Source: Catenisphaera adipataccumulans (GTDB taxonomy: Bacteria; Bacillota_I; Bacilli_A; Erysipelotrichales; Erysipelotrichaceae). From it: a stretch of 59,540 bases of DNA. The stretch is taken from contig NZ_JACHHK010000010.1 of the NCBI RefSeq assembly GCF_014202755.1, positions 1 to 59,540 on the forward strand. The letters run 5' to 3'. Each line of letters opens with the position of its first letter. The stretch's first letter is position 1. Below are positions 1-59,540 of the stretch, one piece after another. Below the pieces are notes generated by a model. It searched no databases, was not told the origin of the DNA, and saw nothing but the letters and a program-made list of their open reading frames with translations. A program made the translations under genes and the position numbers.

Positions 1-1
1 C

Positions 2-29
2 AAAAAAAACAGTCACCATAAGATGACTG
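2..29 (-). terminator. Rho-independent terminator reading leftward
   Basis: The stem CAGTCA (10-15) pairs with TGACTG (24-29) around an 8-nt loop, and a run of eight A on the + strand (2-9) gives eight U downstream when read on the minus strand. It would end a leftward transcript and fits the decayed minus-strand gene whose last stop codon is at 96-98. Confidence 0.65.
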
Positions 30-95
30 CTTTGCTTATTGTGATTCTTGTTGCGTAAAACGTTCGTTTATGACCCGTTAACTATAGTATAGAAT

Positions 96-415
96 TTATT
101 GCGAAAATGGATGGGACGGCATCTGCTGAACGGCACGCATCGTTTCAAAGTGATCCATATAAGTGCATCCACACATGGGATCATAAAACAATTCCAGAGA
201 GGATTCTTTCTTATGGATCGATTCAGCTCAAATCAACACTGAAAGTGAAAAATGCTTCCCTTTCTTTGTATCTTTTCCGTCATCAACCCAAGACCATACA
301 TCTTCAGCCAATCCGTTACCCTGCATATTCATCATGACGAAATTAAGATTTGACCTTCATCTTGTGCCTTTTATACAATTTATTTATCAATGACAAAATA
401 CGGTTAGTAAACGCA
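96..415 (-). pseudogene. Decayed minus-strand gene, family not recognised
   Basis: On the minus strand, one frame from about 359 down to the TAA at 96-98 reads like protein (for example ELFYDPMCGCTYMDHF) but is cut by an in-frame TGA at 228-230. Further upstream, about 413 to 343, the protein-like reading (PYAFTNRILSLINKLYKRHK) is in another frame and runs into it, so there is also a frameshift near 345-352. No good start codon with a binding site is present. A terminator lies directly downstream (2-29), as expected for a once functional gene. I do not recognise the family. The opposite-strand open frame at 107-337 is probably only its shadow. Confidence 0.5.
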
Positions 416-465
416 TAAGGTGCTTATCTTCCAGTCTGGGTGCAGGATCCCGATAAGAGGTTGTT

Positions 466-1072
466 ATGGATAAAAAATCAACAATATTATTAATTCTCAT
501 CATTGCGGTGTCAGTCATTTGCCGAGTTACGATCGACATGGATGAAAATTCGGCCGGTCAACTGACTCTGTTCATCATCGCATGTTTCCTCGTTCTGCCG
601 TTCGCTGTCAGTCCCAAACTGCAGAAAAATAAAAAGGCATCGTTGTATTCGGCATCCTCATTATTGCGATGTTCTGCAGTTATTCTATGATCACCGCTAT
701 TAAGGATAATCCAAAAGTGATCGCATCTTTAAACTCGAGTTCTGTTGAATTCAAAGAGGATGAAACCCTGCCCTATGATCAAATCGGCAAGATTGAATAT
801 TTTATGAGGATGTTCAAATAAAAATTGCCGCCAATGGTTATCGATGGGGAAATGATGATTATTATTTGGGCGATGCGAATGTTGATTTTCTGGTTTCAGA
901 CGAAAATACGATTCGATCGATCAATCAATGTAAATGATATATTGATAAACATGCAGAGGCTTACATCGTGGTTGAAAAAAAGGATTCATCCAAAATATCT
1001 GTTTTCAATTTAGAAAGTAAAAAGAAAACACATCATATTTATACAAAATTGAAAGCAAAATGTGATCCATAA
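466..1072 (+). pseudogene. Broken membrane protein gene: two frameshifts and an in-frame stop
   Basis: The gene starts at ATG 466 with the binding site AAGAGG at 455-460. The first 56 or so codons encode two hydrophobic segments. Near the A-rich run at about 631-643 the reading must shift frame to continue as a third hydrophobic segment (KGIVVFGILIIAMFCSYSMI) and a polar tail ending at a TAA at 819-821. A second shift in the T-run near 800-803 continues as YEDVQIKIAANGYRWGNDDY, stops at TGA 935-937, then carries on in the same frame to TAA 1070-1072. Joined, it would be a protein of about 200 residues with three membrane segments and an outer domain. Both shifts sit in homopolymer runs, so sequencing error is possible for those, but not easily for the stop. 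Function unknown. Confidence 0.7.
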
Positions 1073-1118
1073 GGATCCGTTTCCTGAAGCCCAACGAAAA
1101 TGATCCCGAAGAAAATTC

Positions 1119-1150
1119 AAAAAGCCTATGGATGCAGCCATAGGTTTTTT
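1119..1150. terminator. Bidirectional terminator between two gene remnants
   Basis: A perfect 7-bp stem, CCTATGG (1125-1131) with CCATAGG (1138-1144), has a 6-nt loop. T1145-1150 follows on the + strand and a short A run (1119-1123) precedes it, so it can serve both strands. It closes the broken + gene at 466-1072 and lies just past the stop of the minus-strand remnant at 1150. Confidence 0.8.
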
Positions 1151-1312
1151 CAACCAATTTTCATGGATGAGGCAAACAATAGAATGGAAGGGCCGAGCAT
1201 TCCGTCGCTGATCATCGAAGCCGTTTGGGTGCAGTGAATCACTGCCGGTTTCCTGCCGCATTCCGTTTTACAGATCAGGAATTCTGTGAGAAAATACCGT
1301 AGAGCTTCAGAA
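1150..1312 (-). pseudogene. Possible 3' remnant of a minus-strand gene
   Basis: The minus strand between about 1312 and the TGA at 1150-1152 reads as roughly 54 protein-like codons, including the stretch VIHCTQTASMISDGMLG and ending SSMKIG. It is followed at once by a hairpin that can terminate on this strand. No start codon with a binding site is visible; the open frame only extends further by running into the mnmA promoter region. I read it as the C-terminal end of a lost gene, family not recognised. It could be chance coding potential. Confidence 0.3.
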
Positions 1313-1340
1313 CTTAGACTGAATGAGCAAAACCTCAGTA

Positions 1341-1369
1341 TATAATATAGTATAATATCCGAAGGAGGA
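1341..1369 (+). promoter_or_regulatory. Probable mnmA promoter and Shine-Dalgarno
   Basis: Two overlapping candidates for the -10 box, TATAAT at 1341-1346 and TATAAT at 1351-1356, lie just before a strong AAGGAGG binding site (1363-1369) that is 6 nt before the mnmA ATG. No good -35 box is seen for either, so which is used is open. Confidence 0.5.
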
Positions 1370-1375
1370 TGTACC

Positions 1376-2530
1376 ATGAAAGTATTAGTCGGTTTAAGCG
1401 GCGGCGTCGATTCTGCAGTAGCAGCTTATTTACTGAAAAAACAAGGATATGATGTGACCTGCTGCTTTATGCGCAACTGGGACAGTTACGCAAACAATGA
1501 TATTGCCGGCAATCCGACCATCTTCGATGATCAATGCCCGCAGGAGCAGGATTATGCCGATGCCAAAAAGGTCGCTGACCAGCTTGGCCTGCCGCTGCAG
1601 CGCGTCGACTATATCAAAGAATACTGGGATGACGTGTTCCAAACGTTTTTATCCGAATATAAAAAAGGCCGGACCCCAAACCCGGATATACTCTGTAATA
1701 AATACATCAAATTTGATAAATTCTATGAACGGGCAATGGATCTTGGTTTTGACTGTGTTGCCACCGGCCACTATGCGGATACGCTGACCAAAAACGGATT
1801 TACATATCTGACTCGCTCCAAGGATCAGAATAAAGATCAGACTTACTTTCTTTGCCAGGTTGGTGCAGAGAAATTTGCGCACACGCTTTTCCCGCTGGGT
1901 AAGATCGAAAAGCCGGAGGTCCGCCGCATTGCCGCAGAACTTCATCTGGAAAGCGTGGCCTCAAAAAAAGACAGTACAGGGATCTGCTTCATCGGTGAAC
2001 GAAATTTCCGCGAGTTTTTAAGCAATTACCTGCCTAGCCAGGAAGGAGATATTGTCGATGTGGATACAGGCAAGGTCATTGCCCGTCACATGGGGGTCCT
2101 TTACTATACGATCGGACAGCGCAAGGGCCTGAACATCAACCATATCAAAGGCCCATGGTTCGTTGTCGGCAAGGATGTGCAGAAAAACATTCTCTTTGTC
2201 TGCCATACTTCCCGCCGCAGCTGGCTGCACAGCGATGCCTGTCTGGTCAAAGATATCAACTGGCTGCTGCCGGATCAAAACGAGATTCCTGAGCACTGCA
2301 CGGCCAAGTTCCGCTATCGTCAGAAAGATCAGGACATTCAAATCGAACCAATCGATGAAACGTCTGCTCTGGTTCGATATCCGCAGACCGTCGCTTCAGT
2401 AACGGTCGGACAGGAAGCTGTGTTCTATGATGGCATGAAATGCATCGGCGGCGGAACGATCGAACAAGTATACCAGGACGGTGTTGATTTGAATGAAAAG
2501 ATCATTCAAGCCGGAGAGGTCCGATCTTGA
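1376..2530 (+). CDS. mnmA: tRNA-specific 2-thiouridylase MnmA
   Basis: MnmA thiolates U34 of the tRNAs for Lys, Glu and Gln, using ATP to adenylate the base and sulfur passed along from a cysteine desulfurase. The 384-residue length is normal. The PP-loop SGGVDS is at residues 8-13, the catalytic cysteine is Cys107 (in PDILCNKYIKF) and the second active-site cysteine is Cys204 (in TGICFIGERNF). The C-terminal beta-barrel region follows. The start is set by AAGGAGG 6 nt upstream. Its TGA overlaps the start of recD2 by 4 bp, so the two are translated as a coupled pair. Confidence 0.97.
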   Translation: MKVLVGLSGGVDSAVAAYLLKKQGYDVTCCFMRNWDSYANNDIAGNPTIFDDQCPQEQDYADAKKVADQLGLPLQRVDYIKEYWDDVFQTFLSEYKKGRTPNPDILCNKYIKFDKFYERAMDLGFDCVATGHYADTLTKNGFTYLTRSKDQNKDQTYFLCQVGAEKFAHTLFPLGKIEKPEVRRIAAELHLESVASKKDSTGICFIGERNFREFLSNYLPSQEGDIVDVDTGKVIARHMGVLYYTIGQRKGLNINHIKGPWFVVGKDVQKNILFVCHTSRRSWLHSDACLVKDINWLLPDQNEIPEHCTAKFRYRQKDQDIQIEPIDETSALVRYPQTVASVTVGQEAVFYDGMKCIGGGTIEQVYQDGVDLNEKIIQAGEVRS

Positions 2531-4635
2531 CTGAGATCATCAATGCCCGCCTTGATTATGTCATTTATGAACAGCCGCGCACCCATTATGTGGTTGCGCG
2601 TTTTGTCGATCTAAAAACACATCAGACATTCAAAGGCGCCGGCACGATGCCGGAGGCCGTCACCGACCGGGAATATGAACTCACCGGTGAATACATCGTA
2701 CATCGTCGTTATGGAGAACAGTTCAGCATCCATTCTGCCGTTCCGAAACTGCCGAGCATGAAGGATACCGTGATCCGTTTTCTGAGCAGTGCAGACTTTC
2801 CGAGCATCGGTCCGAAAACGGCAGAATCGATTGTCGATGCGCTGGGGGAAGACTGTTTGGCACAAATAAAAAAAGATCCCGGCTGCCTGAATGATGTCCC
2901 TTCTCTGTCGGCTTCGAAACGGGAGATCATCGCTGCCGGTATCCAAAACTTTGAAACATTCGATTCCACCTATGTTCAGTTGATGAACTACGGACTGACG
3001 CCGAATCAAATCGCCCTGCTGCAGGAAAACTACGAAAGTATCAAAGAAATACTGCATGAAGACTGCTTCATTCCTTTCTATGAAATCTACGGATTCGGTT
3101 ATAAATCTGCGTTGAAGATCGCCGACGGCATGGGGATGGAGAAAAACGATCTGCGCCGTCTGGACGCGATGGTTTTTGATCGGCTTCGCAATGAATCCAT
3201 GCGTACCGGTGATACCTATATTGCGATGGAAAAATTTCACCGTATGTTCCCTTATGATAACGAGCTGCTGGATGCCGCCTTGGAACGGCTGACACAATGG
3301 GACAGCATCGATGTCATCGGCCGCCGCATTTATCCATTCGGCTTGTACAGAGATGAAACGATCATCGCCCAGCAGCTGAAAGCACATATCTTTCCGGTCG
3401 AATCAACGGATGATGAAACCATGGATACATTGATCTCCGGTATTGAATTCGAAGCAGTGATCACTTTCGATGAAGTGCAGAAAGAAGCCATCCGTGCGTT
3501 TTTCCGTCATTCTCTGATGATCATCAACGGCGGACCAGGTACCGGCAAGACGACAACGGTACGCGGCATCCTGCAAATGTGCCGTACCCTGTTCCCAGAA
3601 TCAGTCGTGCAGTTGTGTGCACCGACCGGCCGTGCCAGCAAGCGTCTGTCCGCGCTGTCGGACTACGACAGCAAGACCATCCATTCATTGTTAAAATGGA
3701 ACAAAGATGACAATTCGTTTGCGGCCAATGAAGAGAATCCGCTTAATATTGATTTTTTGATCATTGACGAATGCAGCATGGTCGATACCCATTTATTTGC
3801 CTCCCTGATGCTTGCGCTGCCGCCGCGCTGCCGGATCCTGCTGATCGGCGATGAAGACCAGCTGGAAAGCGTCGGTCCGGGCAAGGTCTTCCAGGATATC
3901 ATTGAATCAGGGATCTGTCCGATCATGCACCTGAAAAAGATCTATCGTCAGGCGGCCGGCTCCGGCATCGTACAGTTAGCCAAAGATATCCGCCAGGAAC
4001 AGACATGCACCTATCAGGACGGTGTGGAACTGCTTGAAAAAAAGCCGGAAGATATCATTCCGACGATATTGGAAATAGCAGATCAAGATCCGGATATTCA
4101 AGTCCTCGCCCCAATGTACAAAGGCATCGAAGGCATTGATGCAGTCAACCGGGCGATGCAGGACCTGCTGAATCCAGCCGCATCAAATAAGCATGAATAC
4201 CGTATTGCCACAACGATATTCCGGGAAGGCGACAAAGTCATGCTTCTGAAGAACATGCCCGATGAGGATGTGTACAATGGTGACATCGGCATCATTGAAT
4301 ACATCGAAAAAGACAAAGGCAATGTCTTGATCGGCATTGATTTTCAAACCAAGATCGTGGAATTTGATGATGATTTCCTGATCTATCTGAAGCATGCCTG
4401 GTGCATTAGTATCCATAAAGCACAAGGCAGCGAATACCGCAGTGTCATCTGCGTCATTTCGCCGTACACTCGTTCGATGCTCAATAAGCGTCTGCTCTAT
4501 ACAGCCGTCAGCCGCGCCAAGCAGCAGCTTTATTTAGTCGGCAGCCGCGAAGTATTTGAAACACAGGTACGTATCAAACAGACGCATATCCGTCAAACCG
4601 GTTTATGTGAACGATTAAAATCCGCATCAGATTGA
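2527..4635 (+). CDS. recD2: RecD2-type ATP-dependent 5'-3' DNA helicase
   Basis: This is a stand-alone RecD-like superfamily 1B helicase, not part of RecBCD. The 702 residues start with an OB-like N-terminal region, then helix-hairpin-helix motifs (about 88-110 and 185-200). The motor has Walker A GGPGTGKTT (335-343), Walker B in FLIIDECSMVD, the GDEDQLESVGPG motif, and C-terminal motifs ISIHKAQGSE and LYTAVSRAK. The start is TTG, overlapping the mnmA stop by 4 bp, with GGAGAGG a few bases upstream. The stop codon lies inside the terminator shared with the convergent gene. In Firmicutes RecD2 has been linked to replication fork and repair functions. Confidence 0.95.
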   Translation: MTEIINARLDYVIYEQPRTHYVVARFVDLKTHQTFKGAGTMPEAVTDREYELTGEYIVHRRYGEQFSIHSAVPKLPSMKDTVIRFLSSADFPSIGPKTAESIVDALGEDCLAQIKKDPGCLNDVPSLSASKREIIAAGIQNFETFDSTYVQLMNYGLTPNQIALLQENYESIKEILHEDCFIPFYEIYGFGYKSALKIADGMGMEKNDLRRLDAMVFDRLRNESMRTGDTYIAMEKFHRMFPYDNELLDAALERLTQWDSIDVIGRRIYPFGLYRDETIIAQQLKAHIFPVESTDDETMDTLISGIEFEAVITFDEVQKEAIRAFFRHSLMIINGGPGTGKTTTVRGILQMCRTLFPESVVQLCAPTGRASKRLSALSDYDSKTIHSLLKWNKDDNSFAANEENPLNIDFLIIDECSMVDTHLFASLMLALPPRCRILLIGDEDQLESVGPGKVFQDIIESGICPIMHLKKIYRQAAGSGIVQLAKDIRQEQTCTYQDGVELLEKKPEDIIPTILEIADQDPDIQVLAPMYKGIEGIDAVNRAMQDLLNPAASNKHEYRIATTIFREGDKVMLLKNMPDEDVYNGDIGIIEYIEKDKGNVLIGIDFQTKIVEFDDDFLIYLKHAWCISIHKAQGSEYRSVICVISPYTRSMLNKRLLYTAVSRAKQQLYLVGSREVFETQVRIKQTHIRQTGLCERLKSASD

Positions 4636-4644
4636 TGCGGATTT
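4618..4644. terminator. Terminator shared by two convergent genes
   Basis: A perfect 12-bp stem (4618-4629 with 4633-4644) has only a 3-nt loop. It contains the recD2 stop (TGA 4633-4635) and the first bases of the opposite gene's stop (4643-4645). The U-runs are modest on both sides, so efficiency in each direction is not certain. Confidence 0.75.
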
Positions 4645-5353
4645 ATTGTAAATTGACATCTTCGGCATAGGCTTCATCCGCCTCTGCCTGCGTGATCTTT
4701 TGATCACGCACCATCGCATTTAAAACGAGCTTCTGCCGCTGCTTGGCTTCAGTATAGTGATCCGACAGCTGATAATGGCTCGGTGACTGCGGAATACCGG
4801 CCAGCAGCGAACTTTGTGCCAAGGTCAATTCAGACGGTTCCACACCGAAATAATTTTCAGACGCTTCCCAGATCCCAATATTGTTATCGCCGTAATTGAT
4901 GATATTGACATAGAGCGCAAAAATTTCTTCTTTCGAATAGTTTTGCTCCAGCTCTTTGGCAAAATAAAATTCCGCCAGCTTCCAATCAAGAAAATTTGAA
5001 TTATATTTCTGATAAAGATTCTTTGCCGTCTGCTGCTCGATGGTCGATCCGCCGCTGCGTACATAGCTGTCGTCAAACTGACTGACAATCGCGCGAAGAA
5101 TACCGATATAATCCACACCGCCGTGCGAAAAATACCGCCGGTCTTCGATCGATACCGTCGCATTGACCAAACTTTCCGGCAATTGATCATACGAAACAAA
5201 ATTCTGCTTACTTTGAACATTTTCAACCAAGGTGATCAAATCCGCTTCCGATTCATAGGCCTGATACTGCCGATACCCATAATAAAACAGACCAGCGGCC
5301 GCAAATGCGATGATCAACACAATCGTAATCAAGATTCGTTTGATCGTTTTCAT
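4643..5353 (-). CDS. mtgA: Monofunctional biosynthetic peptidoglycan glycosyltransferase (GT51)
   Basis: It polymerises lipid II into glycan strands without cross-linking, at the outer face of the membrane. The protein has 236 residues, with one N-terminal membrane anchor at about 4-26. The GT51 motifs are present: catalytic Glu70 in SIEDRRYFSHGGVD, then SGGSTIEQQTAKNL (100-113) and the later KEEIFALYVNIINYG segment. No transpeptidase domain follows. The start at 5353 is chosen because AAAGGAG lies 6 nt upstream; a longer in-frame reading to 5383 would begin inside the terminator of yneF. The family is solid; the symbol follows convention. Confidence 0.9.
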   Translation of the reverse strand: MKTIKRILITIVLIIAFAAAGLFYYGYRQYQAYESEADLITLVENVQSKQNFVSYDQLPESLVNATVSIEDRRYFSHGGVDYIGILRAIVSQFDDSYVRSGGSTIEQQTAKNLYQKYNSNFLDWKLAEFYFAKELEQNYSKEEIFALYVNIINYGDNNIGIWEASENYFGVEPSELTLAQSSLLAGIPQSPSHYQLSDHYTEAKQRQKLVLNAMVRDQKITQAEADEAYAEDVNLQ

Positions 5354-5362
5354 GATGTCTCC

Positions 5363-5396
5363 TTTATAAAAAGAAGTGCGCATCTGCGCACTTCTT
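5363..5396 (-). terminator. Terminator of yneF
   Basis: A 12-bp perfect inverted repeat (5371-5382 with 5385-5396) is followed on the minus strand by TTTTTATAAA. It includes the last bases of yneF and lies just before the transglycosylase binding site. Confidence 0.85.
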
Positions 5397-5613
5397 ATTT
5401 TCGATTCTGATTCACAGATTTCATGATTTGGCGAATCTGCGCTTCACTGGGCTTCCGCCCCATCTGAAGGAACATAGCGCGAATCATTTTTTCATTGATC
5501 GGCGGGTTTTCCTTTAATTCTTTTTCAAAACGCTTCTTCGTAAAATAAAAACCAATGAACAAGCCAATTACCAACCCAATCAATGTATACAAAATGGAAT
5601 ATCCTAGACTCAT
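5395..5613 (-). CDS. yneF: UPF0154 small membrane protein, YneF family
   Basis: The protein has 72 residues with a single N-terminal membrane helix (about residues 4-25) followed by a basic, polar cytoplasmic tail containing PPINEKMIRAMFLQMGRKPS, the hallmark of this small Firmicute family of unknown function. The start at 5613 is preferred over the in-frame ATG three codons upstream (5622) because GAGG is 9 nt before the former and directly abuts the latter. It has its own promoter and terminator. Confidence 0.85.
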   Translation of the reverse strand: MSLGYSILYTLIGLVIGLFIGFYFTKKRFEKELKENPPINEKMIRAMFLQMGRKPSEAQIRQIMKSVNQNRK

Positions 5614-5639
5614 ACTGATCATCCTCGCTATCTGTGGTT

Positions 5640-5668
5640 ATTTTACTATCTTATTCATTCTTTTTCAA
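5640..5668 (-). promoter_or_regulatory. SigA-type promoter of yneF
   Basis: On the minus strand TTGAAA (5663-5668), a 17-bp spacer and TAAAAT (5640-5645) give a well-formed promoter whose start would lie about 20 nt before the yneF start codon. Confidence 0.65.
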
Positions 5669-5671
5669 CTG

Positions 5672-8152
5672 TTAACGAAATAAAGTCTGCTGCGTGACTT
5701 CCTCTTCTTCCGCCGGCCACTGTCCATTTGATACACAGGTCAACGGTTCAATGACAGCGACGTTTTCATGCTTGCCAAATGGCGTTGAGAACGTGGAAGA
5801 GGCCGGCATCATTGAAATATCCCTGGCTTTAAACGTCAATTCCTCATCATCGGCCATCATCTGGATCTCTTGATCTGTGACTGGCAGCAGACGGCAGATC
5901 TGACTTGGATTGGATTTCACCAATTTACACAAGCGGCTGCCTTTGCCGGGACGATGGATCTTGGCAATTTCATCCGCTTTCATGCGCTTCATCTGCGCCT
6001 GCGTATTGATGACCAGGATCTGCTCGGTTTCCGGTGCAGCCAGGCAAAAGTCGGCAATGGTGTCTCCTTTCTGTAAATTCATGGCCTTCACACCTTTGGT
6101 GCGGGCCGTCGAACGGGCAACTTCCGATACCGGATACTGCAGCGCAAAACCAGAAACACCTGCCATCATCACAAGATCATCCGGCCGATCAGAGAACTGT
6201 ACCTGCACCATCGCATCCAGTTTGCCGATTTTCATACAAACCATGGCTTTATTATGGCGGGAAACTTCCAGATCCGAAAGCCGCATCCGCTTGATCATGC
6301 CATACTTCGAAGCCATGATGATTTGGATCGAAGGCTCAAACGATTTAACCAGACAGGCTTTGATCATTTTTTCTGTCCCATCGATCTTCAAATAATTGCT
6401 TAAATGTGAACCCAAGTCTTTCCACTTGGCTTCCTCCAGTTCATAAACCGATAAATAGGCGTAGTTCCCTCGGTCGGTAAACAGCAGGAGCGTATCCAGC
6501 GTGCTGGCTGGTCCGTAACACAAGACGGCATCTCCGTCTTTATGTCCGGTCGGCGTACCCTGTGATGCATTGAAGCTGCGCATCGAAACGCGTTTCACAT
6601 AACCGTCGCGTGTGATGGTAACGACAACTTGTTCATCGGCGATCATCGCTTTTTCATCAATGACGATTTCCTTGAACTCGGCCTCCACCTGGGTCCGGCG
6701 CGGTGTCTGAAACGTTTCATTGATTTCCTTCAGTTCATCGATGATCACCCGATGCAGGACGTCTTTGTCTGCAACGATTGCTTCCAGCTGTTTGATTTCT
6801 TTCTGCAGCGCGGCAAACTCGGTCCGCAGCTCTTTGACATCGGTATTCGTCAGACGATACAGCCGCATCGTGACGATTGCTTCTGCCTGTTCTTCGGTAA
6901 AGTCAAAACGCAGGATCAAGTTGTTTTTCGCATCGGTCTTATTTTTTGAGGCCCGGATGATCTTGATGATCTCATCCATGATCGATACCGCGCGGATCAA
7001 TCCTTCCAGGATATGTGCTCTGGCTTTTTTACGCTTCAGCTCAAAGCGGCTGCGGCGCAGCACGACATCTTCCCGATGCGCAATAAATGCATCCAGGCAC
7101 TGCGCCAGCGACATTTGTACCGGCGCTTTATCAACGATGGCGATCGTATTATATGTATAAGAAATCTGCAGATCCGTATTCTTATATAAATAATTCAGGA
7201 TCTGTTCATCGTTGGCATCGCGTTTCAGATCAATGACTACGCGCAGTCCGGTCCGGTCACTTTCGTCCCGTACATCCAGGATGCCGTCGATCTTTTTGTT
7301 CAGACGGATCTCATCGATCTTTTTGACCATCGCCGATTTGACAACTTCATACGGGATCTCGGTGACGATCAGCTGCTTCACGGTCCGCGTTTGTTTGACT
7401 TCCACTTTGGATCGGATCATGACTTTTCCGCGGCCGGTCGCAAAGGCCTGACGAATGCCCTCTTCCCCCATGACGATGCCGCCGGTCGGAAAATCCGGAC
7501 CTTTGACAAAATGCATCAGGTCATCCAAGGAACAATCCGGATGCTGGATACGATAGATCGTCGCATTCACGACTTCATTTAAGTTGTGCGGCGGAATATT
7601 GGTCGCATAACCGGCCGCGATGCCCGAGATCCCATGGATCAATAAGTTTGGAAAACGCGCCGGCAGGACCGTCGGCTCGTACTTTTCATCCGAGAAATTC
7701 AGCACCCATTCAACGGTATCCTTTTCAATATCTTTCAACATGTAGTTGGAAATTTGCGACAGACGGGCTTCGGTATAACGCATGGCCGCTGCCGGGTCAT
7801 CATCGATGGAACCATTGTTTCCCTGCATATCCACCAACGGCAGCCGGATCTTCCAATCCTGGGACAGGCGGACCATTGCCTCGTAAACTGAACTATCACC
7901 GTGCGGGTGATAGTTACCGATCACATTGCCGACCGTTTTCGCTGATTTATGATACGGCTTATCGAAGGTGTTGCCGGCTTCATACATCGCATAAAGAATA
8001 CGGCGCTGGACCGGTTTCAGGCCGTCGCGTGCATCCGGCAGGGCACGTTCCTGAATGATCGATTTCGCATAGCTCGCAAAGCCTTCCGCCATGATATCTT
8101 CCAGATTTTCATGCAGAATGCGTTCATGTGTTTCCGGCTTCTTTTTGGTCAT
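5672..8152 (-). CDS. parC: DNA topoisomerase IV subunit A
   Basis: ParC is the DNA-breaking subunit of topoisomerase IV, which unlinks daughter chromosomes. The protein has 826 residues. The winged-helix core holds the catalytic Tyr126 in AAMRYTEARLS, and MQGNNGSIDDDPAAAMRY is the ParC form rather than the GyrA form. The quinolone-determining positions equivalent to E. coli ParC Ser80 and Glu84 are Ser87 and Glu91, the unmutated state. A six-bladed C-terminal region follows with a basic GKGSRLCK strand. It overlaps parE by 4 bp (ATGA). Confidence 0.95.
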   Translation of the reverse strand: MTKKKPETHERILHENLEDIMAEGFASYAKSIIQERALPDARDGLKPVQRRILYAMYEAGNTFDKPYHKSAKTVGNVIGNYHPHGDSSVYEAMVRLSQDWKIRLPLVDMQGNNGSIDDDPAAAMRYTEARLSQISNYMLKDIEKDTVEWVLNFSDEKYEPTVLPARFPNLLIHGISGIAAGYATNIPPHNLNEVVNATIYRIQHPDCSLDDLMHFVKGPDFPTGGIVMGEEGIRQAFATGRGKVMIRSKVEVKQTRTVKQLIVTEIPYEVVKSAMVKKIDEIRLNKKIDGILDVRDESDRTGLRVVIDLKRDANDEQILNYLYKNTDLQISYTYNTIAIVDKAPVQMSLAQCLDAFIAHREDVVLRRSRFELKRKKARAHILEGLIRAVSIMDEIIKIIRASKNKTDAKNNLILRFDFTEEQAEAIVTMRLYRLTNTDVKELRTEFAALQKEIKQLEAIVADKDVLHRVIIDELKEINETFQTPRRTQVEAEFKEIVIDEKAMIADEQVVVTITRDGYVKRVSMRSFNASQGTPTGHKDGDAVLCYGPASTLDTLLLFTDRGNYAYLSVYELEEAKWKDLGSHLSNYLKIDGTEKMIKACLVKSFEPSIQIIMASKYGMIKRMRLSDLEVSRHNKAMVCMKIGKLDAMVQVQFSDRPDDLVMMAGVSGFALQYPVSEVARSTARTKGVKAMNLQKGDTIADFCLAAPETEQILVINTQAQMKRMKADEIAKIHRPGKGSRLCKLVKSNPSQICRLLPVTDQEIQMMADDEELTFKARDISMMPASSTFSTPFGKHENVAVIEPLTCVSNGQWPAEEEEVTQQTLFR

Positions 8153-10083
8153 GCGCGATCCTCCTTATGATAATCTTCTTCTAAAGTAAATTCGACATTG
8201 TCTTCGATCCAGCTGCGGCGCAGATCCGCCCGGTCGCCCATGAATTCACTGACCCGGCGCTGCGCCAGCACCGCATCTTCGATCGTCACACAAAGCAAGG
8301 TCCTGGTTTCCGGATTCATCGTGGTATCCCACAGCTGGCTGGCATTCATTTCTCCCAATCCTTTGTAGCGGGTCAATGTATAACCGGATTTGAGTTCTTT
8401 GCGCTTCGCTGCCAGTTCATCATCCGAATACAAATAGTATTCATTTTTGCCTTTGACGATGCGGTAAAGCGGCGGCAGAGCAATATATAACATATGATGC
8501 GTGATCAAACCGCGCATGTATCGGAAAAAGAACGTCAGAAGCAAGTTCTGAATATGGGCTCCGTCGACATCGGCATCGGTCATGATGATCACTTTGTAGT
8601 AGTTGGAATCCTCTGCATTGAAATCCGCACCAAAACCGGCGCCCAGGGCGTGAATGATCGTATTCAGCTCTTCATTCTTTTCAATGGCTTCCTGCTTGGC
8701 TTTTTCGGTATTCAGTACTTTTCCGCGCAGCGGCAGGATCGCCTGATATTTCGAGTCACGGCCTTGTTTCGCTGAACCGCCGGCACTGTCGCCTTCGACC
8801 AAATACAGTTCTTTACGGCGGGCATCTTTCGATTGTGCGCCGGCCAATTTCCCGGATAAGACACGTTCTGATTTATTTCTGCCTTTGCCTTTGCGCGCAT
8901 CATCACGAGCCTTGCGTGCCGCGGCGCGGACCTTGGACGCTTTGACCATTTTACGTACCAGCGCATTGGCTGTTTCAGTATTCTCTTCCAAAAAATACCG
9001 CAGATTTTCGCTGACGACCGATTCCGTTGCCGTGCGGGCTTCCGGTGTGCCAAGTTTTTCTTTGGTTTGGCCTTCGAACTGAAGCAATTCTTCCGGAATG
9101 GTCAGGTGCAGGACCAAAGTCAGTCCTTCACGGACATCATTGCCTTCAAAGCCTTTGTCTTTTTCTTTGAGGAAACCATTTTTCCGCGCATATTCATTGA
9201 AGACTTTTGTGAATGCTTGTTTGGCACCGGTCTCATGCGATCCGCCGTCATGTGTCCGGACCATATTTGTGAAAGAAAATACATTTTCCTGGTATTCGTC
9301 GGTAAACTGGAAACAGCCGTCAACATGAATATCATGGACCTCGCCGGAAAAACTATAGGCATCATGCATCGGTGTGCGGTCACGATTGATCTCGGCCACA
9401 AATGCTTTCAGACCATTTTCGTACTGATACACATTTTCACGCGGTTCTTTGCGCAGATCGGTGACGATCATTTTCAGCCCCTGAAGCAGAAATGCATCTT
9501 CCTGGGCGCGTTCACAAATCTTTGAATAAGAAAAACGCTTGTCTTTAAAGAAGTCGTAGTCCGGCTTAAATGTCACCGTACTGCCGGTTTCGCGGGTCTT
9601 GCCTTCATGCACCAAAGGACCGATCTTTTGATCGCCGTGCTCAAAGCGCATCGACCAGATATCTTTGCCGTCTTTGACCGTCACCTCACACCAGGCACTC
9701 AGCGCATTGACGACACTGGCACCGACACCGTGAAGACCGCCGGCGTTGCGATAGCCGCCCTTGCTGGTAAACTTACCGCCGGCATGCAGGACAGTGAAGA
9801 TGACCTGCAGCGTGCTGACGCCTGAAGCGTGTTTCCCCACTGGCATTCCGCGGCCATGATCTTCTACGGTCACACTGCCGTCTTTATTTAACGTAATGTG
9901 GATTTCATTGCCATATCCGTTCAGCGCTTCATCGATCGCATTGTCGACGATCTCCCAGACCAGATAATGCAGGCCTTTCGAATCGGTGGAGCCGATATAC
10001 ATGCCCGGACGCTTACGAACCGCATCCAGTCCTTTTAAAATCACAATACTGTTTTCATCATAGGTAGAATTTGGCAAATTCAT
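8149..10083 (-). CDS. parE: DNA topoisomerase IV subunit B
   Basis: ParE is the ATPase partner of ParC. The 644 residues show the GHKL ATP site (EIVDNAIDEAL from residue 44; EDHGRGMP 74-81; GGLHGVGASVVNAL), the transducer domain, and the TOPRIM region with LVEGDSAGGSAKQGRD and MTDADVDG. The start is not fully settled: AAAGGAG ends 1 nt before the ATG at 10083, while an in-frame TTG two codons later (10077) has a 7-nt spacing and may be the real start. It is transcribed with parC and diverges from plsY, as in related genomes. Confidence 0.95.
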   Translation of the reverse strand: MNLPNSTYDENSIVILKGLDAVRKRPGMYIGSTDSKGLHYLVWEIVDNAIDEALNGYGNEIHITLNKDGSVTVEDHGRGMPVGKHASGVSTLQVIFTVLHAGGKFTSKGGYRNAGGLHGVGASVVNALSAWCEVTVKDGKDIWSMRFEHGDQKIGPLVHEGKTRETGSTVTFKPDYDFFKDKRFSYSKICERAQEDAFLLQGLKMIVTDLRKEPRENVYQYENGLKAFVAEINRDRTPMHDAYSFSGEVHDIHVDGCFQFTDEYQENVFSFTNMVRTHDGGSHETGAKQAFTKVFNEYARKNGFLKEKDKGFEGNDVREGLTLVLHLTIPEELLQFEGQTKEKLGTPEARTATESVVSENLRYFLEENTETANALVRKMVKASKVRAAARKARDDARKGKGRNKSERVLSGKLAGAQSKDARRKELYLVEGDSAGGSAKQGRDSKYQAILPLRGKVLNTEKAKQEAIEKNEELNTIIHALGAGFGADFNAEDSNYYKVIIMTDADVDGAHIQNLLLTFFFRYMRGLITHHMLYIALPPLYRIVKGKNEYYLYSDDELAAKRKELKSGYTLTRYKGLGEMNASQLWDTTMNPETRTLLCVTIEDAVLAQRRVSEFMGDRADLRRSWIEDNVEFTLEEDYHKEDRA

Positions 10084-10105
10084 TCTCCTTTCGCAAACAA
10101 CGATA

Positions 10106-10114
10106 ATTATAACA
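10106..10114 (-). promoter_or_regulatory. Extended -10 promoter of parE-parC
   Basis: On the minus strand TGT precedes TATAAT (10106-10111), an extended -10 element. No clear -35 box is found 17 bp upstream, consistent with an extended -10 promoter. Confidence 0.55.
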
Positions 10115-10157
10115 TATAGAATCGAAAAAACCGCTGATTTTCCTGATGAATCGTGCT

Positions 10158-10188
10158 AAAACCGTTGAAATTCAACGGTTTTCTTTTC
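10158..10188. other. Hairpin with T-run between divergent parE and plsY
   Basis: AAAACCGTTGAA (10158-10169) pairs with TTCAACGGTTTT (10171-10182), followed on the + strand by CTTTTC. It looks like an intrinsic terminator on the + strand, yet no + gene lies upstream of it. It may be a leader attenuator for plsY or block antisense transcription coming out of parE. Confidence 0.5.
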
Positions 10189-10258
10189 CCTTCAGAAATC
10201 GAAATAAGTGTTTTTTCTTATGCATAAAAATGATAGAATAGACGGAGAGGTGAAAAAA

Positions 10259-10867
10259 ATGAAAATGATTCTGGCCATCGCGCTGGGATACATTTTGGGA
10301 TCGATCCCCTTTGCATTGGTAATCGGTAAAGTATTTTATCATACGGACGTGCGGAAATACGGGTCCGGCAATTTGGGCGGTACCAACGCCGGCCGTGTAC
10401 TTGGCAAAAAAGTCGGCGCCATTGTGATCTTGCTTGACGCTTTGAAGGTCGTTCTGGCGATGGGGCTGGCCTGTCAGATCAGTGTATCTGCCGGTATCTG
10501 GGCCGGTACAGCCTGCTGCATCGGGCATTGCTTCCCGGTGTTCGCGCACTTTAAAGGCGGAAAGGCTGTCGCCAGTTCATTTGGCTTTTTCCTGTCGCTT
10601 TGGATCTTCATTTTCCATGATCCGCGCTACTTTCTGCTTCCGTTATTGATGTTTCTGGTGGTCTTGTACCTGTTCAAATTCGTATCCCTTGGCAGCATCT
10701 GTGCACTGTTGTTTTCCGCTTTATATATTACTGGTACGGTTTGGAACATCGCCGATTTATCCGTGATCGCGGCCGCATGGATCATGACGATCCTGGTGAT
10801 CTACCGTCACAAAGCGAATATCGGCCGGATCCGCAGCGGAACCGAAAACAAAATATCATGGCTTTGA
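10259..10867 (+). CDS. plsY: Acyl-phosphate:glycerol-3-phosphate acyltransferase PlsY
   Basis: PlsY transfers an acyl group from acyl-phosphate to the sn-1 position of glycerol-3-phosphate, the first step of phospholipid synthesis, in the membrane. The protein has 202 residues and several membrane helices. The three PlsY motifs are visible: GSIPFALVIGK, GSGNLGGTNAGRVLGKK, and GHCFPVFAHFKGGKAVASS. The start at 10259 is fixed by GGAGAGG 8 nt upstream (10244-10250); earlier in-frame ATGs lack a site. It is monocistronic, closed by a strong terminator. Confidence 0.95.
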   Translation: MKMILAIALGYILGSIPFALVIGKVFYHTDVRKYGSGNLGGTNAGRVLGKKVGAIVILLDALKVVLAMGLACQISVSAGIWAGTACCIGHCFPVFAHFKGGKAVASSFGFFLSLWIFIFHDPRYFLLPLLMFLVVLYLFKFVSLGSICALLFSALYITGTVWNIADLSVIAAAWIMTILVIYRHKANIGRIRSGTENKISWL

Positions 10868-10889
10868 CCTTCTTCGGAAGGTTTTTTTT
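10867..10889 (+). terminator. plsY terminator with UUCG tetraloop
   Basis: ACCTTC (10867-10872) pairs with GAAGGT (10877-10882) across the very stable TTCG loop, followed by an uninterrupted T-run to 10889. Confidence 0.9.
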
Positions 10890-10933
10890 CATATTGTCAC
10901 GATTTTGTAAGAAATTTTCGCTAAGGTATGGGT

Positions 10934-11335
10934 ATGCCGAATTATTTTTATTACGATTATGCCCGCGCAGCCGTCTGCGAAGTCCGGAAAGATACTGCTA
11001 ATCACGTTCCGGCTGTCAATGCGATGACTTATCTCAATCAGCTGTGTCTGGAACATGGCTCAACGCTGGAGGGGCGCAAAGCTGCGTTTCGTTATAAAAT
11101 CAAACAACGTAAATTTACACCGATCTACGTCAGCACATCCATGATCTACTTCCCGATTGAATCCACCCGCCATGCCTCATGTAAATGGGTGAATTACGCG
11201 GAAATTGAAGATGTGGATTATAAAGAAAAACGATGTACGATCCGATTCAAAGATCATACATCGCTGACGGTCGAGAATCCGCAGCGCATCCGCGCTACGA
11301 TGCACCACATCTGGTGCTATCTGCATGCGTCTTAG
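10934..11335 (+). CDS. comK: ComK-family competence transcription factor
   Basis: ComK is the master activator of late competence genes (DNA uptake, DprA, RecA) in Bacillus. This protein of 133 residues follows the family pattern: LCLEHGSTLEGRKAAFRYKI, then KFTPIYVS, a strand pair with IYFPIESTRHASCKWVNY, and the C-terminal FKDHTSLTVENPQRIRATMH. Length is a little below B. subtilis ComK (192), mainly through a short C-terminus. The start at 10934 is preferred (AAGG 7 nt upstream) over the ATG at 10928. No comS or mecA is visible nearby. It may be a ComK paralogue with a different target set; family membership rests on motif similarity only. Confidence 0.75.
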   Translation: MPNYFYYDYARAAVCEVRKDTANHVPAVNAMTYLNQLCLEHGSTLEGRKAAFRYKIKQRKFTPIYVSTSMIYFPIESTRHASCKWVNYAEIEDVDYKEKRCTIRFKDHTSLTVENPQRIRATMHHIWCYLHAS

Positions 11336-11748
11336 CAGCCGTCGCAAGTATCACAATTATGGCTGCAGCTTTCCTGCTGCGCGGTTTTTTCATAACGCAG
11401 CGTATTGATCGCAAATGCATCGATGCTGACCATGGCATCTTCTTCCAATGCATTGACCTGAACTACGGTCATGGCCGGATACGGCGCCTCGATAAAATTT
11501 TTATAAATGGAAAGGAATTTATCTTTCTTTGTCAGATCCGATAAGTAGACGGTGAACTTCACGACATGACGCAGATCTAAGCCAAACTCCGATAATGCCT
11601 GAGACAACTTATGGCAGGCAACCATCGTCTGTTCCTCTATGGAATTTCCTTCACCGTACTGCCCGCTCACATACACGAAGTCACCGAGACTTACCGCATC
11701 GGAAATGCATCCATCTTTCAATCCTGCCGCATTCAAAAAAATATTCAT
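11332..11748 (-). CDS. Rid-family (YjgF/UK114) protein with cysteine-rich tail
   Basis: RidA proteins are small trimeric enzymes that hydrolyse reactive enamine/imine intermediates. The 138 residues keep the family fold: SDAVSLGDFVYVSGQ (16-30), the helix EQTMVACHKLSQALSEFGL and YPAMTVVQVNALEEDAMVSIDAFAI. The arginine that holds the substrate carboxylate in canonical RidA (in VARLP) is replaced here by Asn99-Ala100, so this is a non-canonical Rid protein. The last 11 residues hold four cysteines (128, 132, 135, 138; C-x3-C-x2-C-x2-C), unusual for the family and suggestive of metal binding. It lies downstream of ftsK, converges with comK and overlaps its stop by 4 bp. Confidence 0.85.
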   Translation of the reverse strand: MNIFLNAAGLKDGCISDAVSLGDFVYVSGQYGEGNSIEEQTMVACHKLSQALSEFGLDLRHVVKFTVYLSDLTKKDKFLSIYKNFIEAPYPAMTVVQVNALEEDAMVSIDAFAINTLRYEKTAQQESCSHNCDTCDGC

Positions 11749-11777
11749 AGTACAGATCCTTTCTCTTCAACAAATCC

Positions 11778-11806
11778 ATTATAATCAATCTGATTCATCT
11801 TCTAAA
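11778..11806 (-). promoter_or_regulatory. SigA-type promoter for the Rid-family gene
   Basis: On the minus strand TTTAGA (11801-11806), a 17-bp spacer and TATAAT (11778-11783). The -35 box lies in the last codons of ftsK, so the Rid gene can be expressed independently. Confidence 0.6.
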
Positions 11807-14004
11807 GTATTATGCACCAGAATTTCCCGCGGCTTGCTTCCGTTGGCCGGTCCGATGATTCCCTCTTCCTCCAGGAAATCCATCAAACGGGCGGCACGGG
11901 AATACCCTACCGAAAACTTGCGCTGGATCAAAGATGTACTGGCCCGCCGGCCTTGGATCACAAAATGTTTCACATCCTCATAAATCGGATCGACAGAAGC
12001 CGGATCGACCTGTCCGCCCTGCGAAGCAATCTCACGCAGTTTCACAAAAGCATCATCATACTGCGGCTTGGCTTGTTTTTTCACATAAGAAGCGATCGCA
12101 TTGACCTCACCGTCTTTAATGAACACGCCTTGAATGCGCTGCGGATTGGTTTCCCCGTTCGGCAAATACAACATATCACCGTTGCCGAGCAGACGTTCGG
12201 CTCCCGACTGATCCAGGATCGTTCTCGAATCCACGGCCTGCGAGACCGCAAATGCGATCCGGCTTGGAATATTGGCTTTGACGACACCGGTGATGACATC
12301 CACGCTCGGACGCTGGGTCGCAACGATCAAATGAATGCCGGCAGCCCGGGCAAGCTGTGTAATTCTCTGAATGCTGGATTCAACATCTTTTGCCGCCACC
12401 AACATCAAATCAGCCAATTCATCAATGATGACAATGATCCGCGGCAGCGGTTTGAAATGATCATCCGGATGTTCACTGACATAAGCGTTATAGGCCGTAA
12501 TATTGCGGACCCCCAGTTCTTCAAACACATCGTAACGATGATCCATCATCTTCACGACGACTTTCAGCGCTTTATTGGCCATATCTCCGTCTGTGATGAC
12601 CGGAGCGATCAAATGCGGAATGCCCTTATAAGGAGTGAACTCCACTTTTTTCGGGTCGATCAGCACCATCTTGACTTCATCCGGCCGGGTGCGCATCAAC
12701 AACGAACAGATGATCGAATTGACGCAGACGGATTTACCGCTGCCGGTCGCACCGGCAATCAGTAAATGCGGCATCTTATCCAGACGGCCGTATACATTTT
12801 CTCCCATTAAATCTTTGCCGAGGCAGAACAATAACGGCTGGTGGGCATATTTCGGCGGGATCGACCGCATTAAGTCTTTCATTTGAACCGTGGTCTTTTC
12901 GACGTTCGGAATTTCGATGCCCACGGCACTCTTTCCCGGGATCGGTGCTTCGATCCGGATATCCGTTGCTGCCAGTCCCATCTTTATATCATATTGAAGA
13001 TTGCTGATGCGGCTGACCCGCACGCCCAGTTCCGGTTTGATCTCAAATTTCGTCACGCTCGGACCAATATGGATCTGCACAAGCTCCGCCTTGACGCCAA
13101 ATTCATCTAAGATCTCGATCAGCTTGCGTCCCTGCTCTTTCGCTGCATTGGCGTTGGCATTGGAACGGGACTTGCGGCTGAGATCTTCCAGCAGATCGAG
13201 GCCGGGCAGCTGATAATCTTTATATTCTTCCGAATGAAAATCAGATTCGGCAGCCGGTATTTCGATCGGCTCTGGTTCCGGTTCCACCGACGCTTCGATT
13301 GGCTCCGGAATATCGGTCTTTTTGGTCCGTTTCGGTTTTCGTACCGGTTCCGGATCATCGGCTTCGATAAATAGGTCGGAATCGGCTTTTTTCTTCTTCC
13401 TGGTCCGGACGGGTTTTTCCTTGGTTTTTTCTGCACGGTTTTGTACCATGTCTGCCAATGAATCATATCCGATCAGCACCACCGCAATGCCTACGAACAG
13501 GACTGCGATCACATAACAGCCGACCGTACTGAACATTGAGCCAAAGATCCCCAGCAGCAGACAGCCGATCAGACCGGACGCGCTGGAACGGCCGTCCATC
13601 AGAATATTCATCGCATTTTCTGCGGTATGGGCAAACCCATACCAGTATGGTTCCTGCGGGAATTCCTGCACCGCCAACAAAAGATCCAGCGACAGAATGA
13701 TCAGCACACCGCCCCAGACATAACGGATCCATTTGGAATCGACCGAAACATCAAAAAACACCATAAAACAGATCAGAATGCCCACGATCATCATCGGGAC
13801 GGCAAGCGTACCGACAAAGAGATTGAACAACTGATAAAAGAAGGTACCGACCATCCCCAGACGGAAGACAGCCATGATACAGACAGCGATCAAACATAAG
13901 AGAAGACACACTCGAGAAAGATTCGATTGTGTCTTATTGCGGTTCGTTTTCTTTTTCGCAGTTTTTCGTTTGGTTTGTGTTCGTTTTCTTTTGGCAGCAG
14001 CCAT
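11785..14004 (-). CDS. ftsK: DNA translocase FtsK/SpoIIIE family
   Basis: This membrane-anchored hexameric motor pumps chromosomal DNA through the closing septum. The 739 residues begin with a very basic N-terminus and about four membrane helices (to about 190), then a charged linker, then the motor with Walker A GATGSGKSVCVNS and Walker B IIVIIDELADLM. The C-terminal winged-helix gamma domain (about 670-730, STSLIQRKFSVGYSRAARLM) reads the polar KOPS-type sequences. Size suits the SpoIIIE/SftA class. It starts 20 bp after the RNase J-like gene; AAAGGAG is about 12 nt before the ATG. Confidence 0.93.
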   Translation of the reverse strand: MAAAKRKRTQTKRKTAKKKTNRNKTQSNLSRVCLLLCLIAVCIMAVFRLGMVGTFFYQLFNLFVGTLAVPMMIVGILICFMVFFDVSVDSKWIRYVWGGVLIILSLDLLLAVQEFPQEPYWYGFAHTAENAMNILMDGRSSASGLIGCLLLGIFGSMFSTVGCYVIAVLFVGIAVVLIGYDSLADMVQNRAEKTKEKPVRTRKKKKADSDLFIEADDPEPVRKPKRTKKTDIPEPIEASVEPEPEPIEIPAAESDFHSEEYKDYQLPGLDLLEDLSRKSRSNANANAAKEQGRKLIEILDEFGVKAELVQIHIGPSVTKFEIKPELGVRVSRISNLQYDIKMGLAATDIRIEAPIPGKSAVGIEIPNVEKTTVQMKDLMRSIPPKYAHQPLLFCLGKDLMGENVYGRLDKMPHLLIAGATGSGKSVCVNSIICSLLMRTRPDEVKMVLIDPKKVEFTPYKGIPHLIAPVITDGDMANKALKVVVKMMDHRYDVFEELGVRNITAYNAYVSEHPDDHFKPLPRIIVIIDELADLMLVAAKDVESSIQRITQLARAAGIHLIVATQRPSVDVITGVVKANIPSRIAFAVSQAVDSRTILDQSGAERLLGNGDMLYLPNGETNPQRIQGVFIKDGEVNAIASYVKKQAKPQYDDAFVKLREIASQGGQVDPASVDPIYEDVKHFVIQGRRASTSLIQRKFSVGYSRAARLMDFLEEEGIIGPANGSKPREILVHNTLEDESD

Positions 14005-14024
14005 AGATCCGCATCACTCCTTTA

Positions 14025-15713
14025 CTACTTGCGAATTTCCATAATGACAGGTAAGATCATCGGCCGTTTCGCCGTATGGTGGATCAGATAATCTTTCACG
14101 CGGCTGCGGATTTTTTCCCGCGTTTCCACGTTCTCATATACTTTGTGTTTGACATCATCTTCGATGACATCGATCATGATCTTGCCCAGATCACCGGAAA
14201 TATATTCTGCATCACGCAGATAAATCAGCCCCCGGGTCTGTACATCCGGACCGTTGATGATCTTCTTGGTTTTTGCATCGATCCCGATGGCCAAAATGAC
14301 GACGCCGTCCGTCGAAAGGATCTCACGGTCTTTTAAGACCGCACCGGCCATATCCCAGTTTTCCTTGCCGTCGATCAATGTATCTTTCAGCTGAAATTCC
14401 ATGCTGCAGGAACGCAGCTTGCCTTTTTCAAACGTCGCAACCTGTCCATTGTCCAGGATCAGGATATTGGACGCGCTGTATCCCATATTCACTGCAACTT
14501 GTGCATTCATATGCAGCAGGCGATACTGCCCGCGCACTGGAATATAGTATTTCGGACGGGTCAAAAACAGCATCATCTTTAAGTCTTCTCTGGACGGATG
14601 CATGCTTAAAGCATCCACGACGTACAAATGACCGTTGGCTTTATAGATATCGTTTTCCATGGTCTTGAAATACTGTTCGACGCCATGGATGACCTGGCTG
14701 GCCAGACAGATCACATCATCCGGATGGAATTCGATATCGTCCACTTCGTTGTTGGCGATATTATTGAGCATCCGGAACAAGCTCGGTCCCTGGCCGCTGA
14801 TGATGATCACGACATTTTTCATTTCCGGCTTGTAGTCAGAAATATCCATCACGCACTCTTCCGGCACTTCATAACCGATGGTCTTCAGGTTTTTTAGCAG
14901 TTCCCACATATCTTTATTGTAGAAAACCATTTTCCGGTTATGCGCCAGGCAGCAATCGATGATTTCCTGTACACGATAAACGCTTTGTGTATAAACACTG
15001 ATAAAAATACGCTGTGCTTCGTGCTGATCCAGGATCCGGTTGAACGTCGGCGTAATACGGTGCATCGGTGATGTATGTCCGCTGCGGTCCGCTCCTTTGC
15101 TTTCCTGCAGCAGTGCCAATACGCCTTCCTTGCGCAGCCTGGAACACGTGCTGAAATCGCCGCGGTAGGAATCTTCCATATCATCGTAATCCTCGATGAA
15201 TTCACCAGAATAGACAACATATCCTTGGCTGGTCTGAATGGCAACGCCGAATGCACCTGGATAGGCATGTGTGATCGGCAGAAAGATCACCCGCCGTTTG
15301 CCGATCCGTTTCTGGTCATTGCGTTTTACCACATGGATGCGGCTGCCGGTGATATGCTCTTTACGCAGCCGTTTCTGAATTTCCTTTGCCGCCAGCGGCG
15401 ATGTGTATACTTGAGTATGAACTTGTTTCAATAAATACGGCAGTGCCGTCATGACATCATCGTGCCCATGGGTGATAAATATGGCAGCGATGCGGTCTTT
15501 ATTTTCAATTAAATAGCTGAAATCCGGAATGATAAATTCGATCCCGAGCGATTCGTTTTCATCGGGGTATTTCATACCGGCTTCGATCAAATAAATTTGC
15601 TCGTCGATTTCGACGCAGAGCATGGTTTTTCCGTCTTCGTCTTGGCCGCCCAAGGCGAAGATCCTCACCTTTTCATCAGGCTGTTTTTGATTATGATTTG
15701 ATTTTGCTTCCAT
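14025..15713 (-). CDS. RNase J-family protein with altered metal-binding residues
   Basis: The 562 residues match the metallo-beta-lactamase/beta-CASP RNase J family along the whole length, including the C-terminal domain. The active site is degenerate: HGHDDV (82-87) in place of HxHxDH, GEF (170-172) where the bridging aspartate of GDF is expected, and PVRGQYR (392-398) where a metal-binding His is normal (PVHGEYR). His149 and His372 are kept. This resembles the weakly active RNase J2 partner of RNase J1, so a structural or regulatory role in an RNA decay complex is likely; a regular RNase J1 is expected elsewhere. The start at 15713 is set by GCAGGAGG. Neighbour miaB and nearby rny fit an RNA-processing cluster. 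Confidence 0.88.
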   Translation of the reverse strand: MEAKSNHNQKQPDEKVRIFALGGQDEDGKTMLCVEIDEQIYLIEAGMKYPDENESLGIEFIIPDFSYLIENKDRIAAIFITHGHDDVMTALPYLLKQVHTQVYTSPLAAKEIQKRLRKEHITGSRIHVVKRNDQKRIGKRRVIFLPITHAYPGAFGVAIQTSQGYVVYSGEFIEDYDDMEDSYRGDFSTCSRLRKEGVLALLQESKGADRSGHTSPMHRITPTFNRILDQHEAQRIFISVYTQSVYRVQEIIDCCLAHNRKMVFYNKDMWELLKNLKTIGYEVPEECVMDISDYKPEMKNVVIIISGQGPSLFRMLNNIANNEVDDIEFHPDDVICLASQVIHGVEQYFKTMENDIYKANGHLYVVDALSMHPSREDLKMMLFLTRPKYYIPVRGQYRLLHMNAQVAVNMGYSASNILILDNGQVATFEKGKLRSCSMEFQLKDTLIDGKENWDMAGAVLKDREILSTDGVVILAIGIDAKTKKIINGPDVQTRGLIYLRDAEYISGDLGKIMIDVIEDDVKHKVYENVETREKIRSRVKDYLIHHTAKRPMILPVIMEIRK

Positions 15714-15742
15714 AGAGCCTCCTGCGGTCATATTCTGTTCTA

Positions 15743-15751
15743 ATTATAGCA
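15743..15751 (-). promoter_or_regulatory. Extended -10 promoter before the RNase J-like gene
   Basis: On the minus strand TGC directly precedes TATAAT (15743-15748), inside the last codons of miaB, giving a start about 30 nt before the gene. No strong -35 box is seen. Confidence 0.55.
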
Positions 15752-17180
15752 CAGCCTTTCCGTCTAACGAGAACGTTTTAGCAGTTTCAATCTGCACATT
15801 CACAAAATCGCCGGTATGAATTCCCGTTCCGGTAAAATTCACCAGCTTATTGGTATCTGTATAGCCCGACCATACATCCGCATTCCGCTTACTGGCGCCG
15901 TCCGTCAGTACTTGTACGACCTTTCCTTCATATTGTTTGTTTTTCTCCAGCGCAAAGCGGTTCCATAATGTATTCAAAGTCTGCAGCCGTTTCTGTTTGG
16001 TTTCATGATCAACGGCATCCGCCATACGGGCTGCCGGTGTCCCGGGACGGGCAGAAAAAATAAATGTATAGGCGTTATCAAACTTACAATAGCGCACCAC
16101 ATCCAATGTATGTTCAAACTGTTCATCCGTTTCATTGGGAAAACCGACAATGATATCCGTACTGATCGCCACATTGGGGATCCGTGCTTTCATCGTATCA
16201 AATAGTTCTAGATAAGATTCTTTCGTATACCGACGTCCCATTTGCTTCAGGATCTCGTTATCCCCCGACTGCAGCGGCAGATGAACCGCCGGCATGATAT
16301 TGTCGTAGGCAGCGATCGTATCGATCATCGCATCAGAAAAATCCCAAGGATGGCTGGTCATAAAGCGGATGCGCGGAATGCCGATCTGTGCCGTTTCTGC
16401 CAGCAGATCCGCAAAACTGTAATCTGCCTGCAGATCTTTGCCATACGCATTGACATTCTGCCCTAAAAGGGTGATTTCCTTGTAACCTTCGGCTTTTAAC
16501 TGCCGCACTTCAGCCAGGATCCGGTCTTTGGTACGGGAACGTTGCTTGCCGCGGGTATACGGCACGATACAATACGTACAGAACTTATCGCAGCCATACA
16601 TGATATTGACCCAGGCCTTATGCTTTCCAAAGCGATGCACCGGCAGATTTTCGTAGACCTCTCCTTCTTTTGAATACACTTTTACGACCCGTTTGTGATT
16701 CATCATGACATCATAAAGCATACTCGGCAGTTCCTGAAGATTATGGGTTCCGAAAATCAATCGGACCTGCGGATATTTTTCCAGCAGGATATTGGTGAGT
16801 TTTTCTTCCTGTGCCATACAGCCGCACACACCGATCACTAGATCCGGATTTTCGCGGTACAGCCGTTTCAGACTGCCGACTTCTCCGAGGACTTTTTCTT
16901 CGGCATTCTGGCGGATCGCACAAGTATTTAATAAGATCACGTCAGCATGTTCTTCATCTGGTGCAGATGCAAAACCCATCGCATCTAGAATGCCGGCCAA
17001 TGTCTCAGAGTCGCGCTCATTGGCCTGGCAGCCGAATGTTGATAAATAATAGGTTTTACCGCTTCCTAGAAACTGCATGGTTTCATCGATCTGAAATGAG
17101 TCCAAGGTCTGGATGGGCTGATGGGTCCGCTTCTGTGCTTCCCGTAAATTCGGTAAGACCCAGTCTGGTTTAATTTTCAT
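15744..17180 (-). CDS. miaB: tRNA-i6A37 methylthiotransferase MiaB
   Basis: MiaB adds a methylthio group to isopentenyl-A37 in tRNAs reading UNN codons. The 478 residues show the N-terminal UPF0004 domain with cluster ligands Cys51, Cys87 and Cys121, the radical SAM motif Cys197-x3-Cys201-x2-Cys204 (GCDKFCTYCIVPYTRG), and a C-terminal TRAM domain. The start at 17180 follows GGGAGG at a good distance; the longer reading to 17225 would begin in the rny terminator. Confidence 0.95.
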   Translation of the reverse strand: MKIKPDWVLPNLREAQKRTHQPIQTLDSFQIDETMQFLGSGKTYYLSTFGCQANERDSETLAGILDAMGFASAPDEEHADVILLNTCAIRQNAEEKVLGEVGSLKRLYRENPDLVIGVCGCMAQEEKLTNILLEKYPQVRLIFGTHNLQELPSMLYDVMMNHKRVVKVYSKEGEVYENLPVHRFGKHKAWVNIMYGCDKFCTYCIVPYTRGKQRSRTKDRILAEVRQLKAEGYKEITLLGQNVNAYGKDLQADYSFADLLAETAQIGIPRIRFMTSHPWDFSDAMIDTIAAYDNIMPAVHLPLQSGDNEILKQMGRRYTKESYLELFDTMKARIPNVAISTDIIVGFPNETDEQFEHTLDVVRYCKFDNAYTFIFSARPGTPAARMADAVDHETKQKRLQTLNTLWNRFALEKNKQYEGKVVQVLTDGASKRNADVWSGYTDTNKLVNFTGTGIHTGDFVNVQIETAKTFSLDGKAVL

Positions 17181-17195
17181 ATGAGTTCCTCCCAT

Positions 17196-17227
17196 AAAAA
17201 ATGAAGATTGCCGGAATACCGGCAATC
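17196..17227 (-). terminator. Terminator of rny
   Basis: GATTGCCGG (17206-17214) pairs with CCGGCAATC (17219-17227) over a 4-nt loop, with a T-rich stretch on the minus strand (from A17196-17201). Confidence 0.88.
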
Positions 17228-17232
17228 TGCTT

Positions 17233-18786
17233 TTACTTTGCTAATTCTTGTGCACGGGTTTCGCGGATGACATTGACTTTGATCTGTCCCGGATAGGTCA
17301 GCGTCTCTTCAATTTCATCACGGATCTCCCGTGCCAGTTTTACACAAGTGATATCATCGACCACTTCCGGCTTGACCATGACGCGGATCTCACGGCCGGC
17401 CTGAATGGCGTAAGCATTTTGTACACCATCATGCTTTTTAGCAATCTTCTCCAGATTGTCCAGACGGTCAATATATGCCTGTGCACTCTCTTTACGAGCT
17501 CCCGGACGGGCTGCGCTGATCGTATCGGCAGCGATGACCAGATGACTGGTCAAAAACTTCGGTTCCACATCGCCGTGGTGAGACTGGATCGCATTTAATA
17601 CGATCTCTTTTTCGCCGTGTTTCTTACAGAATTTATATCCCAATTCCACATGTGAACCATCATGCTGTTCAATGTTCAGTGCTTTACCAATATCATGCAG
17701 TAAGCCGGCACGCTTTGCGAGCTGCTGATTCAAACCGAGCTCTGCGGCCATGGCGCCTGCCAGATAAGCAACTTCCATCGAATGCTGCAGCGCATTCTGT
17801 CCATAGGAATAACGGTATTTTAACGTACCGATCAATTTAACGATTTCTCGGTCGATCTTTCCGATTCCCAGTTTGAAGACCGCATCTTCGCCGGCCTTCT
17901 GAATTTCACGATCCACTTCTTTGCGGTATTTCTTTACCACTTCTTCGATCCGTCCCGGCTGGATCCGGCCGTCACGAATCAAGTGTTCCAACGAAAGACG
18001 GGCAATTTCGCGGCGCACCGGATTAAAACACGTGATCGTGATCACATCTGGTGTATCATCGATATTCAGCTCGACACCGGTCGCCTGTTCAAAGCAGCGG
18101 ATGTTGCGGCCTTCCCGGCCGATGATCCGTCCTTTCATTTCTTCCCCCGGCAGCGAAACAACACTGACTGTACGTTCCTGCGTTTCCGTCTGCGCCATCC
18201 GCTCGATGGCTAAAGCAATGATGCTTTGGGCTTTTTCGGTCGCGGTCGCTTTGGCCTCGTCTTCTTTGTCTTTAATATAAGCGATGGTTTCATGTTCCAT
18301 CTTCTTTTCAACTTTTGCGAATAATTCATTTTTCGCATCCTGGCTGGACATCTTGGCGACGCCTTCCAGAACTTCGATTTGTTTATCGATCTGCTCCTGC
18401 AAAATCTTATCTTTTTCATCCAGTGATGACAGTTTGTTGGTCACTTTCTGCATCTTCTGATTGATTTCACGTTCTTTCTGGTTCAACGCTTCATCACGAA
18501 AATTCAAATTATCCTCCCGACGGAGTAATTTGTTTTCCAGGTTGGTTGCTTCCTGTTTGCGCTCTTTAATGTCTTTTTCCGCTTCGACACGTAAATCATG
18601 CGCCTGCGTTTTGCCATCTAAAACGGCTTGCTTGATCCGAGCTTCTGCTTCGGAATCGGCATCTTTCAAAATACGTTCTGCTTCTTGCTGACTTTTATTT
18701 AAACCTGCCTTCGAATAACCGACCATGATCAGTATACCGACGACAAGACCTGCTATCACGGACAAGATAATAAGTGTACTATTCAC
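17233..18786 (-). CDS. rny: Ribonuclease Y
   Basis: RNase Y is the membrane-bound endoribonuclease that starts mRNA turnover in many Firmicutes. The 517 residues hold an N-terminal membrane helix (about 4-24), a long charged coiled coil to about 200, a KH domain (GRIIGREGRNIRCFEQATGVEL), and the HD domain with LLHDIGKALN. The start is GTG at 18786 with GGAG 7 nt upstream. It has its own promoter and terminator. Confidence 0.96.
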   Translation of the reverse strand: MNSTLIILSVIAGLVVGILIMVGYSKAGLNKSQQEAERILKDADSEAEARIKQAVLDGKTQAHDLRVEAEKDIKERKQEATNLENKLLRREDNLNFRDEALNQKEREINQKMQKVTNKLSSLDEKDKILQEQIDKQIEVLEGVAKMSSQDAKNELFAKVEKKMEHETIAYIKDKEDEAKATATEKAQSIIALAIERMAQTETQERTVSVVSLPGEEMKGRIIGREGRNIRCFEQATGVELNIDDTPDVITITCFNPVRREIARLSLEHLIRDGRIQPGRIEEVVKKYRKEVDREIQKAGEDAVFKLGIGKIDREIVKLIGTLKYRYSYGQNALQHSMEVAYLAGAMAAELGLNQQLAKRAGLLHDIGKALNIEQHDGSHVELGYKFCKKHGEKEIVLNAIQSHHGDVEPKFLTSHLVIAADTISAARPGARKESAQAYIDRLDNLEKIAKKHDGVQNAYAIQAGREIRVMVKPEVVDDITCVKLAREIRDEIEETLTYPGQIKVNVIRETRAQELAK

Positions 18787-18819
18787 TTCATCACTCCTTG
18801 TCTACAACACAGCAAGAAT

Positions 18820-18848
18820 ATTATACACGAAATCTCCTTTCAGAACAA
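18820..18848 (-). promoter_or_regulatory. rny promoter
   Basis: On the minus strand TTGTTC (18843-18848), a 17-bp spacer, then TATAAT (18820-18825). The predicted transcript start leaves a leader of about 25-30 nt before the GTG codon. Confidence 0.7.
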
Positions 18849-18956
18849 TCAGAATAAAAAATAAAGGATCTTCAAAAACGATCACAAATTCATTCTTTCT
18901 GTTTAGAATTTTTGAATTTTATATAAAATGAAAACAGAAATTTTTTAATTAATTCA

Positions 18957-18984
18957 TAAAAAAAACATCGGGAACACCCGATGT
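18957..18984 (-). terminator. Terminator of yceD-rpmF
   Basis: ACATCGGG (18965-18972) pairs with CCCGATGT (18977-18984) over a 4-nt loop; the + strand A run (18958-18965) supplies the U-tail on the minus strand. Confidence 0.88.
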
Positions 18985-19003
18985 CTCATCTGCACGTTCG
19001 GAA

Positions 19004-19180
19004 CTAGTCCTGCGGTTCGATAACCTGACGGCCTTTATATTCTCCGCATTCGCACATTTTATGCGCCAATTTGTATTCTCCGCAGTTCGGGCAGCGAACC
19101 ATCGTCGGAGCACTCAGCTTGTAATGTGTTCTGCGCTTTGCCTTGCGTGTTTTAGATCCTCTTCTTTGCTGTACAGCCAT
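19004..19180 (-). CDS. rpmF: 50S ribosomal protein L32 (bL32)
   Basis: The 58 residues begin [17 protein letters not shown] and contain the L32 zinc motif CPNC with CEC later, the zinc-binding form of the protein. GGAGG lies 7 nt before the ATG. It follows yceD by 11 bp, the widely conserved yceD-rpmF pair, and ends before a strong terminator. Confidence 0.97.
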
Positions 19181-19191
19181 GATTGCACCTC

Positions 19192-19704
19192 CTAGTCATC
19201 ATCTAGTTTAAATTCTTTCAATTTTTCCCATCGTGGATCAATTTCGTCTTCATCCGGTTCGTCGTTTTCCGATAATACCTGCCATCCGTCACCTTTTGGA
19301 TATTGATCGCGCGGTACCCGGGTAATGCTCATCGGCACTTCGTAAAGAACTGCCTGGAAGATTTCCGGATTCAGATCGATCGTATCTTTTTTTACCACAA
19401 TGATCTCATCATCATCGTCATCCTCAATGGGATCGAACGAATAAGTAACTTGCGACGTCGTATCGAAAGCCACTTCTAAATCTTCCAAAGATATCGAATC
19501 CGGTACGATGAAGGTACCGTCCAATACGAGATCTGAGAAGACCAGAGAGGTTCCGTCAAATTGAAGGGTTCCGTTCACATGGATATCCGGGATCGACTTC
19601 ACTTGAGTATGACGGAGAAAATCGTTTTCTTCCACGGCGAGTTGTTCATCGATCTCAATCACTCCGTTTTTTGCACTCAAAAAATCCTTTTTGGTAAATT
19701 TCAC
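19192..19704 (-). CDS. yceD: YceD/DUF177 family protein (23S rRNA accumulation)
   Basis: The DUF177 family is needed for normal 23S rRNA levels in E. coli and plants, and is almost always coupled to rpmF as here. This protein has 170 residues, is acidic, and carries the family's central [14 protein letters not shown] segment and a DDDDDE run; the usual CxRCL motif of many members is not evident. I place the start at GTG 19704 because GAGG is 8 nt upstream; a longer reading from TTG at 19725 has no such site. Confidence 0.85.
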
Positions 19705-19730
19705 GATTTTCACCTCATGTCGCAAGGCTA

Positions 19731-19759
19731 ATTATACTAAAAGGCCCTATGAAAGTCAA
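19731..19759 (-). promoter_or_regulatory. Consensus-like promoter of yceD-rpmF
   Basis: On the minus strand TTGACT (19754-19759), a 17-bp spacer, then TATAAT (19731-19736). It is the best SigA match in this part of the window and lies back to back with the tmcAL promoter. Confidence 0.82.
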
Positions 19760-19778
19760 CACAAAAATCCCCTCTTTA

Positions 19779-19787
19779 TGGTATCAT
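19779..19787 (+). promoter_or_regulatory. Extended -10 promoter of tmcAL placed at the start codon
   Basis: TGG followed by TATCAT (19782-19787) is an extended -10 box. The ATG begins 6 nt after the hexamer, so the expected transcription start coincides with the A of the ATG, giving a leaderless mRNA. Confidence 0.55.
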
Positions 19788-19793
19788 GGAAAC

Positions 19794-20777
19794 ATGAAAT
19801 GCTGTGGGATCATCGCGGAATTCAATCCGTTTCATCAAGGCCATGCCTATATTATCCATGAAGCCAGACTTCGCAGCCGCTGCGACGCCTTAGCGGTCAT
19901 AACAACCAGTTATTATTCCCAACGCGGTCTGCCCTCTTTGATGTCTCCGGCAGCCAAAACCAAGGCTGCCCTGGCCAACGGTGCCGACCTGGTCCTGGAA
20001 CTGCCGTTTTGTTTCGGCACCCAGGGCGCGGAACAATTTGCCCGCTATGCGATGGAAGCCTTGCATCAGCTGCCGATCGATGCCCTTTGCTTCGGTTCTG
20101 AATCCGGTGATCCGGCTGCTTTGATGCAGCCGCCGAAACGGACGATCGATCCTAGCACAAGCTATCATCGTAATCAGGGATATCATTTACAGCCCAATGA
20201 TATTTTAGCATCCAATTATCTTATCCATTGTAAAAAAATGCATATCCGACCCATTATCGTTCAACGTGATCCGCGGTTTGAAAGTGCGACCGCCATTCGG
20301 GATGCTTTCTTAAACGGCACCCGGCCGGATGAGACATTTGATACCAATCAACGTTGGGAAGCGTACTATCCATATCTGCGCACGTATCTGCAGATGACAG
20401 ATGTGCAGACGTTATCTCGCTTTTTCATGGTCGACGAAGGCATCGAATCGCTGCTGAAAAAAAATGCAAGAGCCAAGACCTGGGAAGAATTTCTAGAACG
20501 CAGCGTCACCAAAAAATATACGAAAGCCCGTATCCGGCGGACATGTCTCTGGATCATGATGCAGATCACAAAAGCGCAGATGCAAAAGCACGGCCATTTT
20601 GATCAATTGATCCTTTTGGGGATGAACGAAACCGGCCGTCAGCTCGTGAAAAATCATCAGGCGATCTCCCGCTTTTCTCAGCTGGATCCCTTTCTGCAGG
20701 AAGTAGACTTAAAAAGCCGGATGCTTTACAATAGTGTACGACCCGACGAAACGAAACGGCAGGTGATCATTGTATGA
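19794..20777 (+). CDS. tmcAL: tRNA(Met) cytidine acetate ligase TmcAL
   Basis: TmcAL (YlbM, DUF795) activates acetate with ATP and acetylates C34 of elongator tRNA-Met. The 327 residues show the nucleotidyltransferase-type N-terminus IIAEFNPFHQGH and the SQRGLPSL and GADLVLELPF motifs. I choose the ATG at 19794, which starts the conserved MKCCGIIAEFNPFH; an in-frame ATG at 19749 would add 15 residues not typical of the family and would sit upstream of the -10 box. No real ribosome binding site is present (only GGAAAC). It overlaps the next gene by 4 bp. Confidence 0.9.
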   Translation: MKCCGIIAEFNPFHQGHAYIIHEARLRSRCDALAVITTSYYSQRGLPSLMSPAAKTKAALANGADLVLELPFCFGTQGAEQFARYAMEALHQLPIDALCFGSESGDPAALMQPPKRTIDPSTSYHRNQGYHLQPNDILASNYLIHCKKMHIRPIIVQRDPRFESATAIRDAFLNGTRPDETFDTNQRWEAYYPYLRTYLQMTDVQTLSRFFMVDEGIESLLKKNARAKTWEEFLERSVTKKYTKARIRRTCLWIMMQITKAQMQKHGHFDQLILLGMNETGRQLVKNHQAISRFSQLDPFLQEVDLKSRMLYNSVRPDETKRQVIIV

Positions 20778-21313
20778 TCGGACTTATTGTATTTATCGTC
20801 GTACTGATCCTGATTTATCGTCACTATTTTCCGCCGATCCCTAAAGCGGATCATGTCTATGATTATGGGATCGTGTTGGGCTGTCCATGCCATGCGGACG
20901 GGACCTTATGCACCAGCCAGAAAAAACGCAGCGAACTTGCGGTGCAGGACTACAAGGCCGGTAAATTCAAGCACATCCTGATTGCCGGCGGCGCCGCTGC
21001 CAATGAATATGTAGAATCAGAAGCGATGAAAGCTTATATTCTGCAATTTGCCGATATTCCTGTTCAAACGGAAACCAAATCACGGAATACCTTCGAAAAC
21101 ATGAAGTTTTCTCACGAAATCACCGGCAGCGCCAGCGTGATGATCATCACCAGTCAGACGCATGCCCTCAGGGCTTGTGCCATCGCAGCGCAGTTCTTTG
21201 ACGATTACAGTGCCGACTGGTATCCGGATCATAAACCGCGCCATATCTATCGGGAGATCATTTCCCGCATTCTTTATATTTATTGGGAAATCAAAAAAAA
21301 GTTCAGCAGATAA
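20774..21313 (+). CDS. DUF218 / YdcF-family protein
   Basis: The 179 residues have an N-terminal membrane anchor (about 2-16) and the DUF218 fold: YGIVLGCPCHADGTLC, KFKHILIAGGAAANEYVESEAM, ETKSRNTFENMKFS and SVMIITSQTHALRACAIA. Members include SanA, ElyC and YdcF, linked to envelope or nucleotide-binding roles, but no biochemical function can be assigned here. It is translationally coupled to tmcAL (ATGA overlap) and converges with rel. Confidence 0.85.
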   Translation: MIGLIVFIVVLILIYRHYFPPIPKADHVYDYGIVLGCPCHADGTLCTSQKKRSELAVQDYKAGKFKHILIAGGAAANEYVESEAMKAYILQFADIPVQTETKSRNTFENMKFSHEITGSASVMIITSQTHALRACAIAAQFFDDYSADWYPDHKPRHIYREIISRILYIYWEIKKKFSR

Positions 21314-21314
21314 A

Positions 21315-21324
<10 letters not shown>
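21293..21324 (-). terminator. Terminator of rel
   Basis: AGTTCAG (21300-21306) pairs with CTGAACT (21318-21324) with an 11-nt loop, and the eight A at 21293-21300 give the U-tail on the minus strand. The rel stop (21315-21317) lies inside the loop. Confidence 0.82.
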
Positions 21325-23516
<2,192 letters not shown>

Positions 23517-23548
23517 ATCAAGCACCTCCCTCTCGTTTTTCTCTTCTT

Positions 23549-24070
23549 TTATTCTCCGGCAAAATGAGTCAGTGAACAAACCGGAATGTCGCCGAAACGC
23601 TCTTTGCCGTTCAGATCATCCAGTTCGATCACAAAGGCGCAGCCGACAACTTCTCCGCCCATTTTATGCACTAGTTTAATAATGGCTTCTACCGTTCCGC
23701 CGGTCGCAAGCAGATCATCGATGACAACGACTTTCTGACCGGGCTGGATCGCATCGGCATGGATGCATAATTCATCCGTACCGTATTCCAGTTGATACGT
23801 TTCACTGATGGACTTGCGCGGCAGTTTCCCTGGCTTTCGCACCGGCGCAAAGCCGATGCCGCATTCCATCGCGACGGTCGTACCGAATAAGAAGCCGCGC
23901 GCTTCCGGTGCTAAGATAAAATCTGCATTCTGTTCTTTGACAAATGCATCAAAGGCATCAATCACGCTGCGCATCACATCAGCATTCTGTAATATCGGTG
24001 TCACATCGCGGAAAATAATTCCTTCCTTCGGAAATCCGGGGATACTGGCAATATAGTTCTTAAGATCCAT
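23549..24070 (-). CDS. apt: Adenine phosphoribosyltransferase
   Basis: Apt salvages adenine to AMP with PRPP. The 173 residues are the family length. The PRPP loop VVVIDDLLATGGT is at about 117-129, and PGFPKEGIIFRDVTP marks the N-terminus. GAGAGG lies 9 nt before the ATG. It is cotranscribed with rel and lies downstream of recJ with a 50-bp AT-rich gap. Confidence 0.95.
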   Translation of the reverse strand: MDLKNYIASIPGFPKEGIIFRDVTPILQNADVMRSVIDAFDAFVKEQNADFILAPEARGFLFGTTVAMECGIGFAPVRKPGKLPRKSISETYQLEYGTDELCIHADAIQPGQKVVVIDDLLATGGTVEAIIKLVHKMGGEVVGCAFVIELDDLNGKERFGDIPVCSLTHFAGE

Positions 24071-24120
24071 TTTGTATTTTCCTCTCTTTTTAATTAATAT
24101 ATTACTTATTTTACACTACT

Positions 24121-25674
24121 TTAATGATAAATAATAGAATCAATCACAAACGTCATCTGGTCCTGACCGCGGTATTGACCAATCTGTGCCTGGCCGATCA
24201 AACTTTTGATTCGATTCAAGCTGGTCACTTTATCTTTCTCAGGCATATTGAAATTCATGCATTCCAACCCGTTTTCCAGTGTATAACGACGATGTTTGCC
24301 GTTTTGAATGTCGTAAATGGATTGAATCTGCGGTTCATCAATTTCAAACAGCGGGCATTCAAATCCTGGTCCGAACGGCCGCAGGACGTCCAGGCTGCGG
24401 ACGTTGGCTATGGTGCATTCCTCCGGCTGGATCGAAATAGCCTGCAGCGGTTCCGGCTGCCATTCATAACGGAAACTCTTCGCCCGGACAAAACGTCGGA
24501 ATGCATCGTAATCTTTTAAAAGGGTCGAGAATCCAGCGGCATGTTTATGTCCGCCGATGGCTTCATATCCATCAAAACCGTTCAAAAAATCCATACAATC
24601 AAAGCCTGACGGCGAACGCATGCTTGCCTTCAGGCCTTCCTGGTTCTGCGTCATGATGATCGCTGGTTTTTCATATTTGGCACAAAGTGAATTGGCGACC
24701 AATCCGATGATGCCTTCATGAAAACTAGGATCGTTGATCAAAATGACCGGATCGCCCGGGCTGCATTTTTGTTCCGAGAATTTGCACATCTGTTCGCTCA
24801 GACGCCTGCGGGTCTTATTGATGTCGTCGACCTGCATCGCAAAACGGCGGATCGTCTGCCGGTCATCGGTCAGAAAATAGCGGACAACGTTGTTGACGTT
24901 ACCTAAATTGCTCAGCCGCCCGACTGCATTGATCTTTGGTACTACTTGAAAGGCAATCGACGTTTCGTTCAGTTTCTTGTCACTGGCCAGTGCAAAAATA
25001 TGCGGCTCCTGGGTTTCATTGATCATCCGAACGCCCTGCTGGATCAAAGCCCGCGTTTCACCAATCACAGGCATGACATCTCCGATCGATGCCACGGCAG
25101 CAAGCATCAGATGCAAAGGGGCGTCCGCCTGCAACGCCCGGATGCATTCATAAGCGATGCCGGCTCCGCACAATGGATGAAAGTGCGTTTCCAGCACATC
25201 GGGATGTACCAATAAGTCACACGGCACATCGGCTTCGATCTTATGATGGTCGGTGACAATGGTCTGCATGCCGAGTTCCTTGGCATAATTCAGCGCATTG
25301 ACTGCTTTGACTCCGTTATCTACGGTAATGATCGTCGTATATCCTTTCTGAAAGGCTGCCTGGACCATATCTTCATTCAGGCCATATCCTTCCCGGATAC
25401 GGTCGGGAATATAGTATCCGCACTGGATGCCGAAGGCTTTCAGCCCGCTGTGCATGATCGTCGTCGCACAGATGCCGTCACAGTCATAGTCCCCGCCGAT
25501 GAAAACTTTTTCCTGGTTCTTTCTGGCGATATTCATTCGATTGACAAAATCGTCCATCGCTGATGTATGAGAAACCGGATACAGTTCCTGATCATCCATC
25601 CAGTAGGACCATTTTGATTCATCCGGTTCCATGGTTTTCAATATTTTTTTCGCAAAACTCGTTAAATTTTTCAT
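24121..25674 (-). CDS. recJ: Single-stranded-DNA exonuclease RecJ (short form)
   Basis: RecJ degrades 5' single strands in mismatch, base-excision and recombination repair. The 517 residues carry DHH motifs GGDYDCDG (60-67) and TDHHK (near 138), the DHHA1 region ending in GGHKHAAGFS, and an OB domain at the C-terminus. It is shorter than Bacillus RecJ (about 780), lacking the extra C-terminal domain. The start at 25674 has no binding site; a TATAAT box lies 6 nt upstream of the ATG, suggesting a leaderless mRNA. Confidence 0.9.
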   Translation of the reverse strand: MKNLTSFAKKILKTMEPDESKWSYWMDDQELYPVSHTSAMDDFVNRMNIARKNQEKVFIGGDYDCDGICATTIMHSGLKAFGIQCGYYIPDRIREGYGLNEDMVQAAFQKGYTTIITVDNGVKAVNALNYAKELGMQTIVTDHHKIEADVPCDLLVHPDVLETHFHPLCGAGIAYECIRALQADAPLHLMLAAVASIGDVMPVIGETRALIQQGVRMINETQEPHIFALASDKKLNETSIAFQVVPKINAVGRLSNLGNVNNVVRYFLTDDRQTIRRFAMQVDDINKTRRRLSEQMCKFSEQKCSPGDPVILINDPSFHEGIIGLVANSLCAKYEKPAIIMTQNQEGLKASMRSPSGFDCMDFLNGFDGYEAIGGHKHAAGFSTLLKDYDAFRRFVRAKSFRYEWQPEPLQAISIQPEECTIANVRSLDVLRPFGPGFECPLFEIDEPQIQSIYDIQNGKHRRYTLENGLECMNFNMPEKDKVTSLNRIKSLIGQAQIGQYRGQDQMTFVIDSIIYH

Positions 25675-25680
25675 ACCGAC

Positions 25681-25686
25681 ATTATA
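25681..25686 (-). promoter_or_regulatory. recJ -10 box adjacent to its start codon
   Basis: On the minus strand TATAAT is separated from the recJ ATG by only 6 nt. No Shine-Dalgarno sequence lies in between and the upstream side is the obgE terminator. Confidence 0.55.
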
Positions 25687-25701
25687 ACGCAAACCGCAAA
25701 G

Positions 25702-25737
25702 AAAAACAGGAAAGCGTGCGGAATGCACGCGATCCTG
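25702..25737 (-). terminator. Terminator of obgE
   Basis: Outer arms CAGGA (25707-25711) and TCCTG (25733-25737) and inner arms GCGTGC (25714-25719) and GCACGC (25725-25730) form a long stem; A25702-25706 gives the U-tail on the minus strand. Confidence 0.88.
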
Positions 25738-27063
<1,326 letters not shown>

Positions 27064-27065
<2 letters not shown>

Positions 27066-27348
27066 ATGCTTGCGGATATACAGAAACTTTTTTCTTATCC
27101 TTTCCCAAACGTTCGTATCTGACAACGCCGTCGACCAATGCGAACAATGTGTCGTCGCCGCCGCGTCCTACGTTGGTACCCGGATGAATTTTCGTTCCGC
27201 GCTGGCGATAAATAACGCTGCCCGCGTGGCAAGCTTGACCGTCTGCAACTTTCGCTCCTAAACGTTTCGAATGAGAATCACGACCGTTCTTTGTGGAACT
27301 GACTCCCTTTTTGGATGCGAACAATTGATCGTTCAAATTGAATTTCAT
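27064..27348 (-). CDS. rpmA: 50S ribosomal protein L27 (bL27) with cleavable N-terminus
   Basis: The 94 residues begin [19 protein letters not shown]. The Firmicute-specific leader before ASKKG is removed by the Prp protease, whose gene is directly upstream; the expected cut is after the Phe of DQLF. The rest is standard L27 ([20 protein letters not shown]). The leader differs a little from the usual LQFF form. It is transcribed with rplU and prp. Confidence 0.96.
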
Positions 27349-27351
27349 GCG

Positions 27352-27666
27352 TTACACCTCGACTTTCTCTATCTGCACATATTCCGAATGTGCATCGGCA
27401 ATCATCTGTAACTGAATCATCAATGTATTCAGGATCACATTTACCGTATCATTCGGTTTTCTTACTTTGATACTGACATATCCGGTATCCATCTGCAGAT
27501 CACAGGATCCCGGACATTGGATATCCAGTGCATTCAGCGTCCCGATGCTGACGGCACTGACCTCTGCACAAATCAGATCCGGCGCATCCGCCGCCGCACC
27601 GGCATGGCCGCTGATGACGATCAGATCCGGACAATGATCTTTGGTCTGTGCATGTACACGAATCAT
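27352..27666 (-). CDS. prp: Ribosomal-processing cysteine protease Prp
   Basis: Prp cleaves the N-terminal extension of L27. The 104 residues contain the catalytic pair His21 (ISGHAG) and Cys33 (LICAEVSA). It lies between rplU and rpmA, its conserved place in Firmicutes, with 2-3 bp gaps on each side. Confidence 0.95.
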   Translation of the reverse strand: MIRVHAQTKDHCPDLIVISGHAGAAADAPDLICAEVSAVSIGTLNALDIQCPGSCDLQMDTGYVSIKVRKPNDTVNVILNTLMIQLQMIADAHSEYVQIEKVEV

Positions 27667-27668
27667 GA

Positions 27669-27971
27669 CTACGCCTCGATGGCCGTAATTTTTACGCGTG
27701 TATACGGTTGACGATGACCTTGTTTACGGCGTGTCGAGGATTTTTTCGGACGATATTTCACGATCGTGATTTTCTTTCCTTTACCCTGCTTTTCAACAAC
27801 ACCGGTAACCTTGGCACCTTCGACAAACGGTTTGCCAATTTTACCATCGGCAAATAATACCTTGTCAAATACGACTTCGTCGCCTTCAGCTGCATTTAAT
27901 TTTTCAACGAAGATGACTTCATCTTGTTCAACGCGGATTTGTTTTCCGCCGGTTTCGATAATTGCGTACAT
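27669..27971 (-). CDS. rplU: 50S ribosomal protein L21 (bL21)
   Basis: The 100 residues start [18 protein letters not shown] and end with the [16 protein letters not shown] motif typical of L21. AAGGAGG lies before the ATG. It is the first gene of the rplU-prp-rpmA operon and is preceded by a structured leader of about 90 nt. Confidence 0.97.
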
Positions 27972-28065
27972 ACGTGCACCTCCTTATTCATGATACTCGC
28001 CATGAAGGTGTGATTGCTCAACTTATACCTTTTCTGTGCGGTTGCAAGACCCGGGAGTCTGCAAC
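27972..28065 (-). promoter_or_regulatory. Candidate ribosomal protein L21 leader
   Basis: Between the predicted transcription start and rplU lies a leader of about 90 nt with a stem near its 5' end (GCAGAC pairing with GTCTTGC, around 28043-28062) and further pairing potential towards the binding site. Position and length match the known L21 leader of low-GC Gram-positives, which is thought to allow feedback by the operon's product. I have not fitted the full consensus. Confidence 0.5.
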
Positions 28066-28071
28066 ATAAGT

Positions 28072-28100
28072 ATTCTATCCGACTTCGTGCGTTCCGTCAA
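28072..28100 (-). promoter_or_regulatory. rplU operon promoter
   Basis: On the minus strand TTGACG (28095-28100), a 17-bp spacer, TAGAAT (28072-28077): a strong SigA match. Confidence 0.8.
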
Positions 28101-28161
28101 GATGGAATTCACTCCACTGCTTGTTCAGCTTGCAGATTCCGACACGTTATTGTCCAGTCCC

Positions 28162-28539
28162 TTACGCATTTTGAAAAACCGAATGCTTAAGACGACCATC
28201 ATACATGCTAAGGCAGACAATCGCCTGAAGGATCGCTGCCCATGCGATCGGCTCCAGCGGCCAAGGTTCCAGAAAATCGGCAAGGCATGCCCGGAATATC
28301 CATATGAGAGTCAGAAAAAAATAGAATTCCTGCACTTCTCTGCTTCCTGGTATTGCTTTCTTTGTCCAGATCAATCCCAGCAGACTGCTTCCGAATAATA
28401 AAGCGGAAAAACAATCATTCGTATAATCGATCCCTACGATCAAATTTTCATACTGCATCGGCAGATACTTATACCATTCAAACATATGTGGGACAAAAAA
28501 ATGCCAGAAGCCTATAACCATGCTGATGGTCAGAGTCAT
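28162..28539 (-). CDS. Unknown small integral membrane protein
   Basis: The protein has 125 residues and about four membrane helices with conserved-looking charged and aromatic loops (FFVPHMFEWYKYLP, VGIDYTNDCFSALLFG, DFLEPWPLEP). I do not recognise the family. The start is uncertain: the ATG at 28539 has no binding site, and the same frame stays open upstream for about 15 more codons reading RIEINKIDKILYI, with GGAG before it but no ATG, GTG or TTG. It stands alone between the rplU promoter and the AT-rich gap. Codon use looks normal. Confidence 0.65.
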   Translation of the reverse strand: MTLTISMVIGFWHFFVPHMFEWYKYLPMQYENLIVGIDYTNDCFSALLFGSSLLGLIWTKKAIPGSREVQEFYFFLTLIWIFRACLADFLEPWPLEPIAWAAILQAIVCLSMYDGRLKHSVFQNA

Positions 28540-29008
28540 TATATATAGTATTTTATCAATCTTATTTATTTCGATCCTTACTCCAATTCATCAAATTCTA
28601 TGTTCTTAATATACTTTTACTGCTTTCAAAAACCATGAACAATTTACTGTTCCATATAACTACGATTCATTCCCACATTAAATTTTCACATTTCATAACA
28701 ATTCACCACATATTTTCCATTAAATAATAATTACATTCATATTAACAAATTTTAAAATTAACATGCAGAATCGAATCATTTTATCGACTTTTCTACGAAA
28801 TGTTGTACATTTTCTGTAAAACAAGTATACATTTCATAAACAAAAATCACTGTTTTGTGTCACTCAAATGGAAGAATAAAGATACGTACTTGAGTTTATC
28901 TTCTCTTTTTTTCTTACTTGTCATGCCTCAAACAGTGTCAACAGATTTCAAGTTTTTTACCTGATTTATTTTTTTAAAAATAATCCTTACAAGAATATAA
29001 TTCATTAC
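28540..29008. other. AT-rich intergenic region without a recognisable gene
   Basis: About 470 bp, clearly more AT-rich than its neighbours. I see no convincing open frame longer than about 25 codons on either strand, no rRNA or tRNA and no long repeat. Runs such as ATTTTTTTAAAA near 28960-28980 may bend DNA or form an UP-like element for the sdaAB promoter downstream. It could hold a small RNA, but nothing shows that directly. Confidence 0.5.
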
Positions 29009-29050
29009 GCATAAATAAGCCTGGCTTATGCAAATAATATACGATATAAT
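29009..29050 (+). promoter_or_regulatory. sdaAB promoter with palindromic operator
   Basis: ATAAGCC-T-GGCTTAT (29015-29029) is a perfect 15-bp palindrome, and GCATAA (29009-29014) pairs with TTATGC (29026-29031) as an overlapping second arm. A TATAAT box is at 29045-29050; the position of its -35 (29022-29027) falls inside the palindrome and matches the consensus poorly. A DNA-binding regulator at this site could control access of polymerase. There is no U-run, so it is not a terminator. Confidence 0.6.
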
Positions 29051-29100
29051 AACAATATACAGATTTTGTTCATAATACAAGAACAAGCGTGGAGGAAATA

Positions 29101-29781
29101 ATGAACCTATTTGAAATCATTGGACCGGTCATGGTCGGTCCTTCCAGTTCTCACACTGCCGGTGCTGTCAAGATCGGCAATCTAAGCCGACGGCTGATGG
29201 GGCAGGACATCGTATCTGCTGTCATCCAGCTGCACGGTTCCTTTTCTGCTACCGGAAAAGGGCATGGCACCGACCGCGGTCTTATTGCCGGGCTGCTGGG
29301 GTTGGACTGTGATGATGAAAATATTGTCAACGCCTTTGATCTGGCAAAACAAGCTGGTTTGACCTTTTCAATAGATGAATGTGACTTAGGTCCGGATGCC
29401 CATCCCAACTCGGTGCGGATGGAATTATATGGAAACAAAGGCAAAGGTCTGGAAATCGTGGCGGCTTCCATCGGCGGCGGCCGGATCCAGGTCCGTGAAA
29501 TTGACCATATGCGTTGTGTTTTTTCCGGTGACTGTCCTACGCTCATCGCCGAAAACGATGACCGGCCGGGGATGATCGCCATGATCAGTGAGTTATTAAC
29601 AGACCGCAACATCAACATTGCCACGATTCAACTGGACCGCAGCAGTCGGCACGGCCATGCGGTCACCGTGATGGAAGTGGACAATGAAATCGATGCCAAG
29701 GATCTGCTCTGGCTGCGCCATCAAGCCGGCATCATCAAGATCATATACTTATCCATGGAGGAAAATAACAATGTACGATAG
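29101..29781 (+). CDS. sdaAB: L-serine dehydratase, beta subunit
   Basis: With SdaAA it forms the iron-sulfur enzyme that converts L-serine to pyruvate and ammonia. The 226 residues begin MNLFEIIGPVMVGPSSSHTAGA, the substrate-binding SSSHTAG motif, and end with an ACT domain (DRPGMIAMISELLTDRNINI). The ATG at 29101 has GGAGG 5 nt upstream; a GTG at 29089 is too early. It overlaps sdaAA by 11 bp. Confidence 0.95.
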   Translation: MNLFEIIGPVMVGPSSSHTAGAVKIGNLSRRLMGQDIVSAVIQLHGSFSATGKGHGTDRGLIAGLLGLDCDDENIVNAFDLAKQAGLTFSIDECDLGPDAHPNSVRMELYGNKGKGLEIVAASIGGGRIQVREIDHMRCVFSGDCPTLIAENDDRPGMIAMISELLTDRNINIATIQLDRSSRHGHAVTVMEVDNEIDAKDLLWLRHQAGIIKIIYLSMEENNNVR

Positions 29782-30652
29782 TCTCGAAAAAATTTGTCAA
29801 CAATGCGAAAAGACCGGCAAGTCTTTTTTTAAGGTGGTCTGCCATCAGGACTGCAATGAAGAAGACCTCAGCGAAGCGCAAGTGATAGAACGGATGCATA
29901 AGATGTATGATGAAATGCGGCGGTCCAACGCGAGCTATGATGCCAAGCGAAGATCCACTTCCGGTCTGATTGGCGGAGAGGCAGGCCTGCTGCGCCAACG
30001 CATCGAAGCCAATCAAATGATATCCGGGGATTTCATCAGTTGTGTCATGGAAAAAGCCCTGCGCGTCGCAAGCAACAATGCCTGCATGCGCCGTATCGTT
30101 GCGGCACCGACCGCCGGGGCGTGCGGTGTTTTGCCGGCTGTCTTATTGACCTATCAAGAAAAGTATGAGACGGAAGATGAGGATATGGTCAAAGCACTTT
30201 TTGTGGCGGCCGGCATCGGCGGCGTCATTGCGCAGCGTGCCAGCCTGTCCGGCGCACAAGACGGCTGTCAGGCCGAAATTGGTTCTGCCAGTGCGATGGC
30301 AGCCGGTGCTTTAGCTTATTTGGAAGGCGGTGACAACGAAACCATTTGCCACGCCTGTGCCCTGGCTTTGAAAAACCTCTTGGGCCTGGCTTGTGATCCC
30401 GTCGGCGGTTTAGTGGAAATTCCTTGTGTAAAACGCAACGTGATAGGAGCAGTAAACGCCGTAACCAGCGCAGATCTAGCACTGGCCGGTATTCGTTCCA
30501 AGATCCCGGCCGATCAAGTCATCGACACCATGCGCAGCATCGGTCAACACATGTCTTCGGATATCAAAGAAACGGGGATCGGCGGTTTAGCCAGCACGCC
30601 GGCTGCAAAAGCATGGTTAAAGAAGCAGAAAAACGAATACAAGTCTCATTAA
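29771..30652 (+). CDS. sdaAA: L-serine dehydratase, alpha subunit
   Basis: This subunit carries the catalytic [4Fe-4S] cluster. The 293 residues contain the conserved cysteine-bearing segments ACMRRIVAAPTAGACGVLPA, HACALALKNLLGLACDPVGG and LVEIPCVKRN. The start at 29771 has GGAGG 9 nt upstream, inside the end of sdaAB. The pair forms a complete two-gene operon between the palindromic promoter and a terminator. Confidence 0.96.
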   Translation: MYDSLEKICQQCEKTGKSFFKVVCHQDCNEEDLSEAQVIERMHKMYDEMRRSNASYDAKRRSTSGLIGGEAGLLRQRIEANQMISGDFISCVMEKALRVASNNACMRRIVAAPTAGACGVLPAVLLTYQEKYETEDEDMVKALFVAAGIGGVIAQRASLSGAQDGCQAEIGSASAMAAGALAYLEGGDNETICHACALALKNLLGLACDPVGGLVEIPCVKRNVIGAVNAVTSADLALAGIRSKIPADQVIDTMRSIGQHMSSDIKETGIGGLASTPAAKAWLKKQKNEYKSH

Positions 30653-30664
30653 TTTTTGCATTGA

Positions 30665-30697
30665 AAAAGACCCATACTTGTTATGGGCCTTTTTTTT
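30665..30697. terminator. Bidirectional terminator between sdaAA and dnaE
   Basis: CCCATA (30671-30676) pairs with TATGGG (30682-30687) over 5 nt; T30690-30697 follows on the + strand and an A run (30664-30668) on the other side gives U's for the minus strand. It serves the convergent sdaAA and dnaE. Confidence 0.88.
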
Positions 30698-30712
30698 GTT
30701 GATCGTCAGGTC

Positions 30713-33700
30713 TTATTCGGATTCATTTATTTCGATCGGGTCGATCTGATTCACAGAAATACTATTGGGATACTCACTGGTGATCCTTCCTTTGGTCAGA
30801 AGGATGGCGCCTTTCGTGATTTTCTCTTTTTCCCGCTCATAGATCCGCGGCATCAAAGCAGCATCGATCGTTCCTGATTCATCTTTGATCGTTAAAAAAC
30901 ACATCGTATTGCCTTGTTTTGTCGTATGTTCCCGGGAACGGACCACTTCTCCGATCACGCGGACATATCCGCGGAAATCCTCACAAGAACGGATACTGCG
31001 GCATTGATACCGTTTCCGCAGTTTTTGGATCGGGTGCTCCGTTAAATAGAAACCAAGAACATCATATTCACGTCTGGCCTTGTGCTGATCGTTTTCTTTG
31101 AGCGGTTTCAGCCGCGGCGGAGAAACTAGATCATACCGAAAGACGGCTCCTTGCTCCGTCGAGGTCGTCACTAAATCCGCATACGTCAGAACACTGTTTA
31201 AATTTTCCGGATCGCGCATCGTCTCCCGCGTCAAACCAAAGCAGTCCAGCGCACCGCCGTCGATCAGGCTCTCGATTTCTTTCTGCTCCAATTTCTGTGC
31301 CGAGACGCGGATCATAAAATCAATGTAATCTTTGAACGGTCCTTTTTCGCGTTCATTTAAAATAAGGGTATTTTCCTTTTCCCTGATGCCGCGGATCGCC
31401 GTCAGCGGCATGCGCAGGCCATTTTTCTCCGGCCGGTATCCGCTCTGCGAGCTTTGTACATCCGGGCCATAGATCTTCACATTCATTTTCCTGCACTCCG
31501 CGAGGATCTCTGCGATCTTTTTCCGGTTTGCCCCGTCTAGTAAATTGGCAAAAAAATACAGTGGATAATTTGCTTTCAAATAAGCCATTTGATAAGTGAT
31601 CATTCCATATGCATAACTGTGCGACTTATTAAATCCATAATCGGCAAAGCGGGCGATCCAATCAAAGATTTGTTCCGCTGTTTTCCGCGAACAATGATGA
31701 TGCGCTGCTCCCTCAATAAATGCTTCATGATACGACTGCATGACTTCCGGTTCCTTCTTGCTCATAGCACGGCGAAGCTGATCGGCCTGTTCCAATGAGA
31801 AACCAGCAATGACCTGGGCAATTTGCATGATTTGTTCCTGATACAAGATGATTCCGTAGGTTTCCTGCAGGATCGGTTTCAGCCGCGGATCAATATATTG
31901 GATGGCATCCGGATGACGGCGGTTTTCCATATACTGTGCCCGATTCTGCATCGGTCCCGGTCGGTACAACGCCAAAATCGTACTGATATCTTCAAAACAA
32001 GTCGGATGCAGTTGTTTCAGCAGATCCGAAATGCCTTCGCTTTCCAGCTGAAAAACGCCGATCGTATTTCCCTGTGCAAGCATTTGGTAGGTCTTTGCAT
32101 CATTGAGCGGCAGTTTGAGCGGATCAATGTGGATATGTTCATATTTTTCCAAATCCGTGATGATCGCATGGATCGTTGTTAGATTGTGAAGCGACAATAA
32201 ATCAAATTTGATCAGTCCCAGTTCTTCGAGATAGGCGGCTGAAAACTGCGTTGCATGCAGCGTATCGCCGATTTGTGCCAGCGGACAGACATTGATGATC
32301 GGCTGATCACTTAACACCACACCGGCCGCATGTGTCGACACATGACGCGGCAGCCCTTCGATGGCACAGGCACGCCGAAATAATAGATTGGTCTGCGCAT
32401 CATGCTGCACCATGCCGGCAAATGATCGATCTCTTTTCAGCATCTCCTGCAGCGTGGTTTCTTTCTTCGGCCAATGCGCGGTCAGTTCTTTCAGCTTCTG
32501 TACTGGATAATTCATCGCTTTGGCCGTATCATTCAGGGCTTTTTTCGCTTTTAAATTTGAATATGTGATGATCCTGGCCACATGATCGCTGCCATATTTT
32601 TGATCAAGATATTTAAACATTTCATCAATGCGGTCATCCGGAAAATCTGTATCGATATCCGGCTTGTTTTTCCGGCCGGCATTTAAGAAACGCTCAAAAA
32701 ACAAATGATTCTTGATCGGATCAACATGCGTGATCCCCATACAGTAGGCCACCAGCGATCCGGCAGCCGAACCGCGGCCCGGACCAACATAGATCCCGCG
32801 ATGACGCGCCTCCCGGATATAATCCCACACGATCAGGAAGTAATCCGTAAAATCATTTTGAACGATCACCTTCAGCTCATGATCCAGACGTTGGGCATAT
32901 TCCTCCGGTACTCGTCCGTTCATGCGTTTTTTTAGACCGGCCCGGCAGAGTGCACGCAGATAGGTGACATTATCGACCTGCTTCGGATTTTCAAAATGCG
33001 GGATCTCACTTTTAGGCATGCTCATCTGTACATTGCACATCGCTGCGATCCGATCGGTCTGCGCCAGATCATCCGCATCGTAAAGTTCATCCATCTCCTG
33101 GGCACTGCGATAATACCGCTGCCGTTTGACATCCAAAGACTGATCATCGATGGTCGTCCCTTTATCAATGGCCTGCAGCAGCCGCAGCGTCTCCATATCA
33201 TCCGGTTTTCGGTAATAAATACGAGAAAGAGCCACGGTCGGTATGGAAAGACTTTTCGCGATTTGTTTTAATTGTTTATTTTTTTCACGCCAGTATGCCG
33301 AATCATTCATGGCGATCGACACATAAAAATCCGGCCAGAGCGCAGCGCATTTTTGCAGGTAATTCCGCAGCATTGTTTCATTCTCATGATCCAGCCATTC
33401 CTGCATCGCATCCGAATCGCCGGAAGTCAGCACAACACACTCCTGTACGATATCGGCACATTCCGTCAAGGAAATGTTTTGCCCGCACTGCACCGCCGTG
33501 CTCATCCGATACAAGTTCTGAAGGCCGGCATCATTTTTTGCCAAAAACAGCAGATGCATGCGTTTTTCGTCATCTTTGGCAAGATTTTCATCGTACCGGA
33601 CATGAAATTCACAGCCGATGATCGGATGAATATTCTGTCGGCGGCATTCTTTATAAAAGGGCATGACACCGAACATATTGCCCTCATCAGTCAATGCAGC

Positions 33701-33799
33701 ATGACGGAATCCCATCTCTGCAGCCGCATCAACGATTTCTTTGATGCGGAACGGCGACTGAAGCAAGGAATAACAGCTTCTGGTATGTAAATGGTTCAT
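30713..33799 (-). CDS. dnaE: DNA polymerase III alpha subunit DnaE
   Basis: DnaE is the second replicative C-family polymerase of Firmicutes, working beside PolC in primer extension. The 1028 residues are shorter than E. coli DnaE (1160). An N-terminal PHP domain starts NHLHTRSCYSLL. The polymerase core has GPGRGSAAGSLVAYCMGI (339-356) and the metal ligands in PDIDTDFPDD (380-389), then YGFNKSHSYAYGMITYQMAY. An OB-fold at the C-terminus reads VRVIGEVVRSREHTTKQGN. The ATG at 33799 has no ribosome binding site and lies 6 nt after a TATCAT box. Confidence 0.95.
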   Translation of the reverse strand: MNHLHTRSCYSLLQSPFRIKEIVDAAAEMGFRHAALTDEGNMFGVMPFYKECRRQNIHPIIGCEFHVRYDENLAKDDEKRMHLLFLAKNDAGLQNLYRMSTAVQCGQNISLTECADIVQECVVLTSGDSDAMQEWLDHENETMLRNYLQKCAALWPDFYVSIAMNDSAYWREKNKQLKQIAKSLSIPTVALSRIYYRKPDDMETLRLLQAIDKGTTIDDQSLDVKRQRYYRSAQEMDELYDADDLAQTDRIAAMCNVQMSMPKSEIPHFENPKQVDNVTYLRALCRAGLKKRMNGRVPEEYAQRLDHELKVIVQNDFTDYFLIVWDYIREARHRGIYVGPGRGSAAGSLVAYCMGITHVDPIKNHLFFERFLNAGRKNKPDIDTDFPDDRIDEMFKYLDQKYGSDHVARIITYSNLKAKKALNDTAKAMNYPVQKLKELTAHWPKKETTLQEMLKRDRSFAGMVQHDAQTNLLFRRACAIEGLPRHVSTHAAGVVLSDQPIINVCPLAQIGDTLHATQFSAAYLEELGLIKFDLLSLHNLTTIHAIITDLEKYEHIHIDPLKLPLNDAKTYQMLAQGNTIGVFQLESEGISDLLKQLHPTCFEDISTILALYRPGPMQNRAQYMENRRHPDAIQYIDPRLKPILQETYGIILYQEQIMQIAQVIAGFSLEQADQLRRAMSKKEPEVMQSYHEAFIEGAAHHHCSRKTAEQIFDWIARFADYGFNKSHSYAYGMITYQMAYLKANYPLYFFANLLDGANRKKIAEILAECRKMNVKIYGPDVQSSQSGYRPEKNGLRMPLTAIRGIREKENTLILNEREKGPFKDYIDFMIRVSAQKLEQKEIESLIDGGALDCFGLTRETMRDPENLNSVLTYADLVTTSTEQGAVFRYDLVSPPRLKPLKENDQHKARREYDVLGFYLTEHPIQKLRKRYQCRSIRSCEDFRGYVRVIGEVVRSREHTTKQGNTMCFLTIKDESGTIDAALMPRIYEREKEKITKGAILLTKGRITSEYPNSISVNQIDPIEINESE

Positions 33800-33805
33800 A
33801 CATTA

Positions 33806-33814
33806 ATGATAGCA
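33806..33814 (-). promoter_or_regulatory. Extended -10 promoter of dnaE at the start codon
   Basis: On the minus strand TGC then TATCAT (33806-33811), followed by 6 nt and the dnaE ATG. Predicted transcription begins at or next to the start codon. The box directly follows the nrnA terminator. Confidence 0.58.
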
Positions 33815-33815
33815 C

Positions 33816-33847
33816 AAAAAAGCGAAGCTATTGTAAACTTCGCTTTT
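33816..33847 (-). terminator. Terminator of the smc-to-nrnA operon
   Basis: AAAAGCGAAG (33818-33827) pairs with CTTCGCTTTT (33838-33847); six U follow on the minus strand. The nrnA stop codon (33828-33830) is in the loop. Confidence 0.88.
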
Positions 33848-34760
33848 CCAACAAATTCACGATTTCATCCACTTCTTCGCGTGTCAAATTTTTGATCCCG
33901 CTGGCACAATCATGACCGCCGCCATGATACTGTACGGCAATATCCCGGATCGGGATCAACTTGCTGCGCAGCGATGCACTATAGTGGACCCCATCTTCCA
34001 TTCGGGTAAATAAAGCCCAAACGGTGATGCCGCGTACACCGCTGAGCGCATAGACCTTTTCTTTGGCTGAGGAAAATGTCTGCTCACAGCTTTGGTAGAC
34101 ATCCGGCTCCATGATCGCATAAAGCATCTTTTCTCTACGATGCGAATGAATACGTACCTGTGCCTCATAGCGGTAATCCGCATAGGAACCGGTAAAATTG
34201 ATTTGTTCACAAGCCATGATGTCAGCGCCCTGCTCCAGCAGATATGCACCAGCCATCAACGACTGCGGCCGGACCGTTTTGATCGTAAACCGGATCGAAT
34301 CAGCAATCAGCCCATCGTAAAACAATTCCGCACTGACTTTCGGCAGTGAAACCTGCGCTTTCCGGCAAGCATCGGCAAGGATCTCACAAGTCGCACAAGC
34401 CTTTTCGTCGATCCATTCCAGATCACAGAATTTTTCTTGATGAATGTGATGATCGATCTGAATTTTAAAAGGAGCTTTCAAAAAACGCTGATCATCGACA
34501 CGGGCCGCATTTGATGTATCTAGGACCACCGCTGCAGACTTTGCCAGCTCATCATCCGAAATAGAATCTGAATGATCAATAAACTGAGCTGCTAAACCAC
34601 TCATTTCCCCGAGCACGTAAATCTGCTTTTCTGGGAAAATCTGCTCCAATAAGAACTTCATGCCCAGCTGTGATCCGATCGCATCCATATCCGGAAATTC
34701 ATGCCGGAACAAAAGAATATTCGGATACGGCTGCAGCGCGGCTATGATCTTATTCCACAT
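33828..34760 (-). CDS. nrnA: Bifunctional oligoribonuclease / pAp phosphatase NrnA
   Basis: NrnA degrades 2-5 nt RNA fragments and hydrolyses 3'-phosphoadenosine 5'-phosphate. The 310 residues show the DHH-DHHA1 layout: RHEFPDMDAIGSQ near the N-terminus, VVLDTSN, the IDHH motif (QIDHHIHQEKF), and the C-terminal HGGGHDCASG. The start at 34760 lies 11 bp inside the end of ackA, indicating translational coupling; the binding site is weak. It is the last gene of its operon. Confidence 0.92.
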   Translation of the reverse strand: MWNKIIAALQPYPNILLFRHEFPDMDAIGSQLGMKFLLEQIFPEKQIYVLGEMSGLAAQFIDHSDSISDDELAKSAAVVLDTSNAARVDDQRFLKAPFKIQIDHHIHQEKFCDLEWIDEKACATCEILADACRKAQVSLPKVSAELFYDGLIADSIRFTIKTVRPQSLMAGAYLLEQGADIMACEQINFTGSYADYRYEAQVRIHSHRREKMLYAIMEPDVYQSCEQTFSSAKEKVYALSGVRGITVWALFTRMEDGVHYSASLRSKLIPIRDIAVQYHGGGHDCASGIKNLTREEVDEIVNLLEKRSLQ

Positions 34761-35961
34761 TGTGCTCGTGCTTCCAGACCTTATAAGCATCTCGGGCGAT
34801 CATCAATTCCTCATTGGTCGGAATGACATATACTTTCATCTTCGACTCATCCGTACTGATCAAGCCTTCCCGTCCGCGCATTTCTTTATTGCGCTGATCA
34901 GAGAACTCGACGCCGATGCATTTCAGACGCTTGCACACATTTCGGCGGATAAAATCGCTGTTTTCACCGATACCAGCTGTAAACACGATGGCATCCGCAC
35001 CGCCCATCAAGCCATAATAACCGGCAATGGTCTCAACAACGCGCGAAACATAGATATCAAACGTCAGGATAGCACGCTTGTTGCCGTCGCGGGCAGCCGC
35101 TTCGACATCACGGGTATCACTGGAAATACCGCTGATGCCTAAGACACCGGATTTCTTGTTCAGAACATCGTCCAATTCATCCGGTGTATAGTGATATTTC
35201 CGGAATAAATAAACAATGATTGCCGGGTCAATATCGCCGCAGCGTGTTCCCATCATAATTCCGCCCAACGGTGTAAAGCCCATCGAGATCTTAAAAGCCC
35301 GGCCGTTCTTGACTGCTGCGATGCTTGCACCGCCGCCCAGGTGGCATGTGATGATGTTCATTTCATCGATCGGTTTGTTCTGGATCTCTGCCAGACGGTG
35401 CGTCAAGTATTTATGACTGGTTCCATGGGCACCATAACGGCGGATCTTATCCGTCAGATACATCTCATATGGCAGCGGATAAATATAGTTTTCCGGCGGC
35501 ATCGTCTGGAAAAAGGCCGTATCGAAGACAAACGTATGCACACAATCCGGCAGTGCATCCGCAAACGCACGGTAGCCCACCAAGGCAGCCGGATTATGCA
35601 GCGGCGCCAAAGCTGCCAGTTCGTCTACTTTCGAAACAACATCTTCGTCCACTTTGACCGAATGATCAAAGTAGCTGCCGCCCTGTACGATCCGGTGACC
35701 GATCGCATCAATATCATTCAGATCATTGACGATCTTCAGTTCCATCAGCTTATCCATCAAAATTTTGACCGCTTCGCCATGATTGGCAATATGCTGTGTT
35801 TCTTTTAATTTTTTTCCATTGACTGTAATACCAAAAATAGAATCTTCCAATCCAATACGTTCAATGTTTCCCTGTGTCAGTACTTCTTCTTCCGGCATGC
35901 GGAACACTTGGAATTTCAACGACGAACTGCCCGCGTTGACACTCATAACAATCGTAGACAT
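34750..35961 (-). CDS. ackA: Acetate kinase
   Basis: AckA converts acetyl phosphate and ADP to acetate and ATP, the energy-yielding end of fermentation. The 403 residues show MSVNAGSSSLKFQVF at the N-terminus, the HRIVQGG, TCHLGGGASIAAVKNG and FTAGIGENS motifs. AGGAGG lies 6 nt before the ATG. It directly follows ylxM (9-bp gap) in an otherwise secretion and chromosome operon; pta is not in the window. Confidence 0.96.
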   Translation of the reverse strand: MSTIVMSVNAGSSSLKFQVFRMPEEEVLTQGNIERIGLEDSIFGITVNGKKLKETQHIANHGEAVKILMDKLMELKIVNDLNDIDAIGHRIVQGGSYFDHSVKVDEDVVSKVDELAALAPLHNPAALVGYRAFADALPDCVHTFVFDTAFFQTMPPENYIYPLPYEMYLTDKIRRYGAHGTSHKYLTHRLAEIQNKPIDEMNIITCHLGGGASIAAVKNGRAFKISMGFTPLGGIMMGTRCGDIDPAIIVYLFRKYHYTPDELDDVLNKKSGVLGISGISSDTRDVEAAARDGNKRAILTFDIYVSRVVETIAGYYGLMGGADAIVFTAGIGENSDFIRRNVCKRLKCIGVEFSDQRNKEMRGREGLISTDESKMKVYVIPTNEELMIARDAYKVWKHEHNVE

Positions 35962-35970
35962 ATTTTCCTC

Positions 35971-36252
35971 CTATAAAATTGTCGGGATCTTCTCCCAATC
36001 CTTCGCTTTGCATAAAGCCAGGATTTCTTTCCTTTTTTTATTATAACCGATTGCAGCCTCATATTTCTTTAAAACTGCATCTACTCGTGAAATCGTATCC
36101 TGTACCGCTGCACGTGAAATTTGTAAATTTTCTGCAATCTCAAAATACGAATAATCTTCCTGATAATAGAATGCGGCAATTTCCTGCTGGCGCTGCGTCA
36201 GCAGCTCTCCGTAAATATCCAACAGTTCATTGGCTTCAATTTTATTCAGCAT
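35971..36252 (-). CDS. ylxM: YlxM-family (UPF0122) SRP-associated protein
   Basis: YlxM is a small helix-turn-helix protein encoded next to ffh or ftsY and reported to modulate SRP. The 93 residues have a sigma-region-4-like HTH (LTQRQQEIAAFYYQEDYSYFEIAENLQISRAAVQDTIS region). It overlaps the end of ftsY by 11 bp. Here it pairs with ftsY while ffh is about 19 kb away. Confidence 0.92.
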   Translation of the reverse strand: MLNKIEANELLDIYGELLTQRQQEIAAFYYQEDYSYFEIAENLQISRAAVQDTISRVDAVLKKYEAAIGYNKKRKEILALCKAKDWEKIPTIL

Positions 36253-37189
36253 TCTGATCCATTCCTTTGGTGATGCCCATTAAATAGTTATCCAGTTCAA
36301 ACGGACACAAATCTTCCGGTTTTTCGCCCAATCCAAGAAAACGTACCGGCAGGTGAAGCTGATCGCGGATGGCAAGCACTACGCCGCCTTTTGCGGTTCC
36401 GTCCATCTTCGTTAAGATGATGCCTGTTACATTGACAGCTTCCATGAAGATCTTCGCCTGTGAGATGCCGTTCTGTCCGGTCGTCGCATCCAGCACCAGC
36501 CAAACTTCCTGCGGCGCACCTTCAATTTCTCTGGCTACCACACGGTTCATCTTGCTTAATTCCTTCATTAGATTGGATTTATTCTGCAGCCGGCCGGCAG
36601 TATCGCAGATCAAAATATCGATGTTGTTGGTTTTGGCATAGCGGCATGCATCGACCAGGACGCTGGATGGATCCTGGTTCGGCTTGCCTTTGATACACGG
36701 CACACCGATCCGGTTTGCCCATTCTTCGATCTGGTCGACCGCTCCGGCACGGAATGTATCGGCAGCAGCGACTGCCACATTAAACTCAACATCTTTATAC
36801 ATCTGCATCAATTTCGCAGCTGTCGTCGTTTTGCCGGAACCATTGACGCCGACCATTAAAAAGACGGTCGGACCTTCGGTATTGTAGTGGATAATATCGG
36901 ACGGATCCTCATTATAAAAGTCCTTCAGGATCGCAATGAAATAGTCTTCCATCGAGTCATAGTTTTTAATTTCCTTGGATCGTTCTGAAAACAGATCCAC
37001 GATTTTCTGTGCCGTATGGATCCCAACATCGCTTTCCAACAGGATGACCATGATCTCCTCCAGCAGTTCATCATCCACCCCGCGGAAATGATCCGAAAGC
37101 GAGTGGATCCGGTCGCCGAAACTCTTCTTGCTTTTTTTCAATCCGGATAAATATTTATCGGAATGATCTTTTTCTTTACGAAATGCCAT
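36242..37189 (-). CDS. ftsY: Signal recognition particle receptor FtsY
   Basis: FtsY docks SRP-ribosome complexes at the membrane. The 315 residues lack the long acidic A domain of E. coli and begin with a short basic segment, then the N domain and the SRP GTPase with GVNGSGKTTTAAKL, DTAGRLQNK and LTKMDGTAKGG. The start at 37189 follows AAGGAG and lies 14 nt before the end of smc, so the two overlap. Confidence 0.96.
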   Translation of the reverse strand: MAFRKEKDHSDKYLSGLKKSKKSFGDRIHSLSDHFRGVDDELLEEIMVILLESDVGIHTAQKIVDLFSERSKEIKNYDSMEDYFIAILKDFYNEDPSDIIHYNTEGPTVFLMVGVNGSGKTTTAAKLMQMYKDVEFNVAVAAADTFRAGAVDQIEEWANRIGVPCIKGKPNQDPSSVLVDACRYAKTNNIDILICDTAGRLQNKSNLMKELSKMNRVVAREIEGAPQEVWLVLDATTGQNGISQAKIFMEAVNVTGIILTKMDGTAKGGVVLAIRDQLHLPVRFLGLGEKPEDLCPFELDNYLMGITKGMDQNAE

Positions 37190-40109
37190 CGTTCTGTTCT
37201 CCTTCCGTAATATTGACTGCATCTTTCAATTGGACTTTCAGCAGCTGGCTGACGCCGTCCTGCTGCATCGTGACGCCGTACAGCGTATCGCATTGCTCCA
37301 TCGTGCCCGGGCGATGGGTCACGACGATAAATTGTGACTTTCCTTTAAAATGAGACAAATATTTCGCAAAACGCTCCACATTTGCCTGATCCAGTGCTGC
37401 TTCTACTTCATCAAAAATGCACAACGGCATCGTCCGTGCCTGTAAAATGGAAAACAGCACACTGATGGCGATCAAAGCCTTTTCCCCGCCGGAAAACGTT
37501 TGAATGTTTTTCACGGTTTTTCCCGGCGGCTGGACATCGATATCGATCCCTGTATTCAGCACATCTTCCGGATCGACCATTTTCAAATGCGCCCGGCCGC
37601 CGCCGAACATTGCCTTGAATACACCATCCAATTGATCATTGATCTTATTGAACATATCGGTAAACTGCGTGACCATCGTGTGATCCATCTCTTTGATGGC
37701 CTGTTCGATCCGAGCGCCTGCTTGTTCCAAATCCTCTTTCTGACTGGTCAAATAATCATAACGTTCTTTGATTTCTTCATATTGTTTCGGCGCATCCGGA
37801 TTCACGCTGCCTAATGCATTGATCTTCTCATGCAGCAGAGCCACACGATCTTTCGCGGCTTCAATTTCTATATCCTGTTTCTGCGACTGCGCATATTCGA
37901 ACGTCATCTGATAATCCGTATTCAGCCGGGTCAGATAATTTTCCAGCTGTGTGCGGTATTTGGTCTGTTTCACTTCGCCTTCGTGGATCTCCTGCGAAGC
38001 TGCGCTCATTTCCCGACGGATCAGACGTACACGGTTTTCCAATTCTTCCGCCTGTGTTCCTTGATCCATGCGGTGCTTGCGCTGATTTTGGATCTTGGCG
38101 GTCAAACCATCGATTTCCGCATGCATTTTTGACATCTGCACGACCAATTCATCGTCCTGCAATTTAGCATCACTTTCATTAAATTGTTCATATTCCCCTT
38201 TTAATGACGCATATTTTTCTTTTTTAGCCTGGTAGACACTTTCAATCTTCGCCAATTCTACGCGCAGCTGGACATTTTCCTGTTCCATGCGATTGTTTTC
38301 GTTGCGCAGGTCTGTCAGTTCATCCTGCAGTGCACTGCGTTTGGTTTCCTGTTCCTGCAGCTGGCGCTCGATGGTTTCAAGCTCTTTGCGCAAGGTGATC
38401 GGAGAAGATTGGCTGCGGCCGCGGCCGCCGGTCATACTGCCGCCGGCATGTACAATTTCACCATCAAGTGTTACGATCTTGACTCGATAATTCAGACGCT
38501 TTGCGGCCTCATTGGCATGCTCCAGCGTATCGATGACCAGCACATTGCCTAACAGACGGTCCTTGACCGCATCATAACGCGGGTCGCACGCGGCGCAGTC
38601 ATTGGCCCAGGCAATGTATCCCGGTGTTTCAGAGGCAATCAGGCGCTGTCCGTCTGAAGGATAGCGGCCTTTACAGACGGTCAGCGGCAAAAAGGTCGCC
38701 CGGCCGCCGCGGTTGCGCTTTAAAAACCGGATGGCCTGACGGGCATCGGCTTCATCCGCCGTGACGATCTGATACATGCTTCCGCCCAAGGCAGCCTGAA
38801 TGGCCAACGCTGTCTTATCATCCGGTACCAGCAGCTCGCTGACAACTCCTTCGATGCCGTGCAGCGACGCTTTGGCTGCCGTCACGGAACGAACACCGGC
38901 CTGGTGCTGATATGGCTGGCGGAGCATATTCTCCGCAACGGTTTTCCGGTTGGCAATATCGCGGTAGATGTCCTCGGCTTGATTAACTTCATATTCTTTT
39001 CTTGACAAACGGGTGCGCACTGCGCTCAACGCTTGATTGGACGTTTCGTAATCGGCACGGGCTTGTTCGAAGCGGGCCTTCCGGTCATTGTATTCATATT
39101 GGGCTTCTGCCAGCATCTTCTGTACTTCTGCTTTACGCTGCTGACGGTCCGCCTGCCGCATCGCGTATTTGCGCTTTTCATCCAGTTCGATCTTGCGGCG
39201 TTCCAAACGCATGCTTTCTTCCATCTTCTGTGTATATTGCTCCTGCAGCGCATTCACATCCCGATCGGTCTGATACATGGATGACCGCAGGCCCTGGATC
39301 TGTTCATCCAGCTTCTGCAGCGTTGTTTCCTGGCTTGTATATTTAGCACGTTTTTCAAATAATTCTCGTTCCAAATCCTGCAGCCGGGCATGCAGCGTCG
39401 TGATCTCATCGACCAAAACACTAATTTCAATACGGCTTAATTCTTCGTGATATTCAAAATATTGATTGGCTTTCTTTGCCTGGCGGGCCAGCGGCTTCAG
39501 CTGCCGCTCAATTTCATCGATGATGTCCTGCACGCGATCCAAGTTTTCTTTGGTGCGGTCCAGTTTATGCAGCGAGATCTGTTTCCGTTTTTTATATTTT
39601 GCCACGCCGGCCGCTTCTTCAAACAACAAGCGCCGCTCTTCCGGTTTCGCATCTGCAAACGATGAAATATTTCCCTGAGTGATGATATTCAGAGAATCTT
39701 TTCCTAATCCGGTATCCATGACCAGATCGCTGATATCTTTCAGACGGCATGGTGTTTTATTGATAAAATAGCCAGCTTCGTTGTTGGCGCGGGAAAGCTG
39801 ACGCGTAATTTCGATTTCTTCAAACGGCGAATCGAAGACATGTGCAGTATTGTCAAAGACCAGTGTCACTTTCGCTAAATTGACGGGTTTTCGTTCCTGG
39901 CTGCCGGCAAAGATGATATCCGACATCGAACTGCCTGAACGCAGCGATTTCGTGCTTTGTTCACCAAGCACCCAGCGGATGGCATCGTTAATGTTGCTCT
40001 TGCCGCAGCCGTTGGGTCCGACGATCCCGGTAATATCATGGTCAAACTGAATCACGGTCTTATCGGCAAAGCTTTTGAACCCCTGCATTTCAATTCGTTT
40101 TAAAAACAT
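37176..40109 (-). CDS. smc: Chromosome segregation protein SMC (short coiled-coil form)
   Basis: SMC forms the condensin motor with ScpAB. The 977 residues contain the N-terminal head with Walker A GPNGCGKS (31-38), a hinge at about 405-570 with the two GG-rich segments, and the C-terminal head with TFSGGEKAL (871-879) and Walker B PLCIFDEVEAALD (895-907). Most bacterial SMCs are about 1,170-1,190 residues; both coiled-coil arms (about 170-405 and 570-767) are shorter here while heads and hinge are intact. AAGGAG lies 9-10 nt before the ATG. rnc, often upstream of smc in Firmicutes, is absent here. Confidence 0.95.
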   Translation of the reverse strand: MFLKRIEMQGFKSFADKTVIQFDHDITGIVGPNGCGKSNINDAIRWVLGEQSTKSLRSGSSMSDIIFAGSQERKPVNLAKVTLVFDNTAHVFDSPFEEIEITRQLSRANNEAGYFINKTPCRLKDISDLVMDTGLGKDSLNIITQGNISSFADAKPEERRLLFEEAAGVAKYKKRKQISLHKLDRTKENLDRVQDIIDEIERQLKPLARQAKKANQYFEYHEELSRIEISVLVDEITTLHARLQDLERELFEKRAKYTSQETTLQKLDEQIQGLRSSMYQTDRDVNALQEQYTQKMEESMRLERRKIELDEKRKYAMRQADRQQRKAEVQKMLAEAQYEYNDRKARFEQARADYETSNQALSAVRTRLSRKEYEVNQAEDIYRDIANRKTVAENMLRQPYQHQAGVRSVTAAKASLHGIEGVVSELLVPDDKTALAIQAALGGSMYQIVTADEADARQAIRFLKRNRGGRATFLPLTVCKGRYPSDGQRLIASETPGYIAWANDCAACDPRYDAVKDRLLGNVLVIDTLEHANEAAKRLNYRVKIVTLDGEIVHAGGSMTGGRGRSQSSPITLRKELETIERQLQEQETKRSALQDELTDLRNENNRMEQENVQLRVELAKIESVYQAKKEKYASLKGEYEQFNESDAKLQDDELVVQMSKMHAEIDGLTAKIQNQRKHRMDQGTQAEELENRVRLIRREMSAASQEIHEGEVKQTKYRTQLENYLTRLNTDYQMTFEYAQSQKQDIEIEAAKDRVALLHEKINALGSVNPDAPKQYEEIKERYDYLTSQKEDLEQAGARIEQAIKEMDHTMVTQFTDMFNKINDQLDGVFKAMFGGGRAHLKMVDPEDVLNTGIDIDVQPPGKTVKNIQTFSGGEKALIAISVLFSILQARTMPLCIFDEVEAALDQANVERFAKYLSHFKGKSQFIVVTHRPGTMEQCDTLYGVTMQQDGVSQLLKVQLKDAVNITEGEQNDGIS

Positions 40110-40140
40110 GACTTCAACTCCTTGTGTCCTTAACTTCTTG

Positions 40141-40146
40141 ATTATA
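40141..40146 (-). promoter_or_regulatory. Probable smc operon promoter (-10 box)
   Basis: TATAAT on the minus strand, about 30 nt before the smc start, placed just after the rseP terminator. The -35 position is a T-run and matches poorly. Confidence 0.5.
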
Positions 40147-40163
40147 CTACAATTTCAGGCATC

Positions 40164-40187
40164 AAAAAAGGATGATTGCTCATCCTT
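40164..40187 (-). terminator. Terminator of rseP
   Basis: AAGGATG (40168-40174) pairs with CATCCTT (40181-40187); six U follow on the minus strand. It overlaps the rseP stop codon. Confidence 0.87.
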
Positions 40188-41259
40188 AACTCAATCGTAA
40201 AATATCATTGTACGTAGCATAGACCATCAACATCATCAGCAGTACGAAGCTGACCACGATGACCGTTTCCACGATCTTGGGATTGATCTTGCGCCGAAAG
40301 ATCCGCTCCAGCAGCACGATCAGAACACGTCCGCCGTCCAATGCCGGCAGCGGGAACGCGTTAAAGATACCGATGTTCAGCGAGATCATCGCAAACAGCG
40401 ATAAATAAGTCCGCAGGCCCATCTGAGCAGATTTGCTGGTGACCTGATAAATACCGACCGGACCGGACAGCTGGTTGAGTCCTTCTCCCTGGATCAGCAT
40501 ACCAAAAGCTTTGAATATTGCTGTGGCTGATTCAGCAAAATCGCTGTTGCCGGCCAGGAAGCATTCCCACGCTGATGTATACCTTGCATAAGCAACTGCT
40601 TGATAACCAAGATAGTATCCGCTCGTTTCTTTATCATATGTCGGCTTTACGGTGACTTCAAACGTCTTTTTGTCCCGTTTGACGGTCAGCGTTACTTCTT
40701 TATGGTGATACTGCACGAATTCTGCAACATCGCTGTTGGTCTTTGGTTTCTCTGTTTCGCCATCAGCAGATAATTTAATGATGCGGTCTCCTTTTTTCAA
40801 TCCGGCTTCCTTCACCGCCGAATTTTCCGTAAACTGGTAGACGACCGGCTGCGCCGGTTCCACGACATAGCCGCGGTTGATCGCCACCCCGATAAAAATC
40901 ACCCAGGCCAGAACAACATTGACAAAGATGCCCGCCAACATCACCAGGATCTGCTTCCACCATTCCAAATTGTTCAGACGCCGATGCTCCGGAACATTCT
41001 TCAGCCAGTCGTCTTCCTCTTCATCCTGAGAGCCGTCCTCTTCACCGGCCATCATGACATATCCGCCCAGCGGCACAGCACGAATGGAAAAGTTCGTTTC
41101 CTTGCCTTTTTTCTGATACAGAAGCGGTCCCATGCCGATCGAAAATTCATGGCAATAGACGCCAAAATGACGAGCCACCAAGAAGTGACCGAGTTCGTGA
41201 ACGATAATGATCACACTCAGCATGAAGATGAATGCGATGATGCCGATCAAAGTATCCAA
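40186..41259 (-). CDS. rseP: Site-2 intramembrane metalloprotease RseP/RasP
   Basis: RasP cuts membrane-spanning anti-sigma factors and leftover signal peptides. The 357 residues have the zinc motif HELGH (21-25) in the first helix, one PDZ domain (about 145-215; SAVKEAGLKKGDRIIKL), and the second motif NAFPLPALDGGR near the C-terminus. An acidic insertion EEDGSQDEEEDDW lies before the second helix. The order uppS-cdsA-rseP is conserved in Firmicutes. Confidence 0.95.
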   Translation of the reverse strand: MDTLIGIIAFIFMLSVIIIVHELGHFLVARHFGVYCHEFSIGMGPLLYQKKGKETNFSIRAVPLGGYVMMAGEEDGSQDEEEDDWLKNVPEHRRLNNLEWWKQILVMLAGIFVNVVLAWVIFIGVAINRGYVVEPAQPVVYQFTENSAVKEAGLKKGDRIIKLSADGETEKPKTNSDVAEFVQYHHKEVTLTVKRDKKTFEVTVKPTYDKETSGYYLGYQAVAYARYTSAWECFLAGNSDFAESATAIFKAFGMLIQGEGLNQLSGPVGIYQVTSKSAQMGLRTYLSLFAMISLNIGIFNAFPLPALDGGRVLIVLLERIFRRKINPKIVETVIVVSFVLLMMLMVYATYNDILRLS

Positions 41260-41271
41260 ATGAGCTCCTCC

Positions 41272-42057
41272 TTACAATGCAGACGATAATGATAATAGTA
41301 TACCCAAAAACAGGATATTCATCAATAAAGAATCTACGCGATCCAAAATTCCGCCGTGTCCGGGCAGAAAGTTCGAAAAATCTTTTTTATGATAATATCG
41401 CTTGATCGCACTGAAGCTCAGATCACCCAATTCCGCAATGATCGGGCAGCCTATCCACAAAAGCACATTGACATATGTCGGCAAGGTTAGATACGGCATA
41501 TACAGCAGACTGACCAAATAACTGATCAGTGCACCGGATACGATGCCGCCGAAGAAACCTTCCCAGCTTTTCTTCGGAGACAGCCGCGGATTCATCTTAT
41601 GCTTGCCCCATTTACGGCCGACAAACCAGGCACCGGTATCGGAACCATAGTTGGCAAATGCGACCGTGATCAAATACAAATGATGATGTCCGGCTTCCAG
41701 CCAGCCCATCGTTGAATACAGCAGCGCAAAGATGTAGAAAAAAGTGATGCAGTAAAAGAAATCCGCAATACTAAATGTTTCCACAAAAATCGTCAAGATC
41801 CAGAAGAACATCGTCGGAATTGCAAAAGCAGCGAAACGATAGCTTTCCGGTACATAACGGCTGACGATCACACAAGCAATCAATACCGGCAGGATCCATC
41901 GCGGCCATTGTTTCTGGCTTGGCGTGGCATGGGTCCATTCCCAGGCACCGGTCAAAACGATAAAGAGGGAGAGGATCTCCAAAGGGATGCCGCCGAACCC
42001 TAGCGGGATCGCCACCACAGCAACAATGATCAATGCAGTAATTACTCGTTTTTTCAT
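41272..42057 (-). CDS. cdsA: Phosphatidate cytidylyltransferase
   Basis: CdsA makes CDP-diacylglycerol from phosphatidic acid and CTP. The 261 residues contain many membrane helices, SPKKSWEGFFGG, and the signature GDLSFSAIKRYYHKKDFSNF followed by LPGHGGILDRVDSL. It overlaps uppS by 4 bp. Confidence 0.96.
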   Translation of the reverse strand: MKKRVITALIIVAVVAIPLGFGGIPLEILSLFIVLTGAWEWTHATPSQKQWPRWILPVLIACVIVSRYVPESYRFAAFAIPTMFFWILTIFVETFSIADFFYCITFFYIFALLYSTMGWLEAGHHHLYLITVAFANYGSDTGAWFVGRKWGKHKMNPRLSPKKSWEGFFGGIVSGALISYLVSLLYMPYLTLPTYVNVLLWIGCPIIAELGDLSFSAIKRYYHKKDFSNFLPGHGGILDRVDSLLMNILFLGILLSLSSAL

Positions 42058-42752
42058 TTTGTCAACCCTCCGTAGCGACGGTCACGATGTGCGTATTCAT
42101 CCAGACAGTCGTGCAGTGCCTGTTCATCAAATGCCGGCCAGGCAACCGGTGTAAAGATCAATTCCGCATAGGCAATCTGCCAAAGCAAAAAGTTAGAAAT
42201 ACGAAATTCTCCGCTGGTACGGATCATCAAATCGATTTCTTCCGGCACCATCAAATAATTAGATACATCGGCTTCTTCGATGGTATTTCCCCGGCGTCCG
42301 GATTGAACGTCCTGTGCGTAACGGCGCATTGCCAGGATCAGTTCACGGCGGGCACCATAATTGATCGCCAGGCATAGTTCCAGACCTGTATTGTCGGCAG
42401 TCTGAGCGACAGCCTTGTTGATGACGGTCTGCGTTGCCTGCGGGAAACGTTCCAGCTCACCGGCATATGTCACCCGAATATTGTTTTCCTGCAGTTCTTT
42501 GATGTATTTCGCAAAGAAAATGCCCGGCAGTTTGAAGAGATAATTCTTTTCCTCCTCCGGCCGTTTCCAGTTTTCTGTCGAAAATGCATAAAGAATCAAT
42601 TTTTTGATGCCGATCCGATTGGCCTCCAGTGCCACGATCCGGATCGTTTCTGCCCCCTGCTTGTGTCCTGCGGTCCGCGGCAGTCCCTGCTGCTGTGCCC
42701 AGCGTCCGTTGCCGTCCATAATGATCGCAACCGTATTCGGAATTTTATTCAT
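42054..42752 (-). CDS. uppS: Undecaprenyl diphosphate synthase
   Basis: UppS is a cis-prenyltransferase that makes the C55 carrier lipid for wall synthesis. The 232 residues have IIMDGNGRWAQ with the catalytic Asp, HKQGAETI, and the C-terminal DLMIRTSGEFRISNF. Most members read SGExRLSNF, so Ile replaces Leu here. AAAGGA precedes the ATG. First gene after the frr terminator. Confidence 0.95.
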   Translation of the reverse strand: MNKIPNTVAIIMDGNGRWAQQQGLPRTAGHKQGAETIRIVALEANRIGIKKLILYAFSTENWKRPEEEKNYLFKLPGIFFAKYIKELQENNIRVTYAGELERFPQATQTVINKAVAQTADNTGLELCLAINYGARRELILAMRRYAQDVQSGRRGNTIEEADVSNYLMVPEEIDLMIRTSGEFRISNFLLWQIAYAELIFTPVAWPAFDEQALHDCLDEYAHRDRRYGGLTK

Positions 42753-42769
42753 ATAGCCAGTCCTTTCTG

Positions 42770-42793
42770 AAAAAAGCCCAATCGCTTGGGCTT
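42770..42793 (-). terminator. Terminator of frr
   Basis: AAGCCCAA (42774-42781) pairs with TTGGGCTT (42786-42793) over a 4-nt loop, with six U on the minus strand. It overlaps the frr stop. Confidence 0.88.
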
Positions 42794-43337
42794 ATACGTT
42801 CAATATATCTTTCTTCTTCTCGTCCACTAACCGGCCGACTTCTTTTACATATTTATCGGTCAGTTTCTGAGAATCTTCCAATTCTCCCTTTTCCTCATCT
42901 TCGCGAAGTTCTTTATCTTTTTTAATTTGATCGTTGGTGTCGCGGCGGATGTTGCGAATGGCCACCTTGGCTTCTTCACCGAATTTATCCGCTTTCTTTG
43001 CCAGCTCTTTCCGACGTTCTTCGGTCAGCTGCGGAACATTGATGCGGATCTGATCGCCTTCATTCTGCGGATTCAGTCCGATGTTTGCGGCTGCGATCGC
43101 ATGCGTCGCTTCCTTCACGATCGAACGATCGTAAGGACGAACCACCAACTGTGTTCCTTCCACGACCTTGATTTGTGCCATTTGATTGATTGGTGTCGGC
43201 GCACCATAATAATCCACCGCAATACCGTCCAAAAGACCGGCATTGGCATGCCCGGTATGCAGCGTGTGCAAATTGCTTTCTAAGTTTTCGATGGTTGACA
43301 TCATGCGCATTTCTGCTTCATCTAAATAATCACTCAT
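42792..43337 (-). CDS. frr: Ribosome recycling factor
   Basis: RRF splits the post-termination ribosome together with EF-G. The 181 residues show the family motifs RTGHA-like LHTGHANAGLLDGIAVDYYG, and NIRRDTNDQIKKDKE near the C-terminus. AGGAG precedes the ATG. It follows pyrH by 10 bp, the conserved order. Confidence 0.96.
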   Translation of the reverse strand: MSDYLDEAEMRMMSTIENLESNLHTLHTGHANAGLLDGIAVDYYGAPTPINQMAQIKVVEGTQLVVRPYDRSIVKEATHAIAAANIGLNPQNEGDQIRINVPQLTEERRKELAKKADKFGEEAKVAIRNIRRDTNDQIKKDKELREDEEKGELEDSQKLTDKYVKEVGRLVDEKKKDILNV

Positions 43338-43347
43338 ATTTTTACTC

Positions 43348-44058
43348 CTATTTCTTTTTTGTGATCAAAGTTCCGTCGACTTCCTGTTTCACCGCACGAA
43401 CGATATTTCCGGCTTCGTTCATGTTGAAGACGATCAAGTCGATATCATTGTCCATACACATACTGATTGCGGTCGAGTCCATGACTTTCAGGCCCTGATT
43501 CAAGACATCCATATACCACAGCTTTTCATATCGTTTCGCTTCCGGATGTGTTTTCGGATCACAGTTATATACACCGTCGACCCCGTTCTTTGCCATTAAG
43601 ATGACATCAGCACCGATCTCACTGGCGCGTAAAGCTGCCGTCGTGTCGGTACTGAAATACGGTGAACCGGTGCCCGCACCAAAAATGACAATACGTCCTT
43701 TTTCCAAGTGGCGGATGGCTCTGCGCAGAATAAACGGTTCCGCAACCTCCTGCATTTGAACTGCCGTCTGTACACGGGTATCGACGCCCTCATTTTCCAG
43801 CGCATTCTGCACTGCTAAGGCATTGATGACCGTACCCAGCATACCCATGTAGTCGCCCTGCGCCCGGTTCATTCCCATCTCCGAGAGCATCTTGCCGCGG
43901 ACAAAATTACCGCCGCCGACCACAACAGCCAGTTCTACACCCAATTCATGAACTTCTTTCAGTTCCGAAGCCAGACGTTTTAAAATATTCGGATCAAACC
44001 CCTGGCCGGTAGAAGATAATGCTTCGCCGCTCAATTTCAGTAGAACGCGTTTATACAT
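43348..44058 (-). CDS. pyrH: UMP kinase
   Basis: PyrH phosphorylates UMP to UDP. The 236 residues begin [16 protein letters not shown] and include [11 protein letters not shown] and [20 protein letters not shown]. The start at 44058 has AAAGGAG upstream; a longer reading to 44145 would enter the tsf terminator. Confidence 0.96.
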
Positions 44059-44109
44059 ATGATTTTTCTCCTTTAATTTTCTATTCTGATTATACACGAT
44101 TTCATACGT

Positions 44110-44142
44110 AAAAAAAACCCCGCAGGCAAGAACCGCGGGGTT
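44110..44142 (-). terminator. Terminator of rpsB-tsf
   Basis: AACCCCGC (44116-44123) pairs with GCGGGGTT (44135-44142); eight U on the minus strand. Very strong. Confidence 0.92.
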
Positions 44143-44149
44143 CAAATCA

Positions 44150-45037
44150 CTATCCTTTGATTTGAGACATTACTTCATCTGCGAAGTTTTCTTCTTTCTT
44201 TTCGATTCCCTCACCAACTTGGTAGCGGACAAAAGAAACAACTTCGGCTTTGTTTTCTTTCAAATATTTTGCGACGCTCTTCTTCGGCTCAAGGAAGAAT
44301 TCCTGATCGGCCAGGCACATCGATTTGAAATGTTTCTTCACTTTTCCCTGCAGGATGCCTTTCAGAACCTTCTCCGGCTTTTCGGCCATCTTCGGATCTT
44401 CCTTCATCATCTGCATCTGTAAAGCGCGTTCATGTTCGACCGCACTTTCCGGAATATCGGCCTCTGTTGCATATAACGGTGCCATCGAAGCCACCTGCAT
44501 TGCCATATTCTTTGCGATCGTCGGATCTTCATTGCCTTTCATGACAACCAATGCAGAAATGGTTCCGCCCATATGCATATAGCTTCCGAAATATTCACCG
44601 TCATTCAGTGTAACGATATCGAATCGGCGGAAAGAAATCTTTTCACCAATCGTTGCGGTGGCATCGACGATCAGATCATTGATCGTGCCTTCCGGTGTAG
44701 AAACGGCCAATGCTTCTTCCATCGTCTTCGGCTCATTGGCCAGCAGGGCTTTGCCGATGACATCAAATAAGCTCAGGAATTTTTCGTTCTTCGCAACGAA
44801 ATCGGTTTCCGAGTTGATTTCGAAGATCACGGCTTTGTTTCCCTCGATTGCTACACGGGTCAAACCTTCGGCAGCGATACGGCCGGCTTTCTTTGCGGAT
44901 TTGGCAATGCCTTTTTCGCGCAGCCAGTCAATGGCTTTCTCAATATCACCATCGGTCGCAACCAATGCTTTTTTGCAGTCCATCATACCGGCACCGGTTT
45001 TTTCACGTAATTCTTTTACTTGCGCAGCTGTAATCAT
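44150..45037 (-). CDS. tsf: Elongation factor Ts
   Basis: EF-Ts exchanges nucleotide on EF-Tu. The 295 residues begin with [22 protein letters not shown] and contain the TDFVAKNE signature. It follows rpsB by 21 bp, as in nearly all bacteria. Confidence 0.97.
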
Positions 45038-45058
45038 AGTTTTATTCCTTTCTATCCA

Positions 45059-45988
45059 TTACTGATCATTGTTCGACTCAGCAGGTTTTGCTTCTGCTTT
45101 CGCTGCTTCCGTCTTAGCAGCTTCACGTGCCTGCTGTTGCTTGAAACGGCGGTTGCGGCGCTCCATATTTCTTCTGCGGCGCTCTTCGTTTCTCTGACGG
45201 CGGCGGCGCTCATTCTCAGCGATCTGCTGTTCGACATTTTTGATGACATCTTCCATGTTGACGTCATCTTCGGTATCATCCAGATATGCCAGTTCACGTA
45301 CACCGCCCTTGGCATCGACAATGGCATCCGCCATCAGCGTCGTCACCAATTTAATGGAACGAACGGCATCATCATTGCTGGCAATCGGATATGTCGCATC
45401 ATCCGGATCGCAGTTTGTATCCAGCATCGCAAATACCGGAATACCCAGTTTCTTCGCTTCAGCTACCGCATTGTGCTCTTCTTTCGGATCGATGACAAAC
45501 AATGCATCCGGCAGCTTTTTCATTTCTTTGATTCCGCCCAGGGAGTTTTCCAATTTGGCTTTTTCCTTGCGCAGATGAGCTTGTTCTTTCTTTGTGTATA
45601 CTTCGATCTGTCCGCTGGCTTCCATTTCCTCGATCTCAACCAGTCGTCTTACACGTTTCTGGATCGTGCGGAAGTTCGTCAGCAGTCCGCCTAACCAACG
45701 CTTGTTGACATAGAAGGAACCGGAACGCAGTGCCTGTTCCTCGATCGTCTCGGCAGCCTGTTTTTTAGTTCCGACAAACAGAACCTTGCCGCCGCGTTCA
45801 CTGATGGCGCGCAGCTCGTTGTAGGCTTCTTCAATTTCTTCCAATGTTTTGTTTAAATCAACGATATAAACACCGTTGCGGCTGGTGTAGATATACGGTT
45901 TCATCTTTGGGTTCCAACGACGTGTCTGATGACCAAAATGAACACCGTTCTCCAACAGCTTCTTCATAGATACGATTTTTTCTGACAT
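45059..45988 (-). CDS. rpsB: 30S ribosomal protein S2 (uS2) with arginine-rich tail
   Basis: The 309 residues include the standard S2 core ([40 protein letters not shown]). Beyond about residue 240 lies an extra tail with clusters such as [20 protein letters not shown], followed by an Ala/Lys/Glu-rich end; typical S2 is about 240-260 residues. The start at 45988 is fixed by GGAAGG upstream. Confidence 0.96.
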
Positions 45989-46127
45989 GATAGTCCTTCC
46001 TTTCCGTTGCTCCTCCACCATTTCGAACGATCGCAACACAATGTGCACGGGCGATCGAATTCATGGTGTGTGAATTTTTCGCGCACTCGCGCTTGATAAG
46101 TATATCATAAGGAATTCTTTTGTGCAA
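45989..46127 (-). promoter_or_regulatory. rpsB-tsf promoter and leader
   Basis: On the minus strand TTGCAC (46122-46127), a 17-bp spacer, TATACT (46099-46104), lying over the end of xerC. The leader of about 105 nt contains the self-complementary GCGCGAGTGCGCG and other pairing potential, so S2 feedback through the leader is possible but not shown. Confidence 0.65.
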
Positions 46128-47001
46128 ATGGATGCGCCTTCTGATATTCCTCTTTCAATTTTCGATTGGAAACGTGGGTATATATCTGCGTCGTTGACAA
46201 GCTGGCGTGTCCCAGCAGCTCCTGTACGACACGGATATCGGCGCCATTATCCAGCAGGTGGGTCGCAAAGCTGTGCCTCAGCATATGGGGATGCACCTTC
46301 ATATGAAAATTGATCGCATCGGCATGTTTCTGCATAAGATATTGTATACCGCGGCTGGTCATGCCCTGCCCTCTTTGATTCACGAACACATGATCACCTT
46401 TCGCATATTTTTCCCAATACCGCAGTTTGTATTCTTTGAGCTGCTCTTCAAAACCGCTGAAAAACGGCACCAGCCGTTCTTTATCGCCTTTACCTAAGAT
46501 TCGAACGATCCGGTGATCCATATCGATATCGGCCCACTGCAGATTGACGGCTTCAGAAACCCGCAGCCCGCAGGCATACATCATTGTAAACAGGGTCTGA
46601 TCACGCAGGGCGACAGGATCTTTCGTATCATACGTCTCAAGAAAATGGCGGACTTCATCCACGAACATAAACTCCGGTATCTTCCGCTGATTTTTTGGTG
46701 CCCGAACAGAAACTGTCGGATCGGCCGAAATGCCAAAATACGTATTTAAATAACGATAAAATGACCGATAGGTGCTCAATTTGCGGGCAATGGTCGCATT
46801 TTTTACATTTTCCGTGTTGCGCAGATTGGCAATGAACTGCAGCAGCAGCAGACGATCGATGTCTTCAAATCGGCTGATTCCCTGTGCCGCGGCAAAATCT
46901 TTCAGTTGATTGAGATCCCGCCGATAGGAATCCACGGTTTGTTCCGATTGAGAATGAGAACGATAGATGTACTGCAGAAACCGTTCAATTTGTTCATCCA
47001 T
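46105..47001 (-). CDS. xerC: Tyrosine recombinase XerC
   Basis: Xer recombinases resolve chromosome dimers at dif. The 298 residues hold an N-terminal SAM-like domain and the catalytic set Arg147, Lys171, His239, Arg242, His265 and nucleophile Tyr274 (TQIYTHVSN). It is the third gene of topA-trmFO-xerC, the conserved order, and overlaps trmFO by 8 bp. The start at 47001 lies in the trmFO end. Confidence 0.92.
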
Positions 47002-48292
47002 CCAGTTCCTCCTTGATGGCATCGATTCGATCTAATGCTTGTTCCGCCATCTTCTGCTTGCGTTCATTCTTCCGACATTTTTCATTAAACTGCAGAATGC
47101 CGAAATTCGCATTCATCGGCTGAAAATGCTTCGGATCACAATGCGTGATGTAATAGGCTTGTGAGCCCATGATGCAAGTGCGTCCGAACACGATCGGTTC
47201 CTGTTCCGAAACCAGACGCGCCAGGTTGATGCCGGCAATCAGGCCCGATGCACATGATTCTACATATCCTTCGACGCCTGTCAGCTGCCCGGCAAAGAAT
47301 AAATCATCCCGCAGTCTGGACTGATACGTTTCACGCAGCACCTGCGGACTGGAAATAAACGAATTGCGGTGCATGACGCCATAGCGAGCGAATTCAGCAT
47401 GTTCCAGGCCGGGGATCATACGGAAGACCCGGCGTTGTTCCGGCCAAGTCAGATGGGTCTGGAACCCGACGATATTGTACATCGTTGCAGCCACGTTATC
47501 CTGCCGCAGCTGTACGACTGCGGTCGGATGTTCATCCGGGCTGCGCTGCAGACCGACTGGCTTCAAAGGCCCAAACAACATGGTCTTCCGGCCGCGCCGG
47601 GCCATTTCCTCGATCGGCATACAGCCTTCAAAATAGGTTTGTTCAAAATCGTGCATCCTCGCACATTCCGCATGCACCAAGGCGTCATAGAAAGCATCGA
47701 ATTCTTCCTGGTTCATCGCACAGTTGATATAACTAGCCTCCCCACGGTCATAGCGTGATTTATAATACGCTTTTGAAAAATCAATGGACTCTTTTTCAAT
47801 GATCGGTGCTGCCGCATCATAGAAATGAAATGTTTCCGTGTGCAGCGTGTCGATGATCGATTGTGTCAGTGCCTCACTGGTCAGCGGTCCGGTCGCGATC
47901 AAGCATGGACCATTTGGAATCTCAGTGACTTCTTCATGAGTGATCCGCACCAACGGATGGTTCTGAAGCACATCCGTGATGTACTGTGAAAAACCTGTAC
48001 GGTCTACCGCCAGGGCACTGCCGGCCGGCACGGCATGGAGATCGGCGGATCTCATGATCAGCGAATCCAGCCGGCGCAGTTCTTCTTTTAATATGCCGAC
48101 CGCATTGTTCAAAGAATTGCTGCGTAACGAATTGGAGCAGACCAATTCCGCAAATTGTTCCGTATGAAAAGCGGCCGGATACTGAACCGGCCGCATTTCG
48201 ATCAGATGAACGGGGATATTTCGTTTGACGCACTGCCAGGCGGCTTCACTGCCTGCCAGACCAGCGCCGATAATAGTTACTTCAGGCTTCAT
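46994..48292 (-). CDS. trmFO: Methylene-tetrahydrofolate-tRNA (m5U54) methyltransferase TrmFO
   Basis: TrmFO uses folate and FAD to methylate U54 in the T-loop of tRNAs. The 432 residues begin [20 protein letters not shown] with the FAD-binding GxGxxG, followed by [13 protein letters not shown] and the C-terminal [12 protein letters not shown]. The start at 48292 lies 11 bp before the topA stop; AAAGGA is upstream at a rather long spacing. Confidence 0.95.
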
Positions 48293-50414
48293 CTTTTTTC
48301 TTTTCCTTTTTCGGTTCTTTCTTGATGTAGTGACATTTTGGATAATTCGAACATCCAATGAACATCTTCCCGTAACGCGAACGACGACGTACCAATTCAT
48401 GCCCGCATACCGGACACATTTCTCCGGTCGGCTCCGCTTTCGGCTTTTCTTTTAACGGAACGATCGTCTTACATTCCGGATAGTTGGAACATGCCCAGAA
48501 CATTCCGTATTTGCCGCGTTTGATGACCATCGGCGCACCGCACTTCGGGCAGAATTTTTCTTCCTTGGCTTCTTCTGGTTCATCGATGTTCTCGGTATAT
48601 TTACACTTAGGAAAATTGATGCAGGAAATGAATTTACCATATTTCCCATTGCGGTACACCAGCTCGCCGCCGCATTTCGGGCATTTCTTGCCGACTTTCT
48701 CCAGCTCCTTTTTCGGCATTTTTTCATATGCCTGATCGACCAATGGCTGGAAATTGTCATAAAAGGATCGTAAATAGGCTACATTGTCTTTTTTGCCTTC
48801 GGCAATTTCATCCAATGTCTTTTCCATTTCCGCTGTATATTCGACATTGATCACGCTGGAGAAATACTGGCGCAGTTTTTCATCGGTCAAGATGCCTTGC
48901 TGGGTCGGAACAAAGACTTTTGTCTTACTGGTTTCCGAAGCTTTTTCCAACGTTGCATAACCGCGCTTCTGCAGCGTATCGATGATCGTCGCATACGTGC
49001 TCGGGCGGCCGATGGATTTTTCTTCCAGTTCCTTGATCAAACGTGCTTCGGTATAACGTGCCGGCGGTTCGGTAAAGTGCTGCTTGCCCTCGACATGAAC
49101 ATCTTTTAGGATGTCTCCTTTCTTTAGTTCCGGCAGCAGTTCATCTTTGGATTTTTCATATTTTCCATAGACTTTTGTATAACCATCGAATGTCATGGTC
49201 TGACCGGTCGCCTTAAACTGACAGCCGTCGTGTTCCATTGTGACGGAAGTCGCATCAAAAACAGCTTCTTTCATCAAACTTGCCAGTGTGCGTGCATAAA
49301 TCAAAGAATACAAACGATATTCTTCCGGCTTTAAATACTGTCGAATGGATTCCGGCGTATAGTTGATATTTGTCGGTCGAATGGCTTCATGGGCATCCTG
49401 CGCATTGGCACTGTTTTTCTGATGAACTTTTCCATGATATTCCTTGCCATAGGTTTTATCAATATAATCCATGGCATCGTTGACAAAAAGATCAGACAGC
49501 CGTGTGGAATCGGTACGCATATAGGAAATCAAACCTTCCTGACGGCCGCCCAGATCAATACCTTCATACAGACGCTGCGCAACGCTCATGGTCCGGCGGG
49601 CACCGAAGCCTAATTTAATGCTGGCTTCCTGCTGCAAAGTCGAGGTTGTAAACGGCAGTTTCGGTTGTTTGGTTTTCTTCCGTTTGGTTACTGCAGTGAC
49701 TTCAAAATCTCCCTGGCAGCGATCTACAATAGCATCTGCCTGTTCCTTATTGGAGATTTTTGGTTTTTTGCCATCCACTTTCGACAGCGTGGCCTCAAAC
49801 TTCCGGCGATTTTTCGCTGCCTGCGCATGCACGGTCCAATACTCTTCCGGTTTGAACGCTTTGATTTCATTTTCCCGATCAACGATCAATCGTAACGCAA
49901 CAGACTGAACGCGGCCGGCGGATTTGGAACGGATCTTATTCTGCAGCAATTTGCTTAATTTAAAGCCGATGATGCGGTCCAACATCCGGCGGGTTTCCTG
50001 CGATTTGACCAGATTCATGTCAATTTTACGCGGCTCATCCAAAGCAGCCAGCACAGTCGGTTTGGTGATTTCATGGAATACGATGCGATTATTTTCGTCG
50101 GTATTCAAACCCAGGACCCGGGCCAGATGCCAGGCAATGGCTTCTCCTTCCCGGTCAGGGTCGCTTGCCAGATAGACATCTTTGGCTTTTTTCGTCAACT
50201 CTTTTAGTTCTTTGACAGTTTCCCGTTTATCACGGCTGATGGAATATTTCGGTTCGAAATTGTTTTCGATATCGATTCCCAGTCTTTCTTTTCCTGAGGT
50301 AGATAAATCACAGATATGACCTTTACTGGAAACAACTTTGTAGTCGCTTCCTAAATATTTTTCAATCGTCTTCGCTTTGGAAGGCGACTCCACGATCACT
50401 AAATGTTTCTTCAT
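48282..50414 (-). CDS. topA: DNA topoisomerase I
   Basis: Type IA topoisomerase, relaxing negative supercoils. The 710 residues have the TOPRIM domain ([30 protein letters not shown]), the active-site region with [13 protein letters not shown], and three C-terminal zinc ribbons ([30 protein letters not shown]). A strong GGAGG sets the start at 50414. It heads topA-trmFO-xerC. Confidence 0.97.
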
Positions 50415-50439
50415 AAAGTTCCTCCGATGTTCACGATAC

Positions 50440-50468
50440 ATAAAACTATAAAAAAAACGTTTTGTCAA
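50440..50468 (-). promoter_or_regulatory. topA promoter
   Basis: On the minus strand a perfect TTGACA (50463-50468), 17-bp spacer and TTTTAT (50440-50445). The spacer is T-rich; the -10 match is weak, which may make the promoter sensitive to supercoiling. Confidence 0.55.
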
Positions 50469-50471
50469 TTA

Positions 50472-51209
50472 TTATATCTCATCAAGATCTTCCATTCCGC
50501 AAAGGATATTTGCTCCCTGGCTGATCAGTAGGTTGCACCCTGGATACGCTGAATCATTGAAAGACGTCGGCAGACAATAGACCGGAACGGATAAATCGAT
50601 GCACTCCTTCACCGTCAGCATCGTACCGCTTTTATAAGTTGCCTGAATGACGATCAAGGCGTTTGAAAACGCGGCAATCAAACGATTTCGCCATGGAAAG
50701 TGAAAGGCTTTCGGCGGCGAGCCCATCGGGTACTCACTGATGATCAAATGATGGGTACGCATTGTTTCATACAATATCTTATTTTCCTTCGGATAGATAC
50801 GGTCGATCCCGCAGCCAAGAATACCGATGGTCGATGTATCCAAGGCAGCCTGGTGCGATGCGGCATCGATGCCTTTTGCCAGACCGGACACAATGGTATA
50901 ACGATGCTTTACACGATTGACGACCTGTACCGTTTGTTTCAGTCCTTCCATCGAGCACTGACGGGAGCCGACGATCCCGATACATGGCGTGCCGGCCAGT
51001 TCCCAATGCCCCTGATAAAATAAGATCCAGGGCGGATAACGCAGCCGGCGCAGACAATCAGGATATGCCGGATCCACAATGGTCACATATTCATAAGGAT
51101 ATACGATCGGTTCATAAGGCTCTTCATCGCGGATGGCTTTGCCGATCTGCTGCCAGCTGCCGTCGTATTGGACCGCATACCATAAGATCGCACTTCGTAA
51201 TGCATTCAT
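50472..51209 (-). CDS. dprA: DNA processing protein DprA
   Basis: DprA loads RecA on incoming single strands during transformation. The 245 residues contain the Rossmann-like core: GIVGSRQCS, IVSGLAKGIDAASHQAAL, LGCGIDRIYPKEN, and FPWRNRLIAAFS. The C-terminal winged helix of longer members is missing. The start at 51209 has no binding site; instead the short hairpin TTCCG-TATAT-CGGAA lies just before it, and a TATATC or GTATAT box 5-6 nt upstream may be the -10. It has its own transcription unit between the rnhB terminator and topA. Confidence 0.9.
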   Translation of the reverse strand: MNALRSAILWYAVQYDGSWQQIGKAIRDEEPYEPIVYPYEYVTIVDPAYPDCLRRLRYPPWILFYQGHWELAGTPCIGIVGSRQCSMEGLKQTVQVVNRVKHRYTIVSGLAKGIDAASHQAALDTSTIGILGCGIDRIYPKENKILYETMRTHHLIISEYPMGSPPKAFHFPWRNRLIAAFSNALIVIQATYKSGTMLTVKECIDLSVPVYCLPTSFNDSAYPGCNLLISQGANILCGMEDLDEI

Positions 51210-51230
51210 ATTCCGATATACGGAAAAAAT

Positions 51231-51255
51231 AAAAAAGAGACAAAAGACTTGTCTC
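51231..51255 (-). terminator. Terminator of the lepB-rbgA-rnhB operon
   Basis: GAGACAA (51237-51243) pairs with TTGTCTC (51249-51255), followed by a T-run on the minus strand. It overlaps the rnhB stop. Confidence 0.88.
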
Positions 51256-51853
51256 AAAATAAGCGCGGTTCCAGCTGTTCTTTGACCGGCGCATAACTAC
51301 GGCGATGGCACGGCAGTACGCCGAACCGCCGCAGCGCTTCCTTGTGCTGCTTGGTCGGATAGCCTTTGTGTTTCGCAAATCCGTACTGCGGATACAAAGC
51401 ATCCAAGTGATACATATAATGATCCCGGCTGACTTTTGCCAAAATACTGGCAGCAGCGATCGAAATGGATTTATGATCTCCCTTGATGATCGATTCCACA
51501 TGTTTATGCAGACCATCAAGCGGCATCGCATCCGTCAGCACGATATCGGCCGGCGCTGCTTTCGCAATCTGGAACATTGCTTCCTGATCGGCCCGGTAAA
51601 TGTTTTTCCTATCAATGGTCTGCTCATCGACGAATTCGATATCATACCATACGGCATCTTGTTTGATGACCGCAAACAGCCGTTCTCTTTTCTTTTCGCT
51701 CAGACGTTTGGAATCATCCAATTCCGGGTTGGTATAACCATCCGGAAAGACGACCCCGGCAACGACCAGCGGGCCTGCCATTGGTCCGCGGCCGGCTTCA
51801 TCTAAACCGACAATGGTTCTATGAAATTTGTTTTCCAACGGATTTTCAATCAT
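51254..51853 (-). CDS. rnhB: Ribonuclease HII
   Basis: RNase HII removes RNA from RNA-DNA hybrids and single ribonucleotides. The 199 residues show the catalytic Asp-Glu in VGLDEAGRGPMAGPLV, DSKRLSEKKRE and the later SIAAASILAKVSRD. It overlaps rbgA by 8 bp, a conserved Firmicute pairing. Confidence 0.96.
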   Translation of the reverse strand: MIENPLENKFHRTIVGLDEAGRGPMAGPLVVAGVVFPDGYTNPELDDSKRLSEKKRERLFAVIKQDAVWYDIEFVDEQTIDRKNIYRADQEAMFQIAKAAPADIVLTDAMPLDGLHKHVESIIKGDHKSISIAAASILAKVSRDHYMYHLDALYPQYGFAKHKGYPTKQHKEALRRFGVLPCHRRSYAPVKEQLEPRLF

Positions 51854-52694
51854 TTGGCATCTCCCATGTAAAGGTTCCGCAGCGACAATCGCGGATATCT
51901 TTGATAAAAGCTTTCATCAAGCGGTCATCATCAATTTCACCTTTTTTCAGATAACCACGTTTACGGGCAATTTCCTGCAGCGTGTCATACGGCTGCTCAT
52001 GAATGGGTACTTGATAATAGTCTTCAAATACTTCCGGATGATTTTGGCCCAGCCAGCTGCAGGCATACAAAGCCAGATCATCCATCGGCACGATTGTATC
52101 ATTGATGCTGCCGATCAATGCTAATTTCAATCCGATCGTTTGATCCTCAAACTTCGGCCATAACACACCTGGCGTGTCCAGCAGTTCGATGTCTTTTCCT
52201 AAACGGATCCACTGCAGGCTTTTGGTTACCCCTGGTTTATTGGCCGTCTGGGCAGCCTTGCGGCCGGCAAGCGCATTGATCAATGTGCTCTTTCCGACAT
52301 TCGGGATCCCGCAGACCATCGCACGCAAAGGCCGCGGACGGATGCCGCGCCGTTTTTGCTTTTCGATCAGCGGAGCGCACAATTGGCGGCTGGCTTTGAC
52401 GATGTCATTTTTATATCGTCCGGCAGTCAGATCCAATGCCAGAGCTGCCACCCCTTCCGTCTGAAAATAATTGATCCATTCGGCCGTTTTCTCAGCCTCA
52501 GCCATGTCTTTTTTGGACAGAACGATCAGCCGCGGTTTGTTTTTGACCAGTTCATCCAGCATCGGGTTCTTACTGGAAAAAGGGATGCGGGCATCCCGTA
52601 TTTCGATCACAAAGTCGACCATTTTTAGGCTTTGTTCCATTTGGCGTTTGGCCTTGGTCATATGACCTGGATACCACTGAATGGACCGGGCCAT
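51846..52694 (-). CDS. rbgA: Ribosome biogenesis GTPase RbgA (YlqF)
   Basis: RbgA acts late in 50S assembly. The 282 residues show the circularly permuted order of GTPase motifs: SKKD (G4) first, then GIPNVGKST (G1) and DTPG (G3), followed by a C-terminal helical domain. It shares 1 bp with lepB (TAATG). Confidence 0.96.
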   Translation of the reverse strand: MARSIQWYPGHMTKAKRQMEQSLKMVDFVIEIRDARIPFSSKNPMLDELVKNKPRLIVLSKKDMAEAEKTAEWINYFQTEGVAALALDLTAGRYKNDIVKASRQLCAPLIEKQKRRGIRPRPLRAMVCGIPNVGKSTLINALAGRKAAQTANKPGVTKSLQWIRLGKDIELLDTPGVLWPKFEDQTIGLKLALIGSINDTIVPMDDLALYACSWLGQNHPEVFEDYYQVPIHEQPYDTLQEIARKRGYLKKGEIDDDRLMKAFIKDIRDCRCGTFTWEMPND

Positions 52695-53311
52695 TATTTC
52701 ATCCCCATATTACTGAGCGGCAAAAGCACAAAAACACCTTCGCCGAAAATCTGACTTTTCTTGATCGGTCCGACATCCGCATAGCGGGAGTCCTTTGAAT
52801 AAGGACGATTATCACCCATGACAAAGTATTCATCATCATCCAGAGTGACTTCATCGAAATCCATATTAAAATAGCCAAACTGATCAATCATTTCCTGACG
52901 ATAAGATTCATTGATATAATCCGATTCATCCAGTGCTTTCCCGTCAATATAAATCGTTTCATTTTTACACGAGATCGTTTCCCCCGGCAAGCCGATCACT
53001 CGTTTGACCCAATGTTCGGTTTCGCCGGTATCTTCGTTTTTCATCGTAATGACGACGATCTCCCCGCGTTTGACTTCCGAATTCGTCAGTACGGTAAAAC
53101 GGTTCGTAAAACCATATTCTCCGTTCAGCAGCGTCGGTTTCATACTGCGGCCGACGACGGTGACCGGATAGGCGATGAAATTGATAAATACCATGATGAT
53201 AATGGCACAGATCACAAATACTTTGACAAAATCCAGAATATCCTCGCCTAACGTCCGTTCATCGTCTTCGTTGTAATCGAGTTCAGATTTCTTTTTCTGT
53301 TCTTTGCTCAT
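52694..53311 (-). CDS. lepB: Signal peptidase I
   Basis: It cleaves signal peptides of exported proteins. The 205 residues carry a charged N-terminus, one membrane helix (about 30-49), catalytic Ser56 (GRSMKPTL) and Lys103 (WVKRVIGLPGE), and box E MGDNRPYSKDSR. GAGG precedes the ATG. It heads lepB-rbgA-rnhB. Confidence 0.95.
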   Translation of the reverse strand: MSKEQKKKSELDYNEDDERTLGEDILDFVKVFVICAIIIMVFINFIAYPVTVVGRSMKPTLLNGEYGFTNRFTVLTNSEVKRGEIVVITMKNEDTGETEHWVKRVIGLPGETISCKNETIYIDGKALDESDYINESYRQEMIDQFGYFNMDFDEVTLDDDEYFVMGDNRPYSKDSRYADVGPIKKSQIFGEGVFVLLPLSNMGMK

Positions 53312-53331
53312 AATCTATTTCCTCTCAATTG

Positions 53332-53356
53332 AAAAAAAGCCGAGGTAAGTCGGCTT
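53332..53356 (-). terminator. Terminator of rplS
   Basis: AAGCCGA (53337-53343) pairs with TCGGCTT (53350-53356), with seven U on the minus strand. Confidence 0.87.
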
Positions 53357-53357
53357 C

Positions 53358-53705
53358 TTAGCGAATTTCTTTGATACGTGCTGATTTTCCAGAACGGTTG
53401 CGTAAGTAAGTCAACTTGTTACGACGAACTTTACCGTTGCGAACAACTTCAATGTGGTCAATGGCCGGTGAATGCAGCGGGAATTTACGCTCCACACCAA
53501 TTCCACTGGACATTTTACGAACTGTAAACGTTTCAGAAATACCGCCGCCGCTGCGTTCGATCACAACACCTTCGAACACCTGGATACGGCTCTTGTTACC
53601 TTCTTTGATACGAACATGAACTCGTACCGTGCTGCCGGTACGGAATTCCGGAATATCGCTTTTTAACTGCGATTTAGTAATTTCATTCACCAACTGTAAA
53701 TTCAT
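53358..53705 (-). CDS. rplS: 50S ribosomal protein L19 (bL19)
   Basis: The 115 residues contain the L19 pattern [20 protein letters not shown] and the [18 protein letters not shown] end. AAGGAGG sets the start at 53705. It lies after trmD, but with its own promoter and a 70-nt leader. Confidence 0.97.
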
Positions 53706-53779
53706 ACGTTTTTCCTCCTTGTCACACATGCGATTTACTTGTTCATTCGCACATTGTGCCAGCGGAACAATCGCTTAAA
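53706..53779 (-). promoter_or_regulatory. Candidate L19 leader
   Basis: The short 5' untranslated region of rplS has pairing potential (for example GCGATTGTTC with GAACAAGTAAATCGC across its middle). It is in the right place and size range for the L19 leader described in low-GC Gram-positives. I have not fitted the consensus. Confidence 0.45.
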
Positions 53780-53780
53780 T

Positions 53781-53809
53781 ATGTTACCATATCAGTTTTT
53801 GTTTTTCAA
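53781..53809 (-). promoter_or_regulatory. rplS promoter inside the end of trmD
   Basis: On the minus strand TTGAAA (53804-53809), 17-bp spacer, TAACAT (53781-53786) preceded by TGG, an extended -10. The -35 box lies in the last codons of trmD. Confidence 0.68.
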
Positions 53810-54514
53810 TATATCATCCACAATTTTTTGATCCGAAGCCGATAATTCCTTGTTTTCCAACAAGTCAGGACGGTGCCGTGCCGTATTGATCAGTGCCTGC
53901 TCATGACGCCATGCGGCAATTTTCGCATGATGTCCGCTCAGCAGTACTTCCGGTACCCGTTTACCGTCATAAACTTCCGGACGAGTATACTGCGGATACT
54001 CCAGCAGACCGCTGCTGAATGAATCATCCGCACTGGAATCCGCTTTGATGACCCCCGGTACCAGCCGAAGGATCGCATCACACATCACTGCACAAGCCGG
54101 TTCCCCGCCGGTGAGCACAAAATCCCCCAGAGAAATCTGAACATCCGCATAGTCGCGGATCCGTTCATCAAAGCCTTCATAGTGTCCGCAGATGAAGATC
54201 AAATGAGAACGAAGCGCCAGTTTTTCAGCCATCTGCTGATTGAATGTCTTTCCTTGCGGACTGAGCAGGATCACCGTGCTGTCTTCGGTGCGGATCGATG
54301 CCAGCGCATCCAGGATCGGCTGACACATCAGCAGCATTCCGGCGCCGCCGCCGTACGGCGTATCATCTACATGCCCGTGTTTTTCCTTCGTAAATGTGCG
54401 GAAATCAATGGTTTCAAACGAAAACAAATCTTTTTCATATGCACGTTTGATGATGCTCGTCCCGATCAATGACTGAAAATAGTCCGGGAATAATGTCAAT
54501 ACCGATATCTTCAT
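53792..54514 (-). CDS. trmD: tRNA (guanine-N1)-methyltransferase TrmD
   Basis: TrmD makes m1G37 and prevents frameshifting. The 240 residues show the SPOUT trefoil-knot segments: GGGAGMLLMCQP, ICGHYEGFDERI and ISLGDFVLTGGEPA. The start at 54514 overlaps the rimM stop by 4 bp. Confidence 0.96.
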   Translation of the reverse strand: MKISVLTLFPDYFQSLIGTSIIKRAYEKDLFSFETIDFRTFTKEKHGHVDDTPYGGGAGMLLMCQPILDALASIRTEDSTVILLSPQGKTFNQQMAEKLALRSHLIFICGHYEGFDERIRDYADVQISLGDFVLTGGEPACAVMCDAILRLVPGVIKADSSADDSFSSGLLEYPQYTRPEVYDGKRVPEVLLSGHHAKIAAWRHEQALINTARHRPDLLENKELSASDQKIVDDILKNKN

Positions 54515-55005
54515 CGCAGTCCCTCTATTTCCCGGATGTGGATCGTCTTGGCTTCCGGATCGACAGCAAGAATAAAGGCCGGCACATACGGACATAAAAA
54601 AGTTCCTTTGCCGCTGCTGATCCGCAGCACCGCATTCGCACCCGTCTCCAGAATATCGGTCACTTCCCCTAGTTCTTCATTCTGTTCGTTGTATACCGTG
54701 CAATGCATCAGCTGATAATAGTAATAGTGACCGTCTTCGGGTTCCGGCAAATCTTCTTCACGGATGTACAGATCCATCGGCTTGATGGCTTCTGCCTGTT
54801 CGATGGTACGGATCTCTTCAAACTGGCAGTAGCCAAATCCTTTTTGGATGCGGAATGATACAACCGTCAGCGGCCGTTGGTTTTCCGTATAAAGCGTCTG
54901 CCCGGATGCAAAACGCTCGGCCGGCGAATCGGTCGTCAACTGAATTTTACAGACTCCTTTGAGCCCGTGCGTATTGATTATGGTTCCTACTTTCTGCATA
55001 GACAC
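54511..55005 (-). CDS. rimM: 16S rRNA processing protein RimM
   Basis: RimM assists assembly of the 30S head around S19. The 164 residues begin with GTIINTHGLKGVCKI and end with a PRC-barrel (LGEVTDILETGANAVLRIS; VDPEAKTIHI). AAGAGG precedes the ATG, which comes right after the khpA terminator. Confidence 0.94.
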   Translation of the reverse strand: MSMQKVGTIINTHGLKGVCKIQLTTDSPAERFASGQTLYTENQRPLTVVSFRIQKGFGYCQFEEIRTIEQAEAIKPMDLYIREEDLPEPEDGHYYYYQLMHCTVYNEQNEELGEVTDILETGANAVLRISSGKGTFLCPYVPAFILAVDPEAKTIHIREIEGLR

Positions 55006-55010
55006 CTCTT

Positions 55011-55039
55011 AAAAAAAGCAGGATGTGAACTCACATCCT
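55011..55039 (-). terminator. Terminator between khpA and rimM
   Basis: AGGATGTGA (55020-55028) pairs with TCACATCCT (55031-55039) over 2 nt, with seven U on the minus strand. It overlaps the khpA stop. rimM-trmD have no obvious promoter of their own, so it probably lets part of the transcripts through. Confidence 0.85.
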
Positions 55040-55286
55040 AATATGCTTCAAATTTTACCGAAACGCGTTTTTTCTCATCCCGTGCTGCAACAGACATCAT
55101 CTGACGCAGACTGGCCGCCATCGAGCCGTTGCGTCCGATCAAACGGGCGACATCTTCGCTGGCTGCATACACATACAACAAAATTTCATTGTCGTTGGTA
55201 GATGTCATCGTTTTTACCGATAAAGACTTATCATCTTCGACCAGCGGACAGCACAGATCATACAACGTTTTTTCTAAATCAACCAT
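55038..55286 (-). CDS. khpA: KH-domain RNA-binding protein KhpA (YlqC)
   Basis: KhpA is a small RNA-binding protein that pairs with KhpB (Jag) in several Firmicutes and affects cell size. The 82 residues contain the KH motif RLIGRNGSMAASLRQMM. It follows rpsP by 2 bp, the conserved order. Confidence 0.95.
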   Translation of the reverse strand: MVDLEKTLYDLCCPLVEDDKSLSVKTMTSTNDNEILLYVYAASEDVARLIGRNGSMAASLRQMMSVAARDEKKRVSVKFEAY

Positions 55287-55288
55287 GA

Positions 55289-55558
55289 TTACTTCGCAAA
55301 TTTAGAATCATGAAATTCTTTCATGATGCCTTGTTTTGATAAAATAGAACGAACGGTATCCGATGGCTGTGCACCGTTCTGCAGCCATTTCATCGCTTTT
55401 TCTTTATCTAACTTGACTTGGTCCTTTTCTAACAATGGGTTGTATGTACCGATTTCCTCGATGATGCGGCCGTCACGCGGACTGCGGGAATCAGCAGCGA
55501 CGATCCGATAAAACGGATGTCCTTTTTTACCCATTCTCTTTAAACGTAATTTAACCAT
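55289..55558 (-). CDS. rpsP: 30S ribosomal protein S16 (bS16)
   Basis: The 89 residues begin [20 protein letters not shown] and include the DSRSPRDGR motif of S16. AAAGGAAGG is upstream. First gene of rpsP-khpA-(terminator)-rimM-trmD. Confidence 0.97.
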
Positions 55559-55590
55559 TGTTTATACCTTCCTTTTCTAAGACAGTCACA

Positions 55591-55619
55591 ACTCTATCAT
55601 AGATAAAAAAAGGTGTCAA
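55591..55619 (-). promoter_or_regulatory. rpsP promoter embedded in the ffh terminator
   Basis: On the minus strand TTGACA (55614-55619), a 17-bp spacer, TAGAGT (55591-55596) preceded by TGA. The -35 box is part of the 3' arm of the ffh terminator stem. Confidence 0.75.
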
Positions 55620-55636
55620 GTATTTTTACTTGACAC
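55605..55636 (-). terminator. Terminator of ffh
   Basis: GTGTCAAGT (55613-55621) pairs with ACTTGACAC (55628-55636), followed by seven U on the minus strand. Confidence 0.9.
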
Positions 55637-55638
55637 TT

Positions 55639-57054
55639 TTATCTTTTCTTCTTTTTCCGTTTTTTCTTTTGTTTCTTGCTTCCGGCATGACGGCTGGTTC
55701 CGGCTAAGCCCCCGCCGCGCTGCATATTCTGGAACGCGCCCATGTTCGGCATTCTGCCGCCGCTCATCATTTTTGTCATCGACTGCATCTGTTCCAACTG
55801 TTTGATCAATTTATTGACATCTGCCACTTTGACGCCGGACCCTTTTGCGATCCGGTTCTTGCGGGATGCCTTCAAGACTTTCGGATGATCACGTTCATAC
55901 GGTGTCATCGATTGTATGATCGCTTCGTTGCGTTTCATCTCCGAATTCAGCTTATCATCATCGACATTTTTGACCATCTTATTCAGGCCGGGGATCATCT
56001 TCATCATATTCTGGATCGAACCCATTTTCTTGATCTGGCCGTACTGTGACAGCAGATCATTGAATGTGAAGACACCAGCCATCATTCGTTCGGCAGTCTT
56101 CTGTTCGACTTCCATATCCAGTTTGTCCTGTGCTTGCTCTACCAAAGTCATGACATCGCCCATGCCCAGGATCCGGTCCGCCATACGGTCGGGATGGAAG
56201 GCTTCCAGATCATCCATTTTTTCACCATTGGACACAAATAGGACCGGTACATTCGTGATGCTGCGCACAGAAAGCAAGCCGCCGCCGCGGGCGTCACCAT
56301 CTAACTTCGTGACGATCAATCCGGTTATTCCCAGTTTTTCATTGAAATCCCTGGCTACAGTGATAATATCCTGACCGCTCATCGCATCGACGGTCAGCAC
56401 AATATTATCCGGCTGGATCGACGCTTTCATATCGGATAATTCCTGCATCAAAGCTTCATCAATATGCAGACGGCCGGCGGTATCGAAGATAACTAAATCT
56501 TTCTGCCGATCCTGCGCATATTTCATCGCTTCTTCAGCTGTCGTCACCGCATCTACATCGGCGCCCATCGTAAAGACATCGACATCAATGTCCTGCCCCA
56601 ATGTCTGCAGCTGCTGAATAGCAGCCGGACGGACCACATCGCAGGCGACCAGCAGGACCCGCCGTTTCATTTTCTTCGTGCAATATTTTGCGATCTTTGC
56701 CGAAGCGGTTGTTTTACCGGTTCCTTGAAGGCCGACCATCATCAATGTAGTAATGCCTTGTTTCTTAAAGTTCAGCTGCGCATCTTCTGATCCGAGCAGT
56801 TCCTGAATTTCATCATGAACGATCTTCACGACCATCTGGCCTGGATTCAAAGATTCCATGACTTCCTGGCCCATGGCCTTTTCTTTTACATCGGCGATGA
56901 AATTCTTGACAACTTCATAGTTGACATCGGCTTCCAGCAGCGACATGCGGACTTCCTTCAGCATGTCGTTCATATTCTTTTCGGTCAGTTTACCTTGACC
57001 GGTAATATTTTTTAATGCTTTATTTAAGCGGTCGCTTAATGATTCAAATGCCAT
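55639..57054 (-). CDS. ffh: Signal recognition particle protein Ffh
   Basis: Ffh binds SRP RNA and signal sequences. The 471 residues show the N domain, the SRP GTPase (GLQGTGKTT, DTAGRLHID, TKLDGDARGG) and the methionine-rich M domain, ending in a lysine/arginine-rich tail (KKQKKKRKKKKR). The start at 57054 follows GAGGAG. It sits upstream of rpsP, as in many Firmicutes. Confidence 0.97.
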   Translation of the reverse strand: MAFESLSDRLNKALKNITGQGKLTEKNMNDMLKEVRMSLLEADVNYEVVKNFIADVKEKAMGQEVMESLNPGQMVVKIVHDEIQELLGSEDAQLNFKKQGITTLMMVGLQGTGKTTASAKIAKYCTKKMKRRVLLVACDVVRPAAIQQLQTLGQDIDVDVFTMGADVDAVTTAEEAMKYAQDRQKDLVIFDTAGRLHIDEALMQELSDMKASIQPDNIVLTVDAMSGQDIITVARDFNEKLGITGLIVTKLDGDARGGGLLSVRSITNVPVLFVSNGEKMDDLEAFHPDRMADRILGMGDVMTLVEQAQDKLDMEVEQKTAERMMAGVFTFNDLLSQYGQIKKMGSIQNMMKMIPGLNKMVKNVDDDKLNSEMKRNEAIIQSMTPYERDHPKVLKASRKNRIAKGSGVKVADVNKLIKQLEQMQSMTKMMSGGRMPNMGAFQNMQRGGGLAGTSRHAGSKKQKKKRKKKKR

Positions 57055-57077
57055 AGTTTCACTCCTCAAACATGTCT

Positions 57078-57106
57078 AGAGTACCATAATTGTATCAAAT
57101 TGTCAT
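57078..57106 (-). promoter_or_regulatory. Possible ffh promoter
   Basis: On the minus strand ATGACA (57101-57106), a 17-bp spacer, TACTCT (57078-57083) preceded by TGG. The -10 match is only fair, though the extended TGG helps. Confidence 0.45.
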
Positions 57107-58017
57107 TTGCGTTTCGTCTTTATTTTTAATGCCTCCTGCAAAAGCTGATAAGCAATTTTTCGGCTGACAGGCACATACTGCCAGCGAATGGGTGAAGGTC
57201 TGAATTCAGATCCTTGGCTTGCCGATGGACGAAATACCAGCAGGCTCATTAAATAAAGATCGGCATTGCAGTACTGGCGGTCAAACTGAAAGTCATCATC
57301 CGGAAAAAGTTTTTTCAATGCCCGCTCTTGATAGCGGAAGGACTCGCGCATCTCCGAAACACGGTCGTAATCCATATGATTGGTCAATGACCCAGATCGG
57401 CCGACCCGGTAATGGTAACCATATTCATGCAGACAGCCGACACGTTCAGCGTTCAGGAGCACACGGTAGCTTGTGTAAGCATCCTCAAAAGAGTCTTTCT
57501 GTTCGGGAAAACGGATACCATCAAAACATTCTTTTTTATACAATTTTCCCCATAAATAATTATCAATTCCTTGTTCTTGGACCAATGCCCGGACGGCTTC
57601 CTTTCCCGTCAGGATCGGCCAGCGGCTGCATCTTGAACGAAGATGAAGATATTTGCCTTCCCGGATGTAACCGAACGTCACAATGTCACAGCTGCGTTTT
57701 TCCATCATCGCCATGCAGTCGGCTAATATATGGGGCTCAAGATAATCATCCCCGTCGACAAACATCAAATAGTTTCCGGCAGCCTTATCAAGTGCCATAT
57801 TCCGGGCAAAAGAAACGCCGTGGTTTTCGATCGAAAAAAGATGAATGCGCTCATCATGAATCGTTTGAATAACAGATAAAGTATCATCGGTCGAGCCGTC
57901 ATTGATCACGATCAATTCAAGATCCGTTTCAGTCTGGGAAAGGACCGATCGGATGGCTTTTTCAACATAATTTCCGACATTGTACACGGGCATGAGGACA
58001 CTTGTTTTCGGATTCAT
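57103..58017 (-). CDS. Family 2 glycosyltransferase
   Basis: The 304 residues begin with the GT-A fold of GT2 enzymes: KTSVLMPVYNVGNYVEKAI, VINDGSTDDT, and the metal-binding VDGDDYLEPH near residue 88. Such enzymes transfer sugars to wall polymers, capsule or lipids; donor and acceptor cannot be told from the sequence. No membrane helix is seen. It overlaps the TPR gene by 4 bp, so the two are likely made together. Confidence 0.88.
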   Translation of the reverse strand: MNPKTSVLMPVYNVGNYVEKAIRSVLSQTETDLELIVINDGSTDDTLSVIQTIHDERIHLFSIENHGVSFARNMALDKAAGNYLMFVDGDDYLEPHILADCMAMMEKRSCDIVTFGYIREGKYLHLRSRCSRWPILTGKEAVRALVQEQGIDNYLWGKLYKKECFDGIRFPEQKDSFEDAYTSYRVLLNAERVGCLHEYGYHYRVGRSGSLTNHMDYDRVSEMRESFRYQERALKKLFPDDDFQFDRQYCNADLYLMSLLVFRPSASQGSEFRPSPIRWQYVPVSRKIAYQLLQEALKIKTKRK

Positions 58018-59384
58018 CTGTCCGTAAACCTCTGATCCAGATCATGGATCAAATCTGAAAATATTTCCCAGTTCTCATCATCCGGATCATCAAACGAGTC
58101 GGCATAAGTCTTAAAAAAGTTCTCTGCTTCTTCAAAGCGTCCAGTCTGCAGATAACTGCAGTAAATGTAGAAAGCAGCATGCCCGTCGGGCAGTGCTTTT
58201 TCTTTCAAGGCGATGACTTCATCCAGATGGCCGGCATAATATTGAAAGAGCAGAAGGATCGCATAATACTGCGGCATACTATGATCGATCGTTTTCATAT
58301 ATTCCAGTCCTTCCTCCGGCATCCGGAAAGTCATATAATAGGAAATATGGAAAGCAATCGATTCAGGTGTTTCTGGATCTGTTTCGATTTTCATCAGCTG
58401 ATTGGCAAGACGCTTATTTTCATGTTCCGTCGCAAATTCACAAAGCTTTGAATAAATATCTAAATTCGCTTTAGCAGAATGAAGATATTCTTTTAAGTAT
58501 TGGTATTGTTCACTTTTATTCAATCCAAGATTCTCAAGCAGTATCAGTTTAGCGGTCAATACATCCTTTTCATCCATATCCACGTTTTCAGCATCCAGCG
58601 CCGCCCGATAACAACGATTGGCCTTTTCGGATTCACGTTTGGCTGCGTAAGCATTTCCTAATAACGAATACGTCCAGATGTTCGGGGCGGAATTTTTCAA
58701 TTGTTCCATTCGGTCAATCGCTTCGTCGTATTGATCATTTTCCATGAAAAAATCATACTCATATTGAAGATGATCAGCATTATCTGCTTCTAGATGATGA
58801 TCAAGAAGCGAATGCAGTCCTTCCAGACTTCCCATCTGATTCATGGTCTCGGCCGCTTCGTCCAGTAAATTGCTATCCAGCGCAACTGCTTTATCAATAT
58901 ACTCAATGCCCAGCTGATCTTTATCCAGCATCATATAGGCAGTACCGCACATCAGATAGGCCATCGGATAATCTGCTTCCAGCAGGACATCTTCAAAATA
59001 ACTCGCAGCGTTTTGATAATCATTTAATTTCATATAACAGAAACCAATGATATAACGAATGCGAAGCATTTCTGCATCATCGTCATCAATGTCACATTGT
59101 AGATAGCTTTCCAACGCTTCTTCAAAACGTCCCATTCCGATCAGAGCATCTCCGGTTCTTTCATGGATATAGGTATTTTGAAAACCCAGTTCTTTGGCAT
59201 GATGCATAAGGTCTAAAACGTCATGAAATCTTTCTTCATACATGTAGCAGTCCGATAATGACATAAAATAGAAAAAGTCCGGGCCATATTCCCGGTAATA
59301 TTGTTCAATCAAGTTTAATGCTTGTTCCCACTCATCCTGGTCTAACGCATCAATAATCGTATCTCTTAATTCTTCTTGATTCAT
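58014..59384 (-). CDS. TPR-repeat protein
   Basis: The 456 residues are mostly helical TPR-like repeats (for example AYLMCGTAYMMLDKDQLGIE; FEEALESYLQCDIDDDDAEM; IWTYSLLGNAYAAKRESEKA) rich in acidic residues, with no signal peptide and no catalytic domain. Probably a scaffold for protein contacts; partner unknown. The start at 59384 has no binding site and lies 7 nt after TACAAT; an in-frame ATG at 59393 overlaps that box. It is the first gene after an rRNA operon and is coupled to a glycosyltransferase. Confidence 0.82.
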   Translation of the reverse strand: MNQEELRDTIIDALDQDEWEQALNLIEQYYREYGPDFFYFMSLSDCYMYEERFHDVLDLMHHAKELGFQNTYIHERTGDALIGMGRFEEALESYLQCDIDDDDAEMLRIRYIIGFCYMKLNDYQNAASYFEDVLLEADYPMAYLMCGTAYMMLDKDQLGIEYIDKAVALDSNLLDEAAETMNQMGSLEGLHSLLDHHLEADNADHLQYEYDFFMENDQYDEAIDRMEQLKNSAPNIWTYSLLGNAYAAKRESEKANRCYRAALDAENVDMDEKDVLTAKLILLENLGLNKSEQYQYLKEYLHSAKANLDIYSKLCEFATEHENKRLANQLMKIETDPETPESIAFHISYYMTFRMPEEGLEYMKTIDHSMPQYYAILLLFQYYAGHLDEVIALKEKALPDGHAAFYIYCSYLQTGRFEEAENFFKTYADSFDDPDDENWEIFSDLIHDLDQRFTDR

Positions 59385-59391
59385 ATTACTC

Positions 59392-59397
59392 ATTGTA
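59392..59397 (-). promoter_or_regulatory. -10 box of the TPR gene close to its start codon
   Basis: TACAAT on the minus strand ends 7 nt before the ATG at 59384; the -35 position falls on the T-run of the rRNA terminator. It predicts a leaderless or nearly leaderless mRNA. Confidence 0.5.
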
Positions 59398-59411
59398 CAC
59401 GAAAGAGAGTG

Positions 59412-59438
59412 AAAAAAAAAGCACGCCAACTTGCGTAC
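59412..59438 (-). terminator. Terminator of the rRNA operon
   Basis: On the minus strand GTACGC (59433-59438) pairs with GCGTGC (59421-59426), including one G-U pair, followed by nine U. It lies just after the 5S gene. Confidence 0.82.
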
Positions 59439-59454
59439 CTTAAGAAAAGAAAAA

Positions 59455-59540
59455 CCCGGCAACGTGCTATGTTCGCAGGGGCAGGCCCAACTATTTTCGC
59501 CGCGGGAGTGCTTAACTTCTGTGTTCGGGATGGGAACAGG
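59455..59540 (-). rRNA. rrf: 5S ribosomal RNA, 3' part
   Basis: Read on the minus strand, the last 86 bases match the universal 5S pattern: CCCATCCCGAACACAGAAG, GTTAAGCACTCC, AATAGTTGGG and the 3' end GTTGCCGGGT. The 5' third lies past the right edge. It implies an rRNA operon transcribed towards this window. Confidence 0.92.

Follow-up and report, generated by a model that had tools for sequence, protein, structure and literature searches.

Predicted leaderless start of dnaE in Catenisphaera adipataccumulans and its recurrence within the Erysipelotrichaceae

Our analysis of a 59,540-nt stretch of the Catenisphaera adipataccumulans genome (hereafter, the window) indicates that dnaE, encoding the alpha subunit of DNA polymerase III, is very probably expressed from its own extended -10 promoter as an mRNA that would begin at the A of the ATG and be translated independently of a Shine-Dalgarno (SD) sequence, with transcripts of the preceding gene, nrnA, terminating at a hairpin next to this promoter. 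The features of this region, in minus-strand order, are as follows.

33828..34790, minus strand: nrnA-like phosphoesterase gene (NF053633 NrnA, E = 8e-48, below the equivalog cut-off)
33816..33849, minus strand: predicted intrinsic terminator of nrnA (hairpin and U-tract), abutting the extended -10 element; found by folding and missed by the rules of the scanner
33812..33816, minus strand: extended -10 element TGTGC (TGC at 33814-33812); a TGTGn context is also found in the leaderless relatives L033, L051 and L055
33806..33811, minus strand: -10 hexamer TATCAT, a 5/6 match to TATAAT
33800..33805, minus strand: 6-nt gap TAATGT between the -10 hexamer and the dnaE ATG, with a pyrimidine at -1
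33797..33799, minus strand: dnaE ATG, predicted also to be the mRNA 5' end (A = +1), 6 nt past the -10 hexamer, with an in-frame TAA at -6 and a conserved N-terminus
30713..33799, minus strand: dnaE, DNA polymerase III alpha subunit (DnaE type), 1028 aa (TIGR00594, E = 6.3e-279, above the superfamily cut-off)

The minus strand around the dnaE start reads GGAAAAGCGAAGTTTACAATAGCTTCGCTTTTTTGTGCTATCATTAATGTATGAACCATTTACAT. The hairpin AAAAGCGAAG-TTTACAATAG-CTTCGCTTTTTT is followed by GTGC-TATCAT-TAATGT-ATG AAC CAT, and the U-tract of the nrnA terminator passes directly into the GTGC that precedes TATCAT. A preliminary description of this DNA had reported TGC-TATCAT, 6 nt and ATG without an SD, directly past the nrnA terminator, and the minus strand reads exactly so. 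There is no SD upstream of the dnaE ATG and no room for one, and the ATG begins at the 7th base past the hexamer. No match to a -35 element was found for this promoter; the hexamer is preceded by TGn (TGC-TATCAT), the context in which a -35 is dispensable, and the TGTGC type is the extended -10 of Gram-positive bacteria. On the minus strand a simple scanner missed the terminator and called no -35/-10 pair, which reflects its rules, since the promoter has no -35 match and the U-tract of the terminator pairs into the stem.

The position of the start codon is well constrained. The reading frame 5' of the ATG is closed by the TAA at 6 nt, and the DnaE N-terminus (MNHLHTRSCYS) is conserved, with M1, H3, L4, H5, S8 and Y10 invariant in 13 aligned relatives; because of these two features, the ATG at 33797-33799 is the only plausible start of dnaE. 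Translation would begin at this AUG at the very 5' end of the mRNA, with the conserved N-terminus of the PHP domain immediately after it. The nrnA terminator hairpin has a folding energy of -17.5 kcal/mol (z = -4.1), and none of 200 shuffled sequences was equally stable. In this hairpin, the junction of loop and 3' arm is occupied by the nrnA stop codon, TAG (33830-33828). Since the stop codon is inside the hairpin, the 5' arm is coding sequence.

The same arrangement recurs among relatives. A dnaE match was present in 112 of 115 Erysipelotrichaceae genomes, many of which are metagenome assemblies, and 90 dnaE genes from the family were compared, with leaderless or led status and SD calls assigned by simple motif rules; the genus of the Catenisphaera genome has no other members in this sample. 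Leaderless dnaE genes, defined by a -10 box 6 or 7 nt from the ATG and no SD, made up 30 of the 90 (28 at 6 nt and 2 at 7 nt). TATAAT-like hexamers stood at 6 nt in 26/90 genes, at 7 nt in 2 and at 8-10 nt in none, with the rest mostly at 15-30 nt; in two more genes the box at 6 nt was a 4/6 match accompanied by TG. An SD was found in 51 of the 60 led genes, in which the -10 box is mostly 15-30 nt away, versus 0/30 leaderless genes (p=3e-16), and none of the nine genes that start with GTG or TTG had a -10 at 6 or 7 nt. Within the leaderless genes the six bases between hexamer and ATG vary, while the hexamer, the distance and the ATG are constant. When the upstream sequences were shuffled (500 shuffles), a mean of 1.94 of the 90 genes, and at most 7, had a hexamer at 6 or 7 nt, versus 28 observed under the same rule, so that the geometry is expected by chance in about 2% of genes. 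These shuffles and the N8 control pattern described below rule out chance as its cause.

T or C occupied position -1, which played no part in gene selection, in every one of the 28 leaderless dnaE genes with 6-nt spacing and in 29/29 leaderless genes of the Catenisphaera genome, versus 46/60 led dnaE genes (p=5e-5 for the pooled leaderless genes against the led ones). Bacterial RNA polymerase prefers to start at a purine preceded by a pyrimidine (Y(-1)R(+1)), and this preference together with the pyrimidine at -1 points to a start of transcription at the A of the ATG. Thus the earlier proposal that dnaE is leaderless is well supported in silico by the spacing, the AUG, the absence of an SD, the pyrimidine at -1 and the recurrence in relatives.

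On a tree of the DnaE proteins, the distribution of the leaderless state corresponded to about 10 changes by parsimony, at least 4 of them forced by well-supported branches, suggesting repeated gain or loss of the leaderless start during the history of the family. The state was nevertheless clustered (0/500 shuffles gave a value as low), which argues that it is kept inside clades, and one clade of ten genomes is entirely leaderless, with the state held through long branches. Floccifex porci dnaE is leaderless (7 nt). The SD-led dnaE genes of Faecalitalea cylindroides, Holdemanella biformis and Faecalicoccus acidiformans show that leaderlessness is not required. No leaderless dnaE was found among the Bacillales, Lactobacillales and Clostridia of the set of named genomes.

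Two further genes of the window have the same type of start.

24121..25674, minus strand: recJ (DHH, DHHA1 and RecJ_OB domains), the second leaderless gene of the window, with TATAAT at 25686-25681, GTCGGT and ATG
19794..20777, plus strand: tmcAL-like gene for a HIGH nucleotidyltransferase (tRNA metabolism; PF05636, E=1.4e-66), the third leaderless gene of the window, with TGG-TATCAT at 19779-19787, 6 nt and ATG

A survey of 860 kb of stretches, about 43% of the Catenisphaera genome, showed that such starts are not confined to this window. The pattern TGNTANNAT followed by an ATG opening an ORF of at least 80 aa occurred 22 times at 6 nt and 6 times at 7 nt, with none at 5 or 8 nt and about 4 elsewhere. 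TATAAT alone gave a similar profile (18 at 6 nt, 3 at 7 nt, 0 at 5 and 0 at 8), and neither GTG nor TTG gave a peak at 6 nt in the same 860 kb. In total, about 38 leaderless candidates were identified, along with 64 genes that combine a good extended -10 with an SD leader. Furthermore, in 110 family genomes the pattern TGNTATAAT-N6-ATG had 1026 matches, versus 486 for the N8 control and 124 for the reversed N6 pattern; N6 matches outnumbered N8 matches in 79 genomes and were fewer in 16 (Wilcoxon p=1.5e-12). Besides the tmcAL-like gene, the leaderless set includes other tRNA and rRNA genes, namely those for a CCA-adding-type enzyme, tilS, a SpoU methylase and ybeY. A gene for a PolyA_pol/CCA-type enzyme and rmuC, 4.3 kb apart, have near-identical upstream sequences (L080:1170-1217 and L080:5455-5502), each a terminator-like hairpin followed by TGGTATAATGTTT(C/T)C-ATG, as though this unit of terminator and promoter had been copied.

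We propose that nrnA transcripts end at the hairpin, so that dnaE would be expressed as its own unit, and that the extended -10 promoter TGTGC-TATCAT drives dnaE transcription; a recognizable -35 would be missing because the nrnA terminator occupies that space. RNA polymerase would start at its usual distance from the hexamer, the 7th base, where the A of the ATG stands, yielding an mRNA that begins 5'-AUG, and ribosomes would start on this terminal AUG without SD contact. In other bacteria leaderless mRNAs are started largely by 70S ribosomes (review PMC9031893), and we infer initiation of the same type for dnaE. Because its hexamer matches the consensus at five of six positions and it lacks a -35, this promoter may have low activity, and leadered dnaE transcripts may also arise by read-through from nrnA. 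Starts of this kind, of which the genome has several dozen, probably arise where terminators and extended -10 promoters crowd very short intergenic regions.

Concerning the origin of these starts, we give an even chance to the idea that the compactness of intergenic regions produces leaderlessness as a side effect that is merely tolerated, a reading compatible with a leaderless dnaE expressed as proposed above. An extended -10 right past a terminator can sit against an ATG, and in the Catenisphaera genome the upstream neighbor was nearer to leaderless genes (median 55 versus 101 nt, p=0.0014) and a terminator-like element lay upstream of 16/38 leaderless genes versus 9/64 (p=0.002). Within the family, however, upstream terminators were not more common for leaderless dnaE genes (11/29 versus 32/60, p=0.18), and the persistence of the state in the all-leaderless clade of ten suggests selection, a hint of more than tolerance. 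A fusion of terminator and promoter as a constant feature of leaderless dnaE is not supported, as only those 11 of 29 genes have an upstream terminator.

It is improbable that most dnaE expression stems from a more distal upstream promoter or from transcripts that continue out of nrnA, with the -10-like box being minor or fortuitous. The two genes lie in the same direction with dnaE downstream, and the 5' arm of the terminator lies within the last nrnA codons, so ribosomes could melt the hairpin; because the stop codon is within the hairpin, the efficiency of termination would vary with the distance between polymerase and ribosome, and the terminator could be weakened by a ribosome that follows close behind. 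Nevertheless, the hairpin is strong and carries a U-tract, and the leaderless geometry is seen in 30/90 relatives, with a strict spacing of 6-7 nt. An mRNA reading through from nrnA would also lack an SD, would have another AUG, out of frame, 4 nt before the start, and would be expected to be poorly translated.

We give similarly little credence to a stress regulon in which the leaderless mRNAs of DNA-metabolism genes would act as a coordinated group and still be translated when SD-dependent initiation falls. The genes concerned are those leaderless in the Catenisphaera genome: dnaE, recJ, dinB, mutY, rmuC and an AddB-like PD-(D/E)XK nuclease gene. The preliminary description had grouped recJ, and possibly dprA, with dnaE. 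For recJ this was supported, its TATAAT, 6 nt and ATG being the arrangement of dnaE; for dprA it did not hold, as the closest box, TATATC, leaves a gap of 5 nt. In the family, recJ was leaderless in 6/29 genomes, all within a close group, and dinB in 5/18, a count that leaves out one weak case, L307. The recJ of genome G021, with TATAAT 8 nt from the ATG, was left out of the recJ count. The rates for dnaE, recJ and dinB represent a biased sample because these genes were chosen as leaderless in the Catenisphaera genome. A greater relative frequency of leaderless genes in information categories, given in the portion of Zheng et al. 2011 (PMC3160421) available to us, also favors such a regulon.

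However, in a comparison based on Pfam annotation of one genome and a small sample, DNA functions accounted for 6/38 leaderless genes versus 2/37 annotated promoter-matched SD-led genes (p=0.26), and DNA plus RNA processing for 12/38 versus 5/37 (p=0.10). The two SD-led DNA genes of the Catenisphaera genome are gyrB and that for the Pol III delta subunit, and the leaderless genes are mostly of unrelated functions (patatin, GH25, sortase, HAD, ATPase and others). Furthermore, among a handful of control genes in the family the leaderless state was absent: 0/29 for recA, 0/30 for polA, 0/29 for ackA and 0/26 for glyA after false matches were removed by eye, with all 29 recA and 30 polA genes SD-led. 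The discarded matches (2 for recA, 1 for glyA and 4 for polA) mostly reflected an SD at a neighboring start, either GGAGGA immediately past the supposed ATG or GGAGG preceding another ATG further upstream, and one polA match was internal. These results do not support the earlier suggestion of a general class of leaderless DNA-metabolism genes. Clearly, gene identity matters and dnaE is unusual, and membership in the DNA-metabolism category does not predict the leaderless state. Because the sample is small, a narrower leaderless set comprising the six genes named above is possible. We likewise doubt strongly that the leaderless dnaE start is selectively kept as a translational switch, with DnaE, RecJ, DinB, MutY, RmuC and the AddB-like nuclease still being translated by 70S/leaderless initiation when stress lowers SD-dependent initiation; the best-known stress version, ribosomes made by MazF in E. 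coli, was not reproduced by other groups (review PMC9031893).

The start predicted for dnaE is of a known kind, occurring in streptococci and mycoplasmas, in a family for which our literature search found no paper on leaderless genes or on leaderless dnaE. According to the portion of Zheng et al. 2011 (PMC3160421) available to us, leaderless genes of the TA-led type occur in 56 of the 209 genomes of Firmicutes (mean 4.2%), mostly in members of the Lactobacillales and in Mycoplasma, and share with the dnaE start a -10-like TANNNT about 12 nt (from the first T) upstream of the start codon, the lack of an SD and, in low-GC Firmicutes, a TG that often precedes the signal; that portion mentions neither Erysipelotrichaceae nor dnaE. 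In streptococci, about 8-9% of mRNAs mapped by dRNA-seq are leaderless (PMC4448216, PMC6431027). The mapped leaderless mRNAs of S. agalactiae all start with AUG and 90% begin at the A (PMC4448216), which is the geometry predicted for dnaE and supports its leaderless start. Of the leaderless mRNAs of S. pyogenes, 81% are leaderless in S. agalactiae too (PMC6431027), and holA, encoding the Pol III delta subunit, is leaderless in S. agalactiae (PMC4448216, PMC6431027). The streptococcal cases were mapped experimentally, whereas those of the Erysipelotrichaceae are predicted from sequence; they also belong to another clade, and the gene here is that for the polymerase alpha subunit, with a state that switches among genera. 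The dnaE promoter shares TGTGC-TATCAT and the lack of a -35 match with extended -10 (TGn / TRTG) sigma-A promoters, with the difference that it abuts both an upstream terminator and the start codon.

These results add a low-GC Gram-positive family to those with many predicted leaderless genes. Orthologous dnaE genes with or without an SD leader in related genera constitute a natural experiment, a contrast that allows a direct test of what a replication gene gains or loses by leaderless initiation. Start-site callers that rely on the SD may misplace leaderless genes.

Finally, a palindrome, ACTTGAA-N5-TTCAAGT, was observed upstream of dinB in many family genomes (L308 and also L310, L311, L313, L314, L315, L316 and L319), often in two copies about 28 bp apart. 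In L308 (dinB at 1486-2748, minus strand; divergent gene at 2796-3437, plus strand) and L310, it lies between dinB and a divergent gene whose translation resembles an HTH plus LexA-like (S24) repressor. The palindrome could represent an operator of the SOS type that differs from the Bacillus box.
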